Below, piece after piece: positions 1 through 64,000 of a DNA stretch of 64,000 bases. Source of the stretch: Caldilineaceae bacterium. Its GTDB lineage: Bacteria; Chloroflexota; Anaerolineae; Caldilineales; Caldilineaceae. The position numbers and the translations under genes were made by a program. The stretch is from NCBI GenBank assembly GCA_022821585.1, contig JAJEDI010000035.1, positions 1-64,000 of the forward strand. The letters are read 5' to 3'. Under the pieces are notes generated by a model that worked only from the letters and a program-made list of their open reading frames with translations, did no database searches and had not been told where the DNA came from. Every line of letters starts with the position of its first letter. Position 1 is the stretch's first letter.

Positions 1-91
1 GGGCGCCCGCGCCCGCGCTTGTGGGGGGGGCCGGGGCTCCTCGCGCCCGGGGTGGGGGGGGGGCGCCCCCCCCCCCCACGCCCCCTCTCCT
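1..91. other. GC homopolymer-rich window edge
   Basis: The first ~80 bases are runs of G and C with almost no A or T until base 79. They occupy the place that, in the second copy of the dispersed repeat (around 32400-32450), holds a clean GC-rich hairpin followed by a C-run. I infer a degraded or poorly sequenced version of that hairpin at a contig end. No gene is supported here. Confidence 0.4.
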
Positions 92-322
92 ACAACATGC
101 CTCGCCGACCTGGTGTCGATATTCGTAACAGGTGCCTAATCGAAAGTGTCAGGCCAAACCACGCCGCGCCGGTCCCATCAAATCCCCGTAGATGCCGGCC
201 CTGTGCCCGCCTTCGCACCCCCTCCAACTGACGGAACCCACGACAATGTCCGGCCTGGCGCCTCCCCTGCGTCTCTCCATGAGCCGCCAAACTATTCCCA
301 CCCCAATTCTGTATTTCACCCG
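92..322. repeat. Dispersed intergenic repeat, copy 1
   Basis: This stretch aligns by eye with 32452-32720. It starts with a shared CTACAACATGCCTCG block and continues through GACCTGGTGTCGATATTC, a CCCATCAAAT block, a GTAGNNGCNGGCC..TGTGCC.GCC block and a closing CCACCCCA.TTCTG block. Divergence is mostly substitutions and a few short indels. On the minus strand both copies translate to a similar tail ending in STPGRRGML and a stop. With only two full copies visible, I cannot tell a conserved short ORF from a structured non-coding mobile repeat. Confidence 0.6.
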
Positions 323-929
323 AAAAAAGCAAGCAAAATCGAAAAAATGCATGGTACAATTAGAGCCGGCAAACGCGCATCCGCCTGTCGCTTGGAGTCC
401 TGAGTCGAGAGGAAGAACCATACCGCCGAAACTACTAGCGAAGAACAAAAAAGTTTTTCCAACCGCTTTTGCCCGACTTACGCCTGTCTCACCCGACTTG
501 ACCCGACCTACTTCGCCGTATCCGGGCGAAAAAGCATTGAATTAGGAGAGGTGCTCACCAGGCCCTGTGGAACACGGAAGGTCGCCTTGGAGAACTGCTT
601 CGTGGAGAATCAAGGCGCCCAAAAATCGATTTTGGCGCGACATTTGTATACATTTGTAGGCATAATGCGACTTCTGTAGACATTTCACGACCACAAGACG
701 GGCAACTGAACCGAGAAAGGACAGGAGCAAACTGAGTATCCGCGAATGGCCGTGCTTCTACGCAAACAGATCCCTCTACACCTCTGGTGCTCTTTGAGAC
801 CTTTCGAGTGACTTCGCGGATAAGACCGTTCCTCGCATGGGGCAAGAACGACCCTTGAGAACGCCCTCCTATGACTTCTCAAATCACCAAAAAAGGGTGC
901 GAATACTCTGGAATTGACTCCTGTGTCCA
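323..929. other. Intergenic region, no gene recognised
   Basis: No reading frame here resembles a protein family and the short frames have no convincing ribosome binding site. The one structure seen is a quasi-palindrome at 616-638: GCC-AAAATC type arms around a central ATCGAT, with a two-base asymmetry. It could be an operator or a small hairpin. Confidence 0.4.
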
Positions 930-958
930 TTGACATGCAATTGGGGCTGTTGCATAAT
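930..958 (+). promoter_or_regulatory. Sigma70-type promoter of the Liv operon
   Basis: TTGACA at 930-935 is separated by exactly 17 bases from CATAAT at 953-958. That is a perfect -35 and a 5/6 match to the -10. Transcription would start near 965, giving a leader of about 110 bases before the ATG at 1077. Confidence 0.65.
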
Positions 959-1076
959 GAACCCAAATACTGTCGTTTGCCCCCGGTGCCTGCGCAATGC
1001 TTCGAAACTTAGTGTCACTAACCACAATCTGGCTTCCAATGTCCGAAGCCCACTGAATAGCAAGGAGAACCTTACA

Positions 1077-2429
1077 ATGAACCGATCGCGAACTCTCACC
1101 TGGATCGTAATCTCACTGAGTATCCTCGCCCTCATGCTTGCCGCCTGCGCGCCCCAAGCGGAGACCGTCGGCGAGGCCGAACCCGCAGCCGAAGAAGCTG
1201 CTGCCGCCCCAACTGAGGCTCCCGCTGAGGAGTCCGAAGACATGTCGATGGAGCCGATCAAGATTGGCGCGCTCGCGCCGCTCTCTGCCCCCGGCGCCGT
1301 AGTCGGCGGTGAAGCCATGCGCGAGGCCATGCTGATTGCTGCCGAAGAGCTCAACGCCCGCGGTGGCATTATGGGCAGGCCGGTCGAACTGATCATAGTC
1401 GACACCGAAGGCCTGCCGGAACGCGGCACTGCCGTTGTTGAACGTCTCATCAACCAGGATGGCGTCGTCGGCATCGGCGGCGGCTACCACAGCTCAGTCG
1501 GTGTCGCAGCCAAAGAGGTCGCCCGCGACAACGGCGTTCCCATCGTCTTCGCCGAGACCTGGAACGACACCATCACCAGCGTTCAGTACGATGAGATCTT
1601 CCGCATCGCCCCGCTGAGTTCCGAAGTCTCCGCAGTCGATGTCAAGTTCATCCAGTGGCTGCGTGACGCAAACGGCATGAAGCTCGAAAAAGTCGTCATC
1701 CTCACCGAGAACACCGACTACGGTATCCCGGCAGCCGAAAACACGACCGCGCTCCTCGACGGAGCCGGTATCGAATCGGTCACCTTCAGTGTTGACATCG
1801 GCACCCAGGACTTCGCCGGCATCATCGAGCGCGTGAAGGCCGAAAGCCCCGACATGATCGTAACCCTCGCGACTGGTGAAGCCTCCTACAACTTCACCCA
1901 GCAGGCCGCCGACGCCGGGATCGGCCCGCAAGACGTGCCTACCATGTGCAACCAGGTCTCCCTCGTTAGCGACGCCTTCTGGACCAACGTCCCTGACGGC
2001 AACCACTGCTTCGTGCGCCGCATCGGCCTGCCCCAACAGCTCTACAACGACGTGGCTCAGGCCCTTGTAGCGGAGTACTCGGCCCGAACAGGAAAGGACG
2101 ACATCGAGTCCTACGCAATGGCCTCCTATGACTCGATCATGCTGATCGCCCAGGCCATCGAGGACTCCGGCTCCACCGATCCGGCCGACATAATCGACGC
2201 CCTTGAGAACATCAACCACATGGGCGCGCTCGGTCCGATCACCTTCCCGATTAACCGCAGCAATACCCCCGATCAGGCCGGTGTCGACCCCAAATGGTGG
2301 CATCAGTTCCCTGATCCCGCCATCACGATCGTGCAGTACCAGGTAGAAGGGCAGGACGCCACCGAAACAACTGTCGTCTACCCGGTGATCTACCAGACCG
2401 GCGCACCGATCATAGTCGGTCAGGAGTAA
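1077..2429 (+). CDS. Branched-chain amino acid-type ABC transporter substrate-binding lipoprotein
   Basis: Extracytoplasmic receptor of a Liv/HAAT-type importer (Peripla_BP_6, type I periplasmic binding fold), 450 aa. The ATG at 1077 is chosen because AAGGAG lies 8-10 bases upstream and the product opens with a lipoprotein signal: basic MNRSR, a hydrophobic stretch and the lipobox LAAC with Cys24. The frame is open upstream to 930, but that part lacks a signal and overlaps the promoter. After the signal comes an Ala/Glu/Pro-rich linker (about 25-55), then the ligand-binding domain starting IKIGALAPLS. It heads an operon with two permeases and two ATPases. The ligand cannot be told from sequence: branched-chain amino acids, amides or urea are all possible for this family. 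Confidence 0.9.
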   Translation: MNRSRTLTWIVISLSILALMLAACAPQAETVGEAEPAAEEAAAAPTEAPAEESEDMSMEPIKIGALAPLSAPGAVVGGEAMREAMLIAAEELNARGGIMGRPVELIIVDTEGLPERGTAVVERLINQDGVVGIGGGYHSSVGVAAKEVARDNGVPIVFAETWNDTITSVQYDEIFRIAPLSSEVSAVDVKFIQWLRDANGMKLEKVVILTENTDYGIPAAENTTALLDGAGIESVTFSVDIGTQDFAGIIERVKAESPDMIVTLATGEASYNFTQQAADAGIGPQDVPTMCNQVSLVSDAFWTNVPDGNHCFVRRIGLPQQLYNDVAQALVAEYSARTGKDDIESYAMASYDSIMLIAQAIEDSGSTDPADIIDALENINHMGALGPITFPINRSNTPDQAGVDPKWWHQFPDPAITIVQYQVEGQDATETTVVYPVIYQTGAPIIVGQE

Positions 2430-2594
2430 CAGGCTGACCGTCGGAGCACTTTCTTGGCCGGATAGCCATGCGAGCCTTCCCCCGGCTTGCAGGCTGTCCG
2501 CCTTCATCACCCACTTCTGCCGCAGCAATAGGGTGCCTCCCTTTTCCACTTGACGATTAACCATCCCACTGCCCGCCAGGCTCGGACCTGAACC

Positions 2595-3836
2595 ATGGAA
2601 AACGCAGCGATCTTCGGTTGGGCGCTTCTGTGGATACTTTTCTGGGGCGCACTCGGCGGAGTCGTTACTCCGCGCATCTACGCCCGCAAAGACCTCGAAA
2701 TCTCCCAAGCCTCATTCGGCGGCGCCGTAATCGGCGCGGCCCTGGGCCCCCTCAGCCTCGGCCCACTCTGGATCGCCACGCCCAAAATCACCAGCCGCCT
2801 CATTGGGATCGCCATCGCAATCGTCGTCGGCATATTCATTGTCGCCTTTGCCCTCGCCGACCCCGATAATCTCTGCGTCGCAAACGGCGGCTTTGTAATC
2901 TCACAACTTGCCAACGGCATCGTTATAGGCGTCATCTACGGACTGATGGCCTTGGGCCTCACCTTGATCTTCTCCATTTTGGGCGTCGTAAGCTTTGCCC
3001 ACGGCGAGTTCTATATGATCGGCGGAATGGTCACCTACTTCATGACTGCCGAATGGATTCCTGGCGTGTCGCCGATCATAGCCATCCTGGCCAGTTGTAT
3101 CGTGACCTTCGCCATCGGTTACGTCTTCGAGAGAATCTTCCTGCGCCCCATGGGCAGCGGCGAGATCGAACGCCCCACCGAATACGCCATCCTCGTCACG
3201 TTTGGCCTGGCCTTTTTCCTGCAATACTTCACCCAGGCCCTGACCTCGGCAGTGCCCGTCAAGGCCCAACGTTTCTTCCCCTTCCCTCGCCTTGAGCTGC
3301 CCGGCGACTCCGGCGCCTTCCTCAGAATGACGCCGGGAAATGTCACAATCTTCGACGCGATTTCCGTCCCCAATCCCCGCTTTACCGCCGCCGTCCTTGC
3401 CCTGCTCATGCTGGCGGCCCTGCTCTGGTTCCTCTACCGGACCTGGGTGGGCAAAGCCCTCAGAGCCGTGAGTCAGGACAGACAGGCAGCAGCCGTCACC
3501 GGCATCAATCCCGACTCGATGAACACGCTCGCCTTCAGCATGGGGGCCATGCTCGCCGGCCTGTCAGGAGCCTCACTCGTCCAGGTCTTTTCCTGGCTGC
3601 CCCAGGTGGGTATCCCTGCCGCCGCTCGCTCCTTCGTTATCATCGTACTCGGCGGCATGGGGAGTCTCCCAGGCGCCTTCCTTGGCGGCCTGATCGTCGG
3701 GCTGGTCGAAGCCGCGGGCACCGGTTGCATTCCGGACGCCACCCGCGCCGCCGCCTATATTCCCGCCTACGGCATGGTGATCCTGACCTTGGTTCTCCTG
3801 CTCAAGCCGACCGGACTCTTTGGACGCGAGCTATGA
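2595..3836 (+). CDS. livH: Branched-chain amino acid-type ABC transporter permease (LivH family)
   Basis: Inner-membrane permease of the importer, 413 aa, longer than the roughly 290-310 aa usual for LivH. Residues from about 100 on are typical LivH, with a multi-spanning core and the glycine-rich signature LGGMGSLPGAFLGG near the C-terminus. Before that lies an unusual ~95-residue extension with about three hydrophobic segments (around residues 6-25, 38-60 and 68-88) and a short basic loop. The ATG at 2595 is the first start and has no strong ribosome binding site, so an internal start giving an ordinary-length LivH is not excluded. The stop overlaps the start of the next gene by four bases (ATGA), a sign of coupled translation. 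Confidence 0.88.
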   Translation: MENAAIFGWALLWILFWGALGGVVTPRIYARKDLEISQASFGGAVIGAALGPLSLGPLWIATPKITSRLIGIAIAIVVGIFIVAFALADPDNLCVANGGFVISQLANGIVIGVIYGLMALGLTLIFSILGVVSFAHGEFYMIGGMVTYFMTAEWIPGVSPIIAILASCIVTFAIGYVFERIFLRPMGSGEIERPTEYAILVTFGLAFFLQYFTQALTSAVPVKAQRFFPFPRLELPGDSGAFLRMTPGNVTIFDAISVPNPRFTAAVLALLMLAALLWFLYRTWVGKALRAVSQDRQAAAVTGINPDSMNTLAFSMGAMLAGLSGASLVQVFSWLPQVGIPAAARSFVIIVLGGMGSLPGAFLGGLIVGLVEAAGTGCIPDATRAAAYIPAYGMVILTLVLLLKPTGLFGREL

Positions 3837-5131
3837 ACCCAACAGCTCTATACCGCGTCACAGCGACGGTCGCCCTCATCATTCTGTTTCTGATCCCACT
3901 GGCCTCTTCAGAGCTGGGTGGCCTGGGACCCCTTGTCCTCAGCAGCTACTTCATGCACTTGGCCATTACGGCCTTCTTTTACGCAATCCTTGCCTCAAGT
4001 TGGTCTCTCTTGGCAGGATACGCGGGGCAGTTCTCCTTTGGCCATATGGCCTTCATGGCAATAGGGGGCTACACTTCCGGTTTGATCGGAAAGTTCATCC
4101 GTTTCACAACCGCTCCCTCCGAGCTGTGTACCGATCTGCCCCTGTTCGGCAACTGGTGGCTGGTGATTCTGAACATCCGCCGCGTCGGCACAATCGACGA
4201 GTCCTGCCTCGACATGGCTAAAGCCGAGACCCTGCCTGCCGGCACTCTGATTGTTTTCCCGCCAGTCTGGGCCAGCATCGCCATGGGGTTGGTAATGGGC
4301 GCCGTCTTTGGCCTGCTGGTCGGCTGGCTCGTCCTGCGTCTCCGTAGTACCTATCTGGCTCTCTTTACCATCGGCTTTTCCGAAATCCTGCGCGCCGCCA
4401 TCAGCGCCGAGATTCCCATCACCGAAGGCCAGAGCGGGCTGGAGCTTGTCCCGCTCTTTCCCGGCGGCATCGCCGGCTTCGGCTCCACTAGCAAAATACC
4501 CACCTACTACGCCATGTTGCTCCTCTTCATTTTTGCCATGGCGCTCATGACCTGGCTGGCCGGTTCGAGGTTCGGACTCTTCATCCGCGCAATACGAGAA
4601 GACGAAGAGGCCGCCGCCGCACTCGGCGTCAACATCGTACGCTACAAAGTGCTTGTCTTTGTCATAACCAGCACGCTGGCCGCTGCAGCCGGCGCCCTCC
4701 AGGGCCACTACATCGGAATCATCACACCCAATACCTTAATCATCCTGCAGATGTCCCTGGTGATCGCAATGGCCGTCATCGGCGGTCTCGAAAACATCTA
4801 CACCGCGTCGGTCGGCGCCATCATCATCACATTCGTTCTGGAGCTGCTGCGCACCAGCGTCTCCATCGGCCCGATCCACATCGACATGACCCTTTGGCGG
4901 CTGGTCTTCTTCGGAATCCTCCTCATGCTGACCTTGCGCTTCCAGCGCAACGGCCTCCTCTTTCCGATCTTGGAACGGATCAGTCGCGGTGGGGTCGCCG
5001 CAGAGACCGTTTCAATCCGCGCGCAGGAGGATGAAGAGCTCGACGAAGCCCCGGATGGAATGTCCGAAGATGAGGAAGTGGGAGAGGAACTGGAGAAACG
5101 GGCTTCCGGCACCGACACCAGCGCAAGTTAG
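3833..5131 (+). CDS. livM: Branched-chain amino acid-type ABC transporter permease (LivM family)
   Basis: Second permease of the importer, 432 aa. The ATG at 3833 overlaps the upstream stop (ATGA), which decides the start over the longer open frame. The protein is highly hydrophobic with the LivM features GYAGQFSFGHMAFMAIGGY near the N-terminus and the EAA-like loop around RAIREDEEAAAALGVN. A loop of about 50 residues after the third segment contains two cysteines and is longer than in many relatives. The C-terminal ~40 residues form a strongly acidic cytoplasmic tail rich in Asp and Glu, which is unusual for the family. It lies 22 bases upstream of the ATPase gene. Confidence 0.9.
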   Translation: MNPTALYRVTATVALIILFLIPLASSELGGLGPLVLSSYFMHLAITAFFYAILASSWSLLAGYAGQFSFGHMAFMAIGGYTSGLIGKFIRFTTAPSELCTDLPLFGNWWLVILNIRRVGTIDESCLDMAKAETLPAGTLIVFPPVWASIAMGLVMGAVFGLLVGWLVLRLRSTYLALFTIGFSEILRAAISAEIPITEGQSGLELVPLFPGGIAGFGSTSKIPTYYAMLLLFIFAMALMTWLAGSRFGLFIRAIREDEEAAAALGVNIVRYKVLVFVITSTLAAAAGALQGHYIGIITPNTLIILQMSLVIAMAVIGGLENIYTASVGAIIITFVLELLRTSVSIGPIHIDMTLWRLVFFGILLMLTLRFQRNGLLFPILERISRGGVAAETVSIRAQEDEELDEAPDGMSEDEEVGEELEKRASGTDTSAS

Positions 5132-5153
5132 AGTCACAGGGCGGTAAGCAACT

Positions 5154-5879
5154 ATGTTGAAGCTGACCTCAAACAACATCTACAAGAATTTTGGTGGCCT
5201 GGAGGTTCTCAAGGACGTCTCCTTCTCCGTCGAAGGTCCGGAGCTGATCGGCCTGATCGGCCCTAACGGCGCCGGCAAAACGACTCTCACCAACATTCTC
5301 GATGGTGCCCTCAAACCCTCCAGCGGGACCGTCTACATGAACGGCGAAAGAATCGACACGCGTCCACCCTATGGCGTCGCCAGAGCCGGTCTGGGACGAA
5401 CTTTTCAGGTAACGCGGGCCTTCCGTCGTATGACTGTGCTCGAAAACCTGCTCATCCCCGCGATGGCAATGCGCGCGACCGCACGCCAGAGCGACTTCGA
5501 AGAGAAGGCAAACGAGGTGCTTGAGTTTCTGACAATCTCCCACCTGCGCAACGAATACGCCCGCGCGCTCTCGGGCGGCCAGCAGAAACTGCTTGAGCTG
5601 GGCCGCCTCCTCATGCTCGATCCCCAGATGATCATTCTGGACGAACCCTTCGCCGGTGTTCACCCACGCCTGATGGAAGTGATCTACCGCTACATAACAG
5701 AGACAAATGCGCAAGGAAAAGCATTCATTATCATCAGTCACGACATGGACACCATCTTCACGTTGAGCCGCCGCTTGCTCGTACTGAACTACGGTGACCT
5801 GATCGCCGACGGCGACCCGGAGGTGGTTCGTGAAGATCCTATTGTGAAAGCGGCTTACCTGGGCGAGGACGAGGAGTAA
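5154..5879 (+). CDS. livG: ABC transporter ATP-binding protein (LivG family)
   Basis: Cytoplasmic ATPase that energises the importer, 241 aa. Walker A GPNGAGKTT at 36-44, signature LSGGQ at 139-143, Walker B MIILDEP at 159-165 and an H-loop His at 196 (ISHDMD) are all intact. The spacing and the FQVTRAFRRMTVLENLL segment after Walker A fit LivG. The last base of its stop is the first base of the livF start (TAATG), so the two ATPases are translationally coupled. They are expected to form the usual LivG/LivF heterodimer beneath LivH/LivM. Confidence 0.93.
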   Translation: MLKLTSNNIYKNFGGLEVLKDVSFSVEGPELIGLIGPNGAGKTTLTNILDGALKPSSGTVYMNGERIDTRPPYGVARAGLGRTFQVTRAFRRMTVLENLLIPAMAMRATARQSDFEEKANEVLEFLTISHLRNEYARALSGGQQKLLELGRLLMLDPQMIILDEPFAGVHPRLMEVIYRYITETNAQGKAFIIISHDMDTIFTLSRRLLVLNYGDLIADGDPEVVREDPIVKAAYLGEDEE

Positions 5880-6583
5880 TGCTTGCAGTTAACGACCTCT
5901 ACGTAGGCTACTACCGCGACCTGAATATCCTGCAAGGCGTCTCCATGCAGGCCGATGCCGGCAAGATCACCACCGTTCTCGGCGCCAACGGTGTAGGCAA
6001 GTCGACCATGCTCAAAGCCGTCTACGGATTCCTCCGCCCCAACCAGGGACAGATCCGCCTCGACGACCAGGACATCATAGACGTACCTACCCACGAACGC
6101 ATCAACATGGGCATCTCCTACATCCCCCAGCAGCCCGGCGTCTTCCGCTTCATGTCGGTCGAGGAAAACCTGGAGCTGGGCGCGTGGACCTTCAAGAATG
6201 ACAGGAGTCGCATCAAGCGTAAGCTCGAAGAAAACTATGACCGCTTTCCCGATTTGGCGCCGCGTCGCCGCTCCAACGCCGGCGAACTCTCCGGCGGCAT
6301 GCAACGCATGGTCGAAATCGGTCGCACACTCATGACCGACCCCAAACTGATCCTGGTGGATGAACCGACCGCCGGCCTCGCCAAGCTGCTCTCCGAAGAG
6401 GTCTACCAAATGCTCGTAGACCTGCGCGACCGCGACGGCCTCACTATCCTGCTCGTGGACCAGGAGATCCGCTCCGCCCTCAAAATCGCCGACTACGTCT
6501 ACGTTCTTGAGTTGGGCCGCAACAAATTCCAGGGGCCGGCTGAAGAGTTTACCGACCTCGAAAAGGCCTTCTGGGTAGGGTGA
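5879..6583 (+). CDS. livF: ABC transporter ATP-binding protein (LivF family)
   Basis: Second ATPase of the importer, 234 aa, the usual LivF length. Walker A GANGVGKST at 35-43, signature LSGGM at 137-141 and Walker B LILVDEP at 157-163 are present. As in LivF generally, the position after the D-loop reads LLVDQE (family usual LVEQ) rather than the His-loop form seen in LivG. It starts one base inside the livG stop. The next gene, an aminotransferase, begins 31 bases after its stop, so the transcript probably continues. Confidence 0.93.
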   Translation: MLAVNDLYVGYYRDLNILQGVSMQADAGKITTVLGANGVGKSTMLKAVYGFLRPNQGQIRLDDQDIIDVPTHERINMGISYIPQQPGVFRFMSVEENLELGAWTFKNDRSRIKRKLEENYDRFPDLAPRRRSNAGELSGGMQRMVEIGRTLMTDPKLILVDEPTAGLAKLLSEEVYQMLVDLRDRDGLTILLVDQEIRSALKIADYVYVLELGRNKFQGPAEEFTDLEKAFWVG

Positions 6584-6614
6584 GGCCGGCATCCCCAATG
6601 CATGAAGCTCGCAA

Positions 6615-7907
6615 GTGAAATTCTCGCTCTCTTCCTCTCTGGGCAATCGGCTCGCCCCCTCGCCGACCCTGTCCATCAATGAACGCGTTCGCCAGATGTG
6701 GGCAAATGGCGAGACCGTCTACCATCTGGGCTTCGGCGAATCCCGCTTCCCCGCTCATCCCAAGATCGTCCGTGCCCTGGTTGAACACGCCTCCCGTCAG
6801 AGCTACCTGCCAAGCGCCGGGATATCTGAACTGAGACAGGCCGTCGCCAGCTTTCACTCGCGCCAGCTGAACCGCGACATCTGCCCCAACCAGGTAATCG
6901 TCGCCCCGGGCAGCAAGTCCCTCCTTTTCGCTTTCCAGATGGCGCTTGCCGGAGCCACCGTGCTCCACACGCCTTCATGGGTGAGCTACGAGCCCCAGTC
7001 CCGCCTGTTTAACCGCCCCGTCATGCGCCTTCCGGCCAGTCCAGAAGACGGTCATCAGCTTCATCCCGCGAGGCTGCACAACCTGCTGAGACACTCCCCG
7101 TACCGTCAGCACCTGCTAATCCTCAACAGCCCCAGCAATCCCACCGGACAGATGCTCGAACCCGCCCTCCTCGAAGAGATCGCAGATATCTGCAGAAGGG
7201 AAGAGGTCCTCGTCCTTTCCGACGAGATATACGGACTCACCGCCTTCGGCCGTGAGCATGTCTCCATCAGCAGCTTCTACCCGGAGGGAACAGTCGTCCT
7301 CGGCGGCATGAGCAAGCACCTCTCCCTCGGCGGCTGGCGTCTGGGAACTGCGCTCGTGCCCCCCGGCGAAAAGGGACAGCAGCTCCTCCAGGCTGTAGCG
7401 AAAGTCGGCAGCGAACTCTGGTCTACCGCCTCCGCACCCATCCAATATGCAGCCGTCACCGCCTACGCCGACGATGCCGACCTGGCCGCCTACGTAGAAA
7501 AGTGCACTGCCCTGCACGCCGCCCGCACCCGCTACCTCTGGCGCGGCCTCTCCGAACTGGATATCCCCTGCGCCGAACCCATGGGAGGCTTCTATCTGTT
7601 CCCCAATTTCGATCACTGGCGCAGACCTCTTACATCTCTTGGCGTCAATACGTCGGTTGACCTCGCAGGCTACCTGCTTAAGGAATGGCAAATCGCCGCG
7701 CTGCCCGGATCGGACTTCGGCACTCCGGCCGGAGAGCTCTCCCTACGCCTCTCCTCCAGCTACGTCGACCTCGAGACCGACGAAAAGGCGGCCAAACTGA
7801 TCGAAACGGCCGCCAGCGTTGCCAGCGCGGAAGAGTTGCTCCGCGACCACCACCCGGGAATGAACGAAGTGCTGGCCCGTCTGCAGAAATTCCTTTCCTC
7901 TCTGTGA
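6615..7907 (+). CDS. Pyridoxal phosphate-dependent aminotransferase, class I/II
   Basis: Fold-type I aminotransferase, 430 aa, cytoplasmic. Visible motifs are SPSNPTG (NPTG at 175-178), LSDEIYG (DEIYG at 203-207) and the Schiff-base lysine K234 in GGMSKHLSLGGWRLG. The predicted start is a GTG at 6615 with no strong ribosome binding site. An ATG at 6602 is in another frame and leads nowhere. It follows livF by 31 bases and precedes a hydroxyacyl-CoA dehydrogenase-like gene, suggesting that the importer's substrate is an amino compound that is transaminated after uptake (inference). Donor specificity cannot be read from the sequence. Confidence 0.85.
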   Translation: MKFSLSSSLGNRLAPSPTLSINERVRQMWANGETVYHLGFGESRFPAHPKIVRALVEHASRQSYLPSAGISELRQAVASFHSRQLNRDICPNQVIVAPGSKSLLFAFQMALAGATVLHTPSWVSYEPQSRLFNRPVMRLPASPEDGHQLHPARLHNLLRHSPYRQHLLILNSPSNPTGQMLEPALLEEIADICRREEVLVLSDEIYGLTAFGREHVSISSFYPEGTVVLGGMSKHLSLGGWRLGTALVPPGEKGQQLLQAVAKVGSELWSTASAPIQYAAVTAYADDADLAAYVEKCTALHAARTRYLWRGLSELDIPCAEPMGGFYLFPNFDHWRRPLTSLGVNTSVDLAGYLLKEWQIAALPGSDFGTPAGELSLRLSSSYVDLETDEKAAKLIETAASVASAEELLRDHHPGMNEVLARLQKFLSSL

Positions 7908-8043
7908 CCTTCTCGGAATTCGCAGGTAGGTCCATTAAGCCATTTCGTCCGGACCTCTGCAGTCTGCGCATAGTCATACAACGTCGACCCTCATCGCGGT
8001 CGGCGCGCCAGTTGTGAAGGCCTCAAGGACAAGAGAATCGCAA

Positions 8044-9015
8044 ATGTTTCCGTTTCCTTCTGCAGAGCTCGCTCCAGTGGACCGTCTACATACAGTCGCA
8101 GTTATCGGCGCCGGGACAATCGGGGCCAGCTGGGCAGCCTGCTTTCTGGCCAACGGTCTGGACGTAGTCGCGGTCGACCCGGTCCGCAAGGAAACGGATC
8201 TTCGCCGCGCAATCGAAGAGATGATGCCCGCGCTGGAGACCATTGGTTTGGCCGGCGTCGACCAGCGCCGTCTGCGTTTCTCAACCCAAATCAATGATGA
8301 CCTGGCGGCCGTCCAATTCGTGCAGGAGAATGTCCCCGAACGCCTGGAAATCAAGCGCGAGACGTTTCGACTGCTCGAAATGGTGATCGGTCAGCAGGTA
8401 ATCGTCAGCAGTAGTGCCACCGCCTTGATTCCCTCCGACATCCAGGCCGGTGCCAGGCATCCTGAACGCCTGCTGGTAGGCCACCCCTTCAACCCACCCC
8501 ATCTGATTCCCCTGGTGGAAGTTTCCGGCGGCGCGCAGACCGCACTCGAAGTATTGGATTGGGCAATGGAGTTCTACCGAAAGATCGGCAAGGCGCCGGT
8601 TCTGATGAAAAGGGAGGCCTACGGCCACGTCGCCAACCGGCTCGCCGCCGCTCTCTTCCGAGAGGCAGTCCACCTCGTGGCCGAAGGTGTCTCGACAGTA
8701 GAGGACGTCGATGAGGTCATCACCCAAGGCCCGGGCCTGCGCTGGGCCTTACAGGGACCCTTTACCACATACCACTTGGCCGGAGGCGACGAAGGGTTCG
8801 CCCATTACATGCAACATCTGGGACCGTCCCAGGAGGCACGTTGGCAAACCCTGGGGGAACCAAGCCTGACCGAAGATCTGATCACCAAGTTAGTCAACGA
8901 GGTGGAAGAAGCAACCGCAGGGCGTTCCCCGGCTCAACTTGCCCGCATCCGCGATACCGGGCTTGTAGAACTCCTCCGGCTCAAGAATTCGCTACCAGAA
9001 TCATCTGTTGGGTAA
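8044..9015 (+). CDS. 3-hydroxyacyl-CoA dehydrogenase / carnitine dehydrogenase-like NAD-dependent oxidoreductase
   Basis: NAD-dependent dehydrogenase of the HCDH superfamily, 323 aa. The N-terminal Rossmann fold has GAGTIG at 22-27. The catalytic region reads SSSATALIPS followed by GHPFNPPHLIPLVEV, typical of the 3-hydroxyacyl-CoA/L-carnitine dehydrogenase branch. The C-terminal helical dimerisation domain follows (KREAYGHVANRLAAALFREA). ATG 8044 is preferred, with AAGGA about 12 bases upstream. A GTG at 8014 is in frame but has no ribosome binding site. It is the last gene of the Liv operon. By family it oxidises a 3-hydroxy acid or its CoA ester, and carnitine is a reasonable but unproved candidate. 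Confidence 0.83.
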   Translation: MFPFPSAELAPVDRLHTVAVIGAGTIGASWAACFLANGLDVVAVDPVRKETDLRRAIEEMMPALETIGLAGVDQRRLRFSTQINDDLAAVQFVQENVPERLEIKRETFRLLEMVIGQQVIVSSSATALIPSDIQAGARHPERLLVGHPFNPPHLIPLVEVSGGAQTALEVLDWAMEFYRKIGKAPVLMKREAYGHVANRLAAALFREAVHLVAEGVSTVEDVDEVITQGPGLRWALQGPFTTYHLAGGDEGFAHYMQHLGPSQEARWQTLGEPSLTEDLITKLVNEVEEATAGRSPAQLARIRDTGLVELLRLKNSLPESSVG

Positions 9016-9066
9016 TTCTGCGTGACAACGCCCCGAGAGATTTCCTTCCACCCCGGCAATCCGCCC

Positions 9067-9093
9067 GTAGGGGCACCCCTTGTGGGTGCCCTC
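9067..9093. repeat. Short GTAGGGGC hairpin repeat between convergent genes
   Basis: GGGCACCC and GGGTGCCC form a perfect 8-bp stem around a CTTGT loop, preceded by GTAG. The same frame (GTAGGGGC, then CTTGTG, then GCCCTCG) occurs inside the dispersed repeat at about 32557-32580 and, more degenerate, at about 187-215. Lying between converging transcripts, it may also act as a bidirectional terminator, although no T-run follows. Confidence 0.5.
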
Positions 9094-9193
9094 GTTGTAG
9101 CCCAACCTTCATGGATCGACTTTACTATCGGCCTGCAAATCCCAGGTCCGACAATTGTCTACGACGCCCGCAAACGGTCTGACCTCCGCAACT

Positions 9194-10606
9194 CTAAGGG
9201 CCTCTATCGCAAGGCAGGTCACCCAACTCGCTCTGTAACTGCTCAAGTTCTACCTTGAGCTCACTTACCAGGCCGGCGTTTCCCGGCTCGTGGTAGATGT
9301 TCCGCATCTCCTTGGGATCCACCTCAAGGTCAAAAAGCTCCCACTCCGGCTCTGTAGGCTCGTCAATAGCGCCCGCACTGCCAAGAGCCTCCCCGTAATA
9401 GTAGATCAACTTGTAGCGCTCGGTGCGAATCCCGTAATGGGCCGGAATATTGAAGTGTGCCAGGTGCATCCAATACCGGTAGTACATCGAAAGGCGCCAG
9501 TCGGACGGCGTTCTGCCCTCCGCGAGAGGGCGAAGACTCCGTCCCTGCATACCTTCCGGTTCCGAAACTCCTGCATAGTCCAGAATGGTCGGCGCAAAAT
9601 CTACGTTCAGCGCAATCCGTTCGCTGGTCACACCAGCCTGGACCCCCCGTGGGTAGCGCATCAGAAAGGGAATGCGGATCGACTCTTCGTACATGAATCG
9701 CTTGTCATACCAGCCGTGGTCCCCCAGAAAAAAGCCATGGTCCGAGCTGTAGATGACGATAGTGTCCTCGGCGATCTGGTCTTCCTCCAGGGATTTCAGC
9801 AGTCGGCCCACATTCTCGTCGATAGAGGCGACGCAGCGAAGGTAGTTGCGCATGTAGCTCTGGTAGTTCCACGCCTTCTGCTCCTCAGCAGACAGCCCAT
9901 GAGGAACAGGATCGGGCACATGGTTCTTCAGATGCATCAGCGCCACCTGCTCGGTCGCCATCCCGGCCGCGGCTGCCCGATTCCGGTAGTCGTCGTGAAA
10001 GGTAGCCGGCTCGGGAATCGTCTCATCCGCGTAGAGCTCCCGGTGCTTCGGATGGGGCTGGAACAGATCGTGGGGAGCCTTGTGTGCGCAGACAAGAAAA
10101 AACGGTCGGTCCATCGCGCGCTTTTCCAGCCAGCTCAACGCCTTGTCCGTCAGTACGTCCGTCACATATCCCCTCTCCACAACCGGCTCACCCATCTCCG
10201 TCATCTCAGGGTCGTAGTATCGACCCTGCACAGGCAGAACGCTCCAGTAATCGTAACCCGCCGGGTCGCTGTTCCCACCGTGCCCAAGATGCCATTTGCC
10301 AACAAATGCCGTCTGGTAGCCTGCGTCGTGCAGAAGCATCCCCAGGGTCGTCTCCTCAGACTGATCAATGACGTCGTTGAGCGTCTTGATTCCGGTCGTA
10401 TGGCTGTACTTCCCTGTATGTACCGATGCCCGCGCCGGCGTACAGATCGCATTTGTACAGAAGCATCGGTCCAACCGCAGCCCTTCCGCGGCAATGCGGT
10501 CCAGGTTCGGCGTGCTGTTCAGCTTGCTGCCGTAGGTGGAAAACGCGGCCGGGGCATGGTCATCGGCCATGATAAGGAGAACATTGGGGCGGCATTCTCG
10601 GGTCAT
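9194..10606 (-). CDS. Sulfatase (formylglycine-dependent, Cys-type)
   Basis: Type I sulfatase of the alkaline phosphatase superfamily, 470 aa. The signature CTPAR begins at Cys55, the residue converted to formylglycine in active enzymes, with Arg59 following. Metal-binding Asp15-Asp16 lie in LLIMADDHAP, and a later SSDHGFFLGDHGW block supplies the other Asp/His ligands. No signal peptide is visible, so the enzyme is predicted to be cytoplasmic. The C-terminal WELFDLEVDPKEMRNIY segment is common in this family. It is the last gene after a carbohydrate ABC importer, pointing to imported sulfated sugars as substrates (inference). No maturation enzyme is seen in the window. Confidence 0.9.
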   Translation of the reverse strand: MTRECRPNVLLIMADDHAPAAFSTYGSKLNSTPNLDRIAAEGLRLDRCFCTNAICTPARASVHTGKYSHTTGIKTLNDVIDQSEETTLGMLLHDAGYQTAFVGKWHLGHGGNSDPAGYDYWSVLPVQGRYYDPEMTEMGEPVVERGYVTDVLTDKALSWLEKRAMDRPFFLVCAHKAPHDLFQPHPKHRELYADETIPEPATFHDDYRNRAAAAGMATEQVALMHLKNHVPDPVPHGLSAEEQKAWNYQSYMRNYLRCVASIDENVGRLLKSLEEDQIAEDTIVIYSSDHGFFLGDHGWYDKRFMYEESIRIPFLMRYPRGVQAGVTSERIALNVDFAPTILDYAGVSEPEGMQGRSLRPLAEGRTPSDWRLSMYYRYWMHLAHFNIPAHYGIRTERYKLIYYYGEALGSAGAIDEPTEPEWELFDLEVDPKEMRNIYHEPGNAGLVSELKVELEQLQSELGDLPCDRGP

Positions 10607-10632
10607 GATTGATCCTCATCTTTGGAAACAAC

Positions 10633-10666
10633 ACACCCCCTGGCAGAGAAACCTGCAAGGGGGTGT
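10633..10666 (-). terminator. Inverted repeat between binding protein and sulfatase genes
   Basis: ACACCCCCT at 10633-10641 pairs perfectly with AGGGGGTGT at 10658-10666, with a further CAG/CTG pairing inside the loop. Read on the minus strand it is followed by TGTTGTTTCC, a weak T-rich tail. It may attenuate read-through from the ABC operon into the sulfatase gene. Confidence 0.4.
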
Positions 10667-10783
10667 ATCGGTTGGACAGCTACGAAATTCAAGACCGACG
10701 GAAGGGCTTGCTTGTACCGGCGCGAAAGGGAAGTCTACCTTCCAACCTTCCAATTCTGCGCAAAGCAGGTATCGTGACTTGGA

Positions 10784-12127
10784 TCAAGCGTCGGCCAGCA
10801 GTTCATCTACCTCTGGCTTTACGGCGTTGGCGGCATCTATAACCGTACGGTCGCCCAGCCAGACCAGCTCGAATGCAGAAGTCAGTGCAGTGTTTATTTG
10901 TGCCCGGTTCTTGTGTTGCCACACCGGCACGCCGAACTCGTCAATGCGGTCCATGTAGAACTCCACAAATGTGTCGGGCACATCGAGCTGCTCCAACACA
11001 TACTTCGACGTGGAACGGCGCGCATTGATAATCCCTGTGTTTGCCCAGATTCGGTGGGCCTCCTCACTGGCGTTGTACTCTAGCCACGCCCAAGCCTCCT
11101 CTGGGTGCGGGCTCTCGGACGGGATCGAGAACGCCGACCCTCCGACATTAAGAGTATGCGCCCCGCTGTCGCCGCCCATCGGGTACGGGGAAATCTCCCA
11201 CTCGAACGAGCCGTCGAACTGGTCGATAATCCCGGGAAAAGTGGAGATCAGTGCCGAGCTGCCCGAAATGAACAAGTTGCCCAGGCCCTCTATCAGATCG
11301 GCAGAGGGATGCACTTCATGGGTCTGTATGGCGTCAAGGTACCAGTTGAGGAACTCAACCGTCGCTTCGGAGTTGACAATACACTCGGTCTCGTCTTCAT
11401 TGAATATTTCAGTACCCCAGGCCACCGCCTGAGGGCGGATCTCGTTGACCCAGTTGTCCACCATGTTCGACATGCCCCAGACGGCAACTTCTCGCTTGTT
11501 GAAGCCATCGTCCAGAGGATGGTTGCCTTCCCTGTCTGTCGTCAGGGCAAGACTGGCTTCCAGCAGATCTGCATAGGTTGAGCCAACGCCCGGACCGGTC
11601 AGGCCGGCCGCCTCATAGAGAGTCCTGTTGAACCAAATCCCCTGCACGCCGACGTCCCAACTGGTCCCGTACTGTCCACCTTCAAAAGTGAACAGCCCCC
11701 AAACGGATTCGTACCAGTCATCGGGAAAATCTGGCGAGGCGTCGATACGGGGATTCAGATCTTCGATCGCGCCGAGCACGGCATGAGGACGCACCCAGGC
11801 CGTGTGCGTCCAGGCAGAGTCCGGCGGGGACCCGGAGGCATACAGAGTATTCAGCTTGGTCCAGTAGTCGCCCCAGCCCAACGTCTGGTTTTCGACTGCA
11901 ATCGCCCCTTCATTGCTTTCCATGAAGGCCGCGGCTACGTCCTCCATCATTTCTGCCCGACCCCACGTCATTGAAATGATGGAAACCGATTCCGCTGCCG
12001 GCGCGGCCCCGCCTTCATCGCCAGCCGGGTCGGCCGCCATTGGCTGGCACGCCGCCAGCATGACGACTGAGCCGGCGCCAAGACCAGCATTGCGTAGAAA
12101 CCTGCGGCGCGTCATCTGATTAGACAT
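10784..12127 (-). CDS. Carbohydrate ABC transporter substrate-binding lipoprotein with Tat signal
   Basis: Extracellular solute-binding protein family 1, 447 aa. The ATG at 12127 has AGGAG about 8 bases upstream. The product opens with a twin-arginine motif (TRRRFLRNAG), a hydrophobic segment and the lipobox LAAC at Cys27, so it is probably exported folded and lipid-anchored. A Gly/Ala-rich linker precedes the binding domain. Residues such as WARPGGS-type loops are not clear enough to name the sugar. It follows two sugar permease genes by 60 bases. No ATPase gene accompanies them, as is common where a shared MsmK/UgpC-type ATPase serves several importers. Confidence 0.9.
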   Translation of the reverse strand: MSNQMTRRRFLRNAGLGAGSVVMLAACQPMAADPAGDEGGAAPAAESVSIISMTWGRAEMMEDVAAAFMESNEGAIAVENQTLGWGDYWTKLNTLYASGSPPDSAWTHTAWVRPHAVLGAIEDLNPRIDASPDFPDDWYESVWGLFTFEGGQYGTSWDVGVQGIWFNRTLYEAAGLTGPGVGSTYADLLEASLALTTDREGNHPLDDGFNKREVAVWGMSNMVDNWVNEIRPQAVAWGTEIFNEDETECIVNSEATVEFLNWYLDAIQTHEVHPSADLIEGLGNLFISGSSALISTFPGIIDQFDGSFEWEISPYPMGGDSGAHTLNVGGSAFSIPSESPHPEEAWAWLEYNASEEAHRIWANTGIINARRSTSKYVLEQLDVPDTFVEFYMDRIDEFGVPVWQHKNRAQINTALTSAFELVWLGDRTVIDAANAVKPEVDELLADA

Positions 12128-12187
12128 CTTCTCATCTCCTTGTGGAAATACGTTCTGGCTCAATCGCAGCACCAAGGCGGTGCGCGA

Positions 12188-13048
12188 CTACCCTTTCACT
12201 CCTGTAAACACGACTCCCTGAATGAAGTACCGCTGTCCGAAATAGAAGACCAGGAGCACCGGAACCATACTCACAGTTGCCGCGGCCATCATCAACTCCC
12301 ACTCCGTCGTATACTGGTCCTGGAACAGTCGCAAGCCCAGCGCCAGCGTGTACTTCTTCTGATCGAACAGATAAATGAGTGGAACCAGGAAGCTCTGCCA
12401 GCGATTCTGAACGATGAATATCACGACCGTCATCAAGGCCGCTTTTGAGAGAGGGAGAATAATTCGCCAATAGACGCCGAAGCGGCTGCAACCGTCGATA
12501 ATGGCTGCATCGTCCAATTCAGGGGAGATTGTCATGAAATACTGGCGAAGTAGGAAAATATTGAAGGCGCTGCCGCCGAAGAAAGCCGGAACCACCAGGG
12601 GCAAATAGGTGTCCAGCCACTCGAGCTCGCGAAATAAAATAAACTGGGGAATCATGATGACCTGGAACGGCAGCATTAATGTGGACAGGACCAGTACGAA
12701 CATGAAGTTGCGTCCGCGCCAGCGAAGGCGTGCGAAGGCGAACGCGGCCAGCGAACCGGAGAACGTGGCGCCCACCACCGCCAGTCCGGTTATCTTGGAT
12801 GTGTTCAGAATGAAGCGCCCGAACGGCAGAATCGTCATGGAATTTGGGTAGTTATCCCAAACAATCGGATTTGGGATCCATACCGTCGGAATCTTGAAAA
12901 TATCGGCGGGCGTCTTCAATGAAGTGGATACCATCCACAGGAAAGGCAGGATCACGATGACCATGCCGACTGCCAATGCAAGATAGATAAAAGTCATCTT
13001 GAAGGCTCGGGTGCGGCTTTGGCTCCCGCTGATTGACCGTACGACCAT
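12188..13048 (-). CDS. Carbohydrate ABC transporter permease (MalG/UgpE type)
   Basis: Inner-membrane permease of the CUT1 type, 286 aa, about six transmembrane segments. The EAA loop that contacts the ATPase reads ELDDAAIIDGCSRFGVYWRI, followed by the conserved ILPLSK. The C-terminus ends in the usual ...YFIQGVVFTGVKG form of MalG/UgpE proteins. It lies 3 bases after its partner permease and 60 bases before the binding protein gene. Confidence 0.93.
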   Translation of the reverse strand: MVVRSISGSQSRTRAFKMTFIYLALAVGMVIVILPFLWMVSTSLKTPADIFKIPTVWIPNPIVWDNYPNSMTILPFGRFILNTSKITGLAVVGATFSGSLAAFAFARLRWRGRNFMFVLVLSTLMLPFQVIMIPQFILFRELEWLDTYLPLVVPAFFGGSAFNIFLLRQYFMTISPELDDAAIIDGCSRFGVYWRIILPLSKAALMTVVIFIVQNRWQSFLVPLIYLFDQKKYTLALGLRLFQDQYTTEWELMMAAATVSMVPVLLVFYFGQRYFIQGVVFTGVKG

Positions 13049-13051
13049 TGC

Positions 13052-13999
13052 TTAGCTTCCTCTGACTTCCCCTTCATAGTAGACCCAAACTGCGGATGAG
13101 CGGATGATGAATAGCGTCAATAGCATGATGTATACGAAGAGCACCCAGGCCAGTGCGGAGGCGTATCCCATTTGGAAAAACTCGAAGCCTTGCCTGAAGA
13201 GGTAAAGCATCACGAAAAGGCTGGCGTTCCCCGGACCGCCCTGCGTCATGATAAAGGGGCCTGCAAACTCCTGTAATGCGTCGATCATTCCGATAACGAA
13301 TTGGAAGAAGAGAACGGGAGAAATCATGGGTATCGTGATCTTCCAGAACTTCACCCAGTCGTCTGCGCCGTCAACCTCTGCTGCCTCGTAGAGTTCATTA
13401 GGGACACCCTGAAGACCGGCAAGGTAAATGATAATGCCGGCGCCCACGCCCCATAGACTCATCAGGATAAATGAGGCCAGAACGGTTCTCGTGTCGGTCA
13501 GCCAGTAGGGCCCTTCGATTCCAATTAGGCTGAGCGCACGGTTTAGCAGGCCAAAATCACCGTTCAGAATCAAGAGCCAGACCATCGCCACCGCCACGCC
13601 GCTGACCGTTGCAGGCAGATAATAAACGGTGCGAATGAACGCCAGCCCTCGCACGCTGGCGTTCAGCAATAGAGCAACAAGAACGCCCAAAGCGATGCGC
13701 ATTGGCACCGATACAACGGAATATATCGTGGTAACCTTAAACGCTTGAAATACAAGGGGATCCCCTGATATCATCTCGGCATAGTTCGCCAGTCCAATGA
13801 ATTGCGGCGGAGTGAACATGCGCCACTCGGTCAAGGAGAGCCCCAATGAGGCCAGCATGGGTCCGAGCTGGAACGCGAGGAATCCGATGATCCAGGGAAG
13901 CACCAACAGCCACGCCAGCCGCTCCTCACCGTTAAGGTAAAACCACGGCTTTTGCTTTCGCGTCGAAGTTGTGGCGAGTTGTTCTTGAAGAGTCGCCAT
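13052..13999 (-). CDS. Carbohydrate ABC transporter permease (MalF/UgpA type)
   Basis: Inner-membrane permease of the CUT1 type, 315 aa, and first gene of the sugar operon. After a hydrophilic N-terminus (about 25 residues) come roughly six membrane segments. The EAA loop reads ELYEAAEVDGADDWVKFWKI, followed by TIPMISPVLFF. It pairs with the downstream MalG/UgpE-type protein. A promoter lies about 90 bases upstream. Confidence 0.93.
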   Translation of the reverse strand: MATLQEQLATTSTRKQKPWFYLNGEERLAWLLVLPWIIGFLAFQLGPMLASLGLSLTEWRMFTPPQFIGLANYAEMISGDPLVFQAFKVTTIYSVVSVPMRIALGVLVALLLNASVRGLAFIRTVYYLPATVSGVAVAMVWLLILNGDFGLLNRALSLIGIEGPYWLTDTRTVLASFILMSLWGVGAGIIIYLAGLQGVPNELYEAAEVDGADDWVKFWKITIPMISPVLFFQFVIGMIDALQEFAGPFIMTQGGPGNASLFVMLYLFRQGFEFFQMGYASALAWVLFVYIMLLTLFIIRSSAVWVYYEGEVRGS

Positions 14000-14091
14000 G
14001 CGCCTGACTGATTCTGTTCAGAGTATCAGAGACTCGCCGTAGCTCCAGTTTACACTCGGCTCTAAGGCGATTCAGGAGGACATTGCACGAG

Positions 14092-14120
14092 AAGATACTA
14101 TAGCCGTAAAGGAATGTCAA
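14092..14120 (-). promoter_or_regulatory. Promoter of the sugar ABC/sulfatase operon
   Basis: On the minus strand TTGACA (14115-14120) is followed after 17 bases by TATCTT (14092-14097). The -35 is perfect and the -10 matches 4/6. The start would fall near 14085, about 86 bases before the permease start. Confidence 0.55.
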
Positions 14121-14260
14121 GCATTTTCCCTGTCGCAAGCCACTCCGGTTTCCCTCACTGTGCCCGGAATCTTGAGGAGTCCGCCCTCCCGCCCCCAAAC
14201 CGGTCAACCGTCTACCAATGAACGCTACTGCCCTAATGGGCCACTTAGCGCCCTTTCGCG

Positions 14261-14289
14261 TTGCCAGTTGTACAGGATTCGAGTAGAAT
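14261..14289 (+). promoter_or_regulatory. Promoter of the second aminotransferase gene
   Basis: TTGCCA at 14261-14266 and TAGAAT at 14284-14289 are each 5/6 matches with a 17-base spacer. Transcription would begin near 14296, about 40 bases before the predicted start codon. It is divergent from the sugar operon promoter. Confidence 0.55.
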
Positions 14290-14336
14290 TCCCGCGTTTC
14301 GCGGAATCCAAATGAACACCAGATGCGAGGCACGCC

Positions 14337-15503
14337 TTGTACCCAGCTACGCGTACGACCAACTTCAACCAGTCAATGATTCGGGAGATGACCCGCCTGG
14401 CGATGCAACACAACGCCGTAAACCTGAGCCAGGGTTTTCCGGACTTCGACCCGCCGGAGGCAATTGTCAATGCCGCAGTCGAGGCGATTCGCGGGGAGGC
14501 CAATCAGTACACGGTCACCTGGGGATATCCGCCCCTGCGCCAGGCCCTGGCCGAGCAATACTCGGCTCAACTTGGCTGGCCCGTGGATCCGGATGTTCAC
14601 ATCTGCGTCGTCTGCGGTGTGACCGAAGGCATAACCACTTCTCTGCTCGCCCTGCTGAATCCCGGCGATGAACTGATTATTCTGGAGCCGGGGCACGAAA
14701 ACTTCCGACCTTCGGCGCTTCTGGCTGACGCCAACGCCGTTCCCGTCGTTCTGGAGGCGCCCGACTATCGAATCGACGCCGACAGACTCGAGGCGGCGGT
14801 GACCGACCGGACGCGAGCCCTGCTCCTCAACACGCCCCACAATCCAACTGGCCGGGTCTTCGATAGCGATGAGATTCGGTCGCTTGCCGAATTCATGAAC
14901 AAGCACAATCTCATCCTGATCACTGACGAAATCTATGACCGCATCCTCTACGACGGCCGCGAGCACGTTTCGCCTGGCAGTCTGGACGGCCTGGTTGAGC
15001 GTACGGTAACTGTGGGCGGGCTGGGCAAGAGCTTCGCGGTCACCGGTTGGCGCCTGGGCTTCGTGATCGCCCGCGAACCGCTGGCGGCTGCCATCCGCGC
15101 CGTGCATGACTATTCGACAATCTGCGCGCCTACCCCCTTACAGGCGGCAGCGGCTGTGGCCTTAGACCAGCCGGCCGACTACTGGCTACAGATGCGCGAG
15201 GAATATGGAGAACGCCGCGAAGTGATTCTGGAGATGCTGCGGACTGCAGGCTTCCAAGCAGTCCGGCCTGAGGGCTCGTACTATACCATGGCCAACTACA
15301 CCGGCATCGACGCACCGCAATCGCAGTGGGATTCGCACCGCTTCGCCCGCTGGCTGACCACGGAGGTCGGCGTGGCTTCAGTAGCTGGGATCAACTTTTA
15401 CACCAGGGACAGAGAAAAGTACGGCGAAGGCATCATCCGTTTTGCCTTTGCCAAGCGAATCTCAACACTTCATGAAGCGGGCAGGAGACTGGCTGCCATT
15501 TAG
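14337..15503 (+). CDS. Pyridoxal phosphate-dependent aminotransferase, class I
   Basis: Fold-type I aminotransferase, 388 aa, cytoplasmic. Motifs: NLSQGFPDFDPP near the N-terminus, TPHNPTG around 166-172, TDEIYDRI at 197-204 and the pyridoxal lysine K231 in GGLGKSFAVTGWRLG. This is the pattern of the aspartate/kynurenine aminotransferase-like branch. The start is a TTG with GAGG about 8 bases upstream, and the N-terminus fits relatives that begin shortly before the SVIREMTRLA-like segment. An internal ATG 13 codons later is possible. It has its own promoter. Confidence 0.85.
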   Translation: MYPATRTTNFNQSMIREMTRLAMQHNAVNLSQGFPDFDPPEAIVNAAVEAIRGEANQYTVTWGYPPLRQALAEQYSAQLGWPVDPDVHICVVCGVTEGITTSLLALLNPGDELIILEPGHENFRPSALLADANAVPVVLEAPDYRIDADRLEAAVTDRTRALLLNTPHNPTGRVFDSDEIRSLAEFMNKHNLILITDEIYDRILYDGREHVSPGSLDGLVERTVTVGGLGKSFAVTGWRLGFVIAREPLAAAIRAVHDYSTICAPTPLQAAAAVALDQPADYWLQMREEYGERREVILEMLRTAGFQAVRPEGSYYTMANYTGIDAPQSQWDSHRFARWLTTEVGVASVAGINFYTRDREKYGEGIIRFAFAKRISTLHEAGRRLAAI

Positions 15504-15563
15504 AATTAGCGGCATTCAGGCTTACCGTCTCTTGGAAACACACTCCTTCTAGACTTCCATCTC

Positions 15564-17855
15564 TCAGTCCAGCCTTAGCCGTGCCAGTGTTAGTTCGGGC
15601 TCCCACGTTACGTCTTGGACTACAGTTTGCAAAGTATCCGCGTCATACAAGACCAGACGCAGTTCATACTCGCCGGCAGGCAGTTCAGGCGGGAATTCTA
15701 AGCGAACGAGAGTATCGACAGTAACTTGAGGCGCCGGATCTGCTCCGGTGGCGCCGGCAGCTTTCCCCAGGTTCGTATCTTCTTGGAAGACCCAGCTTCC
15801 CTCCGATTCCGCAGCATGTAGCCGAAGCGACGTCGCATAGGCTGTCTCTGAGTCGACAAGATTCTGCCACTGCAGCGCGACCCATACCGAGCCATTCTTA
15901 GGGACTCTGATCAGCTGGTCAGTAGAAAACTGGGCTTCTCCCCGCCCCAGCGCGGCCCCCACTAAAGAGATACCGCTATCATATTTGACGGCAAGCGGCT
16001 CCAAAAGCTGGTAATGCGTCCAGATGACTCGACTCTCGATCCTGGGCCCTCCGCCTGCTACTGGCAATAGACCCTCGCTCTCCAGGGCGGTTGATGCCGG
16101 GTCTATAAAGCCAACGTACATCCTGGCGACTTTGGGCGTACCGCGTTGGAGTGGGACCTGGTATGAGTCCTCGTACAACACCCCCGGTTTCCACAAGGTC
16201 AGCGGTCGAGTACCCCAGCCGGGATGCGTTGTCACGTTTCCAATCTGTGTGTCGGTGGCATCCAACAAATGAATGAACAGTTCGTGGTCTCTTTCCTGTA
16301 CCTGGGACGCACGAAAATAGAGGGTCACCGGCACTTCATCTCCGGTAAAGGAATCAGAATCCGGCACAATGGCAGCCACCAACTCTACGCCGTCGCCATA
16401 GACCTTCCCAACCGGCAAGGCATCTGGTGGCACCTCCTCAACTACGTCGGCCGACGCATACAGCCCGTACGAGTCGGGCAGAAGAGCGACCAGGGCATAG
16501 ATGGAACAGGACCACAGACCCAGGGGCACAATCGTCCCCACCGCAACACGCACCACACGGGGAACATACCCGGCCCAAAAACGAAGACCCACAACTGCGA
16601 CCACGGCCAGCGCGCTGATGGCCGGGAACAAGAGCCTGCCCTGCGAACCCTGCGCGACGGAAATCCAGTACGCAAGGAGCAATAGAGAAATTAAGACCCA
16701 GACCCAGGAGATATCGACTGCGTTTACTTTCTGTTCAATGGTCGCTATCTCCCGACGGGAGGCCCCGAATGAACGAATCCAGACGAGAACGGCGCCCGAT
16801 GCCGACAGTACGGCCAGCATCTCGAAGAGAGTATAGGTCCACGAAGGCAGGAGAATGCTGAACCACCCGAAAATGCCCCAGAAGGACATCTGCAGGCCCC
16901 GCAGTTCTCCGTAAAGTCCAGAAAGTGTCAGTGGCTCTACCCGCTCACCTGTTACGCTGAGCAGGTTGATGGTCCCGAACGGGTCGCCGTAAAGAAGCAT
17001 GTTGCGAGCGTACCACCACCCCGCCACGGTCAAGACTACACCCCCGATCCAAAATGCCCCCTGAGCTAGATTGCCCCAAGCCTTCTGCCTTCTGGCATAC
17101 AGAGTGAAAGTATAGGATGCCAGCAGAAGCAGCCCCAACCCCTGAAGTTTACTCAAGGCCCCCAGACCTAACAGCAGACCAAGTCCTGCCCAATCCCACG
17201 ACTGGATCCCCTTCTTGGCAGTGCGGCCGCCCAACACGGCCAGAATGACCAGCGAGGCGGCGCTGACAACAGTGATCATGCTGTCGTTGGAGAGACTTGC
17301 ACTGATGAACGTAAATTGCGGAGTGGTCGCCACTAGGGCTGTTGCAAGGAGGCGGGACCATGTATCATCTGGAAAGGCGCAGCGTGCCAGTAGGTAGGTA
17401 AAGAAGACAGTCAACGTGCCAAGAACCAGGGAGATCCAACGGCCAACATGCAGGGCTAGATTGACGCCAAACAGTGGTCTGCTCTGGGCACTGTAGAGCA
17501 TGAAGTTCTTGTTGCCCGGCCGATGTGGGTCGCCGAGATTGGCTCTGGGATTCTGCACTGCGAAACTGTCGAGGCCGCCCTGATCGATGCCGGCCGTCGC
17601 CAGCCCGACCAGGCCGTAGTACAGCGGAGGCTGACTCCCTTCCTGCTCCCACGGCCCGGTCTTTTCTGGTCCCTGCACTGGAAGGCCGTTCCCCGCCGCC
17701 AAATGCCGGGCAAATGCGTAGTGGTATATCTCATCGGGCGTCTCAAACGGTGGAACGACGAGGCTATAAGCTAAGCCTGTAGCGAAAAATGCAACGAGCA
17801 ATACGCCGACCAGACCCTTCTCCTTGTCCAGTCTACGGAAAACCTTAGTGATCAC
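15564..17855 (-). CDS. Large membrane protein, DUF2142/GT-C glycosyltransferase-like
   Basis: Polytopic membrane protein, 763 aa. The N-terminal part has the DUF2142-type signature PPFETPDEIYHY (Asp41-Glu42) followed by PPLYY, the arrangement seen in lipid-linked sugar transferases of the GT-C fold, where an acidic pair sits in the first outer loop. About ten to twelve membrane segments follow to about residue 470. The C-terminal ~290 residues form an extracytoplasmic beta-rich region. By family it would act on cell-surface glycan or glycolipid at the outer face, but the substrate is unknown. The start is a GTG with AGGAG about 12 bases upstream. It lies downstream of a related giant protein on the same strand. 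Confidence 0.75.
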   Translation of the reverse strand: MITKVFRRLDKEKGLVGVLLVAFFATGLAYSLVVPPFETPDEIYHYAFARHLAAGNGLPVQGPEKTGPWEQEGSQPPLYYGLVGLATAGIDQGGLDSFAVQNPRANLGDPHRPGNKNFMLYSAQSRPLFGVNLALHVGRWISLVLGTLTVFFTYLLARCAFPDDTWSRLLATALVATTPQFTFISASLSNDSMITVVSAASLVILAVLGGRTAKKGIQSWDWAGLGLLLGLGALSKLQGLGLLLLASYTFTLYARRQKAWGNLAQGAFWIGGVVLTVAGWWYARNMLLYGDPFGTINLLSVTGERVEPLTLSGLYGELRGLQMSFWGIFGWFSILLPSWTYTLFEMLAVLSASGAVLVWIRSFGASRREIATIEQKVNAVDISWVWVLISLLLLAYWISVAQGSQGRLLFPAISALAVVAVVGLRFWAGYVPRVVRVAVGTIVPLGLWSCSIYALVALLPDSYGLYASADVVEEVPPDALPVGKVYGDGVELVAAIVPDSDSFTGDEVPVTLYFRASQVQERDHELFIHLLDATDTQIGNVTTHPGWGTRPLTLWKPGVLYEDSYQVPLQRGTPKVARMYVGFIDPASTALESEGLLPVAGGGPRIESRVIWTHYQLLEPLAVKYDSGISLVGAALGRGEAQFSTDQLIRVPKNGSVWVALQWQNLVDSETAYATSLRLHAAESEGSWVFQEDTNLGKAAGATGADPAPQVTVDTLVRLEFPPELPAGEYELRLVLYDADTLQTVVQDVTWEPELTLARLRLD

Positions 17856-18057
17856 GCGAAAACACTTCTCCTACAAGCCTTCGTTCCCATGCCGCCGCCG
17901 TTACAAAGTACTGCCCGATGGCTAGCTATGTGAACATTGATTGTTTTCTGGAGATCCGGCAAAGTTAACGAACCCGCTGCTTTCCAAGAATGTATTGGCA
18001 AAACCGGCCGGAAGAGGTACCAGGGCACGAGCACTCCATCTGAGCAAATCATCCCTG

Positions 18058-21000
18058 TTATCGCCCACAAACGTCGCAGTCTGTAAATCTGAAGAAAGCA
18101 ATTTGCAAGACATCCTCACCCGAATTTGTCAGGATCCGGGGTGCGCCTTCAACAGAGACGTCGTAAAGCCCGGCCAAAAGGCGCAGTGAGCCATCCGGGA
18201 CAACGGAGGGAATCGGCATCGCCGCGGCTACCGAATGATCAGCACTCTTCATTCGAAATTCCGGATCCCACTGGGCTATCAGATTGCCCGATTCGTCGAC
18301 CAAATGCAGAAAGACCTTCTCGCCTCCCGTGAGGCCTGAAGGATCCCCCCTCCATGCCATGTGTACGACCAGTCGCCCGCCAGCAGGTGGCCATTGCGGA
18401 CTAACCTGGACTCGCTCAAGGACCAGTCCGTTTGCGAACTCTTCTTCCAAGAGCAGCCACGATTCTGGATAGGGCCGTGAGTAAAGTTCCACTTGCCAGG
18501 GCCCAAAGGTTTCCTGGCCTGCCAGCTGGTAGGTACTGGCAAGCGCCTGCCTCGCTAGGTTTGGCCCTTCCTGGTCATCGCTCAAACTGACCGGAAGAAT
18601 GACTCTCAGTACGTTGCTATCACGCAACGCATTTACGGCTTCCGTTGCGCCTTCCAAGTCGTGATCATGACGGGGCAAGACAGAATTCTCGACATCCCCC
18701 TCGTAATAGTAGAGGAAGAAAGTGGGGTCGGGGAAGCTCTGGATGATATGAACCTCGTCCAGATACAGCCCGGCGCTCCAACGCTCCAACACTGCGGACA
18801 GCTCCCTCAATCCTCTCGAACTGCTGAATTCAGGAACAGAGTGGTAGTTTCGCCACGTGTAAAGATTGCCCGCCACCAATACCAGGACGAGACTAACGGC
18901 GGCAACGCCGCCAGTGCGAATTCCACCTAAGAAGGTCGGACCGTCTTCTAAATCCTCGGCGTTCCATTCCCGCCATCTCCACCCCAGCCAGCTCTCAATC
19001 CAGTCGCCGATGCGCGTCAGGCCGATTGCCATCAGAAGCAAGTATGATGGCAGTGTAATCGCGTAAAGGCTTCCATGCATGAACCAGTGCCGCAAGAGAG
19101 GGTCCCAATATGCGAGCGGGGCCATGACCAGCATTAGCAGCATGAAGATTATCGGGCTCTGAACTGGAACATGGCGCGACGAATCCGGTGTTGTCGAACT
19201 GGTACCAAATTCGGTTTCATCCGCACCTTGGCCACTCTTGCCTCCCAGGTACGTTCTACGCCGCGCCAGGAGAAACTCCCCTACCAACGCGGCTGCGATA
19301 CAAACAGAGCCGGCTATTCCGGCATTCAATTGCCAGACTCTCCCCGGCACGAGATCACCGATGGGATAACCTGCCAATCTCCACCACAACATCTGAACAA
19401 CCGAGATCGCAGTACCGCTTCCGGTCAAATCGAACGTTCCGTTCCAGGCGCTTAAGAGCCATGGGATGCACAGGACAACTATTGAGAACTGCGCCCATGC
19501 CCAGCGTGTAAGCATAAATCTGGACGGGCCTGGTGATGGGGAATTCGATCTGCTCCTTTGCTCGCGCACAAGCAAGTAGAGTACGTACAGATTCTGTGCC
19601 AGGAGTGCCAGAACTGCGAAGACCTGAATGTAGAGACTGGCTGCCGTGCAAAGCCCGTACGCCAGGAAAACACTTTTGCTTTTGGACCCGCTGATCAGCC
19701 GGAAAGCCAGCGCTGCACTGGCAATTGAGAGAGTAAGACTGAGAGGATTGAGAAGAATCCCCTGACTGGCCTGCACTGCGTATGAACCTACGGCCATCAA
19801 AAGGGTCGCCGTCAGCGCGGCAAAAGCGGGCAAGCGCAACTCCTTGGCCAGACAGTAATGGAGCGGAATGGCTAAAGTGCCCAGAAGAGCTGATACTGAC
19901 CGTAAGGCAAACTCGCTGCTCCCCGCGAGTCGCAGCCAGAAGTGGTTTAACCAGTGGCTGGCAAAAAAGGTCGCACTCCCTCCTTCGTTGAACATATGAA
20001 TCAGACTGGGAATTGAAAGTTGGCTGTACCAATAGTGCACCGCCTCTCCAATAACCAGTTCCTGGTCACCCAGCTGGTAAAACCGAAGAGCAAAACCAGC
20101 AACCGTGGCTGTTAGTACGACTACGCGTTGGAAGTGGAAGCCAGAGAATATCCCCCAAATCCCAGGGCAAGACACGCCATTCTCATGCTCGCCTGTCACT
20201 GTGCTCCGTTCTGTGACCGGCTTCGTCAGGTCAATATGTCGTAGCGCTCCTACCCAATTTCGAGCTCGATTCCAGAATAACCGAAGCCCCGTGGAGATTT
20301 GCCCCCACAATGCAACCATCAGAACAACCCAACCGAAGGCGCTGATGGACAGCCCCCAGCGAATGCTGGCCGGACGGTAGGCCAGGTCAACTGTCCCGCT
20401 ACCGCCAGGGACAGGGATACCCAGAAAGGCCTGGTGGGCACGTACAATCGGTAATCGGATAGCTTGCGACGGTTGACTTCCTGTCCTCCACTCTGCCTTC
20501 CATCCAGGCAGGTAGTTTTCACTGACGAAGAGAATTCCGGGCTGGTTACTCTCGATCCGGACCTCCATGCGGGTGGGCCCGGCGCGGGTTGCCTCGAGGG
20601 AAGCCGCGCCTCCCTCTCCGAAGCGCAGCACACCATCTTCCCATGCCTCTCCCAGTACATAGGCATCAGGATTTGCAACCAGCACTTCCTGGAGTGGGTC
20701 GAAACCGGGGTCCGCCAAATGCTCGAGCGCTGGCAAGTCGTCCACTCTCCTTGCTTTCTGTGCCCACCACATGCGCGGGGTTATGGACTCCAGTTGATGC
20801 AGGCGGGTCGCCTCGTTCCCTAGAGGAAACTCTCTTACTAATCGGCTGGCAACGGGTAGTTCCTCTCTCCATGTGAGCACGGTACCAACACCTGTCAGTT
20901 TCCACATGCGTTCCGGGGGGAAGTCTACGAAGAGCCTGTTATAGGAGGACAGGCGCAGTACGCTGGCGGCCCAAACATCCTCCCATCCGGCCACCATCCC

Positions 21001-22632
21001 GCTGTCTTCCGGCAGGCGACGCTCGTTGTAAACTCGGGGCGCCAACAGTGTCGATTCGCCATTTGCGGCCTGTGCTGCCTCCAAAGTAGCTGCAATTTCA
21101 GGGCGCGTCAACTCGGACCGGATTTCCTGTCCGTCTGCATGAATGGTGGCGAAATTGGAGGCAAAGAGGTCGACGATTATGGCAAATAACAGGAGGACGA
21201 GGTGCACACGCCTGAGCCTGATTCGACTGCAAAGGACCAGGAAAATTGAGGCTAGGAGTAAGGACTTGCCTGCATGAAACAAGAAACTCGTGTCAGTAGC
21301 TTCTAGATGTCCTGGAAAATGCCACATTGCGACAATCAGTAGGACGCTGCCGGCAACAATCACCAAATATCCCCAGGCGAATCTCTGTCGCCAGCGGGCG
21401 GCAACTGAAGGCATGAGCGCCATACCGTAACCGCACAGGGCACTCAGCGAAAATGCAAAAAGATAGGCAACTCGCTCCTGGCCCCGGAAGAGGGACCAAC
21501 CCGGCGCAAACCGATGGAGCAAAGGATAGATCGGAAGAAGATCTCCGAAGGAGATTAGGATGGACAGGCAGGCCGTGACGGCAAAAAAGATAGCGGCCGG
21601 ACGTGCAATTGGACCAGCGGCGGCGAGTTTGAACCTGTTAGAAAACAGTGCAGCTACGGCAACCGCAGCCAGACCAAGTCCGGCGATGCCCACGTAAAGG
21701 GGAGAGTAAAGACTCAGAACACGAGGTACGAAGAGCTGCCAAATGTCTTGCGCTGGAAAGCCGCTGCTCAATTCGTGAAAGGGCCGGGCGGAGCGTACAG
21801 ACAAAGCTGTGAATTCAAGAGCAGGCCACAGTTGCGCGGCCGTCAGGCAGATCAGAATGGCAGCATAGGCGGCAACGGACCCCGGGTGTTGAAACACCCG
21901 CCCGCGTTTAAATAGCCTTGGATTCTGTTCCTGTTCAGGGCCGTTCTCTTTCGAGTGACGCCAACGACTCTGTGATACAGTCAGCATCAGCATCCACCCC
22001 CCTACCGTATACGTAAGAAAGAGAAACGTCTGGGGATGGTTGGCATAAAAGGCGACTGCGTGTACTGCGCTGGCCCAGAGCCAGCGGCTCCATTTCAGTC
22101 TTCCAGACCTGTCCGGCAACAGCAGCCACAGTATGAGAGGTAGCCAGACGGCCACGCGCAGGATGCCTAGCTGCAGAGGAGGATATCCAGTCAGGTAACC
22201 CGAAAAGCCGAAGACCAGCCCGGCAGCGAAGCCTGCCATTCGGCTTTCTGTCAGACGGTGTACGAGCAGCGCCGTAAAGCTGCAACCCAAAACTACGTGA
22301 ACAACTGCTTCCACTTGCAACCAGTAGAGTCTGCCTACCACTGTGGAGCCGAATGACGTAAGCAACGCTAGGGCGTTGCTGATGGGGTAGAGTACTGCAG
22401 ATTCCGTATCCGCGAGGAAGGGATGGCCGGAGTTTGCGTGAGGATTCCAGATAGGTAGCTGGCCCAACAGGAGCGACTTCTGCTGAAAGAAGCTGTAAGG
22501 AAGATAATGTCTGGTAAAATCTCCGGCGGAAAACGCAGACAGCCCAAGCAGGTAGGGAGCGAAGAACAACGCGGCAAGAACGCAGAATGACCAGACAATG
22601 GGGAATGTCGAACTTCGCTCGCGTCGGTTCAT
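18058..22632 (-). CDS. Giant membrane protein: YfhO-like module fused to GT39-like module
   Basis: Polytopic membrane protein, 1524 aa. Residues ~1-790 resemble YfhO: an N-terminal DFTRHYLPYSFF segment, GQLPIWNPHANSG and many membrane spans. A soluble part then ends in SENYLPGWKAEW and Y-R-P, as is usual in that family. Residues ~835-1524 look like a second, separate GT39/ArnT-type protein with its own N-terminal membrane span, many further spans and a C-terminal beta-rich domain. The position where GT39 proteins carry Asp-Glu reads GEAVHYW, so the Asp is not conserved. ATG 22632 is chosen. A TTG four codons upstream is possible, and neither has a clear ribosome binding site. Confidence 0.72.
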   Translation of the reverse strand: MNRRERSSTFPIVWSFCVLAALFFAPYLLGLSAFSAGDFTRHYLPYSFFQQKSLLLGQLPIWNPHANSGHPFLADTESAVLYPISNALALLTSFGSTVVGRLYWLQVEAVVHVVLGCSFTALLVHRLTESRMAGFAAGLVFGFSGYLTGYPPLQLGILRVAVWLPLILWLLLPDRSGRLKWSRWLWASAVHAVAFYANHPQTFLFLTYTVGGWMLMLTVSQSRWRHSKENGPEQEQNPRLFKRGRVFQHPGSVAAYAAILICLTAAQLWPALEFTALSVRSARPFHELSSGFPAQDIWQLFVPRVLSLYSPLYVGIAGLGLAAVAVAALFSNRFKLAAAGPIARPAAIFFAVTACLSILISFGDLLPIYPLLHRFAPGWSLFRGQERVAYLFAFSLSALCGYGMALMPSVAARWRQRFAWGYLVIVAGSVLLIVAMWHFPGHLEATDTSFLFHAGKSLLLASIFLVLCSRIRLRRVHLVLLLFAIIVDLFASNFATIHADGQEIRSELTRPEIAATLEAAQAANGESTLLAPRVYNERRLPEDSGMVAGWEDVWAASVLRLSSYNRLFVDFPPERMWKLTGVGTVLTWREELPVASRLVREFPLGNEATRLHQLESITPRMWWAQKARRVDDLPALEHLADPGFDPLQEVLVANPDAYVLGEAWEDGVLRFGEGGAASLEATRAGPTRMEVRIESNQPGILFVSENYLPGWKAEWRTGSQPSQAIRLPIVRAHQAFLGIPVPGGSGTVDLAYRPASIRWGLSISAFGWVVLMVALWGQISTGLRLFWNRARNWVGALRHIDLTKPVTERSTVTGEHENGVSCPGIWGIFSGFHFQRVVVLTATVAGFALRFYQLGDQELVIGEAVHYWYSQLSIPSLIHMFNEGGSATFFASHWLNHFWLRLAGSSEFALRSVSALLGTLAIPLHYCLAKELRLPAFAALTATLLMAVGSYAVQASQGILLNPLSLTLSIASAALAFRLISGSKSKSVFLAYGLCTAASLYIQVFAVLALLAQNLYVLYLLVREQRSRSNSPSPGPSRFMLTRWAWAQFSIVVLCIPWLLSAWNGTFDLTGSGTAISVVQMLWWRLAGYPIGDLVPGRVWQLNAGIAGSVCIAAALVGEFLLARRRTYLGGKSGQGADETEFGTSSTTPDSSRHVPVQSPIIFMLLMLVMAPLAYWDPLLRHWFMHGSLYAITLPSYLLLMAIGLTRIGDWIESWLGWRWREWNAEDLEDGPTFLGGIRTGGVAAVSLVLVLVAGNLYTWRNYHSVPEFSSSRGLRELSAVLERWSAGLYLDEVHIIQSFPDPTFFLYYYEGDVENSVLPRHDHDLEGATEAVNALRDSNVLRVILPVSLSDDQEGPNLARQALASTYQLAGQETFGPWQVELYSRPYPESWLLLEEEFANGLVLERVQVSPQWPPAGGRLVVHMAWRGDPSGLTGGEKVFLHLVDESGNLIAQWDPEFRMKSADHSVAAAMPIPSVVPDGSLRLLAGLYDVSVEGAPRILTNSGEDVLQIAFFRFTDCDVCGR

Positions 22633-22644
22633 GGAAAGAATCAA

Positions 22645-22981
22645 ATTGAGCTTCTAGCTGCTCCCTCAAAATCTTTCGGCCTCAACACCTCACGATGAGG
22701 TTGATGAGCTTGGACTCGTTCCAATAGTCAGTATACGGCAACAGGAGTGACCATCTGCTTTCTTATGTCGCTGGATGGAGTGTTTCAAACTTCAGACACA
22801 AGACTGAGAGGTCCAAAATCGCTGGCGGCTAGGCCAAAGGGGGTGTCTTTTCCAAACAGAATCGCCGGCCGAATCGCGGCCGGCGAAAAGCATCGCTAAT
22901 ATCTGGTAGCCCCAATACCCATACTTCCAGGCAGTAACCTGTAGACATCGCCGACAACAGGCAACTACACTTTTTTCTCCA
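22645..22981. other. Intergenic region with one terminator
   Basis: No gene is supported. The only structure seen is the GC-rich hairpin at 22862-22886, listed separately. Confidence 0.4.
22862..22886 (-). terminator. Rho-independent-like terminator after E1-alpha gene
   Basis: TCGCCGGCC at 22862-22870 pairs perfectly with GGCCGGCGA at 22878-22886 around a seven-base loop. On the minus strand it is followed by TTCTGTTTGG. It lies about 95 bases beyond the E1-alpha stop. Confidence 0.6.
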
Positions 22982-23950
22982 TCAAGGCGCGTATATGCCC
23001 TCTTCAACAGATTCCGGATCGGGATACGGGCTGGATTCGGCAAACTCGATCGCGTCTTCAATCTCGACCGCAGCCCGCTGGCGAATCTCATTCAACTCCT
23101 CAATGTCCGCTACTCCTTCAGCCAGCAGCTTGGCCTGATAACGAGCGATCGGGTCCTTTTTCTCCCACTTGGCCAGGAGTTCACGCGGCACATACTCTGC
23201 GCCGTCGTGGATGGCGTGGCCCAACATCCGCATCGTCTTGGCTTCGATGAGCGAGGGTCCGCCTCCTTGCCTGGCCCGGTCCACCGCTTCGCAAGTCGCC
23301 GCATAGACGGCTTCGACATCGTTTCCGTCCACGATTGTCCCAGGCATTTTGTAGCCTGCTGCGCGGTCCGCAATATTCTCAATCGGCATCTGGTCCGAAA
23401 CGTGCGTGGAGTATGCGTATTGGTTGTTCTCGACTATCAACACATAGGGGACCTTGTAGAGGGCGGCCATATTCAGAGTTTCGTGCCATAGGCCGGCGTT
23501 GCTGCCGCCGTCACCCACATAGGTCATCGCCACCTTTGCCTCGTTCCGCAGTTTGAGGCTCATGGCCACCCCCAGAGTGATCGGCATCGACATAGGAATG
23601 TGGCTGATGTAGCCTACGATGTTCAGGCTCAGGTCACCCATCCCGTGAATATTGGCGTCCCGCCCGCCGGATACACCTGTTACTTTGCCCAGCAGGTTGC
23701 CAAAAACCCGACGCGGAGTCAACCCCCGTAGAAAATAGGCGCCGATATCCCGATGCATCGGCGCTATGATATCCTCCGGGGCTAGTGCAAACGCGGACCC
23801 TACGCTAACGGCCTCATGGCCCCGCTGGCTGAACGTACCACCCAATCCTCGGCCCTGTTTCCAGAGAGAAACCATACCCTCATCGAAGGTTCGAGCCAGG
23901 ACCATCCAGTAGAATATCTCAAGTTTCTGCTCATTGGTCAGCGCCGCCAT
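22982..23950 (-). CDS. Thiamine pyrophosphate-dependent dehydrogenase E1 component, alpha subunit
   Basis: Alpha subunit of a 2-oxoacid or acetoin dehydrogenase E1 (PdhA/AcoA family), 322 aa. The thiamine pyrophosphate/Mg motif is GDGGSN at 146-151, followed 24 residues later by ENNQYAYST. The HRDIGAYFLRGL and GGRDANIHGMG blocks match active-site loops of the family. No beta subunit, E2 or E3 gene is adjacent. The gene stands alone, with a terminator after it and cytidylate kinase about 200 bases before it, so the partner must be elsewhere if the complex is functional. Substrate (pyruvate, acetoin or branched-chain 2-oxoacid) is not decidable from this subunit. Confidence 0.88.
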   Translation of the reverse strand: MAALTNEQKLEIFYWMVLARTFDEGMVSLWKQGRGLGGTFSQRGHEAVSVGSAFALAPEDIIAPMHRDIGAYFLRGLTPRRVFGNLLGKVTGVSGGRDANIHGMGDLSLNIVGYISHIPMSMPITLGVAMSLKLRNEAKVAMTYVGDGGSNAGLWHETLNMAALYKVPYVLIVENNQYAYSTHVSDQMPIENIADRAAGYKMPGTIVDGNDVEAVYAATCEAVDRARQGGGPSLIEAKTMRMLGHAIHDGAEYVPRELLAKWEKKDPIARYQAKLLAEGVADIEELNEIRQRAAVEIEDAIEFAESSPYPDPESVEEGIYAP

Positions 23951-24147
23951 GTTCCTACCCCTTTGCGCTGAAATGAACTGCTGACAGCCTAACGGAATTC
24001 ACCAAAACTGCCTGCAATCATACCACAATCTGGTATCAGCCGCAGCGACGACAGACCATGTCTGATCGAATTTACATGGGGACAGAAAGAGAGAAACCGG
24101 TGAGGAGGCTACCCGTGAGTCAACTGTCCAGGGCCGCGTTCCCAGGT

Positions 24148-24915
24148 CTACTGGATACCCTGGCTACCTTCGAGAGGAAAGTCCTTGTCGCCGGTTGAAG
24201 CCGGGCCGGCACCCAGAACGTCGGCTGCGAGCGCAAGAATCCGTCCAACGACCTCCTGGACCGTTATGCCCTGCGTCTGGATTCGGTGCGCGTCTGCGGC
24301 GGGCCGTAAGGGTGCGACCGCCCTCTCGCTGTCGACCTGGTCGCGAAGTCGCATATCGTCAAGGACTGTCGAAAGATCGGCCGCTTTCCCTCTCTCGGTA
24401 ATTTCACGATACCGGCGCCTTGATCTCTCTTCCAACGGAGCCTCTAAGTAAATCTTGAGGGGAGCCTCAGGAAGGACCACTGTGCCGATATCCCTGCCCG
24501 CCATTACCACCCCAGACTTTCCGCCAGCCCCCGATCCATGCTTCAGGCCAATAAGACGTTGTTTCCGGCTCAGCTCCTGCCTGACCTGGCTGTTCGCAGC
24601 CACCACTGATACGATGCTGTCTACCTGGGAACTGCGGATGGACCAGGTAATATCCAATTCACCGACCTGAATCGTCGCCTGGCGGCCATCGGACTCATCG
24701 CGACGAGGTGCGCTGACTGATATGGGCAACTCACCAGCTACCCGGCCTACAGACACACTGTCCGCGCTGCTGATGCCCTGTTCCAGTATGGCCCAGGCCA
24801 CCGCCCGATACATCACGCCTGTATCGAAGAACACAAAGTCCAGGCTCCGACCAACCTGGAAGCCGACTGTGCTCTTACCGGATGCCGCCGGACCATCAAT
24901 CGCTATCGCATTCAC
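24148..24915 (-). CDS. cmk: Cytidylate kinase
   Basis: Phosphorylates CMP and dCMP in pyrimidine nucleotide metabolism, 255 aa. The P-loop GPAASGKST is at the N-terminus, followed by FFDTGVMYRAVAW (the substrate-binding YR motif), GRDIGTVVLPEAPLKIYLEA and an Arg-rich lid (ERSRRRYREITER). The start is uncertain. A GTG at 24915 is preferred because AGGTGAT precedes it by about 6 bases and the product then begins MNAIAIDGPAASGKS as in relatives. An in-frame TTG at 24948 would add 11 residues. It is in the same direction as the rluB-like gene upstream. Confidence 0.88.
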   Translation of the reverse strand: MNAIAIDGPAASGKSTVGFQVGRSLDFVFFDTGVMYRAVAWAILEQGISSADSVSVGRVAGELPISVSAPRRDESDGRQATIQVGELDITWSIRSSQVDSIVSVVAANSQVRQELSRKQRLIGLKHGSGAGGKSGVVMAGRDIGTVVLPEAPLKIYLEAPLEERSRRRYREITERGKAADLSTVLDDMRLRDQVDSERAVAPLRPAADAHRIQTQGITVQEVVGRILALAADVLGAGPASTGDKDFPLEGSQGIQ

Positions 24916-25080
24916 CCCGATCACCTGAGAAGGTAGAGTTGTCCTCAAAGCGGTCCAGCCCGCAGACCGGACAGTTGATCAAATCGGCGAGGACACAGTT
25001 TGGGGAAAACGGTAACAGCCTGGCCTCTGGTCGGTACTCTGGGACTCCGAGGAGCGCGCCTCTGGCAAAAGAAAGGGAAC

Positions 25081-25977
25081 TCAACGCCTGTTTCGCGGCG
25101 CCTTACGCCGCTTTGAGCGCAACTGATCGGCTTTCTTTCCGGGCCCTCCCCTCGACGACCGTCTGCCGGACTCTTTACCCACCATCTGCTTGAGCGCGTA
25201 AACTTCGCCTGCCGTCAACTCCCTTGACATACCCGGCTGAAGGCCCTCCAGAGTCAGTGGGCCTATCGACCAGCGAATTAGCCGTCTCAGGTCGATTCCT
25301 ACCGCAGCTGCCATGTGTCGTATCTGACGCTTCTTCCCCTCTCTCAGAACAATCCGCAGCCAGGCACCCTTTTCAGGCGGTGCCTTTTTCCATCCGTCTG
25401 CCGGAGCCGCGCCGAAATTCTGATTGCCCTTGTCCAGTACCAGTCGGGCAGGCAGCGCGTCCGCAACTTCGACGCGCGCTGGCGCAGTCCGGCCGCTCTC
25501 AAGTTCAACTCCTTCACGCAGTCGGGTCAACGCTTCGGCGGATGGCCGTCGTGCCACCAAAACAAAATAGGTCTTGGGATGCTCGAAGCGGGGATGGGTC
25601 AATTTGTTGGCCAGTGCCCCGTCGTCAGTCAAGAGAACAAGGCCTTCGCTGGTCAGGTCCAGCCGGCCAACCGGGAACACACGGCCGGCGCCTCTGGGCA
25701 ACAAACTGGCTACCGTCCTGCGCCCGCGCGTTTCCCCGCCTATGTCGCTCAGGATCCCCCGCGGCTTGTAGACTCTGAAGTAAACATTACTATCAGGAAA
25801 CTGAACGGGACGACCGTCAACGTAAACGGAAACTCTTTCAGGGTCCACCTTCGTTCCCAAAGTAGTAACAACCTGGCCGTCGACTCGTACGCGTCCCGAA
25901 GCGATCAGCTTTTCGCAGGCTCTACGGCTGGCGATGCCGGCTGCCGCCAGTACTTTCTGCAGTCGCTCTTCAGCCAT
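25081..25977 (-). CDS. 23S rRNA pseudouridine synthase, RluB/RsuA family
   Basis: Isomerises uridine to pseudouridine in ribosomal RNA, 298 aa. An N-terminal S4 RNA-binding domain (about 2-60) is followed by the catalytic domain with VGRLDLTSEGLVLLTDDG. Asp107 in GRLD is the catalytic aspartate. The KKRQIRHMAAAVG motif is also present. The C-terminal ~35 residues are a basic tail rich in Arg and Lys, presumably for RNA binding. ATG 25977 is chosen because the S4 domain then begins as in relatives (MAEERLQKVLAAAG). A GTG seven codons upstream is in frame. Confidence 0.9.
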   Translation of the reverse strand: MAEERLQKVLAAAGIASRRACEKLIASGRVRVDGQVVTTLGTKVDPERVSVYVDGRPVQFPDSNVYFRVYKPRGILSDIGGETRGRRTVASLLPRGAGRVFPVGRLDLTSEGLVLLTDDGALANKLTHPRFEHPKTYFVLVARRPSAEALTRLREGVELESGRTAPARVEVADALPARLVLDKGNQNFGAAPADGWKKAPPEKGAWLRIVLREGKKRQIRHMAAAVGIDLRRLIRWSIGPLTLEGLQPGMSRELTAGEVYALKQMVGKESGRRSSRGGPGKKADQLRSKRRKAPRNRR

Positions 25978-26043
25978 GTACTCTTGAGACCTATTCACGC
26001 GTGAAACTGCTGGAATGCGGCGACCAGTGTCTGTGCAGTTCTA

Positions 26044-27282
26044 TCACTGGACATATATGCGCTGGGTTGCAACTACGGTGTCGCCTAATCGCCATTCCAA
26101 TACGCCGGCGGGCACGCCGGTGGCCCACATTCCGGAAGGGAGAGGATCTAGGCGCCGGAAGACCTGTAGCTCCTTTCGTTCCCAGGCGGCCAGCAACGCC
26201 TCGAAAAACGGTCCTTTCTCAGTTACCGCCGGATTCACACTTATGCCATCTGCGCGCAGATACCATCGACCGCCTTCCGCATCAAATAGGCGGTCCAGCG
26301 CAGTAGGCCGCTCAGGCATGCGCAGAGGCACCCAGGTATAGTTTCTCTGGACAGCTTGCAGGATCAGTCTCATGTCTTGGTAACGGTCTACACTACCCAG
26401 AACCAGGGCAAAGAGCTGATGGCCATTTTCGTCTACACCCGCAATCAATGATTGGCCGCTCTGTAAGGTAGTGCCGGTCTTGACGCCGTTGGCGCCGGGG
26501 TAGGAACCCAGTAAGCGATTTGTCGACTTAAGTTCCTTGTTTGCCACGGTCGCGGAGGAGGTGCCAACAATTTCACGGAACAGGGGGAATTCCCAGAGCA
26601 GCTCGACGAGGGTCAACATGTCCCGGGCACTGCTGACCTGACCGTCCGCGTCAAATCCATTTGGATTTTGGAAAAGCGTGTCGTGCATGCCTAAATCCTC
26701 CGCCCGCAGGTTCATCTGTTTCACAAACGCCTCCACCTGCCCGGAGTGTTGGCGGGCCAGAGCCATTGCCGCGTCATTTCCACTTGGTATCAGCAGCCCC
26801 CAGAGAAGCTCTTCGACACTCAGTTCCTCCCCCTCGTTCAAGCCCATGGTGGCCTCCCCAACCAGGTCGGCCTGTCGGATAGTTACTCGTTCCGAGAGTT
26901 GGTCCCTTTCTAAGACAAGCAGGGCAGTCATCAGTTTGGCCAGGCTTGCAGGAGATACCTGGAGGTGAGCCGCCTTCTCCATTAGGTCGCGCCTGCTTCC
27001 GACATCGTAAACTAAGACTGATACTGCACTGATATCAGGCGGCGGTCTCTGCGCCATCTGAATCTGGCGCAGCTGGCCGACAGTGTACCGCTGCCGCGGA
27101 GCCACGTCCCGATCGACAATCGTCGGGGGCCCGAACCCGCACAGGAAGAGGGCAATGAGGCAGTACAGTGGAAACAAGCGGGCGAAGTTTTGAGATGAAT
27201 AGCTCGTTTGGAGGGGCGTATATGACGCAGTACCATTCGAAATGTTTCGATTTCCGACCTTGGCGAAAGTCACTTTGGGCAT
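26044..27282 (-). CDS. D-alanyl-D-alanine carboxypeptidase, peptidase S11 family
   Basis: Penicillin-binding-protein-type carboxypeptidase that trims peptidoglycan stem peptides outside the membrane, 412 aa. The three active-site motifs are complete: SLAK with Ser113/Lys116, SGN at 167-169 and KTG at 268-270. An N-terminal hydrophobic segment (about 36-52) should act as signal or anchor. The C-terminal ~90 residues fit the beta-rich domain of DacA/DacC relatives. The ATG at 27282 has no strong ribosome binding site and the first 30 residues are not family-like, so a later start is possible. Confidence 0.9.
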   Translation of the reverse strand: MPKVTFAKVGNRNISNGTASYTPLQTSYSSQNFARLFPLYCLIALFLCGFGPPTIVDRDVAPRQRYTVGQLRQIQMAQRPPPDISAVSVLVYDVGSRRDLMEKAAHLQVSPASLAKLMTALLVLERDQLSERVTIRQADLVGEATMGLNEGEELSVEELLWGLLIPSGNDAAMALARQHSGQVEAFVKQMNLRAEDLGMHDTLFQNPNGFDADGQVSSARDMLTLVELLWEFPLFREIVGTSSATVANKELKSTNRLLGSYPGANGVKTGTTLQSGQSLIAGVDENGHQLFALVLGSVDRYQDMRLILQAVQRNYTWVPLRMPERPTALDRLFDAEGGRWYLRADGISVNPAVTEKGPFFEALLAAWERKELQVFRRLDPLPSGMWATGVPAGVLEWRLGDTVVATQRIYVQ

Positions 27283-27516
27283 CCGAATTACTGACCGGCG
27301 TCGGTGAAACGCCTAAAGGCACCTGAGGCCAATTTCTGGAAACTACAGTGGGCCAGGTCCTCACGTGAACCATTCTCTGAAATTGCCAAAATGTCCGGGT
27401 TAGCAGTTGCGGCGAGGGGAGGCTGCTTGTCTCCGAATACTCGAATAGAGGGAGAGTCTCCTGGCCGGTTGGCCCTGTCCAGGGCCAGGTGACATCCGGA
27501 AATGCCTTTCTTGGTT

Positions 27517-28464
27517 CTAGGCAGGGGCCGTCTGTTCCCTGGCTCTTACGGCTTTACTAGCCTTAGGGAGGAAGGAGCCTTCTTCCCAGGCAACGACGAG
27601 CGGTGTGGCAGTGAAAATGGAACTGTACGTACCGGAAACAAGGCCCACAATCAATGTCGCCATGAAGATACGCAATGTGCTCCCGCCAAAGATCAGAATC
27701 GCGGCCAGAACCAGGAGCGCTGTCACCTGTGTCGCGATGGAACGCTGTGCCGTCTCGATAATACTGCGGTTCGCAACCATCGCCAGCGGCTCTCCGCGAT
27801 GGCGGCGCAGGTTTTCGCGAATCCTGTCAAAAATCACGATCGTATCGTTGACGCTGAATCCGATGACAGTCAACGTGGCGGTCAGGAAGAGCGCATCCAA
27901 CTCCCAACCGAGCACAAGATTCATGATGGAGAGGAAGGAAACGGTAATCAGGACATCGTGCACAAGCGCAGCGATCGCCGCGACGCCGTACCGGAACGGG
28001 TGTGATATCTCTCGGAATGCCAGCGCGATATAGGCGAGGATCAGTACCGATGCAGCGATTACGGCGAGTAGTGCCGCCTGGCTTACCTCGGCGCCAATGG
28101 CAGGTCCAATGCTGCGATAGAGCCGTTCGTCAAATTCTCCGAAACGCTCCACGATGGCCTGCTCGATCACCTCTTTCTGGGCCATGTCGATATTCTTGAA
28201 CTTGACTTGAACGGTGCGTTCATCGTCAACCAGAAATGCCTTCGTGTCAGTGAACCCGGCTTCGACAAAGACGCTTCCCAATGCAGTAGGCGCCACCGGC
28301 TCTGAAAAACGCATCTCCCATTGTGTACCGCCGGTATAGTCGATACTCAGAGGCAGGAGAGTGCCGGCAGAAGAAATATTCCAAATCATGAATAAGATCC
28401 CCGGCAGAATTCCTAGCAAGGAAATCAGAAACCAGAGCCTTCGACGTTCAACTAAGCGATACAT
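27517..28464 (-). CDS. secF: Protein translocase subunit SecF
   Basis: Accessory subunit of the Sec translocon that helps complete export using the proton gradient, 315 aa. An N-terminal span is followed by a periplasmic domain beginning with the conserved [13 protein letters not shown] five-span bundle comes next, with [21 protein letters not shown], a hallmark of SecF. It lies 138 bases after secD on the same strand, the usual secDF order. The C-terminal tail ([18 protein letters not shown]) is short. Confidence 0.95.
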
Positions 28465-28602
28465 GAGATGCTCTTTCGTTTAACTTTCAGCTGTCATCCC
28501 TTCAGAGAATGCAACAAATGCTGGAAACACTCCCAAACACATGACTACGCCAACCTGCCATCAAACGCTTCCAAATAGAAGACAGGTTCACCTCGTACGC
28601 GA

Positions 28603-30003
28603 TCAATAGCCCAGCAGGCCGCGGCTGCCCAGAAGCCTTTCTCCCTGGGTCGAGAGAAAGCCCCGCATAAAGGTGCGTGTGACGAAAACCGCTGTAAACA
28701 TCGACAACAGCACGCCAACCGATAGCGTGATAGCAAATCCCTTGACAACACTGGCGCCGAAGTTATTTCCGAACCAGTAGAGCACGGCGCATGAAATCAG
28801 CGTCGACAGGTTTCCGTCACGAATCGCCGGCCAGGCGCGGCTGAATCCGGTTTCGACAGCAAGTCGCAACGATCGGCCGCTGCGCAACTCCTCTTTCATC
28901 CTTTCAAAGATCAGGATGTTTGCATCAACCGCCATACCGATCGAAAGAATGAATCCAGCGATACCGGGCAGGGTGAGGGTCACCGGCATCAATTTGTACA
29001 TGGCGAGGTTCAGGGTCACGTAGATCGCCAGCGCCACAGTGGCGAGAAGCCCGGGCAGGCGATACAGAAGGACCATAAAGAGCAGCACCAGAGCCCCCCC
29101 GACAATTCCCGCCTGTAAGCTGCGGTCGATCGAGTCCTGTCCGAGACTGGCGCCGATCGTCCGCACATCTACCACTTCCAGCGGAATCGGTAAGGCGCCA
29201 TAGCGCATCTGGATGGCCAGGCTTTCCGCTTCATCCTGCGAAAAATCGCCGGTGATGACCCCATTGTCGTTGATCGCTGCATTTATGACCGGAGTCGATA
29301 GAACGCGCCCGTCGAGAACGATCGCCAGAACTTCGCCAATGTTATCGCGAGTGTACGTAAAGAAGTCCCCGCTGCTCTCTCCCTTCAGATCGAACTGGAT
29401 CTGCCAGAACGAATACTCATCCTGCGTGGCGACAACAGCCTGCAGGATATCGCCCGTCATGATCGTTTCGAATGTTTCGTCTGGGAACGGGATCGATTGC
29501 GGCGCGGCTTCCCCGGCAATGATGGCTTCCTGCAAAGCCAGGACCGCTTCGGGCCGGTTGGTCGTGTTGATGAAGTCATCGGGGCGTACAGGCTGCCCCC
29601 CAAGATCGACAAACTCCAGCTGACCTGTGGAGCGTATCGTCTCGATGGCCTGATCCGGGTTCTTGACGCCTGGCAGCTCGACAATCATGCGGCGCTCGCC
29701 CTGTAATTGAACGGTCGGCTCGGCAAGACCCAAGCCGTTCACCCTCTGCTCAACGATTATCTTGGCCGAGTTCAGTGCGTCTTCGGGAAGAGGCTGGTCC
29801 TCACTGATTTCTGCCTCCAGCAAGACCTGAGTTCCTCCCTTCAAATCCAGCCCTAGTGTCAGTTCGCGGATATCACGCTGCGTGTCAACCCCAGGGGCCA
29901 GACCTTCCTCCAGCCACAAAGGATGATCGATCGGCAGCGCCACAAACAGGGAGCCAGCAAAGAGAATCAAGATGAGCACAACGAAAACATATTGATTGCG
30001 CAT
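28603..30003 (-). CDS. secD: Protein translocase subunit SecD
   Basis: Partner of SecF in the Sec translocon, 466 aa. The N-terminal span is followed by [15 protein letters not shown], the D1 motif. The periplasmic P1 region follows with [15 protein letters not shown], then the membrane bundle with [25 protein letters not shown], the D5-type motif. At 466 aa it is shorter than the E. coli protein, as in many Gram-positive-type SecD. The start ATG has AGAGG about 8 bases upstream. Confidence 0.95.
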
Positions 30004-30298
30004 AAGAAACCTCTACGAATTACACCTTCCGCGCTACGATACCTGACTTAAGGCCCTGGAACCATATTATCCGGTAGGTCAGCGATGCACTCTACACACA
30101 CTTTACCAGCACTTCAACTGTCAGTTCCGTCCAGGCATCCCACGACAGGAGCCCGCAACGCCAACTGGAAGCAGAAAAGGTCCGGCCGATACCGGAACGC
30201 AATCCTATCCATTATAAGCACTGAAGTTAACGATTCCAAAATTGAAGCCCGTTTCCCTCTCATTGAGCTCTGACCTGAATCTACATTGTCTACGGGGT

Positions 30299-30327
30299 TT
30301 GACAATGTCCCGAATTTATGAAATACT
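30299..30327 (+). promoter_or_regulatory. Promoter of the short hairpin transcription unit
   Basis: TTGACA at 30299-30304 is a perfect -35. After 17 bases comes AATACT at 30322-30327, a 4/6 -10. Transcription would start near 30334, only 13 bases before the perfect Shine-Dalgarno of the 19-codon ORF. Confidence 0.55.
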
Positions 30328-30349
30328 GTCGGCGTATCTTTAACACAAG

Positions 30350-30440
30350 GAGGTGATGCCCTATGGATAACTGTAGTAGCAGTACTGGTCCGATAGCATC
30401 ACCTCAAGAGAGAATTCTCTAAGTAATGCTATCGGACCAG
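30350..30440 (+). promoter_or_regulatory. Two mutually exclusive hairpins (attenuator-like leader)
   Basis: Stem 1: GAGGTGATGC at 30350-30359 pairs perfectly with GCATCACCTC at 30396-30405 and covers part of the Shine-Dalgarno. Stem 2: CTGGTCCGATAGCAT at 30385-30399 pairs perfectly, 15 bp, with ATGCTATCGGACCAG at 30426-30440. The stems share bases 30396-30399, so both cannot form at once. The loop of stem 2 contains a 12-base palindrome, AGAGAATTCTCT (30409-30420). Translation of the small ORF would run through both left arms. The arrangement resembles translation-coupled attenuators, but the regulator and target are unknown. Confidence 0.55.
30363..30422 (+). CDS. Putative 19-residue leader peptide
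   Basis: ATG at 30363, four bases after AAGGAGGTGATG (30347-30358), of which AAGGAGGTGAT is fully complementary to the usual bacterial 16S rRNA 3' end. The peptide reads MDNCSSSTGPIASPQERIL and ends in TAA. It has a Ser run but no strong run of one rare amino acid typical of classical amino-acid attenuators. Codons 9-13 also form hairpin arms, so the sequence may be constrained by RNA structure rather than by the peptide. It resembles no protein I know. Confidence 0.4.
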   Translation: MDNCSSSTGPIASPQERIL

Positions 30441-30446
30441 ACGTCG

Positions 30447-30473
30447 CAAGGCCCCGTCATCGACGGGGCCTTG
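30447..30473 (+). terminator. Strong GC hairpin closing the short unit
   Basis: CAAGGCCCCGTC and GACGGGGCCTTG form a perfect 12-bp stem with a three-base loop. The downstream sequence TACATTGGAC lacks a good T-run, so it may be a pause/terminator or an RNA-protecting 3' hairpin. It would end a transcript of about 140 bases. Confidence 0.55.
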
Positions 30474-30556
30474 TACATTGGACGGAGCTCACCGTTCGAC
30501 GATTCCGCCTTCTGAGTCGTCACATATTGAACTGTCCCCAAAATAAGGAAAAAAGC

Positions 30557-30585
30557 TTGACAAACAGCACGAAGTGGGAGATAAT
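30557..30585 (+). promoter_or_regulatory. Promoter of the cytochrome P450 gene
   Basis: TTGACA at 30557-30562 and GATAAT at 30580-30585 with a 17-base spacer: a perfect -35 and a 5/6 -10, among the best promoters in the window. The predicted start near 30592 leaves a leader of about 120 bases before the P450 ATG. Confidence 0.65.
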
Positions 30586-30711
30586 TCAAATTGTGAAATA
30601 ATTCGCAATCCGCACCTGTGCTGGTTTCTCCCAGTTCAGTCGGCCGGTGCGAAACGTGTGAAGCAATTTGATATTGAGCGCTTCGCAAGCGCTTGAAAGG
30701 GAGATTGCTCC

Positions 30712-32097
30712 ATGTCCAGCGCAGCCATCTCGATGAAGCAGCGCCCGGCTCCTCCCTCTCCTCGGGCCAATCCGCTGTTCGGCACTGCCAGCCGTCTCCG
30801 GCAGGATCCACTCGGATGTTTGCAGCAGTTCGTTGACGAGGCTGGACCAGCCTCCAAGTACAGGTTCTTCGCCCACTGGTGGGGCTACCTCTTCGTTCAC
30901 CCCGAACACAACCAGCACATCCTGCAGGACAACTACAAGAACTTCACCAAGCTTCCCCATCCCACCTTTCAGCTACTCTACCCGCTCGTCGGCAAAGGTC
31001 TTCTTAGCAACGACGGCGATTCGTGGCTGCGGCAACGGCGGCTTGCACAACCGGCATTTCACCGCGGACAGATTCAGGAGATGGGAAAGATCATGGTTGC
31101 GGCCGCGCAAAAGCGATTCTCCCGTTGGGAACAATCTGCCCGTTCCGGTAATCTGGTCCAGTTCGACCGCGAAATGATGGAAATGACCCTCGAGATCGCC
31201 GGCAGAACCCTGTTCAGCGTCGACCTGACCGGCGAGGCCCGTGAAGTCGGCACGGTGTTCGGCAGGTTGAACGAAATCTTTGTGAAATTGGTTGTTTCGC
31301 CAATATCGCTCTATACGATGCGGATTCCTTTCTGGCCCAGCACACGCAGTGTCGCGCGCGATGTTGGCGCGCTCGATCAACTGATCTATGCCATGATCAA
31401 CGATAGACGTGCAACCGGTGAGGCTGGCAGCGATCTCATGGGCATGTTACTGTCCGCGCGCGACGAGGACACAGGCGAGGGCATGGACGAAAAGCAGCTT
31501 CGCGACGAGGTGATTACCCTCTTGATCGCTGGGCACGAAACCACCACTCTGCTACTTACTTGGTTCTTCTATTGCCTGGGAAGACACCCCGATATCGAGG
31601 CAAATGTCCATGATGAAGTGGACCGGACCCTGAACGGTCGGTTGCCGACAGTGCAGGACATCCCTAATCTGGTATACATGCGCCAGGTTATCGACGAAAC
31701 CATGCGGCTGTTTCCCCCTGCCTATGCCCTGTCACGATGGTGTGCCGAGGACGACGTGATCGGCGGCTTTGCCACACCTGCGAGCGCAGTGATCTCGCTC
31801 TGTCCCTTCATTACTCACAGAATGCCCGAGTTCTGGCTGCGGCCTAATGAGTTCGACCCGGATCGGTTCAGCCAGGCAAACAAACGAGACCGTCCTCGTT
31901 TCTCCTATATTCCCTTCGGCGCAGGGCCGCGGCAGTGCATCGGAGAAGGCTTCGCCCTTACCGAAAGTGTCCTGGTCGCCGCCGCGATTGCCCAGCGCTT
32001 TCGACTCCGCATCCCGGAAGGCTACGTCGCCCAGCTGGATCCGCAGATAACCCTGCATCCAAAGGGCGGGATGAAACTGCAGTTCGAGCTGCGCTGA
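30712..32097 (+). CDS. Cytochrome P450
   Basis: Heme-thiolate monooxygenase, 461 aa. I-helix oxygen-binding motif AGHETT at 273-278, ExxR (ETMR) at 329-332, FDPDRF at 381-386, and heme loop FGAGPRQCIG at 402-411 with ligand Cys409. The overall pattern is closest to the CYP4/CYP102-like bacterial group that hydroxylates fatty acids, terpenoids or similar molecules, but the substrate cannot be read. No membrane anchor is present, so it is soluble. The ATG has AAGGGAG about 9 bases upstream. No ferredoxin or reductase gene is adjacent, so redox partners must come from elsewhere. Confidence 0.93.
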   Translation: MSSAAISMKQRPAPPSPRANPLFGTASRLRQDPLGCLQQFVDEAGPASKYRFFAHWWGYLFVHPEHNQHILQDNYKNFTKLPHPTFQLLYPLVGKGLLSNDGDSWLRQRRLAQPAFHRGQIQEMGKIMVAAAQKRFSRWEQSARSGNLVQFDREMMEMTLEIAGRTLFSVDLTGEAREVGTVFGRLNEIFVKLVVSPISLYTMRIPFWPSTRSVARDVGALDQLIYAMINDRRATGEAGSDLMGMLLSARDEDTGEGMDEKQLRDEVITLLIAGHETTTLLLTWFFYCLGRHPDIEANVHDEVDRTLNGRLPTVQDIPNLVYMRQVIDETMRLFPPAYALSRWCAEDDVIGGFATPASAVISLCPFITHRMPEFWLRPNEFDPDRFSQANKRDRPRFSYIPFGAGPRQCIGEGFALTESVLVAAAIAQRFRLRIPEGYVAQLDPQITLHPKGGMKLQFELR

Positions 32098-32418
32098 ATC
32101 ACTTTGGAGACTGACTGAGGAAAAACGTCGACACGCACTGAGACGATTCGTAAACCGGCAGGCAGCAGCTACTCTTGGTTGGGCAGAATGCCAATCCTGT
32201 ACGCGCCCAGTTTCCTCAACCAACTGGGTGCGGCCTGTCAGTTCAGTCAGCCGGCTGCATCCCAAAATGGGGGGTAAACTTTCCTATACCTCAGGTAGCA
32301 ACGGAGCCAAGTCCAGTCCGCAATCAACTCTGAGGCAGGGAGAGCACCGCCTCTGACCACAAACCACGAACCACTGACCACTGCAGTTCCGGGCGGTCGG
32401 CCGCAAGCGGCCTCCCTT
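32098..32418. other. Intergenic region, no gene recognised
   Basis: Between the P450 stop and the dispersed repeat there is no supported gene. A CCTCAGG..AACCACGAACCACTGACCACTG stretch contains short direct repeats of ACCAC but nothing I can name. Confidence 0.3.
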
Positions 32419-32720
32419 GTGCGGGGGCTCCGCCCCCGCAACGCCCCCCCACCTACAACATGCCTCGACGACCTGGTGTCGATATTCCTGACAGGTACCC
32501 AATCGAGCAAGTTTCTTCGCTCCAGGTCCCTCCATTCCCATCAAATTCCTGTAGGGGCTGGCCTTGTGCCTGCCCTCGCACACCATCCAATCTACGGACC
32601 CCATGTTGAGTCCCAGATTGGCGGCTGCCCTCCGTCTCTGCAAGAGCCGCTATACACTTCCAGCCACCTCTAGCATGGATTCCCCGCCAGACTGTGTCCA
32701 CCCCAGTTCTGGGAAGCACC
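32419..32720. repeat. Dispersed intergenic repeat, copy 2
   Basis: Begins with a perfect hairpin GCGGGGGC/GCCCCCGC (32421-32428 and 32432-32439) and a C-run. From 32452 on it aligns with bases 92-322 of the window. It contains the GTAGGGGC...CTTGTG...GCCCTCG core also seen as an isolated hairpin at 9067-9093. Minus-strand translation gives a tail ending in STPGRRGML like copy 1. It lies just upstream of the promoter of the ThuA-like gene. Confidence 0.6.
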
Positions 32721-32736
32721 CAGTCAGCCTATTTCA

Positions 32737-32765
32737 TTGTAACTTCACAGTCCGGGTGCTATACT
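32737..32765 (+). promoter_or_regulatory. Promoter of the ThuA/oxidoreductase/RtcB genes
   Basis: TTGTAA at 32737-32742 (4/6) and TATACT at 32760-32765 (5/6) are 17 bases apart. The start would fall near 32772, leaving a leader of about 145 bases. It sits immediately after the repeat copy. Confidence 0.45.
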
Positions 32766-32917
32766 TGCCGTCACGGCATTCGCTGCGAAGGAAGGGAGGC
32801 GCCACCTCCTGGCCGCATTCCTTTGGGTACGAAAGGCACCAACTGGCGCCCCGTGAACTTGTACAATCCGGCCAGAGAAACGCGAGAAAGAGTTCAACGA
32901 CAAGGAGTTACAATCTT

Positions 32918-33568
32918 ATGGCGAAGAAATCGCTTATGATGTGGGGTGGCTGGGAAGGCCACGAGCCGAAGCAGTGCGTTGACATTTTTGCGCCGCTAAT
33001 TGAAGAGGCTGGATTCGAGGTAGATGTCGAGACCTCGCTCGATGTCTACACCGACGCCGAGCGTATGGCCGCCTACGATGTAATCACGCAAGTCTATACG
33101 ATGAGTTCCATCACCAAGGAGCAGGAAAAGGGCCTTCTCGACACTATTTCAAACGGGGCCGGCTTTGCCGGCTGGCACGGTGGAATGGCAGACGCCTTTC
33201 GCCAGAACACCGAATATCAGTTTATGGTGGGCGGGCAATGGGTGGCACACCCCGGAAATATCATCGACTATACGGTAGAGATCGTCGACCACAGCGACCC
33301 CATCACTTCTGGGCTAAGCGACTTTTCCATGCATAGCGAGCAGTACCTGATGCACGTGGACCCTAGCAACGAAGTTCTCGCTACCACGACATTCTCCGGC
33401 GACTACGCGCCCTGGATCGAGGGGACCGTCATGCCGGTCGTGTGGAAACGTCGTTGGGGTCAGGGCAAAATCTTCTACTGCTCCCTGGGGCACGTGGCAA
33501 AGGACTTTGACATCCCTGAGGCCAGGGAGATCGTGCGCAGGGGAATTGTCTGGGCGGCGAGAGACTGA
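32918..33568 (+). CDS. ThuA-like domain protein
   Basis: 216 aa, ThuA-like (trehalose-utilisation, class I glutamine amidotransferase-like fold). ATG 32918 is decided by AGGAG at 32903-32907. The frame is open further upstream but only through the repeat. Visible features: an N-terminal [11 protein letters not shown] loop, [11 protein letters not shown] after a nucleophile-elbow-like glycine stretch, HPGN and a C-terminal [12 protein letters not shown], all typical of the family. The reaction is unknown, and these proteins are usually beside sugar dehydrogenases, as here. A Gfo/Idh/MocA oxidoreductase follows 49 bases later. Confidence 0.88.
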
Positions 33569-33617
33569 CTGACTTAGGACTACTGTCCACTATGCTTATG
33601 CTCCAGGAGAGAGTGCA

Positions 33618-34727
33618 ATGACGATGGAACTGCCGGCGCGTATCGGTCTGGTCGGTTGCGGCATCATCAGCAACAGGTACATTGAAGTTGCCCGTGAACT
33701 GCCGGAGGTTGACATCGTCGCCTGTGCCGACATGATTCCGGCCGCAGCACAAACGCAGTCGGAAAAGTATGGCCTGACCGCATTATCGCTGGACGATCTT
33801 TACGCAGCCCCGGATATCGATATTGTTCTCAACCTCACGCCTCCCACGGCGCACTTTCCTGTCAGTAAGGCGGCTTTGGAAGCGGGACAAGCTGTCTATA
33901 GCGAGAAGCCGCTGGCTGCGACCTTTTCCGAGGGGAAAGCGTTGGTGGAGCTTGCCGCCGACAGGAATCTTCGCATTGGCTGTGCGCCGGACACTTTTCT
34001 CGGCGCCGGACACCAGTCGGCGCGACTCTACCTGGATGAAGGAAAAATCGGCGCGCCGGTGGCGGTAAACGCATTCATGATGAGCCGTGGACACGAGTAC
34101 TGGCACGCCAACCCGGCTTTCTTCTATAAGCCAGGCGGCGGCCCAATGCTGGACATGGGCGTCTACTATCTGACTGCTATGGTTCATCTGCTCGGGCCGG
34201 TGAGTCGCGTAACCGGTTCAGGTAGAGCTACCTGGTCGAAGCGGACGATCCTCAGCCAGCCGCGAAAAGGCGAAATCATCGATGTCGAGGTGCCAACCTA
34301 CGTCACAGGTGTCCTTGACTTCGAATGCGGCGCCATCGGCACCATCATCACCACCTTCGATACACAGGCATCCGGCCTTCCCCGAATCGAGTTGTACGGC
34401 GCGACGGGAACGCTCAACCTGCCCGATCCCAACACTTTCGGCGGGCCACTGCAGGTTCGCACGCACGAGGACGATTCCTGGAGGGATTTGCCACTGCGAT
34501 TCGGTCATGCCGGCAACAGCCGGGGTATAGGTCCGGCCGATATGGCGGTCAGCACCGTTGAGGGGGAACCGCATCGGGCCAGCGGGGAACTGGCGCTTCA
34601 TGTGCTTGAAATTATGGAAGCAATTCATGTTGCATCTGAGACGGGACAACATGTAGAACTGACCACGAGTTGCGAACGCCCGCTCCCGCTCCCCGAGGGC
34701 GTCTATAGCGGAGTCAGGCCTACTTAG
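33618..34727 (+). CDS. Gfo/Idh/MocA family oxidoreductase
   Basis: NAD(P)-dependent sugar or inositol dehydrogenase family, 369 aa. Rossmann fold IGLVGCGIISNRY at the N-terminus and the family signature SEKPLA with EKP at 96-98. The C-terminal beta-sheet domain includes GGGPMLDMGVYYLTAMVHLLG, where the conserved His and Asp of the family's catalytic triad region are expected. The start ATG has AGGAGAG about 7 bases upstream. Together with the ThuA-like protein it suggests carbohydrate conversion, with substrate unknown. Confidence 0.9.
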   Translation: MTMELPARIGLVGCGIISNRYIEVARELPEVDIVACADMIPAAAQTQSEKYGLTALSLDDLYAAPDIDIVLNLTPPTAHFPVSKAALEAGQAVYSEKPLAATFSEGKALVELAADRNLRIGCAPDTFLGAGHQSARLYLDEGKIGAPVAVNAFMMSRGHEYWHANPAFFYKPGGGPMLDMGVYYLTAMVHLLGPVSRVTGSGRATWSKRTILSQPRKGEIIDVEVPTYVTGVLDFECGAIGTIITTFDTQASGLPRIELYGATGTLNLPDPNTFGGPLQVRTHEDDSWRDLPLRFGHAGNSRGIGPADMAVSTVEGEPHRASGELALHVLEIMEAIHVASETGQHVELTTSCERPLPLPEGVYSGVRPT

Positions 34728-34797
34728 CCGCGACCATACCAACTTTCTTATTGCGTGATTTGGCCGCTGCTTTCACATTCCCGTCATTGAGGAACCG

Positions 34798-36042
34798 ATG
34801 ACCGTTGAAATGATCAAAGGCGTTCCCGTCTGGGGCGAACCCCTTGACAACGCAGTCGCCCAAATACTAAACTGCGCCGGCGAAGCAGAGGCGGTCGCCT
34901 TGATGGCCGACCACCATCTGGGATACTCCGTTCCCATCGGTGGTGTGGTCGCCTTTCGGGACAAGCTGATTCCTGCTGGGGTAGGTTACGACATCGCCTG
35001 CGGTAACAAGGCCGTCCGTCTGGATATCCCAGCCGGTGAGGTGAAAGCAAACATTCAGACGATCATGGACGACGTCTGGCGCACGATCTCCTTTGGTATC
35101 GGTCGCAAAAACAAGGAGAGGGTCGATCATCAGCTTTTCGATGATGATCCGGCGTGGCACCTGCCCGTTGCCCACAATCTGAAAAAGCTGGCAGCCGAGC
35201 AACTGGGAACGGTAGGTAGCGGCAATCACTACGTCGACATCTTTGAAGATGAAAAAAGCCGCATCTGGGTTGGCGTCCACTTTGGGTCAAGGGGATTGGG
35301 CCACCGTCTCGCCACACACTTTATGAAAGCAGCCGACCGCGAGCAGGCCGGTCAACAAGCACCCGCACCCGCTGCCAGCAAGCGGTCCCGCCGCCGGCGA
35401 AGTGCTCTGGACGTCATTCCCAGCCTTCTCAAAACTGACTCAAACCTGGGCCAGGAGTACCTGGCCTGTATGCTATTGGCTGGCCGCTATGCCTACGCAG
35501 GACGGGACTGGGTCTGCAATCGGGTCGCCAAGCTGCTGGGCGCCAAAATCGTCGAAGGAATTCACAACCACCATAATTTCGCCTGGAAAGAGGAGCACGG
35601 GGGCGAACCGCTTTGGGTCACGCGCAAAGGGGCTACGCCGGCTTTCCCCGGCCAGAAGGGATTCGTCGGCGGCTCTATGGGAGATATTTCGGTCGTTCTG
35701 GAGGGCGTTGAGAGCCAGGAAGGCCAGATGGCGCTCTATTCGACCGTTCACGGCGCGGGCCGACTTATGTCGCGCACACAGGCGGCCGGCCGCTTCCGAT
35801 GGAAGAAAGGGCGTAAGATTCAAGTTAAAGAAGGGCAAATTCACCGCGAGCAAATGTTGGATTCGGTCCGGTTGATTGGAGCAACCTTGCGCGGCGCGGG
35901 AACCGACGAGTCACCCCAGGCCTACAAAAGCCTGCCGGATGTGCTGGAACATCACAGCAACACGATTCGCATTCTCCATACGCTCAGGCCTTTAGGGGTA
36001 GCCATGGCCGGCGAAAACGAGTACGACCCCTACAGAGACTGA
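34798..36042 (+). CDS. rtcB: RtcB family RNA ligase
   Basis: RtcB joins RNA 2',3'-cyclic phosphate or 3'-phosphate ends to 5'-hydroxyl ends using GTP and Mn. 414 aa. Family motifs: DHHLGYSVPIGG, GVGYDIACG (metal-binding Cys68), SGNHYVD (His144), HFGSRGLGH (His161), HNHHNF (about 256-260), and STVHGAGRLMSR with His318 at the position of the guanylylated histidine. Residues ~183-203 form an Ala/Gln/Arg-rich basic insert that is unusual. It follows sugar-metabolism genes by 70 bases and has GAGGA before the ATG. No archease or tRNA is nearby, so the role (tRNA splicing or RNA repair) is open. Confidence 0.88.
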   Translation: MTVEMIKGVPVWGEPLDNAVAQILNCAGEAEAVALMADHHLGYSVPIGGVVAFRDKLIPAGVGYDIACGNKAVRLDIPAGEVKANIQTIMDDVWRTISFGIGRKNKERVDHQLFDDDPAWHLPVAHNLKKLAAEQLGTVGSGNHYVDIFEDEKSRIWVGVHFGSRGLGHRLATHFMKAADREQAGQQAPAPAASKRSRRRRSALDVIPSLLKTDSNLGQEYLACMLLAGRYAYAGRDWVCNRVAKLLGAKIVEGIHNHHNFAWKEEHGGEPLWVTRKGATPAFPGQKGFVGGSMGDISVVLEGVESQEGQMALYSTVHGAGRLMSRTQAAGRFRWKKGRKIQVKEGQIHREQMLDSVRLIGATLRGAGTDESPQAYKSLPDVLEHHSNTIRILHTLRPLGVAMAGENEYDPYRD

Positions 36043-36080
36043 ACGGCGCTCTGGGTGGATCGACGCTTACCCCTTGACAG

Positions 36081-36100
36081 CGGGAGGGTGGTCCCGTTTT
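36081..36100 (+). terminator. Weak terminator after rtcB
   Basis: CGGGA (36081-36085) pairs with TCCCG (36092-36096), with TTTT following. The stem is only 5-6 bp. It sits between the rtcB stop and a convergent small gene. Confidence 0.35.
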
Positions 36101-36137
36101 GCCCCTTCCAGGTTCAGCTCATCGCTATGCCCAGACT

Positions 36138-36407
36138 CTACTCGCCAATCAGCCCTCTATCCTCAGCTTCCCCTAGTACGGCCTGAATCGTCTCTACCAG
36201 TTGGCGGGCCCCCTCGAAGCTCAACTCCACTGCCACGCGAGCGCCGGGCCCGTAACTCTCATTGACGAAGTCAATGTTGAGGGCGTGTTCCTCTGGCGCG
36301 TGGAAAGGGTGATCCCAGCTTACGTTCGCCTGGTTCATGTCAAACCAGCCGTCGGATCCCCTGCCAAACCCTTCAACTGGGACCTTTTGAACAATCATCG
36401 TACACAT
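36138..36407 (-). CDS. Small conserved protein, DUF6295-like
   Basis: 89 aa, soluble, no membrane segment. Opens MCTMIVQKVPVEG and has GWFDMNQANVSWDHPFHAPEEHALNIDFVNE, with a His-Pro-Phe-His core. It ends in a helix (GARQLVETIQAVLGEA). I recognise this as a small uncharacterised family (DUF6295) from memory, so the family label is tentative. The ATG has GGGGGAAAG upstream. It follows a dienelactone hydrolase-like gene by 58 bases on the same strand. Confidence 0.75.
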   Translation of the reverse strand: MCTMIVQKVPVEGFGRGSDGWFDMNQANVSWDHPFHAPEEHALNIDFVNESYGPGARVAVELSFEGARQLVETIQAVLGEAEDRGLIGE

Positions 36408-36465
36408 GTTGTCTTTCCCCCTAGAACGATTGCCTCTTTAGCCTGTCAATTCCACAATCTACCGC

Positions 36466-37224
36466 TCAGTTGGACAGTTTCTGGCCAAGAAACGCCCAGA
36501 TCTTGTCCCAACCGTCAACGGCTTGGGCCTGTCGATAGCTCGGCCGATGGTAGTAGAAAAATCCGTGCCCCGCGCCTTCATACATGTGGAATTCGAACTC
36601 CTTTCCCTGTCTCTTGAGAGCCTCTTCATGTACCGCTACTTCATCCGTTGTCGGGCTGTGATCCTCGGCGCCGAACAGACCCAAAACGGGGCAATTCAAG
36701 TCGGCTGTATAGTCAATGGGAGCAACCGGTCTCTGCGGTGTAAGCTGGTCATCTGGCATCACTACACCGCCCCCCCAGCAGTCGACGACCGCATCGAAAC
36801 CGGAAACCCGACTCGCTACCAGCACCGCGTGTCTGCCGCCTGAGCAAGTACCAAAGACGCCTACTTTTCCGTTCACAAAGGGCAATGCCCGCAGAAAGTG
36901 CATTGAGGCTTCCAGATCGGCAACGGCCTGGTCGTCGGGCACGCCGCCGTCTGCCCGCACTGCCGCCGCTACATCCTCCGGCGAGCCATGCCCGAATCTC
37001 TCATACAGATTTGGAGAAATAGCCACGTATCCGTGATGAGCAAACCTTCGGGTGGCCTCCCGGTACCATTCGTCCCAGCCCGGCATATGGTGGATCAAGA
37101 CCACGCCGGGAAAAGGGCCTTCACCAAGAGGGCGGGCGCAGTAGGCAAGGACTCGTACGCCGTCCCCTCCGCGTATTGCGACCGTTTCTGCCAGCATTCC
37201 CTCATACTGATCGGTTGTGTACAT
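36466..37224 (-). CDS. Dienelactone hydrolase family protein
   Basis: Alpha/beta hydrolase, 252 aa, soluble. The nucleophile elbow GTCSGGR carries Cys127. Asp188 in GAEDHS and His220 in GAGHGFF complete the Cys-Asp-His triad of the dienelactone hydrolase family. The HHMPGWDEW loop after strand 3 is also typical. The ATG has AGGAGA about 6 bases upstream. The substrate is unknown and may be a lactone or ester; no chlorocatechol-pathway genes are near. Confidence 0.9.
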   Translation of the reverse strand: MYTTDQYEGMLAETVAIRGGDGVRVLAYCARPLGEGPFPGVVLIHHMPGWDEWYREATRRFAHHGYVAISPNLYERFGHGSPEDVAAAVRADGGVPDDQAVADLEASMHFLRALPFVNGKVGVFGTCSGGRHAVLVASRVSGFDAVVDCWGGGVVMPDDQLTPQRPVAPIDYTADLNCPVLGLFGAEDHSPTTDEVAVHEEALKRQGKEFEFHMYEGAGHGFFYYHRPSYRQAQAVDGWDKIWAFLGQKLSN

Positions 37225-37664
37225 AACTCATTCTCCTGTAGTCTTCTACCCTGATTGAAGTTGTGGAGACGGGTACCGGCCATCAGTGCCCCGGTTTAAC
37301 TGGATCCTGCACTGTCACTGGTCGGCGTGCTGCCTGTCCCGGCACTTGGCTCTAAGAATAGCACAGCCGTGAGGTCTTTCCGCTATACCTCAAGGATGAA
37401 ATGCGCCACCATTAACTTGATTTGTGCAACGTGGACGACTAAAATAGGTCGAATTGAGTCAACTGCGCGAGCCACTTGCATGCTTCCGTTCTATTGACCA
37501 CTTGAGCATTCCCTACTTGGGTTCGCCCTGTCTTGCAAACCTACCACGCAGCCAACGACAAGGAAACTGTGCCTTACCCCTCCGAACGCGTCTGAAGCGC
37601 GGGGAGCAGAGTAACAGAAGTTGCGAAGGTCCAAAGAGCAAACTTACTCCCAAGAGGTGAACCG
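37225..37664. other. Intergenic region between divergent genes
   Basis: Contains the divergent starts of the dienelactone hydrolase and Nudix genes. No convincing consensus promoter, repeat or hairpin was found by eye. Confidence 0.3.
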
Positions 37665-38420
37665 ATGAACATTCTGCCACATGCCGTCAACCGATTCAAC
37701 GGCATCGAAATCAATACCGAAGACCTGCCCGCTGACGTTCCTACCTTCGAACAAGGTCTCGCCTCTTCTCTGGTGAAGTGGATCCAGGACGGCCGCTTTC
37801 TCGTTTGGCTGAATCTACCCATTGATCGAGCCGCATTCATTCCAATTTCCACAGCAGCCGGTTTTGAATTCCACCACACCGAACCAAACTACGTTCTGCT
37901 TGTCCGCAAACTTCAGGAAGATGCCTTGGTACCCGGGTACGCAACCCACTATATCGGGGCGGGCGGCGTTGTGATAAACAAGAATCAGGAACTATTGGTC
38001 GTCTCAGAGAGGCATCGCGGATCATCCCGACCATACTACAAGCTGCCCGGAGGCGCGCTCCATCCCGGTGAACACCTGGCTACAGCTGTTGTGCGTGAGG
38101 TTCTGGAAGAGACTGGGATCGAGACAGAGTTCGAGGCCGTGGTCTGTTGGCGCCACTGGCACGGCTATCGATATGGAAAATCGGACATCTACTTCATTTG
38201 CCGGCTCTCGCCTCTGACCCACGCAATCGAACGTGACGACTGGGAGATCGACGAGTGTTTGTGGATGCCCGTCAGTGAATATCTGCAGCATGAACTGGTA
38301 GGCGACTTCAATCGGGCCATCGTCGAGGCGGCTATCAAAACGCAAGGTTTGAGAAACTCATGGATGGACGGCTACGATGACCCCACCAAGCGCGAATTCT
38401 ACTGGCCTGAGTACAGGTAG
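37665..38420 (+). CDS. Nudix hydrolase, NUDT6-like
   Basis: 251 aa. A perfect Nudix box runs from Gly130 (GALHPGE) through REVLEETGI (to 152), so Mg-dependent hydrolysis of a nucleoside diphosphate derivative is expected. The N-terminal ~85 residues (FNGIEINTEDLPADVPTFE, then WLNLPIDRAAFIPISTAAGF) match the pre-Nudix domain found with NUDT6-type proteins. The C-terminal part ends in EFYWPEYR. The ATG has AGAGGTGA about 5 bases upstream. Substrate unknown. Confidence 0.88.
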   Translation: MNILPHAVNRFNGIEINTEDLPADVPTFEQGLASSLVKWIQDGRFLVWLNLPIDRAAFIPISTAAGFEFHHTEPNYVLLVRKLQEDALVPGYATHYIGAGGVVINKNQELLVVSERHRGSSRPYYKLPGGALHPGEHLATAVVREVLEETGIETEFEAVVCWRHWHGYRYGKSDIYFICRLSPLTHAIERDDWEIDECLWMPVSEYLQHELVGDFNRAIVEAAIKTQGLRNSWMDGYDDPTKREFYWPEYR

Positions 38421-38616
38421 TCATATCTCTCCTACGTAGCCCGGGTTTGCATGCAAACCTCTTGATGTTCATTCGCAACAGCGCACAGGGCATGTTCGCC
38501 GCAGATAGCGAAAGTGTCGATCCGGTAGTGATCGTCTTCAGGGCCCCAAAACCTTCCTTTAGCCCCTTCGACCAATCAACAAGCTGATACCCGACAAGAA
38601 AAATGGAGTATTGACT

Positions 38617-40491
38617 GTGGGCCCGATTCCTGGCAATGCACATTCACGCAGCCACATGGGACCGATAGCCAAATATGTGTGGCTTCTCTGTATGGCAGTG
38701 GTGGCATCTTCCATGCCAACCGCATGCGACTTCACTACTGGGCAGCTGGAGACCGCGCTCTGCACCAACGGCATCGCCGTGACGAACCCTACGGAAAACG
38801 TCGGTCTGGTTGATGATTGCGCCGCGCTTCTGGTCTTAAGGGACAGGCTGGCGGGCCAGGCTACTCTGAATTGGAGTGCACAACGACCAGTGGAAGAATG
38901 GGAAGGCGTCAGTATCGACTCAGAATCGACGCCGCCGCGCGTGACCGAGATTAGGCTCGATGGAAGAGGATTGACAGGCGAGTTGCCTCCTGCATTGGGT
39001 TCCCTCTCCAAACTTGAAGGGCTCTGGCTTCACGGCAATCGTTTGACCGGCAAGATTCCGTCGGAACTGGGCAAACTGGAACACCTTGAATGGCTGTGGG
39101 TGTACGACAACCGGCTGACAGGGGAGATTCCAACCGGATTCGGCGCCCTTGCGGAGTTACAAGGACTTGGCCTTCACGAAAACCACCTGACTGGAACCAT
39201 ACCCAAGGAACTCGGCGCGCTCACCGAATTGACCTGGTTGCGCCTGGACGGCAATCGGCTGACCGGCACGATTCCAGAAACGCTCGGCGCTCTAGACAAT
39301 CTGGTGGGACTGGGTCTTCACAGGAACCAGTTAACTGGCGGGATTCCTTCAGCCCTTGGCGGCCTTGCCTCTGTGGAGTGGTTCCGACTTGACGGCAACC
39401 ATCTGGAAGGTGAAATCCCGGCAGAGCTGGGCCAGCTCCACAAACTGGAGGGTTTGGGCCTTCAGGAAAACCACTTTACTGGTTCCGTTCCCCGTGAATT
39501 AGGTGATCTCAAGAATCTCGAGTGGCTCCACATATTCGACAACGACCTGGAAGGGACTATCCCCGCCAATTTGGGCGCGCTCTCCAGTTTGGTATGGCTG
39601 AGACTTGACAGAAACCGCCTTTCTGGCCCAATTCCAACCGAACTGAGTAGGCTGACAAACCTGCGTGAACTGGATCTCTCCGACAACAGATTGTCCGGTC
39701 CGGTCCCAGTCGAATTGAGCGCGCTTTCCGGTCTGGAGTGGCTTAGGCTCAATGACAATCGATTGGAGGGAGAGATTCCGATCGAATTCACAGGTCTCAG
39801 CAAACTGCGTGAACTGGGCCTCGCCGACAACCGGCTCACCGGCGAAATACCCTCGGAATTAAGCAACTTATTTTTCCTGGAGGGCCTGGACCTTCAGGGA
39901 AACCAGTTGATCGGACAAATACCTGGTGCTCTGGGTACTCTGGCAGACCTCGAGTGGCTGCATCTTTCCAACAACCGTCTCTCTGGCGAGATTCCTGAAG
40001 AACTGGGCGCCTTGGCCAAACTCCGGCGGCTGCGCCTGGATGGTAACGACCTGACGGGGCCGATCTCTTCATCGCTGGGAAGTCTAATGGATCTGAGGGA
40101 ATTGCGGCTGAACGACAATGAACTAGCAGGCGAGATTCCCCCCAATCTGAGCAAGCTGGAAAGCCTTCGCCACTTAGACCTTGCTGAAAACAAGCTGACT
40201 GGGGGAATACCCGCTGCGCTCGGCACACTCGCTGACCTTCGCTCGTTTCTGCTTGACGGAAACCAGCTGACGGACCAGATTCCCGCCGCATTGGGTTCAA
40301 TGTCGAGCCTGAGGGAACTGGGTCTCAGCAAGAACGATCTGACGGGGACTGTCCCCGGGGAATTGGGAGAGATCGCCAACTTGAGAACATTGCGACTGGC
40401 CGGAAACCTTTTAGGGGGATGCCTTCCCCAAACTCTGAAGCTGGTAAGCAACAGTGACTTCCCCGACACTGGTTTGCCTTACTGCGAATAA
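38617..40491 (+). CDS. Secreted plant-type leucine-rich repeat protein
   Basis: 624 aa. The GTG at 38617 is chosen because GGAG lies 8 bases upstream. An in-frame TTG two codons earlier and an ATG 13 codons later are alternatives. A signal-like segment (KYVWLLCMAVVASSMPTAC) ends in an imperfect lipobox. A cap region (about 60-105) with DDCAALLVLRDRL and LNWS precedes 21 tandem 24-residue repeats of the form LxxLxLxxNxLxGxIPxxLGxL, the plant-specific LRR class. A Cys-containing C-cap ends in LPYCE. It probably binds protein or glycan ligands at the cell surface (inference). No membrane span other than the signal is present. Confidence 0.88.
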   Translation: MGPIPGNAHSRSHMGPIAKYVWLLCMAVVASSMPTACDFTTGQLETALCTNGIAVTNPTENVGLVDDCAALLVLRDRLAGQATLNWSAQRPVEEWEGVSIDSESTPPRVTEIRLDGRGLTGELPPALGSLSKLEGLWLHGNRLTGKIPSELGKLEHLEWLWVYDNRLTGEIPTGFGALAELQGLGLHENHLTGTIPKELGALTELTWLRLDGNRLTGTIPETLGALDNLVGLGLHRNQLTGGIPSALGGLASVEWFRLDGNHLEGEIPAELGQLHKLEGLGLQENHFTGSVPRELGDLKNLEWLHIFDNDLEGTIPANLGALSSLVWLRLDRNRLSGPIPTELSRLTNLRELDLSDNRLSGPVPVELSALSGLEWLRLNDNRLEGEIPIEFTGLSKLRELGLADNRLTGEIPSELSNLFFLEGLDLQGNQLIGQIPGALGTLADLEWLHLSNNRLSGEIPEELGALAKLRRLRLDGNDLTGPISSSLGSLMDLRELRLNDNELAGEIPPNLSKLESLRHLDLAENKLTGGIPAALGTLADLRSFLLDGNQLTDQIPAALGSMSSLRELGLSKNDLTGTVPGELGEIANLRTLRLAGNLLGGCLPQTLKLVSNSDFPDTGLPYCE

Positions 40492-40588
40492 TGGGTCAGC
40501 TCGAAGATTCCGGCCTGCCAAATTTGGGTACGAGAACTGTTCGCCAACGGCGCTTAAGACATAGCGCGCACCAAACAGGAGCAACCTG

Positions 40589-42757
40589 ATGGCTATTCCA
40601 AGCGATTATACCGAAAGAGTCTACGCAGGCGTACTGGGTAAGCTGATCGGCGTATATCTGGGGAGACCTTTTGAAGGCTGGAGCTACGAAGTGCTGAGTG
40701 AACATTTTGGCGAAATCAACTATTACGTCCACGAGCATCTGGATGTGCCCCTCATCGTCACCGACGACGACATTTCCGGCACCTTCACCTTTCTGCGCGC
40801 CCTGCCCGACTATGGGAACAGTCGGGAGATTTCTGCGGCGCAGATCGGGCAGAGCTGGTTGAATTATATGATCGAAGAACGCACGATACTGTGGTGGGGA
40901 GGGTTGGGAAACTCAACCGAGCATACCGCCTACCTGCGGCTGAAAGAAGGCATTTCCGCCCCGGAGAGCGGTTCGATGGCTATGAACGGCCAGGTCGTGG
41001 CTGAGCAGATCGGGGCACAGATCTTCATTGACGGGTGGGCCATGGTCGCGCCCGGAGACCCTGAACTGGCAGCCGATCTGGCGCGGCGGGCCGCCAGCGT
41101 CTCCCACGACGGCGTCGCCATTCACGGCGCTCAGGTGCTGGCCGCCATGGAAGCTCAGGCCTTTATTGAAACTGATATCCAGAAACTTATCGATACGGGT
41201 CTGAAGTTTATTCCCGCAGACTCCCTCATTAGCACAATGATCGATCAGATACGTGAGTGGCATGCGCGCCACGGAGACGACTGGCGGGCAACACGCGAGC
41301 AGATCGCCGCCAACTTTGGCTACGACAAGTACGGCGGCAACTGCCACATGGTGCCCAATCATGCCCTCATCATTCAAGCCCTTCTCCACGGCGACGACAA
41401 TTTCCAGAAGTCGCTGATGATTGTTAACACCAGCGGTTGGGACACGGACTGCAATTCCGGCAATGTAGGCTGTCTCTTAGGAATCAAGAACGGTCTGGCC
41501 GGCCTAGAAGACGGCCCAGACTTTCGCGGTCCGGTGTCGGACCGGCTGTATCTGCCGACCGCCGACGGGGGACGGGCCATCACCGATGCCGTGACGGAAA
41601 GTCTGCACGTGGCCAACATCGGTCGCGCACTGTTTCAGGCCCCCTTGCACACGCCCAAAAGAGGCGCCCGCTACCACTTTGAACTACCCGGCTCAGTTCA
41701 AGGCTTCATGGCCGACGAAAGCGTTGACAGCCGCGGCACTCTGACCATCGAAAACGTGCCCGGCCACAGCCAGACCGGCAGCCGCAGTCTGGCCCTTCAA
41801 TTTGAAGGTGTCGCTACGGGACGCCCGGCACGCGCTGCTACCCCGACCTTCATCCCTTCCAGAGAAACTGCCGACTACTTTGACCGGCGGGGTTACGCGC
41901 TTCTTGCTTCCCCCTCCATCTATCCAGGACAGATTGTTTCCGCCGCGTTGGAGGCAGATTCCGCCAATGAGAGCGCCGTGGATGTGAGTCTGTTTCTGCG
42001 CCGATACCGGTCGACGGACGACGACCTGATTCTTGAGTCCGGACCTGGCCACAAGCTGCAGCCCGGTGAGCGTCATACCCTCAGTTGGACTTTGGAGGGG
42101 GCCGGAAACGAGCCCATCGCCGAAATCGGAGTGACCGTTCATAGCAACGAACGCACAGATGGCACGATTTACCTGGACTACCTTACTTGGACGGGGGAAC
42201 CCGAAGTAACCTTCACTCGCCCGGACACGCCGCTCGATCGACGCCGCTGGGATAAGGCCATCCCCCTGATGTGGAGACGCGGCTGGGTTGACGGTGTGGA
42301 CGGTTTCGACTTCTGGTGGCCGGAGTCATTCCGGCTCGTACAAAACAGTGGACGCGGCCTGCTCATGACGGGAACCAGAGAATGGCGTGACTACCAAGTA
42401 GAGTCAGAAGTAACTCTGCACCTCTGTAGTTCTGCCGGCATTGCGGTAAGAGTGCAGGGGATGCGCCGCTATTATGCCCTGTTGCTCTGCCGAACTGACG
42501 AAGGCCGTGGAGTTGCCCGTCTCATACGGGCTCTTGACGGTGACACTGTTCTGGCCGAGGCGGACTTCCCATGGGAATACGGCGAAAGCCACGCATTCGC
42601 CCTGCAGGTGGAAGGCGACCGCTTGCGAGGCTGCATCGACGATCTCGACGAACCTCTTTTTGACGTGTCCGACAACATGCTCGCCGGCGGGGGGATTGCA
42701 CTGGTGGTCGAAGAGGGGAGAGTGATGAGCGATGCAGTTTCAGTGCGCCCTGCGTGA
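40589..42757 (+). CDS. ADP-ribosylglycohydrolase family protein with C-terminal jelly-roll-like domains
   Basis: 722 aa. Residues 1-~345 are an ADP-ribosylglycohydrolase fold: VTDDDISGTFT at 57-67 and WDTDCNSGNVG at 284-294 supply the conserved Thr/Asp ligands of the two Mg ions. Residues ~360-722 are beta-rich and probably contain one or two concanavalin-like modules. The VSLFLRRYRST region and a final RVQGMRRYYALLLCR...RLRGCIDDLDEPLFDV part resemble glycan-binding or DUF1080-like domains. No signal peptide is present. The ATG has AGGAG about 8 bases upstream. The fusion hints at action on a sugar-containing substrate rather than on ADP-ribosylated protein, but this is inference. Confidence 0.85.
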   Translation: MAIPSDYTERVYAGVLGKLIGVYLGRPFEGWSYEVLSEHFGEINYYVHEHLDVPLIVTDDDISGTFTFLRALPDYGNSREISAAQIGQSWLNYMIEERTILWWGGLGNSTEHTAYLRLKEGISAPESGSMAMNGQVVAEQIGAQIFIDGWAMVAPGDPELAADLARRAASVSHDGVAIHGAQVLAAMEAQAFIETDIQKLIDTGLKFIPADSLISTMIDQIREWHARHGDDWRATREQIAANFGYDKYGGNCHMVPNHALIIQALLHGDDNFQKSLMIVNTSGWDTDCNSGNVGCLLGIKNGLAGLEDGPDFRGPVSDRLYLPTADGGRAITDAVTESLHVANIGRALFQAPLHTPKRGARYHFELPGSVQGFMADESVDSRGTLTIENVPGHSQTGSRSLALQFEGVATGRPARAATPTFIPSRETADYFDRRGYALLASPSIYPGQIVSAALEADSANESAVDVSLFLRRYRSTDDDLILESGPGHKLQPGERHTLSWTLEGAGNEPIAEIGVTVHSNERTDGTIYLDYLTWTGEPEVTFTRPDTPLDRRRWDKAIPLMWRRGWVDGVDGFDFWWPESFRLVQNSGRGLLMTGTREWRDYQVESEVTLHLCSSAGIAVRVQGMRRYYALLLCRTDEGRGVARLIRALDGDTVLAEADFPWEYGESHAFALQVEGDRLRGCIDDLDEPLFDVSDNMLAGGGIALVVEEGRVMSDAVSVRPA

Positions 42758-42849
42758 GGTCCGTTGACGACCATTGAATAGGCTGATCGTGTGTGCGATA
42801 ATGGAAGGACTGTTCTCGAATTCCACCAGTCTGGCCAGGCACGATTTGC

Positions 42850-43797
42850 ATGCATCCAAAGCAAATGCGGTTCGCCTTTGCGCCTTCGCCGGGGGCAAAG
42901 GCAAAACCCTTTCTCAAGTGGGCGGGTGGCAAGGGACAGCTTCTGCCACAGATAGGGCAGCATCTCCCTCCCGGCCTTTGGGAGGGAAGCCTCACCAAAT
43001 ATGCCGAACCCTTTATCGGTGGAGGCGCGGTCTTCTTTCAGATCGCAAACAGCTTTGAAGTCGACGAGTTCTTCATCTCCGACATGAATGAAGACCTCGT
43101 TCTTGCCTATCGCACAATCAGACAGCAGGTCGAGTTGTTGATAGAACGGCTTCAGGCCATAGAGCGTCTATACCAGCTCCTCGATGTTGATGGACGCCGC
43201 GAATTCTTCTACGAAACGCGGGCGTCGTTCAATCAGCGCGCGTCCTTGCGTTCGGGAACCGCGCCGGACGAGGAAGCCGGGCACGTCGCGCGCCTCATAT
43301 TTTTGAATCGCACCTGTTTCAACGGCCTCTACCGCGTGAATTCAAGTGGCGAATTCAATGTCCCGCACGGCAACTACCGCAATCCCAGGATCTGTGACGC
43401 GGCCAATCTGCGCTCAGTTTCACGTTCGCTCAGGAATACCGAAATCCGGTTTGGCGACTTCACTGCTTGTAGGGACTTTGTGGACGAAAACACCTTTGTC
43501 TATCTGGATCCCCCATACCGCCCAATCAGCAGGACAGCCAACTTCAACTCATTCTACCGAAGTCCCTTTGATGACGACGAGCAGAAACGACTGGCGCATT
43601 TCTACCAGGAGTTGGGAAATGCTGGTGCCAAACTGATGCTGAGCAATTCAGACCCCCATAACCAGAACCCCGAAGACAGTTTCTTTGAAGATCTCTACGC
43701 TGGCTTCAGCATTCACAAGGTTTACGCCAGCCGCAAGATAAACAGCAACGGGGCGAAACGCGGCCCAATTACAGAGCTGCTAATCGCAAACTACTGA
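42850..43797 (+). CDS. dam: DNA adenine methylase, Dam/DpnM family
   Basis: N6-adenine methyltransferase, 315 aa. The SAM-binding motif FLKWAGGK is at 21-28 and EPFIGGGA at 53-60. The catalytic DPPY is at 220-223. Family arrangement suggests GATC specificity, but this is not proved by sequence alone. No restriction endonuclease or second methylase is found in the flanks (the ADP-ribosylglycohydrolase ends 92 bases upstream and 394 bases are empty downstream). It is therefore probably a solitary methylase, or a remnant of a DpnII-type system. Confidence 0.9.
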   Translation: MHPKQMRFAFAPSPGAKAKPFLKWAGGKGQLLPQIGQHLPPGLWEGSLTKYAEPFIGGGAVFFQIANSFEVDEFFISDMNEDLVLAYRTIRQQVELLIERLQAIERLYQLLDVDGRREFFYETRASFNQRASLRSGTAPDEEAGHVARLIFLNRTCFNGLYRVNSSGEFNVPHGNYRNPRICDAANLRSVSRSLRNTEIRFGDFTACRDFVDENTFVYLDPPYRPISRTANFNSFYRSPFDDDEQKRLAHFYQELGNAGAKLMLSNSDPHNQNPEDSFFEDLYAGFSIHKVYASRKINSNGAKRGPITELLIANY

Positions 43798-44191
43798 TTT
43801 CTAATTGCGACGGAAGGGATTCCAGTAGACCAGATACGCGCGGAATGACCGTCTTGCCACTCCGAGAGGCAACTCCGGAGAAGTGATTCTCTATTTGCCT
43901 GGCCGGCTCCGTATACGGAGCGAGTCGACGTACCGAAAGACCGGGTTGCAGACACTTGTCGACACAATCCAATAGGCTGTACGTCCCTATTGTGCTCTGG
44001 GAGAGAGGAGCGTTTCTTGCCAGGAATCGATGTATACGTAACTGTGGATTCTGAACCTGGTGCGAGAGGGTGGGACATTCTGTACGGTGTGAATTGGTGC
44101 CAATCGATTAACCGCTGCTCGTCGACCAGTCAGAGGCAATCTTCGGCAGAAACACACTTCTACTCTTGGACGCCGAACAGACAGAGGCAAC
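43798..44191. other. Intergenic region, no gene recognised
   Basis: Between the converging dam and DUF2085 genes. Short frames occur on both strands but none has family resemblance or a convincing ribosome binding site. No clear terminator was seen. Confidence 0.35.
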
Positions 44192-44860
44192 CTAACGCAG
44201 CCGCATCTCCTCTGCCCGCACAACATCCCCCATCGCCGCTTCGAGATATGGATAGGCAAGCCACACCGATGCCCCACCGAACAGAGCGCCCGTAAATGTG
44301 CGCAGCCACCAGTTGCTCTCGCGCAAGCCGAACAGCTGTGAGAGGCCGTCAACAGCGATCGGAATCAGCAACAGAAGATAGAACTTGAAACTAATCATGC
44401 GTACTCGTCCCCGGAGCATGCCGAAGAGCAGGCCAGCCAGCACGACCGAACCGTAGATGGCCACGTCGCGTTGACAAACTGCTATCTTGTAACCGGTGGT
44501 CTGGTTGCCCCGGAAGGCACGGCGTTCGAAGAGTCCCTTGCCTTCGGCCAGCCCGCTCGTTTCCAGAGATGCCAGGCTGTAAAATGGCCGCTCACCGAAA
44601 AGGAAATAGCTGCGCTCTGGCAGTTGGTGACAAGTCGCAGAGTAGACTGAGTATATCAGAGATGCCGGCGTCGTAAGGCCTGCACGAGCCAGAGCAGGCG
44701 CCGCTAACGGCAGCAGCAGATAGAAGGCAACAAGAACGTTAAAGAGAGCGAGCCAGTGCCGGGCAATCCAGAGTACTCCGCCATCTACGCGACTGGCGAT
44801 CGCAGTCTGCACACTGCCCTCTACCTGCTCCTGGCCCTCCGAGTCCACCGACTGGCTCAC
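44192..44860 (-). CDS. DUF2085 family membrane protein
   Basis: 222 aa, about four or five membrane segments. The family-typical CHQLPERSYFLFGERPFYS and, later, AVCQRDVAIYGS supply conserved Cys and His/Arg residues. The function is unknown. Its GTG start overlaps the stop of the glutaredoxin-like gene by four bases (GTGA), so it is translationally coupled to the redox cluster and may take part in thiol or heme handling at the membrane (inference). Confidence 0.85.
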   Translation of the reverse strand: MSQSVDSEGQEQVEGSVQTAIASRVDGGVLWIARHWLALFNVLVAFYLLLPLAAPALARAGLTTPASLIYSVYSATCHQLPERSYFLFGERPFYSLASLETSGLAEGKGLFERRAFRGNQTTGYKIAVCQRDVAIYGSVVLAGLLFGMLRGRVRMISFKFYLLLLIPIAVDGLSQLFGLRESNWWLRTFTGALFGGASVWLAYPYLEAAMGDVVRAEEMRLR

Positions 44861-45132
44861 CCTTGCTGCTCCGGCCGCCTCATCACTTCGTTACGAATGG
44901 CGCGGCGCAGTTCAACCTGATTAACCGGAAACGCAAATTGCCTGATGACCTGCCCTTCCAGTTCGATCTGAACATACGGGACGCGCTCATTCGCTGCCGC
45001 ACGGGAGTTTGGTTCGAAGTCCACAAACGCCTCTTTCATTTCAAACTCGTATTCGGCCTGCAAGTCCAGCAGTTCATACTTGATAGCCTCGCACAGTTGG
45101 CAATTCTCCTTGGTAAACAGAGTAACCTGCAT
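44857..45132 (-). CDS. Glutaredoxin-like protein (DUF836 type)
   Basis: 91 aa, thioredoxin fold. An N-terminal FTKENCQLC gives a CxxC with Cys11 and Cys14. The cis-proline segment VPYVQI is present. It is cytosolic with no signal. The ATG has AGGTGA about 8 bases upstream. It lies 9 bases after tlpA and overlaps the DUF2085 gene, so it belongs to the thiol-redox end of the cytochrome c maturation cluster. Confidence 0.85.
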   Translation of the reverse strand: MQVTLFTKENCQLCEAIKYELLDLQAEYEFEMKEAFVDFEPNSRAAANERVPYVQIELEGQVIRQFAFPVNQVELRRAIRNEVMRRPEQQG

Positions 45133-45141
45133 TTCACCTGC

Positions 45142-45735
45142 TCACTGGGTCTTGATCTGTTGGACGAAGTCACTCAGCTGCTCACCGGCCAGGAAGCCAG
45201 GCCAGCGAGCACCAATCGTGCCGTCGGCTCGAATGAAAACCGTCGTCGGCATGTTGCGAACCAGGTAGGCACGGCGAATCAAGTCCTCCTCATCCAGGAC
45301 GACGGTCATGTTCATTCCGAACTCATTGGCAAACTCCTCTACCGCTGACAGCTCTTCCCCGACATTCACTTCGAGCACGACAAGATCGGAATCGCTTTCG
45401 TGAAGCGCAACCAGGTCAGGCATTTCGGCCCGGCAAGGACCGCACCAGGTGGCCCAGAAGTTAAGCACAACAGGCTTGCCTTGCAGGGAGGCCAGATCAG
45501 CCCCTCGTCCGTCGGCGAGGAAAAAGGCGAAGTTTGGCGCGGTCTCGCCAACATCCGGGCTTCCTTCCCCGACCAGATTTGCCACCGGGAAGCCGTTCCC
45601 GAGTTCGCCCGGGAACTGTTCAAGCGGCGTGGGCGTGAACCCGTCAGAGGCGATCTCTCCAGGCGCCGCCGTCGCACACGCAGCCAAGAGGACTGCAACT
45701 ACGACCACCGCCGTCACGACAGAAGGCTGCTTCAT
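45142..45735 (-). CDS. TlpA/ResA family thiol-disulfide oxidoreductase lipoprotein
   Basis: 197 aa. The lipoprotein signal ends LLAAC with Cys20. The thioredoxin active site WCGPC has Cys98 and Cys101, preceded by VVLNFWATW. In cytochrome c maturation, such proteins (CcmG/ResA) reduce apocytochrome cysteines using electrons passed by CcdA, whose gene lies 18 bases upstream. The C-terminal PTTVFIRADGTIGARWPGF segment has the cis-Pro and a Gly-x-x-Gly-type strand found in TlpA. Confidence 0.92.
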   Translation of the reverse strand: MKQPSVVTAVVVVAVLLAACATAAPGEIASDGFTPTPLEQFPGELGNGFPVANLVGEGSPDVGETAPNFAFFLADGRGADLASLQGKPVVLNFWATWCGPCRAEMPDLVALHESDSDLVVLEVNVGEELSAVEEFANEFGMNMTVVLDEEDLIRRAYLVRNMPTTVFIRADGTIGARWPGFLAGEQLSDFVQQIKTQ

Positions 45736-45753
45736 CGGAACCGTCTCTCACTC

Positions 45754-46683
45754 TCAGTTCCGGCCCCCGGAGAGCGCTGCCCCACTCAGATAGCCGATAT
45801 ATGCCGGAATGAGAGGGAGCACGCAGGGGCTGATGAAACTGATTATACCTGCAATGAAGGCCAGGGGGGCAGCGTTTAGCGCCCCGGCGCTGAAGACCGC
45901 ATCGACGCCGACTGATGACGAAAGCACCTCCTCCAGCAGGAAAACCCACTGGTTCAGGAACGCAAATTGTGTCGTCAACCTCGTCAGCTGGTCGGCCCAA
46001 AGAAGCCAGGCCACGTAGAGAAGAAACACCCCGCTGACGAGACTGACGACATTGGCATGCCGGTTGAGCCGGCGCAGGATATCTGTCGCTCTGCTGAAGG
46101 CGGCTCCGGTAATCAGGAATGGCAGTCCAAGCCCCAGGCTGTAGATGGCCAGGAGGAGAGCCCCCTGTACTGCCGTGGCGCTGTCACTCGCCAGGAAAAG
46201 GATACTGGCCAGAATCGGGCCGACACAGGGTACCCAGCCGGCGCTGAAACTCACCCCCATCAAAGCGCTGCTGAGATATCCCCAACCACGCTTCACCTTG
46301 TGAAGTTCGGTCACGCGGCGCTCGGTGTACATTAGAGCATTGAGGAAACTCAGAATTTCCAAGAGCGCGGCCACTGCCGGATTTGCAATGAGCCTCCCAT
46401 TTGCCCGAACTCGATTGACAATCCATCCGATAATTCCGAGAGTCGTCAGCCCAAAAATCGCCAGCAGGATAGCCCCGATCCGCTGAATTAGAGGCAGATA
46501 GGAATTAAGACTCTGTCCCAGAAGACCCGCGGCAGAACCGAGAAGCGTGAATATGGCCCCAAAACCAATGACGAAGGCAAGCGAATGCAAAAATGTGCTG
46601 GTACGCCCGGCCTGCGCCTGCCCCGTGGCCTTCGGCAGATTTCCTGTTCCAACGTTTCCCACTCTTGAAATATCCTGCACCAT
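45754..46683 (-). CDS. CcdA-type thiol-disulfide transporter, apparently circularly permuted
   Basis: CcdA/DsbD-family membrane protein that moves reducing power across the membrane, 309 aa. Canonical CcdA starts with a SPCVLPLxPAYxGYLSG hairpin and carries the GWTPCxGP motif in a later span. Here the order differs: residues ~30-85 match the second and third canonical spans (HSLAFVIGFGAIFTLLG, then LLAIFGLTTLGII). GWVPCVGP with Cys153 follows, and the SPCVLPLIPAYIGYLSG module with Cys287 comes last, ending the protein. Both reactive cysteines are kept. Residues ~86-133 form an extra loop. The ATG at 46683 has a modest AGG upstream and no SPCVLP-like frame precedes it. Confidence 0.85.
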   Translation of the reverse strand: MVQDISRVGNVGTGNLPKATGQAQAGRTSTFLHSLAFVIGFGAIFTLLGSAAGLLGQSLNSYLPLIQRIGAILLAIFGLTTLGIIGWIVNRVRANGRLIANPAVAALLEILSFLNALMYTERRVTELHKVKRGWGYLSSALMGVSFSAGWVPCVGPILASILFLASDSATAVQGALLLAIYSLGLGLPFLITGAAFSRATDILRRLNRHANVVSLVSGVFLLYVAWLLWADQLTRLTTQFAFLNQWVFLLEEVLSSSVGVDAVFSAGALNAAPLAFIAGIISFISPCVLPLIPAYIGYLSGAALSGGRN

Positions 46684-46823
46684 GTCGTCAACCTGTATGC
46701 TGCTTCATGCTGCTCGCTTTCGCGCCTTGGGCAACATCTCTCTTTTCCTTTCCCATTCTATGGCACAAAGGTTCCGCAGGAAGTAAACAATCTTACCAAC
46801 TGCTGCCTCAAACTTGCGACCCC

Positions 46824-46967
46824 TCACTCACCCTGTTCTCTGTCTTGAAGCCTCTCCTCCAGCGAACGCAACGCCTTTTCCAGCGTTCGTTGGCGAGCCA
46901 GCATGAACACCAGGTACCCTCCCACAATGAGCCACAGCAAGATCAAGACTGAAGCGAGATAGATCAT
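46824..46967 (-). CDS. ccmD: Heme exporter CcmD-like small protein
   Basis: 47 aa, MIYLASVLILLWLIVGGYLV start, one N-terminal membrane span and a charged cytoplasmic helix (ARQRTLEKALRSLEERLQ). That is the CcmD architecture: a small stabiliser of the CcmABC complex that releases holo-CcmE. Its ATG overlaps the ccmC stop by four bases (ATGA), which is decisive for such a short gene. The position directly after ccmC is also the usual one. Confidence 0.82.
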   Translation of the reverse strand: MIYLASVLILLWLIVGGYLVFMLARQRTLEKALRSLEERLQDREQGE

Positions 46968-47701
46968 TCGTCAACACTCTCCCGTACTGCGTTGATGCGG
47001 TTCTCAAACTCCAACTGGCGTACTCTGTGGAAGAGCAAAGCAAAGAAAAGTAACGCGAAACCGATCATGGCAACTGTAAGTGTCTGCCCCATCGTCGGGC
47101 CGATGCCAAAACCGCCCTGTGCCTCCTCGTTGGCTCCGTCGAAGACAATTGGATGGATGGATCGGAAAAGGCGCGCGCTGTAGTAAGTCAGTGGAACGCT
47201 CAAAAAGGCGAACATTGCGTAGACGCCTGCAAAGCGGGCTCGCGTCTCAGGGTCCTCGAATCCGTTTCGGAATAGCATGTATGCGATGTAAATGAGGACG
47301 GTGATCGTCGAAGTCGTCAGGCGGGGCTCCCATATCCAAAACGTATTCCAGGCGGGTTTGGCCCAGATGGCACCAGACAGGAGCACCAGGATTCCAAAAA
47401 TCGTGCCAATTTCAACACTCGCCGCCGCCCAGCGGTCCCACACCAAGCGCCGGCTTACCAGATAACCGATGCTGCCGACCACCGACCCAAGAAAGCCGAG
47501 AAGCGCGGCGATGTTGCTCCCAATGTGAAAGTAGAAGATGCGCTGGGCCACCTGCTCAACGCCGGCGAGATTGACAGCGTCACCAGCGTAGAGTAGCGCT
47601 GCCCACATCACCGCAGCCATCGCAAGTCCCGCTAAGGCATCGAAAACCAATAAGGGCATGAACCAGCGGTCCTTGTCGGTTGCTCTCGAAAGTGTGCTCA
47701 T
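46964..47701 (-). CDS. ccmC: Heme exporter subunit CcmC
   Basis: CcmC presents heme to CcmE at the outer face, 245 aa, six membrane segments. A conserved His59 lies in FYFHIGSN, the WWD-like domain reads WNTFWIWEPRLTTS (119-132), and a second His occurs in RSIHPIVF. This matches the system I heme-handling family. It lies 22 bases after ccmB and overlaps ccmD. Confidence 0.93.
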   Translation of the reverse strand: MSTLSRATDKDRWFMPLLVFDALAGLAMAAVMWAALLYAGDAVNLAGVEQVAQRIFYFHIGSNIAALLGFLGSVVGSIGYLVSRRLVWDRWAAASVEIGTIFGILVLLSGAIWAKPAWNTFWIWEPRLTTSTITVLIYIAYMLFRNGFEDPETRARFAGVYAMFAFLSVPLTYYSARLFRSIHPIVFDGANEEAQGGFGIGPTMGQTLTVAMIGFALLFFALLFHRVRQLEFENRINAVRESVDE

Positions 47702-47723
47702 TGAACGATTCCGCTTGAAAGTG

Positions 47724-48449
47724 TCAGATCTGTTCCCAGATTACATCGACCAGAAGAAAAGCGACTGCGAATACCAGAGCATCGTAGAGGCCTATGATGC
47801 CAACCCACGGCCACACTTCGGCGCTCCCCCGATTGTCCAGTATGACAGACGTCAGGCCGACTCCGGAAATGAAGAGGGGGGCGAGAACCGGCAGCAACAC
47901 TACGGGCAACAGTGTCTCTCTGGCTCTGTTGCGGGAAGTCAGCGCGGCAAAAAGAGTTCCAACGCCAACGTATCCGACTGTACCCAGAAACAACCCCAGC
48001 AGAATGAATGGCTCAAACAGATTGACGTCAAATAGAATAAGCAGTGCGGGCAACAGAAGGGCTTCAACAATCAGAAAGTAAAGCAGGTTGGCGGCAACCT
48101 TTCCCAGGTATATCGCCGACCGTTCTACAGGCGCCAAGAGTAGGCCGGCCAGAGTGCCTCTTTCCACTTCAGAACCGAACGAACGGTGCAGCCCCAGTAC
48201 ACCCGCAAACAGGACGATTACCCACAGGATTCCGGGCACGACCAACTCGGGTCGGGGAACTCGCAGGTCGAAAGCCAGCCCGAAAACGACTGCGGCCAGA
48301 ACGGCAAAGGCCGCCATCGTTCCCACGACTTCCTTTGAGCGCATCTCGGCGCGGACATCTTTCTCCGCCACGGCATGGACACGGCGCAGATATGCCGCAA
48401 GTCCTCCCCCTCTGCTGGTAACACGCTCCGCCTCTGAACTCTCTGCCAC
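47724..48449 (-). CDS. ccmB: Heme exporter permease CcmB
   Basis: Membrane subunit of the CcmAB transporter, 241 aa, about six membrane segments. The family loop FGSEVERGTLAGLLLAPVERSAIYLGK follows the second span. The start is a GTG without a clear ribosome binding site, 66 bases after ccmA. With CcmA, CcmC and CcmD it forms the complex that uses ATP to release heme-loaded CcmE. Confidence 0.93.
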   Translation of the reverse strand: MAESSEAERVTSRGGGLAAYLRRVHAVAEKDVRAEMRSKEVVGTMAAFAVLAAVVFGLAFDLRVPRPELVVPGILWVIVLFAGVLGLHRSFGSEVERGTLAGLLLAPVERSAIYLGKVAANLLYFLIVEALLLPALLILFDVNLFEPFILLGLFLGTVGYVGVGTLFAALTSRNRARETLLPVVLLPVLAPLFISGVGLTSVILDNRGSAEVWPWVGIIGLYDALVFAVAFLLVDVIWEQI

Positions 48450-48515
48450 TATTTTGCAAGGGCCCCAATGAAGCCCGCCCTCGAAGAGCTGTACGGGAAT
48501 CTCCGCGTATTCTCC

Positions 48516-49196
48516 TCAATGTCCTATACGATCCGAACACTCGACATGATGCAGATATCCGGATCGCAGTTCAAAGACCTGGTCGCTCCAGCTCTTTGCG
48601 CGCTCCAGGTTGTGGGTAGTTGCGAATACTGCACGGCCTCTTGAACGCAACTGCGCGACGAGTCCGTCCAGCAGCTGGATTCCTTCACGGTCGAGACCGG
48701 TGTCCGGCTCGTCGAGAATAACGACAGGTGGATCGTGCAAGAGCGCTCTCGCGATTGCCAGCCGTTGAGACATTCCCCGGCTGTAAGTTTGCACGGAGTC
48801 GTCTCGCCACCGCCAGAGGTCCATAGTCCGCAGCAGCTCCTCAATACGCTTCTGGGGCTCTGTCAGATCGTAAAGGCGTGCGTAGAATTCCAGGTTTTCT
48901 ATGCCTGTGAGTCGATCGTACAGGAGTGGATAGTGTGCGACGACACCGATATAGCGCCGAATCTCATCTGCGGCTGAGGAAAGTGGAACCGGCCCCAACC
49001 ACACCTCTCCCTTGTCCGGCATGACAAGTGCCGAGACAATCCGCAGAAGGGTCGTCTTTCCCGATCCGTTTGCGCCCAGCAGAGACAGGATCTCCCCTTC
49101 CACAACCGTGAAGGAGACGTCACGCAGGACGCGTTTGTGCCCGAAGCGCTTCTCGACGTGCTCGCAACGAATGAGCGATGCAGCGGCTGTGGTCAC
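48516..49196 (-). CDS. ccmA: Heme exporter ATPase CcmA
   Basis: ABC ATPase, 226 aa. Walker A GANGSGKTT at 41-49, a signature reading YSRGM (138-142, where many ATPases have LSGGQ), and Walker B VVILDEP at 158-164. The start is a GTG that overlaps the cytochrome gene's stop by four bases (GTGA). The gene order ccmA, ccmB, ccmC, ccmD follows. Confidence 0.93.
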   Translation of the reverse strand: MTTAAASLIRCEHVEKRFGHKRVLRDVSFTVVEGEILSLLGANGSGKTTLLRIVSALVMPDKGEVWLGPVPLSSAADEIRRYIGVVAHYPLLYDRLTGIENLEFYARLYDLTEPQKRIEELLRTMDLWRWRDDSVQTYSRGMSQRLAIARALLHDPPVVILDEPDTGLDREGIQLLDGLVAQLRSRGRAVFATTHNLERAKSWSDQVFELRSGYLHHVECSDRIGH

Positions 49197-51094
49197 GTGT
49201 CCGCTCGCGTCTTACTCTCAGCCAAAGCAATGTCGAGTAACTCTCTCTTCAACGAAGCCCTCTCTTTCCTCCATGCGCCCTCTTCCAGCTCACCCAGGGC
49301 ATGCAGATCGTCCAACCGGGCAATACTGTCTAACAGTTCTTCACGACGGGCTGTCAACTGCTCGGCCGTCAACGGGCTTCCCGTTCTTTCACGGTAGATG
49401 AAAATGAGGACGGAGGCGAGAAGGACAACAGTGACGATTCCGCCAAAGGCCAGGGGAATGCGGAAATCAAGTGGCGGCGCGGATACAGGCAACTCTCTGT
49501 TTGGCTGGGTGATCCTGTCTGGCCTGGGGTCGCTCCCGCCGGCGGCGATCAGGCCGCGCAGTGAAATGACAACGGGATCTTCACCTGAAACCGGTGCGCT
49601 CCAGAGGCGGAAGAGGACGCCCTGAACCGTTTCCTCGCCTGCGGGCTCGAGTGCTTCCCCTCCAAATGTGATGTCGACTTCCAGCCCCGGCAGGTCGGCC
49701 ACAAGGAGATTCAGCATCTCGGTTTCGTACGGGACGGGTAAACTGGTCTGGGCGGACTCGCCAGCATAGGGAAGGCGATAACGGAAAAAGATCTGGCGGG
49801 AGCCAGGTCCAGGAAGGACAGGACGGGTATCGTAAAGCGTCTTTTGGCTCATTCGATATGCCTCGCCAATCCTACCGTCCTGGATTTCGACGTCCTGGGC
49901 GCCTTCCGGCAACGGGACAGCCAGGGTCACGGGTACGTCGAACAGTTCACTATCAACGCCTGTGAAAGTGCGGCCGCTGCGGTTCCCAAATGTGTACAGC
50001 TGGCCGATGAGCAGGTTTCCCGGCTCATGTTCGATGATCCAGTTGGCCCGTGTGACATGCAAGCCGCCCGGGTCGGTCGTCGTTTCAAAGACAGGCAGGG
50101 TAGTATCAATGTGTTCCGGGCCCGTCCGGCCTTCGGTGAAATCGGGACCGCTGAATGCAAGAATCGGCGACGTGTACCGGACGTCTCGGTGCTCCGTCTC
50201 CACCAGGAAATAGAAGCCTTCGTCCACAGGCAGGTTCTCGAACTCAAAGCTGCCGTCGGCTTCGGTGGGAGAGATTTGCGACGTCAGTAAGGTGGCTTGC
50301 TGGTATACATTGAGCGTGACCTCCGTCTGATGCAGCGCAGGCCCATCCTGCGTACCCTGGAAAAGCCGGCCTGTGATTCTGCCAGGACCAGAGACATTGA
50401 ATGGCGCCCATTCCGGCTGATAGGTAAAGCTGCGAATGTACTCCAGGACCCCCTGCTTCTCGGCAAACGACCAGTCGGACCCGAGTTCCGGGTGGGTCTC
50501 TCGCCAGCGCCGCTCTAGTTCTGCCTGACTCAGAAAGATCATTGTGTCCTGCGCGGCGAAGTCGGGCAACCCTGGGCCAGACTCTGGTCCGTCTCCGCGG
50601 CCGCCTTCACCGTGGCAAGCAAGGCACGTTTGGGCATACAACGCCCCTCCTTCTGCGACCTCCGTCTCGTCCGTATGCAGGTTCCAGGAAAAGTAGACTA
50701 CCTGCCAGATCTGATCGTCGCTCAAGCTGTTGCGCCAAGGAGGCATCAGGTTCTCTATGCGGCCGAACTTGGTGACAAAGAACAGTTCGGCCGGAGAACG
50801 CTCCCAGACTTCGGCAGCGTTGGAAAAGACAGTCGGGTCGGCAGCAGCCCCGGCAGGACCGTCGCCGTCACCGCTTGCCCCATGACAAGGAGCGCAATTC
50901 TGTGTGTAGGATTCCACGGCCAACCCGGCAACAGGAGGACGTTGCGGGACAGGGACCTGCTGGGGATCGTAAGACGGAGGGGACTCCTGGGCGTTAAGGC
51001 TTTCCGCCGTCAGGGTCACGAAGAGGGCTACGATACAGACCATAACTAGAAGTGCACAGGCAGACCATTTACTGTACAATCGCTGTCTTTCCAA
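49193..51094 (-). CDS. Membrane-anchored diheme c-type cytochrome with beta-sandwich domains
   Basis: 633 aa. A signal-like hydrophobic segment (12-30) is followed by two cytochrome c domains with CAPCH (67-71) and CLACH (157-161). MPPW after the first heme site could supply an axial Met. Residues ~220-540 are beta-rich, possibly a carboxypeptidase-regulatory-like domain then further sandwich domains. A C-terminal membrane span (about 555-575) is followed by a cytosolic coiled helix rich in Glu, Arg and Leu, reminiscent of CcmI/CcmH-type tails. It sits between ccmE and ccmA and overlaps the latter by four bases, so it is a substrate or a partner of the maturation system. The start (TTG 51094) is uncertain. 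A TTG at 51079 has a better ribosome binding site. Confidence 0.85.
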   Translation of the reverse strand: MERQRLYSKWSACALLVMVCIVALFVTLTAESLNAQESPPSYDPQQVPVPQRPPVAGLAVESYTQNCAPCHGASGDGDGPAGAAADPTVFSNAAEVWERSPAELFFVTKFGRIENLMPPWRNSLSDDQIWQVVYFSWNLHTDETEVAEGGALYAQTCLACHGEGGRGDGPESGPGLPDFAAQDTMIFLSQAELERRWRETHPELGSDWSFAEKQGVLEYIRSFTYQPEWAPFNVSGPGRITGRLFQGTQDGPALHQTEVTLNVYQQATLLTSQISPTEADGSFEFENLPVDEGFYFLVETEHRDVRYTSPILAFSGPDFTEGRTGPEHIDTTLPVFETTTDPGGLHVTRANWIIEHEPGNLLIGQLYTFGNRSGRTFTGVDSELFDVPVTLAVPLPEGAQDVEIQDGRIGEAYRMSQKTLYDTRPVLPGPGSRQIFFRYRLPYAGESAQTSLPVPYETEMLNLLVADLPGLEVDITFGGEALEPAGEETVQGVLFRLWSAPVSGEDPVVISLRGLIAAGGSDPRPDRITQPNRELPVSAPPLDFRIPLAFGGIVTVVLLASVLIFIYRERTGSPLTAEQLTARREELLDSIARLDDLHALGELEEGAWRKERASLKRELLDIALAESKTRADT

Positions 51095-51193
51095 CTATGG
51101 GCTGATACTGTACACCTCTGCTACAAAGAAAAATGCAGACGCCAATGGCCTGCAGTCGGGTAGCACGACTCGCCCTGGCTGCTACTTTGTGAG

Positions 51194-51706
51194 TCAATTT
51201 ACGGCCTGAAACAGTATGTCTTCAGGCGACTCCTCATACCGACTAGGACACTTCAAGAGCAGCACATCGGCTTCTATGACACCGCCCGGCAGAAGCTCTC
51301 CCTCTACGATGACCGATGCAGCCCGATGGAAATTATCCGGCCGCGGTTCGTAGTGGACAATTGAGAGCTGACGGCCAGGGTTTTCTTCGTCCTGTATCTT
51401 GAAGCGAAGGGTCACCGCTTCGGCGTTCCAATCCTCACTTCCTTCGACCACCACGCCATTCACCCTCAGGCGCTGAGATATCAGGGAGTCGCCCCTCTGA
51501 TGTACCTCGTCAACGGTTAACCAGTATGCTTTGGCTGTTGTCAGACCATATATCATCAGCGTAACGATTACGCCAACCAATATAAGTCCGGCGACCAGGA
51601 ATTGCGGCTTGATACCGGTCCGTTTGCGGGCCAGGCTCGCGGGGATTGGACCTTCCCACAACTCTTCTTCGTTGAGTCCGTCTTGACTTGGTGACGCTGC
51701 TGTCAT
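51194..51706 (-). CDS. ccmE: Cytochrome c maturation heme chaperone CcmE, Cys type
   Basis: Covalent heme carrier of system I, 170 aa. One N-terminal membrane anchor (about 36-55) is followed by the OB-fold domain with RVNGVVVEGS, FKIQDEE, VHYEPRPDNFHRAASVIVEG and the heme-binding tail. That tail reads LLLKCPSRYEE, so the heme-binding position is Cys153 in CxxxY, not the His of the HxxxY form in E. coli. Cys variants are known in archaea and some bacteria. It is upstream of the cytochrome and ccmA. Confidence 0.92.
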   Translation of the reverse strand: MTAASPSQDGLNEEELWEGPIPASLARKRTGIKPQFLVAGLILVGVIVTLMIYGLTTAKAYWLTVDEVHQRGDSLISQRLRVNGVVVEGSEDWNAEAVTLRFKIQDEENPGRQLSIVHYEPRPDNFHRAASVIVEGELLPGGVIEADVLLLKCPSRYEESPEDILFQAVN

Positions 51707-51835
51707 CCTGTTTCTTACCTGTTGTGGCTCAAATCATGACCCTGCCAGAGTGCGACGGTGCGAGATCGTCGATCACATTGGCCGGGACAGTTCCACCGTA
51801 TTGTAGGCGCCTCGCTCAGGGCCGCCGAATCCGGA

Positions 51836-52192
51836 CTAAGCACCGTCTCCACTGTCCAGGTCCCATTGGATCTCCTCGGAAAGGATCTCCTCGGCGGATG
51901 AGGCCAAAGGAGCAGGCACCAGAACGTCCCGTTCCGCCAGCCCACCGTAGACGAAACCGTATATCCGACCCATGGATTCACCACGGACGATGGCCGGGAT
52001 ACCTGCGCTCTGCAGGCGACCTCTTACGATCTGCGCCTCCATCGGGTTTGCGGCCTGCCAAACCACAACCGGCTCCTGGGATACCGTCCCGCCCGTTGTT
52101 GTGGAACTGCTCTCGGCATCCGTTTCAACTGTCTGGGGGCGACTCCTCTGCCTTCCCCATAGTCTCTGTAAGCCACTGGCCAAAGTCGTCAT
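51836..52192 (-). CDS. DUF2007-like small protein
   Basis: 118 aa, soluble. ATG 52192 is chosen because GGAG lies 7 bases upstream. A longer frame would overlap the MBL gene. The C-terminal ~70 residues (EPVVVWQAANPMEAQIVRG, then LQSAGIPAIVRGE and VLVPAPLASSAEEIL) match the DUF2007/putative signal-transducing fold. The N-terminal ~45 residues are low-complexity Ser/Thr/Arg. Function unknown. It lies 16 bases after the MBL hydrolase gene. Confidence 0.78.
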   Translation of the reverse strand: MTTLASGLQRLWGRQRSRPQTVETDAESSSTTTGGTVSQEPVVVWQAANPMEAQIVRGRLQSAGIPAIVRGESMGRIYGFVYGGLAERDVLVPAPLASSAEEILSEEIQWDLDSGDGA

Positions 52193-52208
52193 TGCACTCT
52201 CCAGTAGG

Positions 52209-52862
52209 TCAAATGAAGGAGAACGCGGCGGTCCTGCCCACAAAGGGATTGGTCTCTCGTTCGGCGCCGATAGTCGTCGCTTCTCCGTGGCCCGGGTAGA
52301 CGACATAGTTGTCGGGAAGCGACAGCAGTTCGTGCTGAATGCTGTGAAGGAGCGTAGGGCCGTCCGCCAAGGGCAGATCGAACCGTCCTATGCTGCCGCG
52401 AAACAGCGTATCTCCGGCGAAAATCTGCTCGTTTCCGTGATCGACGAAGACGACGTGACCTGGTGAGTGACCGGGCGTGAAGCGGATTTCCAGAGCCTCC
52501 TTGCCGAATTCTATCTCCTGGCCCTGCTCCAAAAAGTGGTCCGGCTCGTCGATTGGATCGACACCGGCTCCGAGCCACTCGCGAACCCGCTCAGGAGCCG
52601 CCCGCAAAATGGGTAGATCTTCGCGATGAAGGTGGAAAGTGGCTCCCGTGGCTGCTCGCACAGCGTTCACAGCCAAGACATGATCGAAATGGGAGTGCGT
52701 ATTGATAATCTTCTCGATCTTCAGACCCATTTCATCGACTTCATTGAGGATGGCACGGGCGCTGTCCCCGGGGTCGATGATTACGCCGCACTGCGTATCC
52801 TCACATCCCAGGATGTAGCAGTTTTCCTGCAGCAGTCCGACTGTGAGGCCTGCAATCAACAT
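52209..52862 (-). CDS. MBL-fold metallo-hydrolase (glyoxalase II-like)
   Basis: 217 aa, metallo-beta-lactamase fold. The zinc motif THSHFDH is at 55-61. GHSPGHVVF, FAGDTLFRGSIGRFD and YPGHGEATTIGAE supply the remaining His and Asp ligands in the glyoxalase II/hydroxyacylglutathione hydrolase arrangement. It is cytosolic. The ATG has GGAG about 10 bases upstream. By family it could cleave a thioester or related substrate, and the real substrate is unknown. Confidence 0.92.
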   Translation of the reverse strand: MLIAGLTVGLLQENCYILGCEDTQCGVIIDPGDSARAILNEVDEMGLKIEKIINTHSHFDHVLAVNAVRAATGATFHLHREDLPILRAAPERVREWLGAGVDPIDEPDHFLEQGQEIEFGKEALEIRFTPGHSPGHVVFVDHGNEQIFAGDTLFRGSIGRFDLPLADGPTLLHSIQHELLSLPDNYVVYPGHGEATTIGAERETNPFVGRTAAFSFI

Positions 52863-52898
52863 GCTCGCCGCTCCCCTTCTTCCCCGCTCCTGAAATTG

Positions 52899-53279
52899 CT
52901 AAGCCGCTCTCAGATGCCCCTCGGCAGCCTGCTCGTCCTCACTGCAGTTCCAGCGCTGGCTCCAATTGGAAATCTCAGCGATTACAGGCGCAAGTTCACG
53001 TCCCTTATCCGTCAAACTGTACTCTACGTGCGGTGGGATCGAACTGACCTGCTCGCGCATGACCAGGCCCTCGTCCTCCAGCATCTTCAATCTGCTGCTG
53101 AGCGTGCTGGGATTTACGCCACCCAACTCTTCCTGTAGTTCACAGAATCGCTTGCTGCTCGCGTTGAGAAGGCGGTGCACAATCTGGAGCGTCCATTTCC
53201 TTCCAATTATGCGCGCGGCTGCTTCCACCGGGCAGGGCAACTCATCCGGAAGAACGACTGGATGGGTTGGCATGCGCAT
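52899..53279 (-). CDS. HxlR family transcriptional regulator
   Basis: 126 aa winged-helix regulator, usually a dimeric redox- or effector-sensing repressor/activator. CPVEAAARIIGRKWTLQIVHRLL includes the family's N-terminal Cys16, and FCELQEELGGVNPSTLSSRLKMLEDEGLV is the recognition helix region. ATG 53279 is preferred, with AAGGA about 9 bases upstream. The frame is open far upstream but without family match. It leads the MBL/DUF2007/ccm direction of transcription and may regulate it. An inverted repeat lies in its leader. Confidence 0.88.
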   Translation of the reverse strand: MRMPTHPVVLPDELPCPVEAAARIIGRKWTLQIVHRLLNASSKRFCELQEELGGVNPSTLSSRLKMLEDEGLVMREQVSSIPPHVEYSLTDKGRELAPVIAEISNWSQRWNCSEDEQAAEGHLRAA

Positions 53280-53321
53280 CGGACATTGTCCTTTCCAACT
53301 CAATCGCCCTGGCGCTGCCTG

Positions 53322-53370
53322 ACAAGGCTTGTACGCTTCACAAATCCGGGCACGGCAAGTCCTGACTTGC
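53322..53370 (-). promoter_or_regulatory. Palindromic operator candidates in the HxlR leader
   Basis: GCAAGTC-CT-GACTTGC (53355-53370) is a perfect 7-bp inverted repeat with a two-base gap. A second, smaller one, ACAAG-G-CTTGT, lies at 53322-53332. Both have CAAG half-sites and sit between the promoter and the HxlR start, where a dimeric regulator could act on itself. Confidence 0.45.
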
Positions 53371-53418
53371 GCGTCCCGGCGTGACTCCCGATTCGGAGCA
53401 CAGTCGACGACCGGCACT

Positions 53419-53447
53419 ATCGTACTATGCGCACAGCGCCTTGTCAA
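53419..53447 (-). promoter_or_regulatory. Promoter of the HxlR/ccm transcription unit
   Basis: On the minus strand TTGACA (53442-53447) and TACGAT (53419-53424, 4/6) with a 17-base spacer. The start would fall near 53412, about 130 bases before the HxlR ATG. Confidence 0.5.
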
Positions 53448-53770
53448 AGGAAAGCAGACCGGTGTTCAGGACGAATGCATCTGAATTCCTGACTCCGTAA
53501 CTACCCGCGAATGACGCTCGCAATGGGCTCCCACAATGGGCGACCACCGCCGGTCCGGGCAGTCTCCCCCAGGGGTCTCCCAAACCGACGCCACGGCACA
53601 GGGCAAGCGAAAGACCGGCAAGCCGAGGGCCGGTTCTCGCTCTGAACCACAAGGTGAACGTCAAGGTTGTGTAATCTGAAGGCATCGGGGTCGCCAGCGG
53701 TGTTGCAATATGAGTTCTCAAGAAAATGTTTTGCGTCGGCGCCGCTGAATCCTCACCTGACGTACGATCC
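53448..53770. other. Intergenic region, no gene recognised
   Basis: No supported gene. Includes a GGTCTCCC/GGGCAGTCTCCCCC GC-rich stretch with partial pairing but no clear terminator. Confidence 0.3.
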
Positions 53771-56215
53771 TTACTCGCCAACAGGAACGCGGCCCAAGCG
53801 CCTTCGCGTGTCCCCTACTTCCAGCCAGAGTACGGGATCCGAACCATCAAACCCGATTTCAAACGTGCTTCGGACCAGTTCGCCAGCGCGCCACTGGCTG
53901 GTTGGGTAAGACCCCCCGGCCAAGGGGGCCTCAACCGCCTGACTTCCCAGGAGGAGGCGCATTGTCAAATCATCGGGCCAGGTTGCAGGTAGAGGTGTAG
54001 GCGCCTGCCAATACAGCGTCACCTGTAGCATGTCACCTGTATCAAGGGGCGTTGAAGGCGCATGGGCGAACGACTTGCGATGGAATTCGAAACCTTTGGC
54101 TTTCAGGTGGGCAAACTCGAGTGTCTGGCGGTGCCGTATAGGGACTATAGACAGCGGCAACGATTGGTCGGTTCTTATGAGAGTCGGCTGCGCGAGCTCG
54201 ACGGCGTCGCCCTGGCTTACGGAAAGGCGCGAGCCGGTTTCGGCATCATAGACGGCGACGATCAGGCGATAGTCGCCCGGAGGTGTGCCGATCGGCAGTG
54301 CCAGACCATGATTGTCAACGACGATTTCATCCGTTTGCCAGGCCGTCGTTGGGCGTGACTCGCCCGCCGGTTCGCCGTCGCGCTGAACAATCACCTGACC
54401 GCGGGCATCCAGCAGTTGCACCGTAATCTTTAGCCGCCGGTCAGGCGTCCTGAGGGGTCGCCAGTGCAGACCCACCAGAAGGGTTTTACCCGCCATAAAC
54501 GGACCATCTGACAGGCAAACCTCGATCAGCTCAGCCAGGTCTTCGAAAACGTGAGGCTCGTCCAGAACGGTGCAGTCCAAATCATTTGGCATGGCATAGG
54601 TCGCGAAGCGCACGTTGCCCTGCCAGCTTTCCCAGCCTTTGAAGGCGTGTCTTCCCAACCAGTGCTCGACGATACTCTCCGGGTCGGACTGATCCGACGC
54701 CCAGAATACGCCAAAGATTTGCCGACGGCCAGCTGTTTCTCTTTCCAAGGCTTCCTCCGTTCCTGCTCGATCAGGAGGTCGTAGTGCAGGCAGCGGAAGG
54801 GAGTCGATTTCAACATCGTAGAAACGCCAGACATCCGCCTGTCCAGGAGCGTTGAGAACGACAAGGTCCTGCTTCGGGTCCCCCAGTGCAGTCACCGTGC
54901 GGGCGATGCCGGCGTAATTGTCACGCGCTGCGGGGTCGGCGTAGTAGGAGGGTAACGAGGTCGCGGCGAGGACGGCGGCCAGTAGGGAGATGGAGCCGGT
55001 CGCCAACATCGATAGCGGGAGTCGTTCCAATGTCGCGGCTCCCTTCCCTTCCCTGTTTCCAGCCCAAGGAGGTCTCCGAAGTGTGCCGAGTGACATAGTT
55101 TGAGATTGGAGACAGCCGGGACAGGCGGCCACGGCGAGGCACCAGGCCGGAGACAGTATCAGCAGGAATTTCACGAAAGATTGATTGATTAGGCCGAAAC
55201 TGAACATTGCCCCAATGGGCAGCAGCAGCCAAAGCAGCAGTGCCGTGCCGGCATCATCGTGCCGCAACCGCCAGAGTCCGCAAATGGGCAAGGCCACAGC
55301 AAGCAGAAGCCATCCCCACCCCAAGTCTGGTCCGGTTCGGACAGTTCCTACAACAAGGGTCTGCAACGTCAAACGCAGCACGTCGAACGACCAGGCAAAA
55401 CCGTTTTGAGAAGGCCAACTGAGCAGCCGCTCGATGCCGGTTGGCAGCCAGGGCAAGTAGACCAGCAGCGCCAGGAAGTTCAGGGCCAGGAAAAAAAGGA
55501 GGGGCTTCCGGCGATCAGAGGCACCGCTGAGGACGGTCGTATCATCACCAGGCTCACCTCCGTCGACGGGAAGCCGCTGCCCACCGGCCAACCACCACCA
55601 GACGGCCGTTCCGCCAACTGCGGCCAGGAGTACGGCAAAAAAGTAGTGCGTCCACAAACCGGCCGCGGCCGCCAGAAAATAGAGTGCGGCATACCCGGCG
55701 ACTGCCGGGCTCAGCCCCTGCTTCGCTACACGTCTTCCCATGGCGAGGAGCGCCCACATCATCACCGTGCCCTCCAGGGCCAGCAGCGAGTACATGCGCG
55801 CTTCCTGACTGTAGAAGACCTGAAAGGGATTCACAGAAACCAGAAAGGAGGCAAGGAGCGCAAATGCAAAGCGGTACCTTCTGGCGCCTGCGGCCAATTC
55901 CCGGGCGATCAGGAAGACCACCGCCACAGTGAGGAGCCCGGACAGTGCGGAAAGGCTGCGCATGCCCCAGGCCGAATAGTCAAATGGACCGGCCCAGAAC
56001 TTCAGCAACCAGTAGTAGCCTGGCGGGTGAATATCGGCGGCGGCGTCTCTGGCAATCTGGTCGAGGCTGCGTTGTGCCACAGCCCACGAGTTGCCTTCAT
56101 CGTGCCAAAGCGAGGAACAGGTGAGGCAATAGAAGCGAACAAAGGCGGCAAGTGCCAGAGTGGAGGCGAAGATGGCGCAGCGCACGAGAGACGGCCGCGC
56201 CGTCATCTTCAACAT
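53771..56215 (-). CDS. GT39/ArnT-type membrane glycosyltransferase
   Basis: 814 aa. The GT-C signature SLWHDEGNSW places the acidic pair Asp39-Glu40 in the first outer loop, followed by HPPGYYWLLKFW and FYSQEARMYSLL, as in GT39 proteins. About ten membrane segments extend to ~residue 420. The rest is a large extracytoplasmic beta-rich region with repeated WRPLRTPDRRLKITVQLLD-like strands, similar in plan to the two other large GT proteins in this window. Both D and E are present here, unlike in the giant fusion. The GH-A-like gene follows after 3 bases. The acceptor is unknown. Confidence 0.82.
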   Translation of the reverse strand: MLKMTARPSLVRCAIFASTLALAAFVRFYCLTCSSLWHDEGNSWAVAQRSLDQIARDAAADIHPPGYYWLLKFWAGPFDYSAWGMRSLSALSGLLTVAVVFLIARELAAGARRYRFAFALLASFLVSVNPFQVFYSQEARMYSLLALEGTVMMWALLAMGRRVAKQGLSPAVAGYAALYFLAAAAGLWTHYFFAVLLAAVGGTAVWWWLAGGQRLPVDGGEPGDDTTVLSGASDRRKPLLFFLALNFLALLVYLPWLPTGIERLLSWPSQNGFAWSFDVLRLTLQTLVVGTVRTGPDLGWGWLLLAVALPICGLWRLRHDDAGTALLLWLLLPIGAMFSFGLINQSFVKFLLILSPAWCLAVAACPGCLQSQTMSLGTLRRPPWAGNREGKGAATLERLPLSMLATGSISLLAAVLAATSLPSYYADPAARDNYAGIARTVTALGDPKQDLVVLNAPGQADVWRFYDVEIDSLPLPALRPPDRAGTEEALERETAGRRQIFGVFWASDQSDPESIVEHWLGRHAFKGWESWQGNVRFATYAMPNDLDCTVLDEPHVFEDLAELIEVCLSDGPFMAGKTLLVGLHWRPLRTPDRRLKITVQLLDARGQVIVQRDGEPAGESRPTTAWQTDEIVVDNHGLALPIGTPPGDYRLIVAVYDAETGSRLSVSQGDAVELAQPTLIRTDQSLPLSIVPIRHRQTLEFAHLKAKGFEFHRKSFAHAPSTPLDTGDMLQVTLYWQAPTPLPATWPDDLTMRLLLGSQAVEAPLAGGSYPTSQWRAGELVRSTFEIGFDGSDPVLWLEVGDTRRRLGRVPVGE

Positions 56216-56218
56216 TAT

Positions 56219-57499
56219 TCAGTCTTGACCGCCCACGCCGGCAATGAATGCCTTGACGGAATCATAGACCGGCTGCGGGGTGAAGTCCGGCGCAAGAAGA
56301 CGGAAGTAGGCCTCCGGCTGTCGATTCTGCTCCCAAAGGTCGGTGGCGCGTTTCAAATACCAGGCATTTGCAACGCCCAGCCAGGGCCAGTCATCGATGA
56401 TACGTTCGTAGGCCAGAGGCAGGTTCATTGACTGTTCTTCGAGGCTGACCCTTCCATATCGCGGTTCTACGTCGGCCGGGGCCGCGTTCCAGTTCATCTC
56501 GCTTATCCAGATCGACTTGTGCGCGTCCCCGTTGGCCACCATCAGATCGCGTACATACTGCGGCCGTCCGAAGTTCATTACGCGTGGGTGCATGCGCCGG
56601 TCTGTCGGTCCCGACCAAAGCCCATATCCCTGTGTTGCCATCACATCGAAATAGGGCCCCGCGCCGGCATCGTACATTCTCTGCAGGAAGAGCAGATCGG
56701 AGAAGCTGCGGCCGGGTACCGAGGTTCCGTCCAAATCGACGGTCGCGGCCAGGGCGCCGGCAATGATGACGGCACCGGGATCGACGGCGCGGATGGCGTC
56801 GGCGCCTGCCTTGAGCAGCTCGACGTAGGCCTCCGGATCAATGGGAAAGTTGCCCCACTCCGGGTAGATATTCGGCTCGTTCCACAGCTGGTAGTAGTGG
56901 ACGCGGCCGGGGTAGCGGGCGGCTACGGCGCCGGCGAAATCGGCGAAGTCCTGGTAGTTATCAGGCGGCGCGTACGAACCGGCACTGTTGCCTTCTGCGC
57001 GGCTCCAGGCCGGGGGATTGGAGATCCTGACGATCAGGTGCATGTCGTAGCGAGAGGCGAGATCGACGATGTGGTCGTACTTTTCCCATGCGGAGCGGGC
57101 CGGCTCATGTCGCCGGTCTTCGAAGTCGCCTTTGCCGTGAATCTCGATGTCCTCCCAGGGAAACTCCTGGCGCAACCACTTGAAACCGGCCTGCGCGGCC
57201 AGTTGTATTGCACGCTCGCGTTTGGCCGGTTCGACCTCCTGCTCAAGAAAGACATTGACACCAAACGGTGAGACGTCAGCGTGCTGCATGGCATTCATTG
57301 GGGCAAGCTGCGGCCGCGGGCGTAATTTCCCCCCTGCCAAATCGGTCACACCTTTGATCTGTGGCAGGAAATCCGTTTCGCCCGTCTGGGATGCCATCCA
57401 CCGGCGGCCGGGGTCCAACGACAGTAGCAAAAGGGCCAGTCCGCCGCACAGCAGCAGGCCGACCCAAAGAATCAGAGTTTCAAGTACCGCGCGTTTCAC
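56219..57499 (-). CDS. Membrane-anchored glycoside hydrolase-like protein (clan GH-A fold)
   Basis: 426 aa. An N-terminal membrane segment (6-28) anchors an extracytoplasmic TIM-barrel. QLWNEPN at 204-210 has the general acid/base Glu208, and IWISEMNW with Glu334 fits the nucleophile, the spacing expected for GH5/GH39-like enzymes. PFGVNVFLEQEVE and KWLRQEFPWEDIE are barrel strands near the substrate site. The substrate is unknown. It is downstream of an SH3b lipoprotein and 3 bases before the GT39-type gene on the same strand, which points to cell-surface glycan remodelling (inference). The GTG start has no clear ribosome binding site. Confidence 0.83.
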   Translation of the reverse strand: MKRAVLETLILWVGLLLCGGLALLLLSLDPGRRWMASQTGETDFLPQIKGVTDLAGGKLRPRPQLAPMNAMQHADVSPFGVNVFLEQEVEPAKRERAIQLAAQAGFKWLRQEFPWEDIEIHGKGDFEDRRHEPARSAWEKYDHIVDLASRYDMHLIVRISNPPAWSRAEGNSAGSYAPPDNYQDFADFAGAVAARYPGRVHYYQLWNEPNIYPEWGNFPIDPEAYVELLKAGADAIRAVDPGAVIIAGALAATVDLDGTSVPGRSFSDLLFLQRMYDAGAGPYFDVMATQGYGLWSGPTDRRMHPRVMNFGRPQYVRDLMVANGDAHKSIWISEMNWNAAPADVEPRYGRVSLEEQSMNLPLAYERIIDDWPWLGVANAWYLKRATDLWEQNRQPEAYFRLLAPDFTPQPVYDSVKAFIAGVGGQD

Positions 57500-57578
57500 A
57501 GTGTTCTATTTGAATCTGAGATGACAGATCCAGGTTCAAAGGCGCAAAAGCATAAGAGCCAGCTCGACGCCAAACTCT

Positions 57579-58490
57579 TTAGTTTTCCTTGAACGTAATG
57601 TTGGCGCAGCCAATGCTTTGACTTATCGTGGTCGACCATTTCTCTGAGAGAGGCGAAAGATTCGAAAAGTCCTTCGTGCGTGTTCTGGGCTCGTCCCATC
57701 CCGAACCAGGGCAATTCACAACATAGATTTCTACGAAAGTGCCTGACGAAGCCGGTCCTCCAAAGGGAGAAAATCCCCAGTTTCCTGTAGGTTTCCCGCA
57801 GCCAGAACATTTGGTGTTCCGTGGGCCGCCAAAAGCGATGTGCAGACATACACCATTCTTTGGATTGTTGTTTCTGTCATAAACAATACCCTCAAAGAAT
57901 GTCTGTTGTCTATTCAGAGGACACTGCCCCCTGTCAATCAGTGAATACGGAAAACGGGGTGCAGGAGGCTGTGTCGGCACGGGAACGGGCGTCGGCGGGA
58001 CCGGCGTTGCGGTCGGCGGCGGGGGGGCCGGGATGACCAAGGCCACTTGCACAGTTTCGGCGTTGGTGGCCGTAACCAGCTGGCCGAAGACCCAGCCGGT
58101 TTGCCCGTTATAGTCAATCTGCCACCAGTCGCCCAGGCCCGGATTCTTTCCCGTAATCCTGAACTTCAGGCCCGGTGCAGCCGTGCCGATCACATTATAA
58201 TTTGTGCCAGGACCTCCGCGCACGTTCATGAGGACGTTGCCAATCGTAACTGTGGGCGCCTCAGGTGTCGCAGTCGCCTGCGGCGGTACGGGCGTGGCGG
58301 CGGGCTGAGATGTGGTTTGCGAAGTGGACTGTCCTCCGCCAGTTGCGGGAGCCGGGCCGACCGGCGTAGAGGTAAAAGTCGGGACCGGCGTATTGGTGGG
58401 AAGTGCCGGTTCCACCGACGCGCCTCTAGAGCCGCAGGCGGAGATTATCAGGACAGTAAACAAGAAGGTCGACAGGCGTAGCCAGCGCAT
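57579..58490 (-). CDS. SH3b-domain lipoprotein
   Basis: 303 aa. ATG 58490 has AGGGGGAT about 9 bases upstream. The product begins MRWLRLSTFLF and reaches a lipobox, IISAC, within 17 residues. A Pro/Thr-rich linker is followed by an SH3b (SH3_3) domain (about 85-155) with VLMNVRGGPGTNYNVIGTA and WWQIDYNGQTGWVFG. A second Pro-rich linker leads to a C-terminal Cys-containing domain (CPLNRQQTFFEGIVYD, KCSGCGK) that resembles a small carbohydrate-binding or Ig-like module. It probably binds cell wall material. A longer frame to 58559 has no ribosome binding site. Confidence 0.83.
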   Translation of the reverse strand: MRWLRLSTFLFTVLIISACGSRGASVEPALPTNTPVPTFTSTPVGPAPATGGGQSTSQTTSQPAATPVPPQATATPEAPTVTIGNVLMNVRGGPGTNYNVIGTAAPGLKFRITGKNPGLGDWWQIDYNGQTGWVFGQLVTATNAETVQVALVIPAPPPPTATPVPPTPVPVPTQPPAPRFPYSLIDRGQCPLNRQQTFFEGIVYDRNNNPKNGVCLHIAFGGPRNTKCSGCGKPTGNWGFSPFGGPASSGTFVEIYVVNCPGSGWDEPRTRTKDFSNLSPLSEKWSTTISQSIGCANITFKEN

Positions 58491-58562
58491 TGAACGGATC
58501 CCCCTGTTCATATCGATAGGAAGAAAGGCACAAGGATATAACGGAGGAAAAAGGGCCAATGA

Positions 58563-58571
58563 ATTATATCA
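58563..58571 (-). promoter_or_regulatory. Extended -10 promoter of the SH3b gene
   Basis: Minus-strand TGATATAAT gives a perfect TATAAT with the TG of an extended -10. No good -35 is seen at the usual spacing. Start near 58556, about 65 bases before the gene. Confidence 0.45.
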
Positions 58572-58611
58572 TACGCCGACTATGAATAAGAAAGCGGTCG
58601 AATAATTGCTA

Positions 58612-60123
58612 CTATCCGGAGTATGTCCTGCGCGATGTTCTCTGCTCTTGCTGGGGCTGGCGCGAAACGGACTGACCGGCGCCGCTCCGATTGTAGACCG
58701 CCCCGATAGTCAAGACCTGGCAGACGTTTTCGTCGCCAATGCGAGTGCGCAGCCAGGGGTCCAGCCTATTCTCTGCAACGGTAGTTGTGATGACCGTAGG
58801 CAGCAGTGCGCTGTGACGGTAGTTTAGCAACTGGAACAGTTTCTCTTTGGCCCAGGGCGTCGCACTCTCCGTCCCAAGATTGTCCAGAACAAGGAGGGGA
58901 ACACGCTTCAGTTCGTCAAAACGTCGTTGGTGTGAATCGGTTGAGTCCGGATTGAAGGCGGCTCGCAGATAGTCGAGGAGGTCGGGAACGACGACAAACA
59001 TGATGTCGTCCTGACCTGAAGCTCTCAACTCATTAGATATTGCCGCCGCCAGATGAGTCTTCCCGGAACCGCTCGCCCCAATCAGCACGAGCCAGCCCTG
59101 TGGATCTTCGGCGAACGACATGGCCGCCTGCTTGACCTCCCGCAGGTTGGCAGACTCTGCCGGCGAACTATTGCGGCGCTGAACTTCGAAGGTCTCGAAT
59201 CTCTGAAAAGCATATAAGGACAGCGTGCTGAGATCCCCGTGGACAGGGTCTGCACCTGCGCGATAGTCGGGGGCCCTGATATGAATGTGTTCAACAAGAT
59301 TCAAGTCGTGTAACCGGCTGCGCAGTCGCTGGTCCAGGTCTGAGAGTCGCTGGTTTGTCGTCAGGACCGTCGGCAACTGTCTGTTGTAACGGTGGTTCAG
59401 GATCTGAAACATCTTTTCCTGCGCCCAAGGAGTTACGCCCTGTACGCCGAGGTCGTCAAGCAGAAGAAGCTGGGTGTTTCGAATTTCGTCAAAGAGGTCG
59501 TCATAGCTTGCTTCGCTGCTTGGCCCGAAAGTGGAGCGCAAGTGGTCCAACAGATCGGGGACGACAACGAAGATGGCTGACTGGTCGCTCTCGATGCGAT
59601 GATTGGCGATGGCTGCGGCGAGGTGCGTCTTCCCGCATCCGTAGGTCCCGGTGAACAGCAGCCAGCCTTCCGGTTGCAGGGCATACGCATATGCTGCGTT
59701 GAAGGCCCTCTCCAGGCTTTCCAACTTATAGGAGGGAAGCCAGGAAAGATTGGGATTAAAAGTATCGAAAGTAAACCTGGCCAGCGCATCCAGATTATGA
59801 ACATCTCTGAAATGGCGGCGCCGTCGCGTACGCCGTTCGTCTATCTTACAGTGGCAAGGAACTGGTTTTCCGTATTCGGGATGGCCCAGAGGCAGGTCGT
59901 AGATCAGGAAGCCTGCGCCGCCGCATTCCGGACATGCACTGACCTGGGATTCGCCCTGACGTTCTGAACGTGAGGGCAGGTTAGGCGGTGGCGGACGGTC
60001 CCGACCTGGTCTGGCCCCGGCCCCACGAGGGAACTGCTGATTCGCGGCGTCCCGCCCTTGCGGGTCCGTTCCGCCATTCATCCCCTCCGTCAAACCGCGC
60101 AACAGGTCGTTCAACTCATCCAT
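58612..60123 (-). CDS. Tandem double AAA+ DnaC/DnaI-like helicase loader
   Basis: 503 aa. Residues 64-92 carry CPECGG and PCHC cysteines, resembling the zinc region of DnaI/DnaC-like loaders. Two DnaC-like AAA+ domains follow. Domain 1: Walker [10 protein letters not shown] (159-167), Walker B with D223-D224, sensor Asn257, and R268/R270. Domain 2: Walker [10 protein letters not shown] (349-357), Walker B with D414-N415, Thr448 where domain 1 has Asn257, and R459/R461. The repeat distance is 190 residues, and both domains share the [11 protein letters not shown] segment. So domain 2 probably binds but may not hydrolyse ATP (inference). It overlaps the DnaD-like gene by 8 bases, and dnaB lies just upstream. 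Confidence 0.88.
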
Positions 60124-60853
60124 AGCCTTCGTCCTTGCCCTCTGTCTCCCATCTTCGCAGTATTCCCCGAATGTAGTTCAGGTGGCGTTTGTTGTTGAGA
60201 AGAGAGATCTCCATGGCTTCGATGATCCAGTCAGGAGGATAGCTTTTCTCCATGTCCCTGAGTTGGTCGGCGATCATGGCCGTCATCAGTCCGAAGTTCT
60301 GCTCGTAGAGTACGAATATATTTGGTCGCTCAACATGGAGACGCGCTTCCTCTGGCACAACCCCCTGCAACTCAGCCAGCCGGCCCTGGCGAATTGCCGC
60401 TACCGACTGCCGACCTTTTGCCGTATTCAGAAAGTACCAGTCCTGGACAGAAGGCTGACCGTCAGCCGAAGAAATCCCCTCTTTACTTTGCCGGCCTCGG
60501 CCGCCGCTATTCTTTCCCTCGCCAGGCGGACCTGTGTCGACTTCCATACGGATCAGTGTGTTTCGTGCGACCGCGCGCTCAAGCGCGTCGTTGAGCACAT
60601 CCAGGGGACTACGCAAGTCGCTCTCAAGGCCCAGGCCATTGAGCAGCGTCTCATCGCAGCGTAGGTCGTCTCCTCGTACAAACCGTAGCGGCCCATCCTG
60701 CTCGTTCAACAACCAGAAGAAGTAGACGGTCAGCTTCAACTCTGCGAGGTCGTCAATCTGCGGGAGGAGGTCGACAAAAAACAGGTCCGGCACGACAACG
60801 GCCAGCATATCCTGGTCAGGGAAACCCACAAAGCCATGCAGCTGTCGAGTCAC
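60116..60853 (-). CDS. DnaD-domain replication initiation protein
   Basis: 245 aa. The C-terminal DnaD domain (about 175-235) has [13 protein letters not shown] and the diagnostic YxxxIxxxW motif, YIRGILRRW, at 227-235. Residues 1-100 form the N-terminal winged-helix-like oligomerisation domain ([25 protein letters not shown]), and a Gly/Ser-rich linker lies between. Such proteins help load the replicative helicase. The GTG has GGAGG about 6 bases upstream. It sits between dnaB and the double loader gene and overlaps the latter, so all three are co-oriented and likely co-expressed. Confidence 0.88.
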
Positions 60854-61041
60854 TTCGCCTCCGCCTATTACACTTCACCTGGCTCACCTCCCGCAGATCC
60901 GTCTGTGAGCGACCATCAGAACTCAGTGGGCCAGGCGTGCCTTCGCAACCAAAAGGCTGCTTCCTGCTATACGTAACCCGGATTCCGCCCAGCTGTCAAA
61001 GTAGGGAGCTCGTACTGCAATCGCCGCCCTGAGACCAACTG

Positions 61042-63018
61042 TCAATAGTCCAGGTCCTCCCGTCGCAACTCCAGATCGCGAAACTGAGTGAGCTCTTTAC
61101 GGAAATAGAGGCTGACCGTTCCGGTCGTACCGTGCCGGTGCTTGGCAACCATGAGGTCTGCAATGTTCTGTCTTTCCGTTTCTTCATCGTAATAGTCTTC
61201 GCGATAGACGAAGATGACGACATCGGCATCCTGTTCGATCGAGTTGTGGACAATGAAACCGTTGGCAGCGAAATTATGATAGAAAGGCACCGTCAGATCG
61301 TAGACGTCTTCGACGCCTTCGGCCTCCACGGAAATAACCCTGTCCCAACATACATCAGTTCCCGCAGTCTCGCCATGCGCGTCTGCAGTTGGGAATGGAA
61401 GACCTGCGGCGTCGGGCTCAGGATACGATTGCCGATCCCAGTTCCCCCCGGGCACGTCTGCAACGCGCACGGACGCAGTCTGAGCGGCGGACTCGATATT
61501 GTGGTCATTGGAGGCCCCGGCAGGCGGTTCAAGTCTGAGGGCGACCGTACTCAGAGCCGCCTCATCTGTCGTAGCAATGCGCTCCCCAATGCGCAGTGCG
61601 TCCAGGCGCTTCCATCCCTGTTCGGAAAGAAATTTGTGATTGGCAGTTGCCCGTATGGACTTGCCCCGTCTTGTCGTGATGCGGTGAACTGGCTTCGTGC
61701 CAGAGCGGAAGGCGTTGCTCACTGAGGCGGGTACCAGACCGCGCCGGGCCCGGTCCAGGGCGGCGATCCAAAAATCCCGGCGTTGCACAAGATCCCGTAT
61801 CGGGCACGACATCCCCATTTCAGGAAGGTAGACCAGGGTATCGCCGCTAAGACAGCCGCTTTCGCGCAGATCGGAGAGTACCGGCTTGTTGTTCGCTCGT
61901 GTTTCGACGGCTCGGCTCAATTGACTAAGGGCTATAACCGGCACGTTGAGTTCTCGGGCCAGCCCTTTGAGCGAACGGCTGATAAAGCTGATCTCCTGCT
62001 GACGATTCTCGCCTCTCATGCCACTTCCACCGCCAGACATGAGCTGCATGTAGTCGACGACAACAAGGTCGATGCCGCGTTCGGCGTAGAGTCGCCGCGA
62101 CTTGGTACGGATTTCCATTACCGTCGCACTGGGCGTGTCATCGATGAATATGTTGGTACCGGCGAGGGTATTGGCGGCTTCAACCAGGATCGGCCACTCC
62201 TCCTCATCGATCTGGCCCATTCGCAGCCGATGGCTGTCGATGGCGGTCTCGATTGAGAGAAGGCGTTGAACCACTTGCTCGCTGCTCATTTCCAGGCTGA
62301 AAACGGCAACGCGTGCGTCGTAGCGGCGGGCGGCATTCTGTGCAATAGACAGTCCCAGGCTTGACTTGCCCATCCCCGGGCGGCCGGCGACGATAATCAG
62401 ATCGCTCTTCTGGAAGCCGCCCAGCATCTTGTCAAGCAGAACGAAGCCCGTAGGCACACCCATCAACCGGTTCTGATTGCGGGCCAGGAAGTCGATCTGG
62501 TCAACGACTTCATCCAGCACGCGGGCAACCGGGGTCAGGTCTCGGTGGATGCGGCTTTCACTGACCCCGAAAATGATCCCCTCTGCCCTGTCGACAACCT
62601 CGTCGACGTCGTGGCTCTCGTCATAGGCGAGTTCGGCGATCTGGTTGGCCGCGCCGATTAGGCGCCGCAGCGTGGCGGTGCGCTCAACGATACGCGCATA
62701 ATGGTCCACGTATATGGCTGTCGGCGTACTGTTGATCAGCTGCGTGATATAGGCGGGGCCGCCGATTTCCTCCAGCTGTTCGTTCCTCTCCAGTTCGTCG
62801 ACAAGGGTGACGAAGTCAGCCGGTTCACGTCGTTCATGGAGAGCCAGTAAGGCCCTGAAGATCCACTGGTGCGGCTCGCGATAGAAGTCTACGTCTCGAA
62901 GCGTAGTGGAGACCTTTACGATCGCATCCGGATCGATCAGAAGCGAGCCGAGCACTGCCTGCTCAGCTTCAACATTGGCCGGTGTCGTCTTTACATTTGC
63001 TTCGACAGTTTCGCTCAT
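61042..63018 (-). CDS. dnaB: Replicative DNA helicase DnaB with an intein
   Basis: 658 aa precursor; about 454 aa after splicing. The N-terminal domain (1-~150) is followed by the RecA-like helicase domain with Walker [11 protein letters not shown] (211-220), [12 protein letters not shown] and [14 protein letters not shown]. At residue 388 the helicase is interrupted by an intein (389-592) just after RESG, and it resumes with [15 protein letters not shown]. The insertion is at the same point as the well-known cyanobacterial DnaB inteins. The rest ([22 protein letters not shown]) is usual DnaB C-terminus. It unwinds DNA at the replication fork and lies upstream of the DnaD-like and double loader genes. 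Confidence 0.95.
61243..61854 (-). other. Mini-intein inside DnaB (204 residues)
   Basis: Codes residues 389-592. Splice motifs: Cys389 starts block A ([13 protein letters not shown]). Block B has RATANHKF, with Thr458 and His461. Block F is [19 protein letters not shown], and block G FIVHN ends with His591-Asn592, followed by Ser593 as the +1 nucleophile. No LAGLIDADG or other endonuclease motif is present. A ~60-residue variable, Gly/Ala/Asp-rich linker (about 497-556) occupies that place, so it is a mini-intein no longer able to home on its own. Confidence 0.93.
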
Positions 63019-63144
63019 CTGAGTGACTTAGGAGAGGGCACGCGAATCTGAACCGCGCAAGCCAGTATTGTTTCTGCCCCTGTCTATTGCCAGGCACGAA
63101 TTCGGCAGCAAGAGTGTAAGGGCCGTCGCCAGCAAGTGAGACAA

Positions 63145-63184
63145 AAACGGCGAGAACCGCTTGGATGCGACCCCGCCGCCGTTT
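63145..63184 (-). terminator. Terminator candidate after the BFN gene
   Basis: Minus strand AAACGGCG (63177-63184) pairs with CGCCGTTT (63145-63152), which is directly followed by a T-run. The loop is long (24 bases) but partly pairs. It is about 90 bases after the nuclease-family stop and before the dnaB leader. Confidence 0.4.
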
Positions 63185-63273
63185 AGGTTTCCTTCAATTG
63201 CGATTGCGCAGCCCCTGTCCCCATCCGTCGGTTCACCAGGATTATGGCCGACGAATCCTTCAGTCAGACCCCC

Positions 63274-63792
63274 TTAATTGTCGATGTCGAGTCCTTCAAT
63301 GAAGTCGCGAAAGACGTCCAAATCCTCATCGCCGGTTTCTCCAACTTCCTCTTCGACGCCATCAGGGCTCTGGCTGAGGACGCCAAGCTCCTCTTCAGGC
63401 TGCATCCCGGCCCGCTCCATTACTTCCTCAGCCACGTAAATCGGTACATCAACTCGAACTGCCAGTGCAACCGCATCGCTGGGCCGGCTGTCAATCTCTA
63501 TGGTCTCGCCCTTTGCTTCAAGAACAATCTCGGCGAAAAAGGTCTCGTTCTGCAGGTCGCTGATCACTACGTGCGTGATCTCGCCGTCAAGGGATTCCGA
63601 GATCTGGCGAAGCAGATCGTGAGTCATCGGCCTGACGACTTCGATGCCTTGCAGCTGTATTGTGATCGCATCAGCTTCAAATGGACCAATCCAAATGGGG
63701 AGATATCTTTCGCCGTTCTCTTCTCGCAATACTACAATTCTGTGCTGGGACATCAGACTTACGCGCACGCTATCGATTACAACCTCAATCAT
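63274..63792 (-). CDS. Bifunctional nuclease family protein (DUF151/BFN domain)
   Basis: 172 aa, cytosolic. The domain (1-~135) has [19 protein letters not shown], then RPMTHDLL and [21 protein letters not shown], all typical of the BFN family. The C-terminal ~35 residues are a strongly acidic tail ([16 protein letters not shown]). The family was named for nuclease activity in plants, but the bacterial function is not settled. The ATG has AGGAGTAAGGG upstream. Confidence 0.92.
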
Positions 63793-63896
63793 CCCTTACT
63801 CCTGTACACCGCATGCTGAACCCGTTGCCGGGAATCTCCCACTGTATCGCCGAAGGTGGCCAACTCAGGCTGAATCTCCCAACCGGCCCGTTTCGG

Positions 63897-63924
63897 ATTA
63901 TAGCATAGGCGTTTTTTCCCGCAA
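63897..63924 (-). promoter_or_regulatory. Extended -10 promoter of the BFN gene
   Basis: Minus-strand TGCTATAAT gives a perfect -10 with extended TG. TTGCGG at 63919-63924 lies 16 bases upstream. Start near 63890, about 98 bases before the gene. Confidence 0.5.
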
Positions 63925-64000
63925 AGTGAAATTTCATTTCGGGAGTCCGGCCAACGATGCGCTTTCTCTTAGGCACGGCCCGCTGTATTGTGCGTGCCGG

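What the first reader, a model, noticed from the sequence alone, without database searches (positions are those of the whole stretch)
30299..30473. Short transcription unit with perfect Shine-Dalgarno, internal anti-Shine-Dalgarno mimic and switching hairpins
A consensus promoter starts a ~140-base unit that begins almost at once with AAGGAGGTGAT, the full complement of the 16S rRNA 3' end, and a 19-codon ORF. Within the ORF, GCATCACCTC pairs perfectly with the Shine-Dalgarno region. Part of the same segment also belongs to a 15-bp stem with bases after the stop codon. The two stems exclude each other, and a 12-bp GC hairpin closes the unit. This has the design of a translation-controlled RNA switch, or of an RNA that titrates or senses the ribosome. 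No known element with this layout comes to mind.
Basis: seen in the sequence. Interest (0 to 1): 0.78.

Follow-up and report, generated by a model that had tools for sequence, protein, structure and literature searches.

The report
Chloroflexota-wide ribosome-site RNA switch
A free-standing, usually single-copy gene found across the bacterial phylum Chloroflexota makes a short RNA with an ideal ribosome-binding site and an internal copy of the ribosome's matching tail, so it can fold to hide or expose its own start signal; no known RNA family has this layout and what it does in the cell is unknown.

Summary
The window holds one member of an RNA gene family that I found across Chloroflexota: 247 of 395 genomes of its class (model R1) and at least 13 families outside it (model R2), nearly always one copy. 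Members keep a strong promoter, a perfect Shine-Dalgarno (SD), a 12-22 codon ORF with an internal anti-SD strand, a stem (P2) closing just after the stop codon, and a terminator. P2 shows very strong covariation. The competing SD:anti-SD stem (P1) is kept with one clear compensatory change at an SD position. In folding of growing transcripts P1 forms first and P2 replaces it, freeing the SD; this needs the locus's own 3' arm. Neighbours are not conserved, antisense promoters are rare, and Rfam has no match, so it is not a leader attenuator, a classical type I toxin locus or a known family. Best reading: a bistable, translation-gated small mRNA/sRNA. What it acts on is unknown; a ribosome-availability sensor is attractive but untested. 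No transcript data were available.

The parts
30299..30327 (+). sigma70-type promoter TTGACA-N17-AATACT (TG before the second hexamer)
   Evidence: a promoter of at least 9/12 lies upstream in 69 of 72 homologues
30334..30473 (+). predicted transcript, about 140 nt
   Evidence: start inferred from the -10 position, end from the terminator hairpin; no transcript data
30347..30357 (+). AAGGAGGTGAT, perfect Shine-Dalgarno (complement of 16S ...ATCACCTCCTT)
   Evidence: 16S 3' end GGATCACCTCCTTTCT read in a Chloroflexota rRNA operon (L240); no 16S match in the window's own assembly
30363..30422 (+). 19-codon ORF MDNCSSSTGPIASPQERIL plus TAA
   Evidence: short ORF kept in homologues, stop 9-14 nt after the anti-SD in the Anaerolineae set
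30350..30359 (+). P1 5' strand GAGGTGATGC (SD)
30396..30405 (+). P1 3' strand GCATCACCTC (anti-SD mimic, inside the ORF)
30385..30399 (+). P2 5' arm CTGGTCCGATAGCAT (inside the ORF)
   Evidence: covariation
30426..30440 (+). P2 3' arm ATGCTATCGGACCAG (starts 3 nt after the stop codon)
   Evidence: covariation; its synthesis flips the predicted fold from P1 to P2
30447..30473 (+). 12-bp GC hairpin, intrinsic-terminator-like (weak T tract here)
   Evidence: terminator-like hairpin in 65 of 73 homologues against 6 of 73 in control stretches

Best explanation
An independent, ancient, usually single-copy gene of Chloroflexota for a small RNA of roughly 140-200 nt that is also a mini-mRNA and a bistable switch. 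One strand inside the ORF (anti-SD plus P2 5' arm) pairs either back to the SD (in several lineages also spacer and AUG; P1, translation off) or forward to the bases after the stop codon (P2, SD freed). Proposed cycle: P1 forms on the nascent RNA; finishing the RNA lets P2 replace it; a 30S subunit then binds the perfect SD; the translating ribosome opens P2 and stops at the base of its 3' arm, and P1 can re-form behind it, so translation is timed and self-limiting. Shown: the conserved parts, covariation, standalone position. Modelled: the P1-to-P2 flip. Inferred: that ribosomes drive the switch. The final output (RNA acting on the translation machinery or other RNAs, or the peptide) is not known; I favour the RNA because the reading frame through the conserved segment differs between clades.
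For: Spread: 16/17 genomes of the genus by DNA; 247/395 genomes of the class with R1, nearly always one copy; 79 of 80 pattern loci from all GTDB species are Chloroflexota; R2, built mostly from sequences outside the class, finds 74 of 400 phylum genomes at E<=0.001 and re-finds the window element. P2: 96.8% of cells paired, 10 of 12 pairs with changes on both sides, 0/500 shuffles as high on covariation. P1: all 46 Anaerolineae rows pair (partly forced by the pattern); at the variable SD base the partner is C only when that base is G (22 G:C, 0 A:C; 142/150 paired, at most 133 in 2000 shuffles). In another 12-row alignment the same strand serves both stems. Growing-transcript folding: P1 at ends 30407-30434, P2 at 30440; over 159 loci mean SD openness 0.09 (ORF only), 0.33 (own 3' arm), 0.12 (another locus's), own higher in 89%. 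Standalone: downstream orientation 39:32, 46 neighbour clusters in 71 loci. Frames VASP, RHHL and RITS over the same RNA segment.
Against: No transcript, probing or ribosome data. P1 covariation rests on few positions because 16S fixes the SD; the extension into the spacer did not beat swapped controls by energy (own better in 0.49), though one spacer position did. SD openness even with P2 averages only 0.33. In the window genus P1 and P2 could partly coexist as a pseudoknot. Codons 2-8 show mild coding constraint (synonymous fraction 0.40 against 0.22 expected; pairs not independent), so a useful peptide is not excluded.
Confidence: 0.6

Rival explanations
1. A gene for a functional micropeptide whose mRNA folds so as to delay or limit translation, like type I toxin mRNAs, with the peptide as the product.
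For: Perfect SD, strong promoter, short ORF kept everywhere, serine-rich start (M-D/N/S-x-S-S), mild coding constraint in codons 2-8; SD-masking by sequences inside the ORF is known for AapA3 (PMC6733600).
Against: Peptides are 12-22 residues, serine-rich and lack an obvious hydrophobic stretch by eye; the C-terminal half is read in different frames in different clades while the RNA is kept; antisense promoter inside the element in only 2 of 72; usually one copy per genome.
Confidence: 0.25
2. A 30S-binding decoy, a ribosome counterpart of 6S RNA: the RNA offers an ideal initiation site, binds 30S subunits and damps translation under some condition; the anti-SD is its off state.
For: Near-invariant perfect SD with little else to translate; strong promoter and terminator; phylum-wide single-copy gene.
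Against: No abundance or binding data; the stop codon position is kept, which a pure initiation decoy would not need; P2 does not fully open the SD in models.
Confidence: 0.15
3. A trans-acting sRNA whose exposed anti-SD loop (CACCTC) binds SD regions of other mRNAs, with ribosome binding to its own SD controlling exposure.
For: In the P2 state the anti-SD sits in an apical loop in Anaerolineae, as in C-rich SD-targeting sRNAs (own knowledge).
Against: In the other classes most of the anti-SD is buried in P2, so loop presentation is not general; its sequence is explained by pairing to its own SD.
Confidence: 0.1
4. A leader-peptide attenuator or riboswitch acting on the downstream gene (here a cytochrome P450).
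For: Leader-ORF-like layout with a terminator.
Against: Downstream genes differ and are as often convergent (39 against 32; 46 clusters in 71 loci); the P450 gene has its own 11/12 promoter-like site at 30557-30585; the terminator is not part of either alternative stem.
Confidence: 0.03

Closest known systems
Type I toxin mRNAs with metastable SD-sequestering structures (AapA3 of Helicobacter pylori, PMC6733600; hok-type mRNAs)
   Same: Short ORF, standalone transcript with its own terminator, anti-SD (also inside the ORF), sequential co-transcriptional folds gating the SD
   Different: Antisense promoter seen in only 2 of 72; hydrophilic, clade-variable peptide; usually one gene per genome across a phylum; here the late stem frees the SD, whereas the AapA3 long-distance stem locks it
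Translation attenuators and leader peptides (regulatory uORFs)
   Same: Short ORF whose translation would rearrange mutually exclusive hairpins; stop codon next to a stem arm
   Different: No conserved downstream gene; terminator outside the switch
Dual-function sRNAs (SgrS/SgrT, SR1/SR1P; own knowledge)
   Same: Independent sRNA gene carrying a short ORF
   Different: No known shared sequence; here the ORF itself holds the switch strand and the anti-SD
Chloroflexi-1 RNA (RF01698, reported from Chloroflexus aggregans; PMC2864571)
   Same: Structured RNA candidate from Chloroflexota
   Different: No Rfam match to any element tested, including the one from the C. aggregans-sized genome (L256)
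6S RNA (own knowledge)
   Same: Idea of an RNA mimicking the ideal substrate of a core machine
   Different: Different machine and fold; analogy only

Membership tests
Any Rfam 15 family | covariance-model score at or above the gathering cut-off | tested here: not met
   no match in the window, the weak E-value scan is mostly microRNA-type noise well below cut-offs, none at the elements in 14 closed-genome loci or 20 further loci
Type I toxin-antitoxin mRNA | SD masked by an anti-SD in the primary transcript | tested here: met
   P1; predicted, not probed
Type I toxin-antitoxin mRNA | overlapping antisense RNA gene | tested here: not met
   antisense promoter-like site in 2 of 72 elements
Type I toxin-antitoxin mRNA | hydrophobic, membrane-acting peptide | tested here: not met
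   Ser/Arg/Lys/Cys-rich 12-22-mers by inspection of the translations; no dedicated predictor run
Leader-peptide attenuator | conserved co-directional downstream gene | tested here: not met
Leader-peptide attenuator | terminator/antiterminator choice | tested here: inconclusive
   terminator helix forms alongside P2 in the full predicted fold of the window element; antitermination cannot be tested without experiments
Dual-function sRNA | independent gene with promoter and terminator | tested here: met
   (sequence signals only)
Dual-function sRNA | base-pairing targets in trans | not tested
   no target prediction or interaction data
30S-binding decoy RNA | stable 30S association and high abundance | not testable with these tools
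   needs sedimentation and RNA-seq

The most novel reading that the evidence does not exclude
A phylum-wide regulatory RNA that reads ribosome state through direct competition between the real 16S tail and an internal copy of it, an analogue for the ribosome of what 6S RNA is for RNA polymerase, acting in trans on translation.
Probability: 0.22. Interest if true: 0.95.

Novelty: categorically new. Interest (0 to 1): 0.84.

Why it matters
A usually single-copy RNA gene kept across several classes of an old phylum is likely to matter to the cell, yet it is absent from Rfam. Its design makes the competition between 16S rRNA and an internal mimic of its tail directly testable, and homologues lie in genomes whose chromosome lengths match cultured strains (Chloroflexus, Roseiflexus, Herpetosiphon, Sphaerobacter). 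It would be a new example of translation gating built wholly into a small RNA.

Tried and rejected
Known family: no Rfam match. Mobile or phage origin: no exact pattern match in viral contigs; in plasmids only a 29-nt piece near the terminator in one Streptomyces record. cis-regulator: no conserved neighbour. General adjacency to rRNA operons, suspected because many hits seemed near contig ends: many of those ends were only chunk boundaries of the stored loci; among 14 closed-genome loci only L240 lies beside an rRNA operon. P1 extension into the spacer as a general covarying helix: not supported by energy swaps. The one non-Chloroflexota pattern hit (L039, Rhizobiales) lacks P2 and its ORF runs on for 52 codons, so it is taken as chance. 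The own 16S gene could not be read. Running R1 on another phylum as background was not possible with the tool.

Full report
WHAT IS THERE. TTGACA-N17-AATACT ends at 30327; the SD AAGGAGGTGAT is 30347-30357; a 19-codon ORF runs from ATG 30363 to TAA 30420-30422; GCATCACCTC (30396-30405) is the perfect complement of GAGGTGATGC (30350-30359), stem P1; 30385-30399 pairs with 30426-30440, stem P2; a 12-bp hairpin closes the unit at 30473. The fold has z = -7.7 against dinucleotide shuffles.

IT IS A CONSERVED GENE FAMILY. A DNA search found it in 16 of 17 genomes of the genus, and its SD-to-anti-SD core in other families of the class. A degenerate pattern scanned over one genome of each of about 85,000 species returned 80 loci (80 is also the output limit), of which 79 are Chloroflexota: Anaerolineae, Caldilineales and Thermoflexus records (the one titled only 'bacterium' is counted with them because it carries the full element). 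The exception (L039) has no P2 and a longer ORF and is taken as chance. A covariance model of 46 diverse members (R1) matched 247 of 395 class genomes, nearly always once per genome, and 95 of 400 phylum genomes including weak hits outside the class. Reading these showed the same layout with different sequences. A second model (R2) built from 12 of them (one from the window's class, 11 outside it) matched 74 of 400 phylum genomes at E<=0.001, in 13 families outside the class, and independently re-found the window's element at E = 1.4e-4.

ANATOMY ACROSS THE FAMILY. Promoter: at least 9/12 in 69 of 72 loci and at least 10/12 in 67. Terminator-like hairpin: 65 of 73 against 6 of 73 in control stretches. 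ORF: mostly 15-19 codons; in the Anaerolineae set the stop lies 9-14 nt after the anti-SD whatever the frame. The same RNA segment is read as VASP in most Anaerolineae, but as RHHL or similar (L036, L095, L051, L054) or RITS (Thermoflexus) in others, so the RNA rather than the C-terminal peptide is what is kept.

TWO COMPETING STEMS. P2: 96.8% of cells paired, 10 of 12 pairs with changes on both sides, covariation score 0.461 against 0.166 in shuffles (0/500), and far above slid controls. P1 in the 46 Anaerolineae rows: 100% paired but with little variation, and the pattern used to collect them enforced much of it. Freer evidence comes from model-selected loci. At the variable base of GGAGGTG[A/G]TG the partner is T with A (107), C or T with G (22 and 13), and never C with A; 142 of 150 pair against a shuffled mean of 125 and maximum of 133. 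These loci fall in a few clades, so independent events are fewer than the counts. Whole P1 duplexes are stronger with the own than a swapped partner in 67% of draws; extension into the spacer is not supported by energy swaps (0.49), although one spacer position pairs in 51% against at most 46% in shuffles. In the 12-row alignment the same strand makes P1 (89.6% of cells) and P2 (79.9%, covariation 0/500), overlapping by about ten positions. There exclusion is complete; in the window's genus the overlap is 4 nt and a pseudoknot holding both is conceivable.

SWITCHING. Folding growing transcripts of the window's element gives P1 for ends 30407-30434 and P2 from 30440, with mean SD openness rising from about 0.15 to 0.47, then 0.30 in the full unit. 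Over 159 loci the mean is 0.09 with the ORF alone, 0.33 with the own 3' arm and 0.12 with another locus's 3' region; own exceeds swapped in 89%. These are equilibrium models without pseudoknots or ribosomes.

WHAT IT IS NOT. Neighbours vary (46 clusters in 71 loci; 39 convergent, 32 co-directional), so it is not a leader of a downstream gene. Antisense promoters occur in 2 of 72, unlike type I toxin loci. Rfam 15 has no match at the element in the window, 14 closed-genome loci or 20 further loci, including the C. aggregans-sized genome, where Chloroflexi-1 (PMC2864571) is known. No viral match.

MECHANISM. Most likely: P1 hides the SD on the nascent RNA; completion lets P2 take over; a 30S subunit binds the freed perfect SD; translation opens P2 and ends at the base of its 3' arm, and P1 can re-form behind the ribosome, limiting re-initiation. 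The first two steps are modelled, the rest inferred. The closest studied mechanism is the set of metastable SD-sequestering hairpins of AapA3 mRNA, one inside the ORF (PMC6733600), but there the late structure closes the SD and here it opens it.

OUTPUT. Unknown. Codons 2-8 show a mild excess of synonymous change (0.40 against 0.22; pairs not independent) and a striking use of AGT for serine (110 of 149, against 15 of 125 in six window genes), so the ORF is probably translated. Whether the peptide, the RNA or the act of translation matters is open. I favour the RNA.

VERDICT. The existence and spread of the family are near certain (above 0.95); bistable translation gating about 0.6; ribosome sensing in trans about 0.2. 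The rating 'categorically new' refers to the layout and the family; the individual parts (SD masking, alternative hairpins, short ORF) are each known from other systems.

Noticed in passing
window 30557-30585: Near-perfect promoter (TTGACA-17-GATAAT, 11/12) just upstream of the cytochrome P450 gene at 30712, so that gene need not depend on the RNA unit.
   Followed up: partly
window 30369-30386 and homologous codons: Ser codons in codons 3-8 of the ORF are mostly AGT (110 of 149 over the Anaerolineae set, against 15 of 125 in six window genes), with frequent CGT and TGT; codon-level or RNA-level signal unexplained.
   Followed up: partly
L033-L112, about 5-15 nt upstream of the SD: Conserved GCYATCCYA motif between promoter and SD in most Anaerolineae (window: GTATCTTTAA); it does not consistently pair within the RNA.
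   Followed up: partly
upstream of the element, e.g. L037, L107, L109, L112: Many genera outside the window's genus have an extra 5' stretch, often an inverted repeat, between promoter and motif; in L037 this stretch reads GGATCACCTCC, identical to the 16S 3' end.
   Followed up: no
L240 4998-5427: In the Herpetosiphon-sized genome (family f80) the element lies about 340 nt beyond, and convergent with, the 23S end of an rRNA operon; two other f80 genomes (G464, G637) have it about 450 nt from a contig end.
   Followed up: partly
genus g16 (G031, G036, G165, G231): Four genomes of one genus in the window's family have no R1 match; loss or divergence.
   Followed up: no
G661 (L261, L262): A genome outside the class with two divergent copies of the element, unlike the usual single copy.
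   Followed up: no
L198, L199 (family f73): Weak R1 hits where a short ORF with a strong SD ends inside a terminator hairpin; possibly a reduced relative or unrelated.
   Followed up: no
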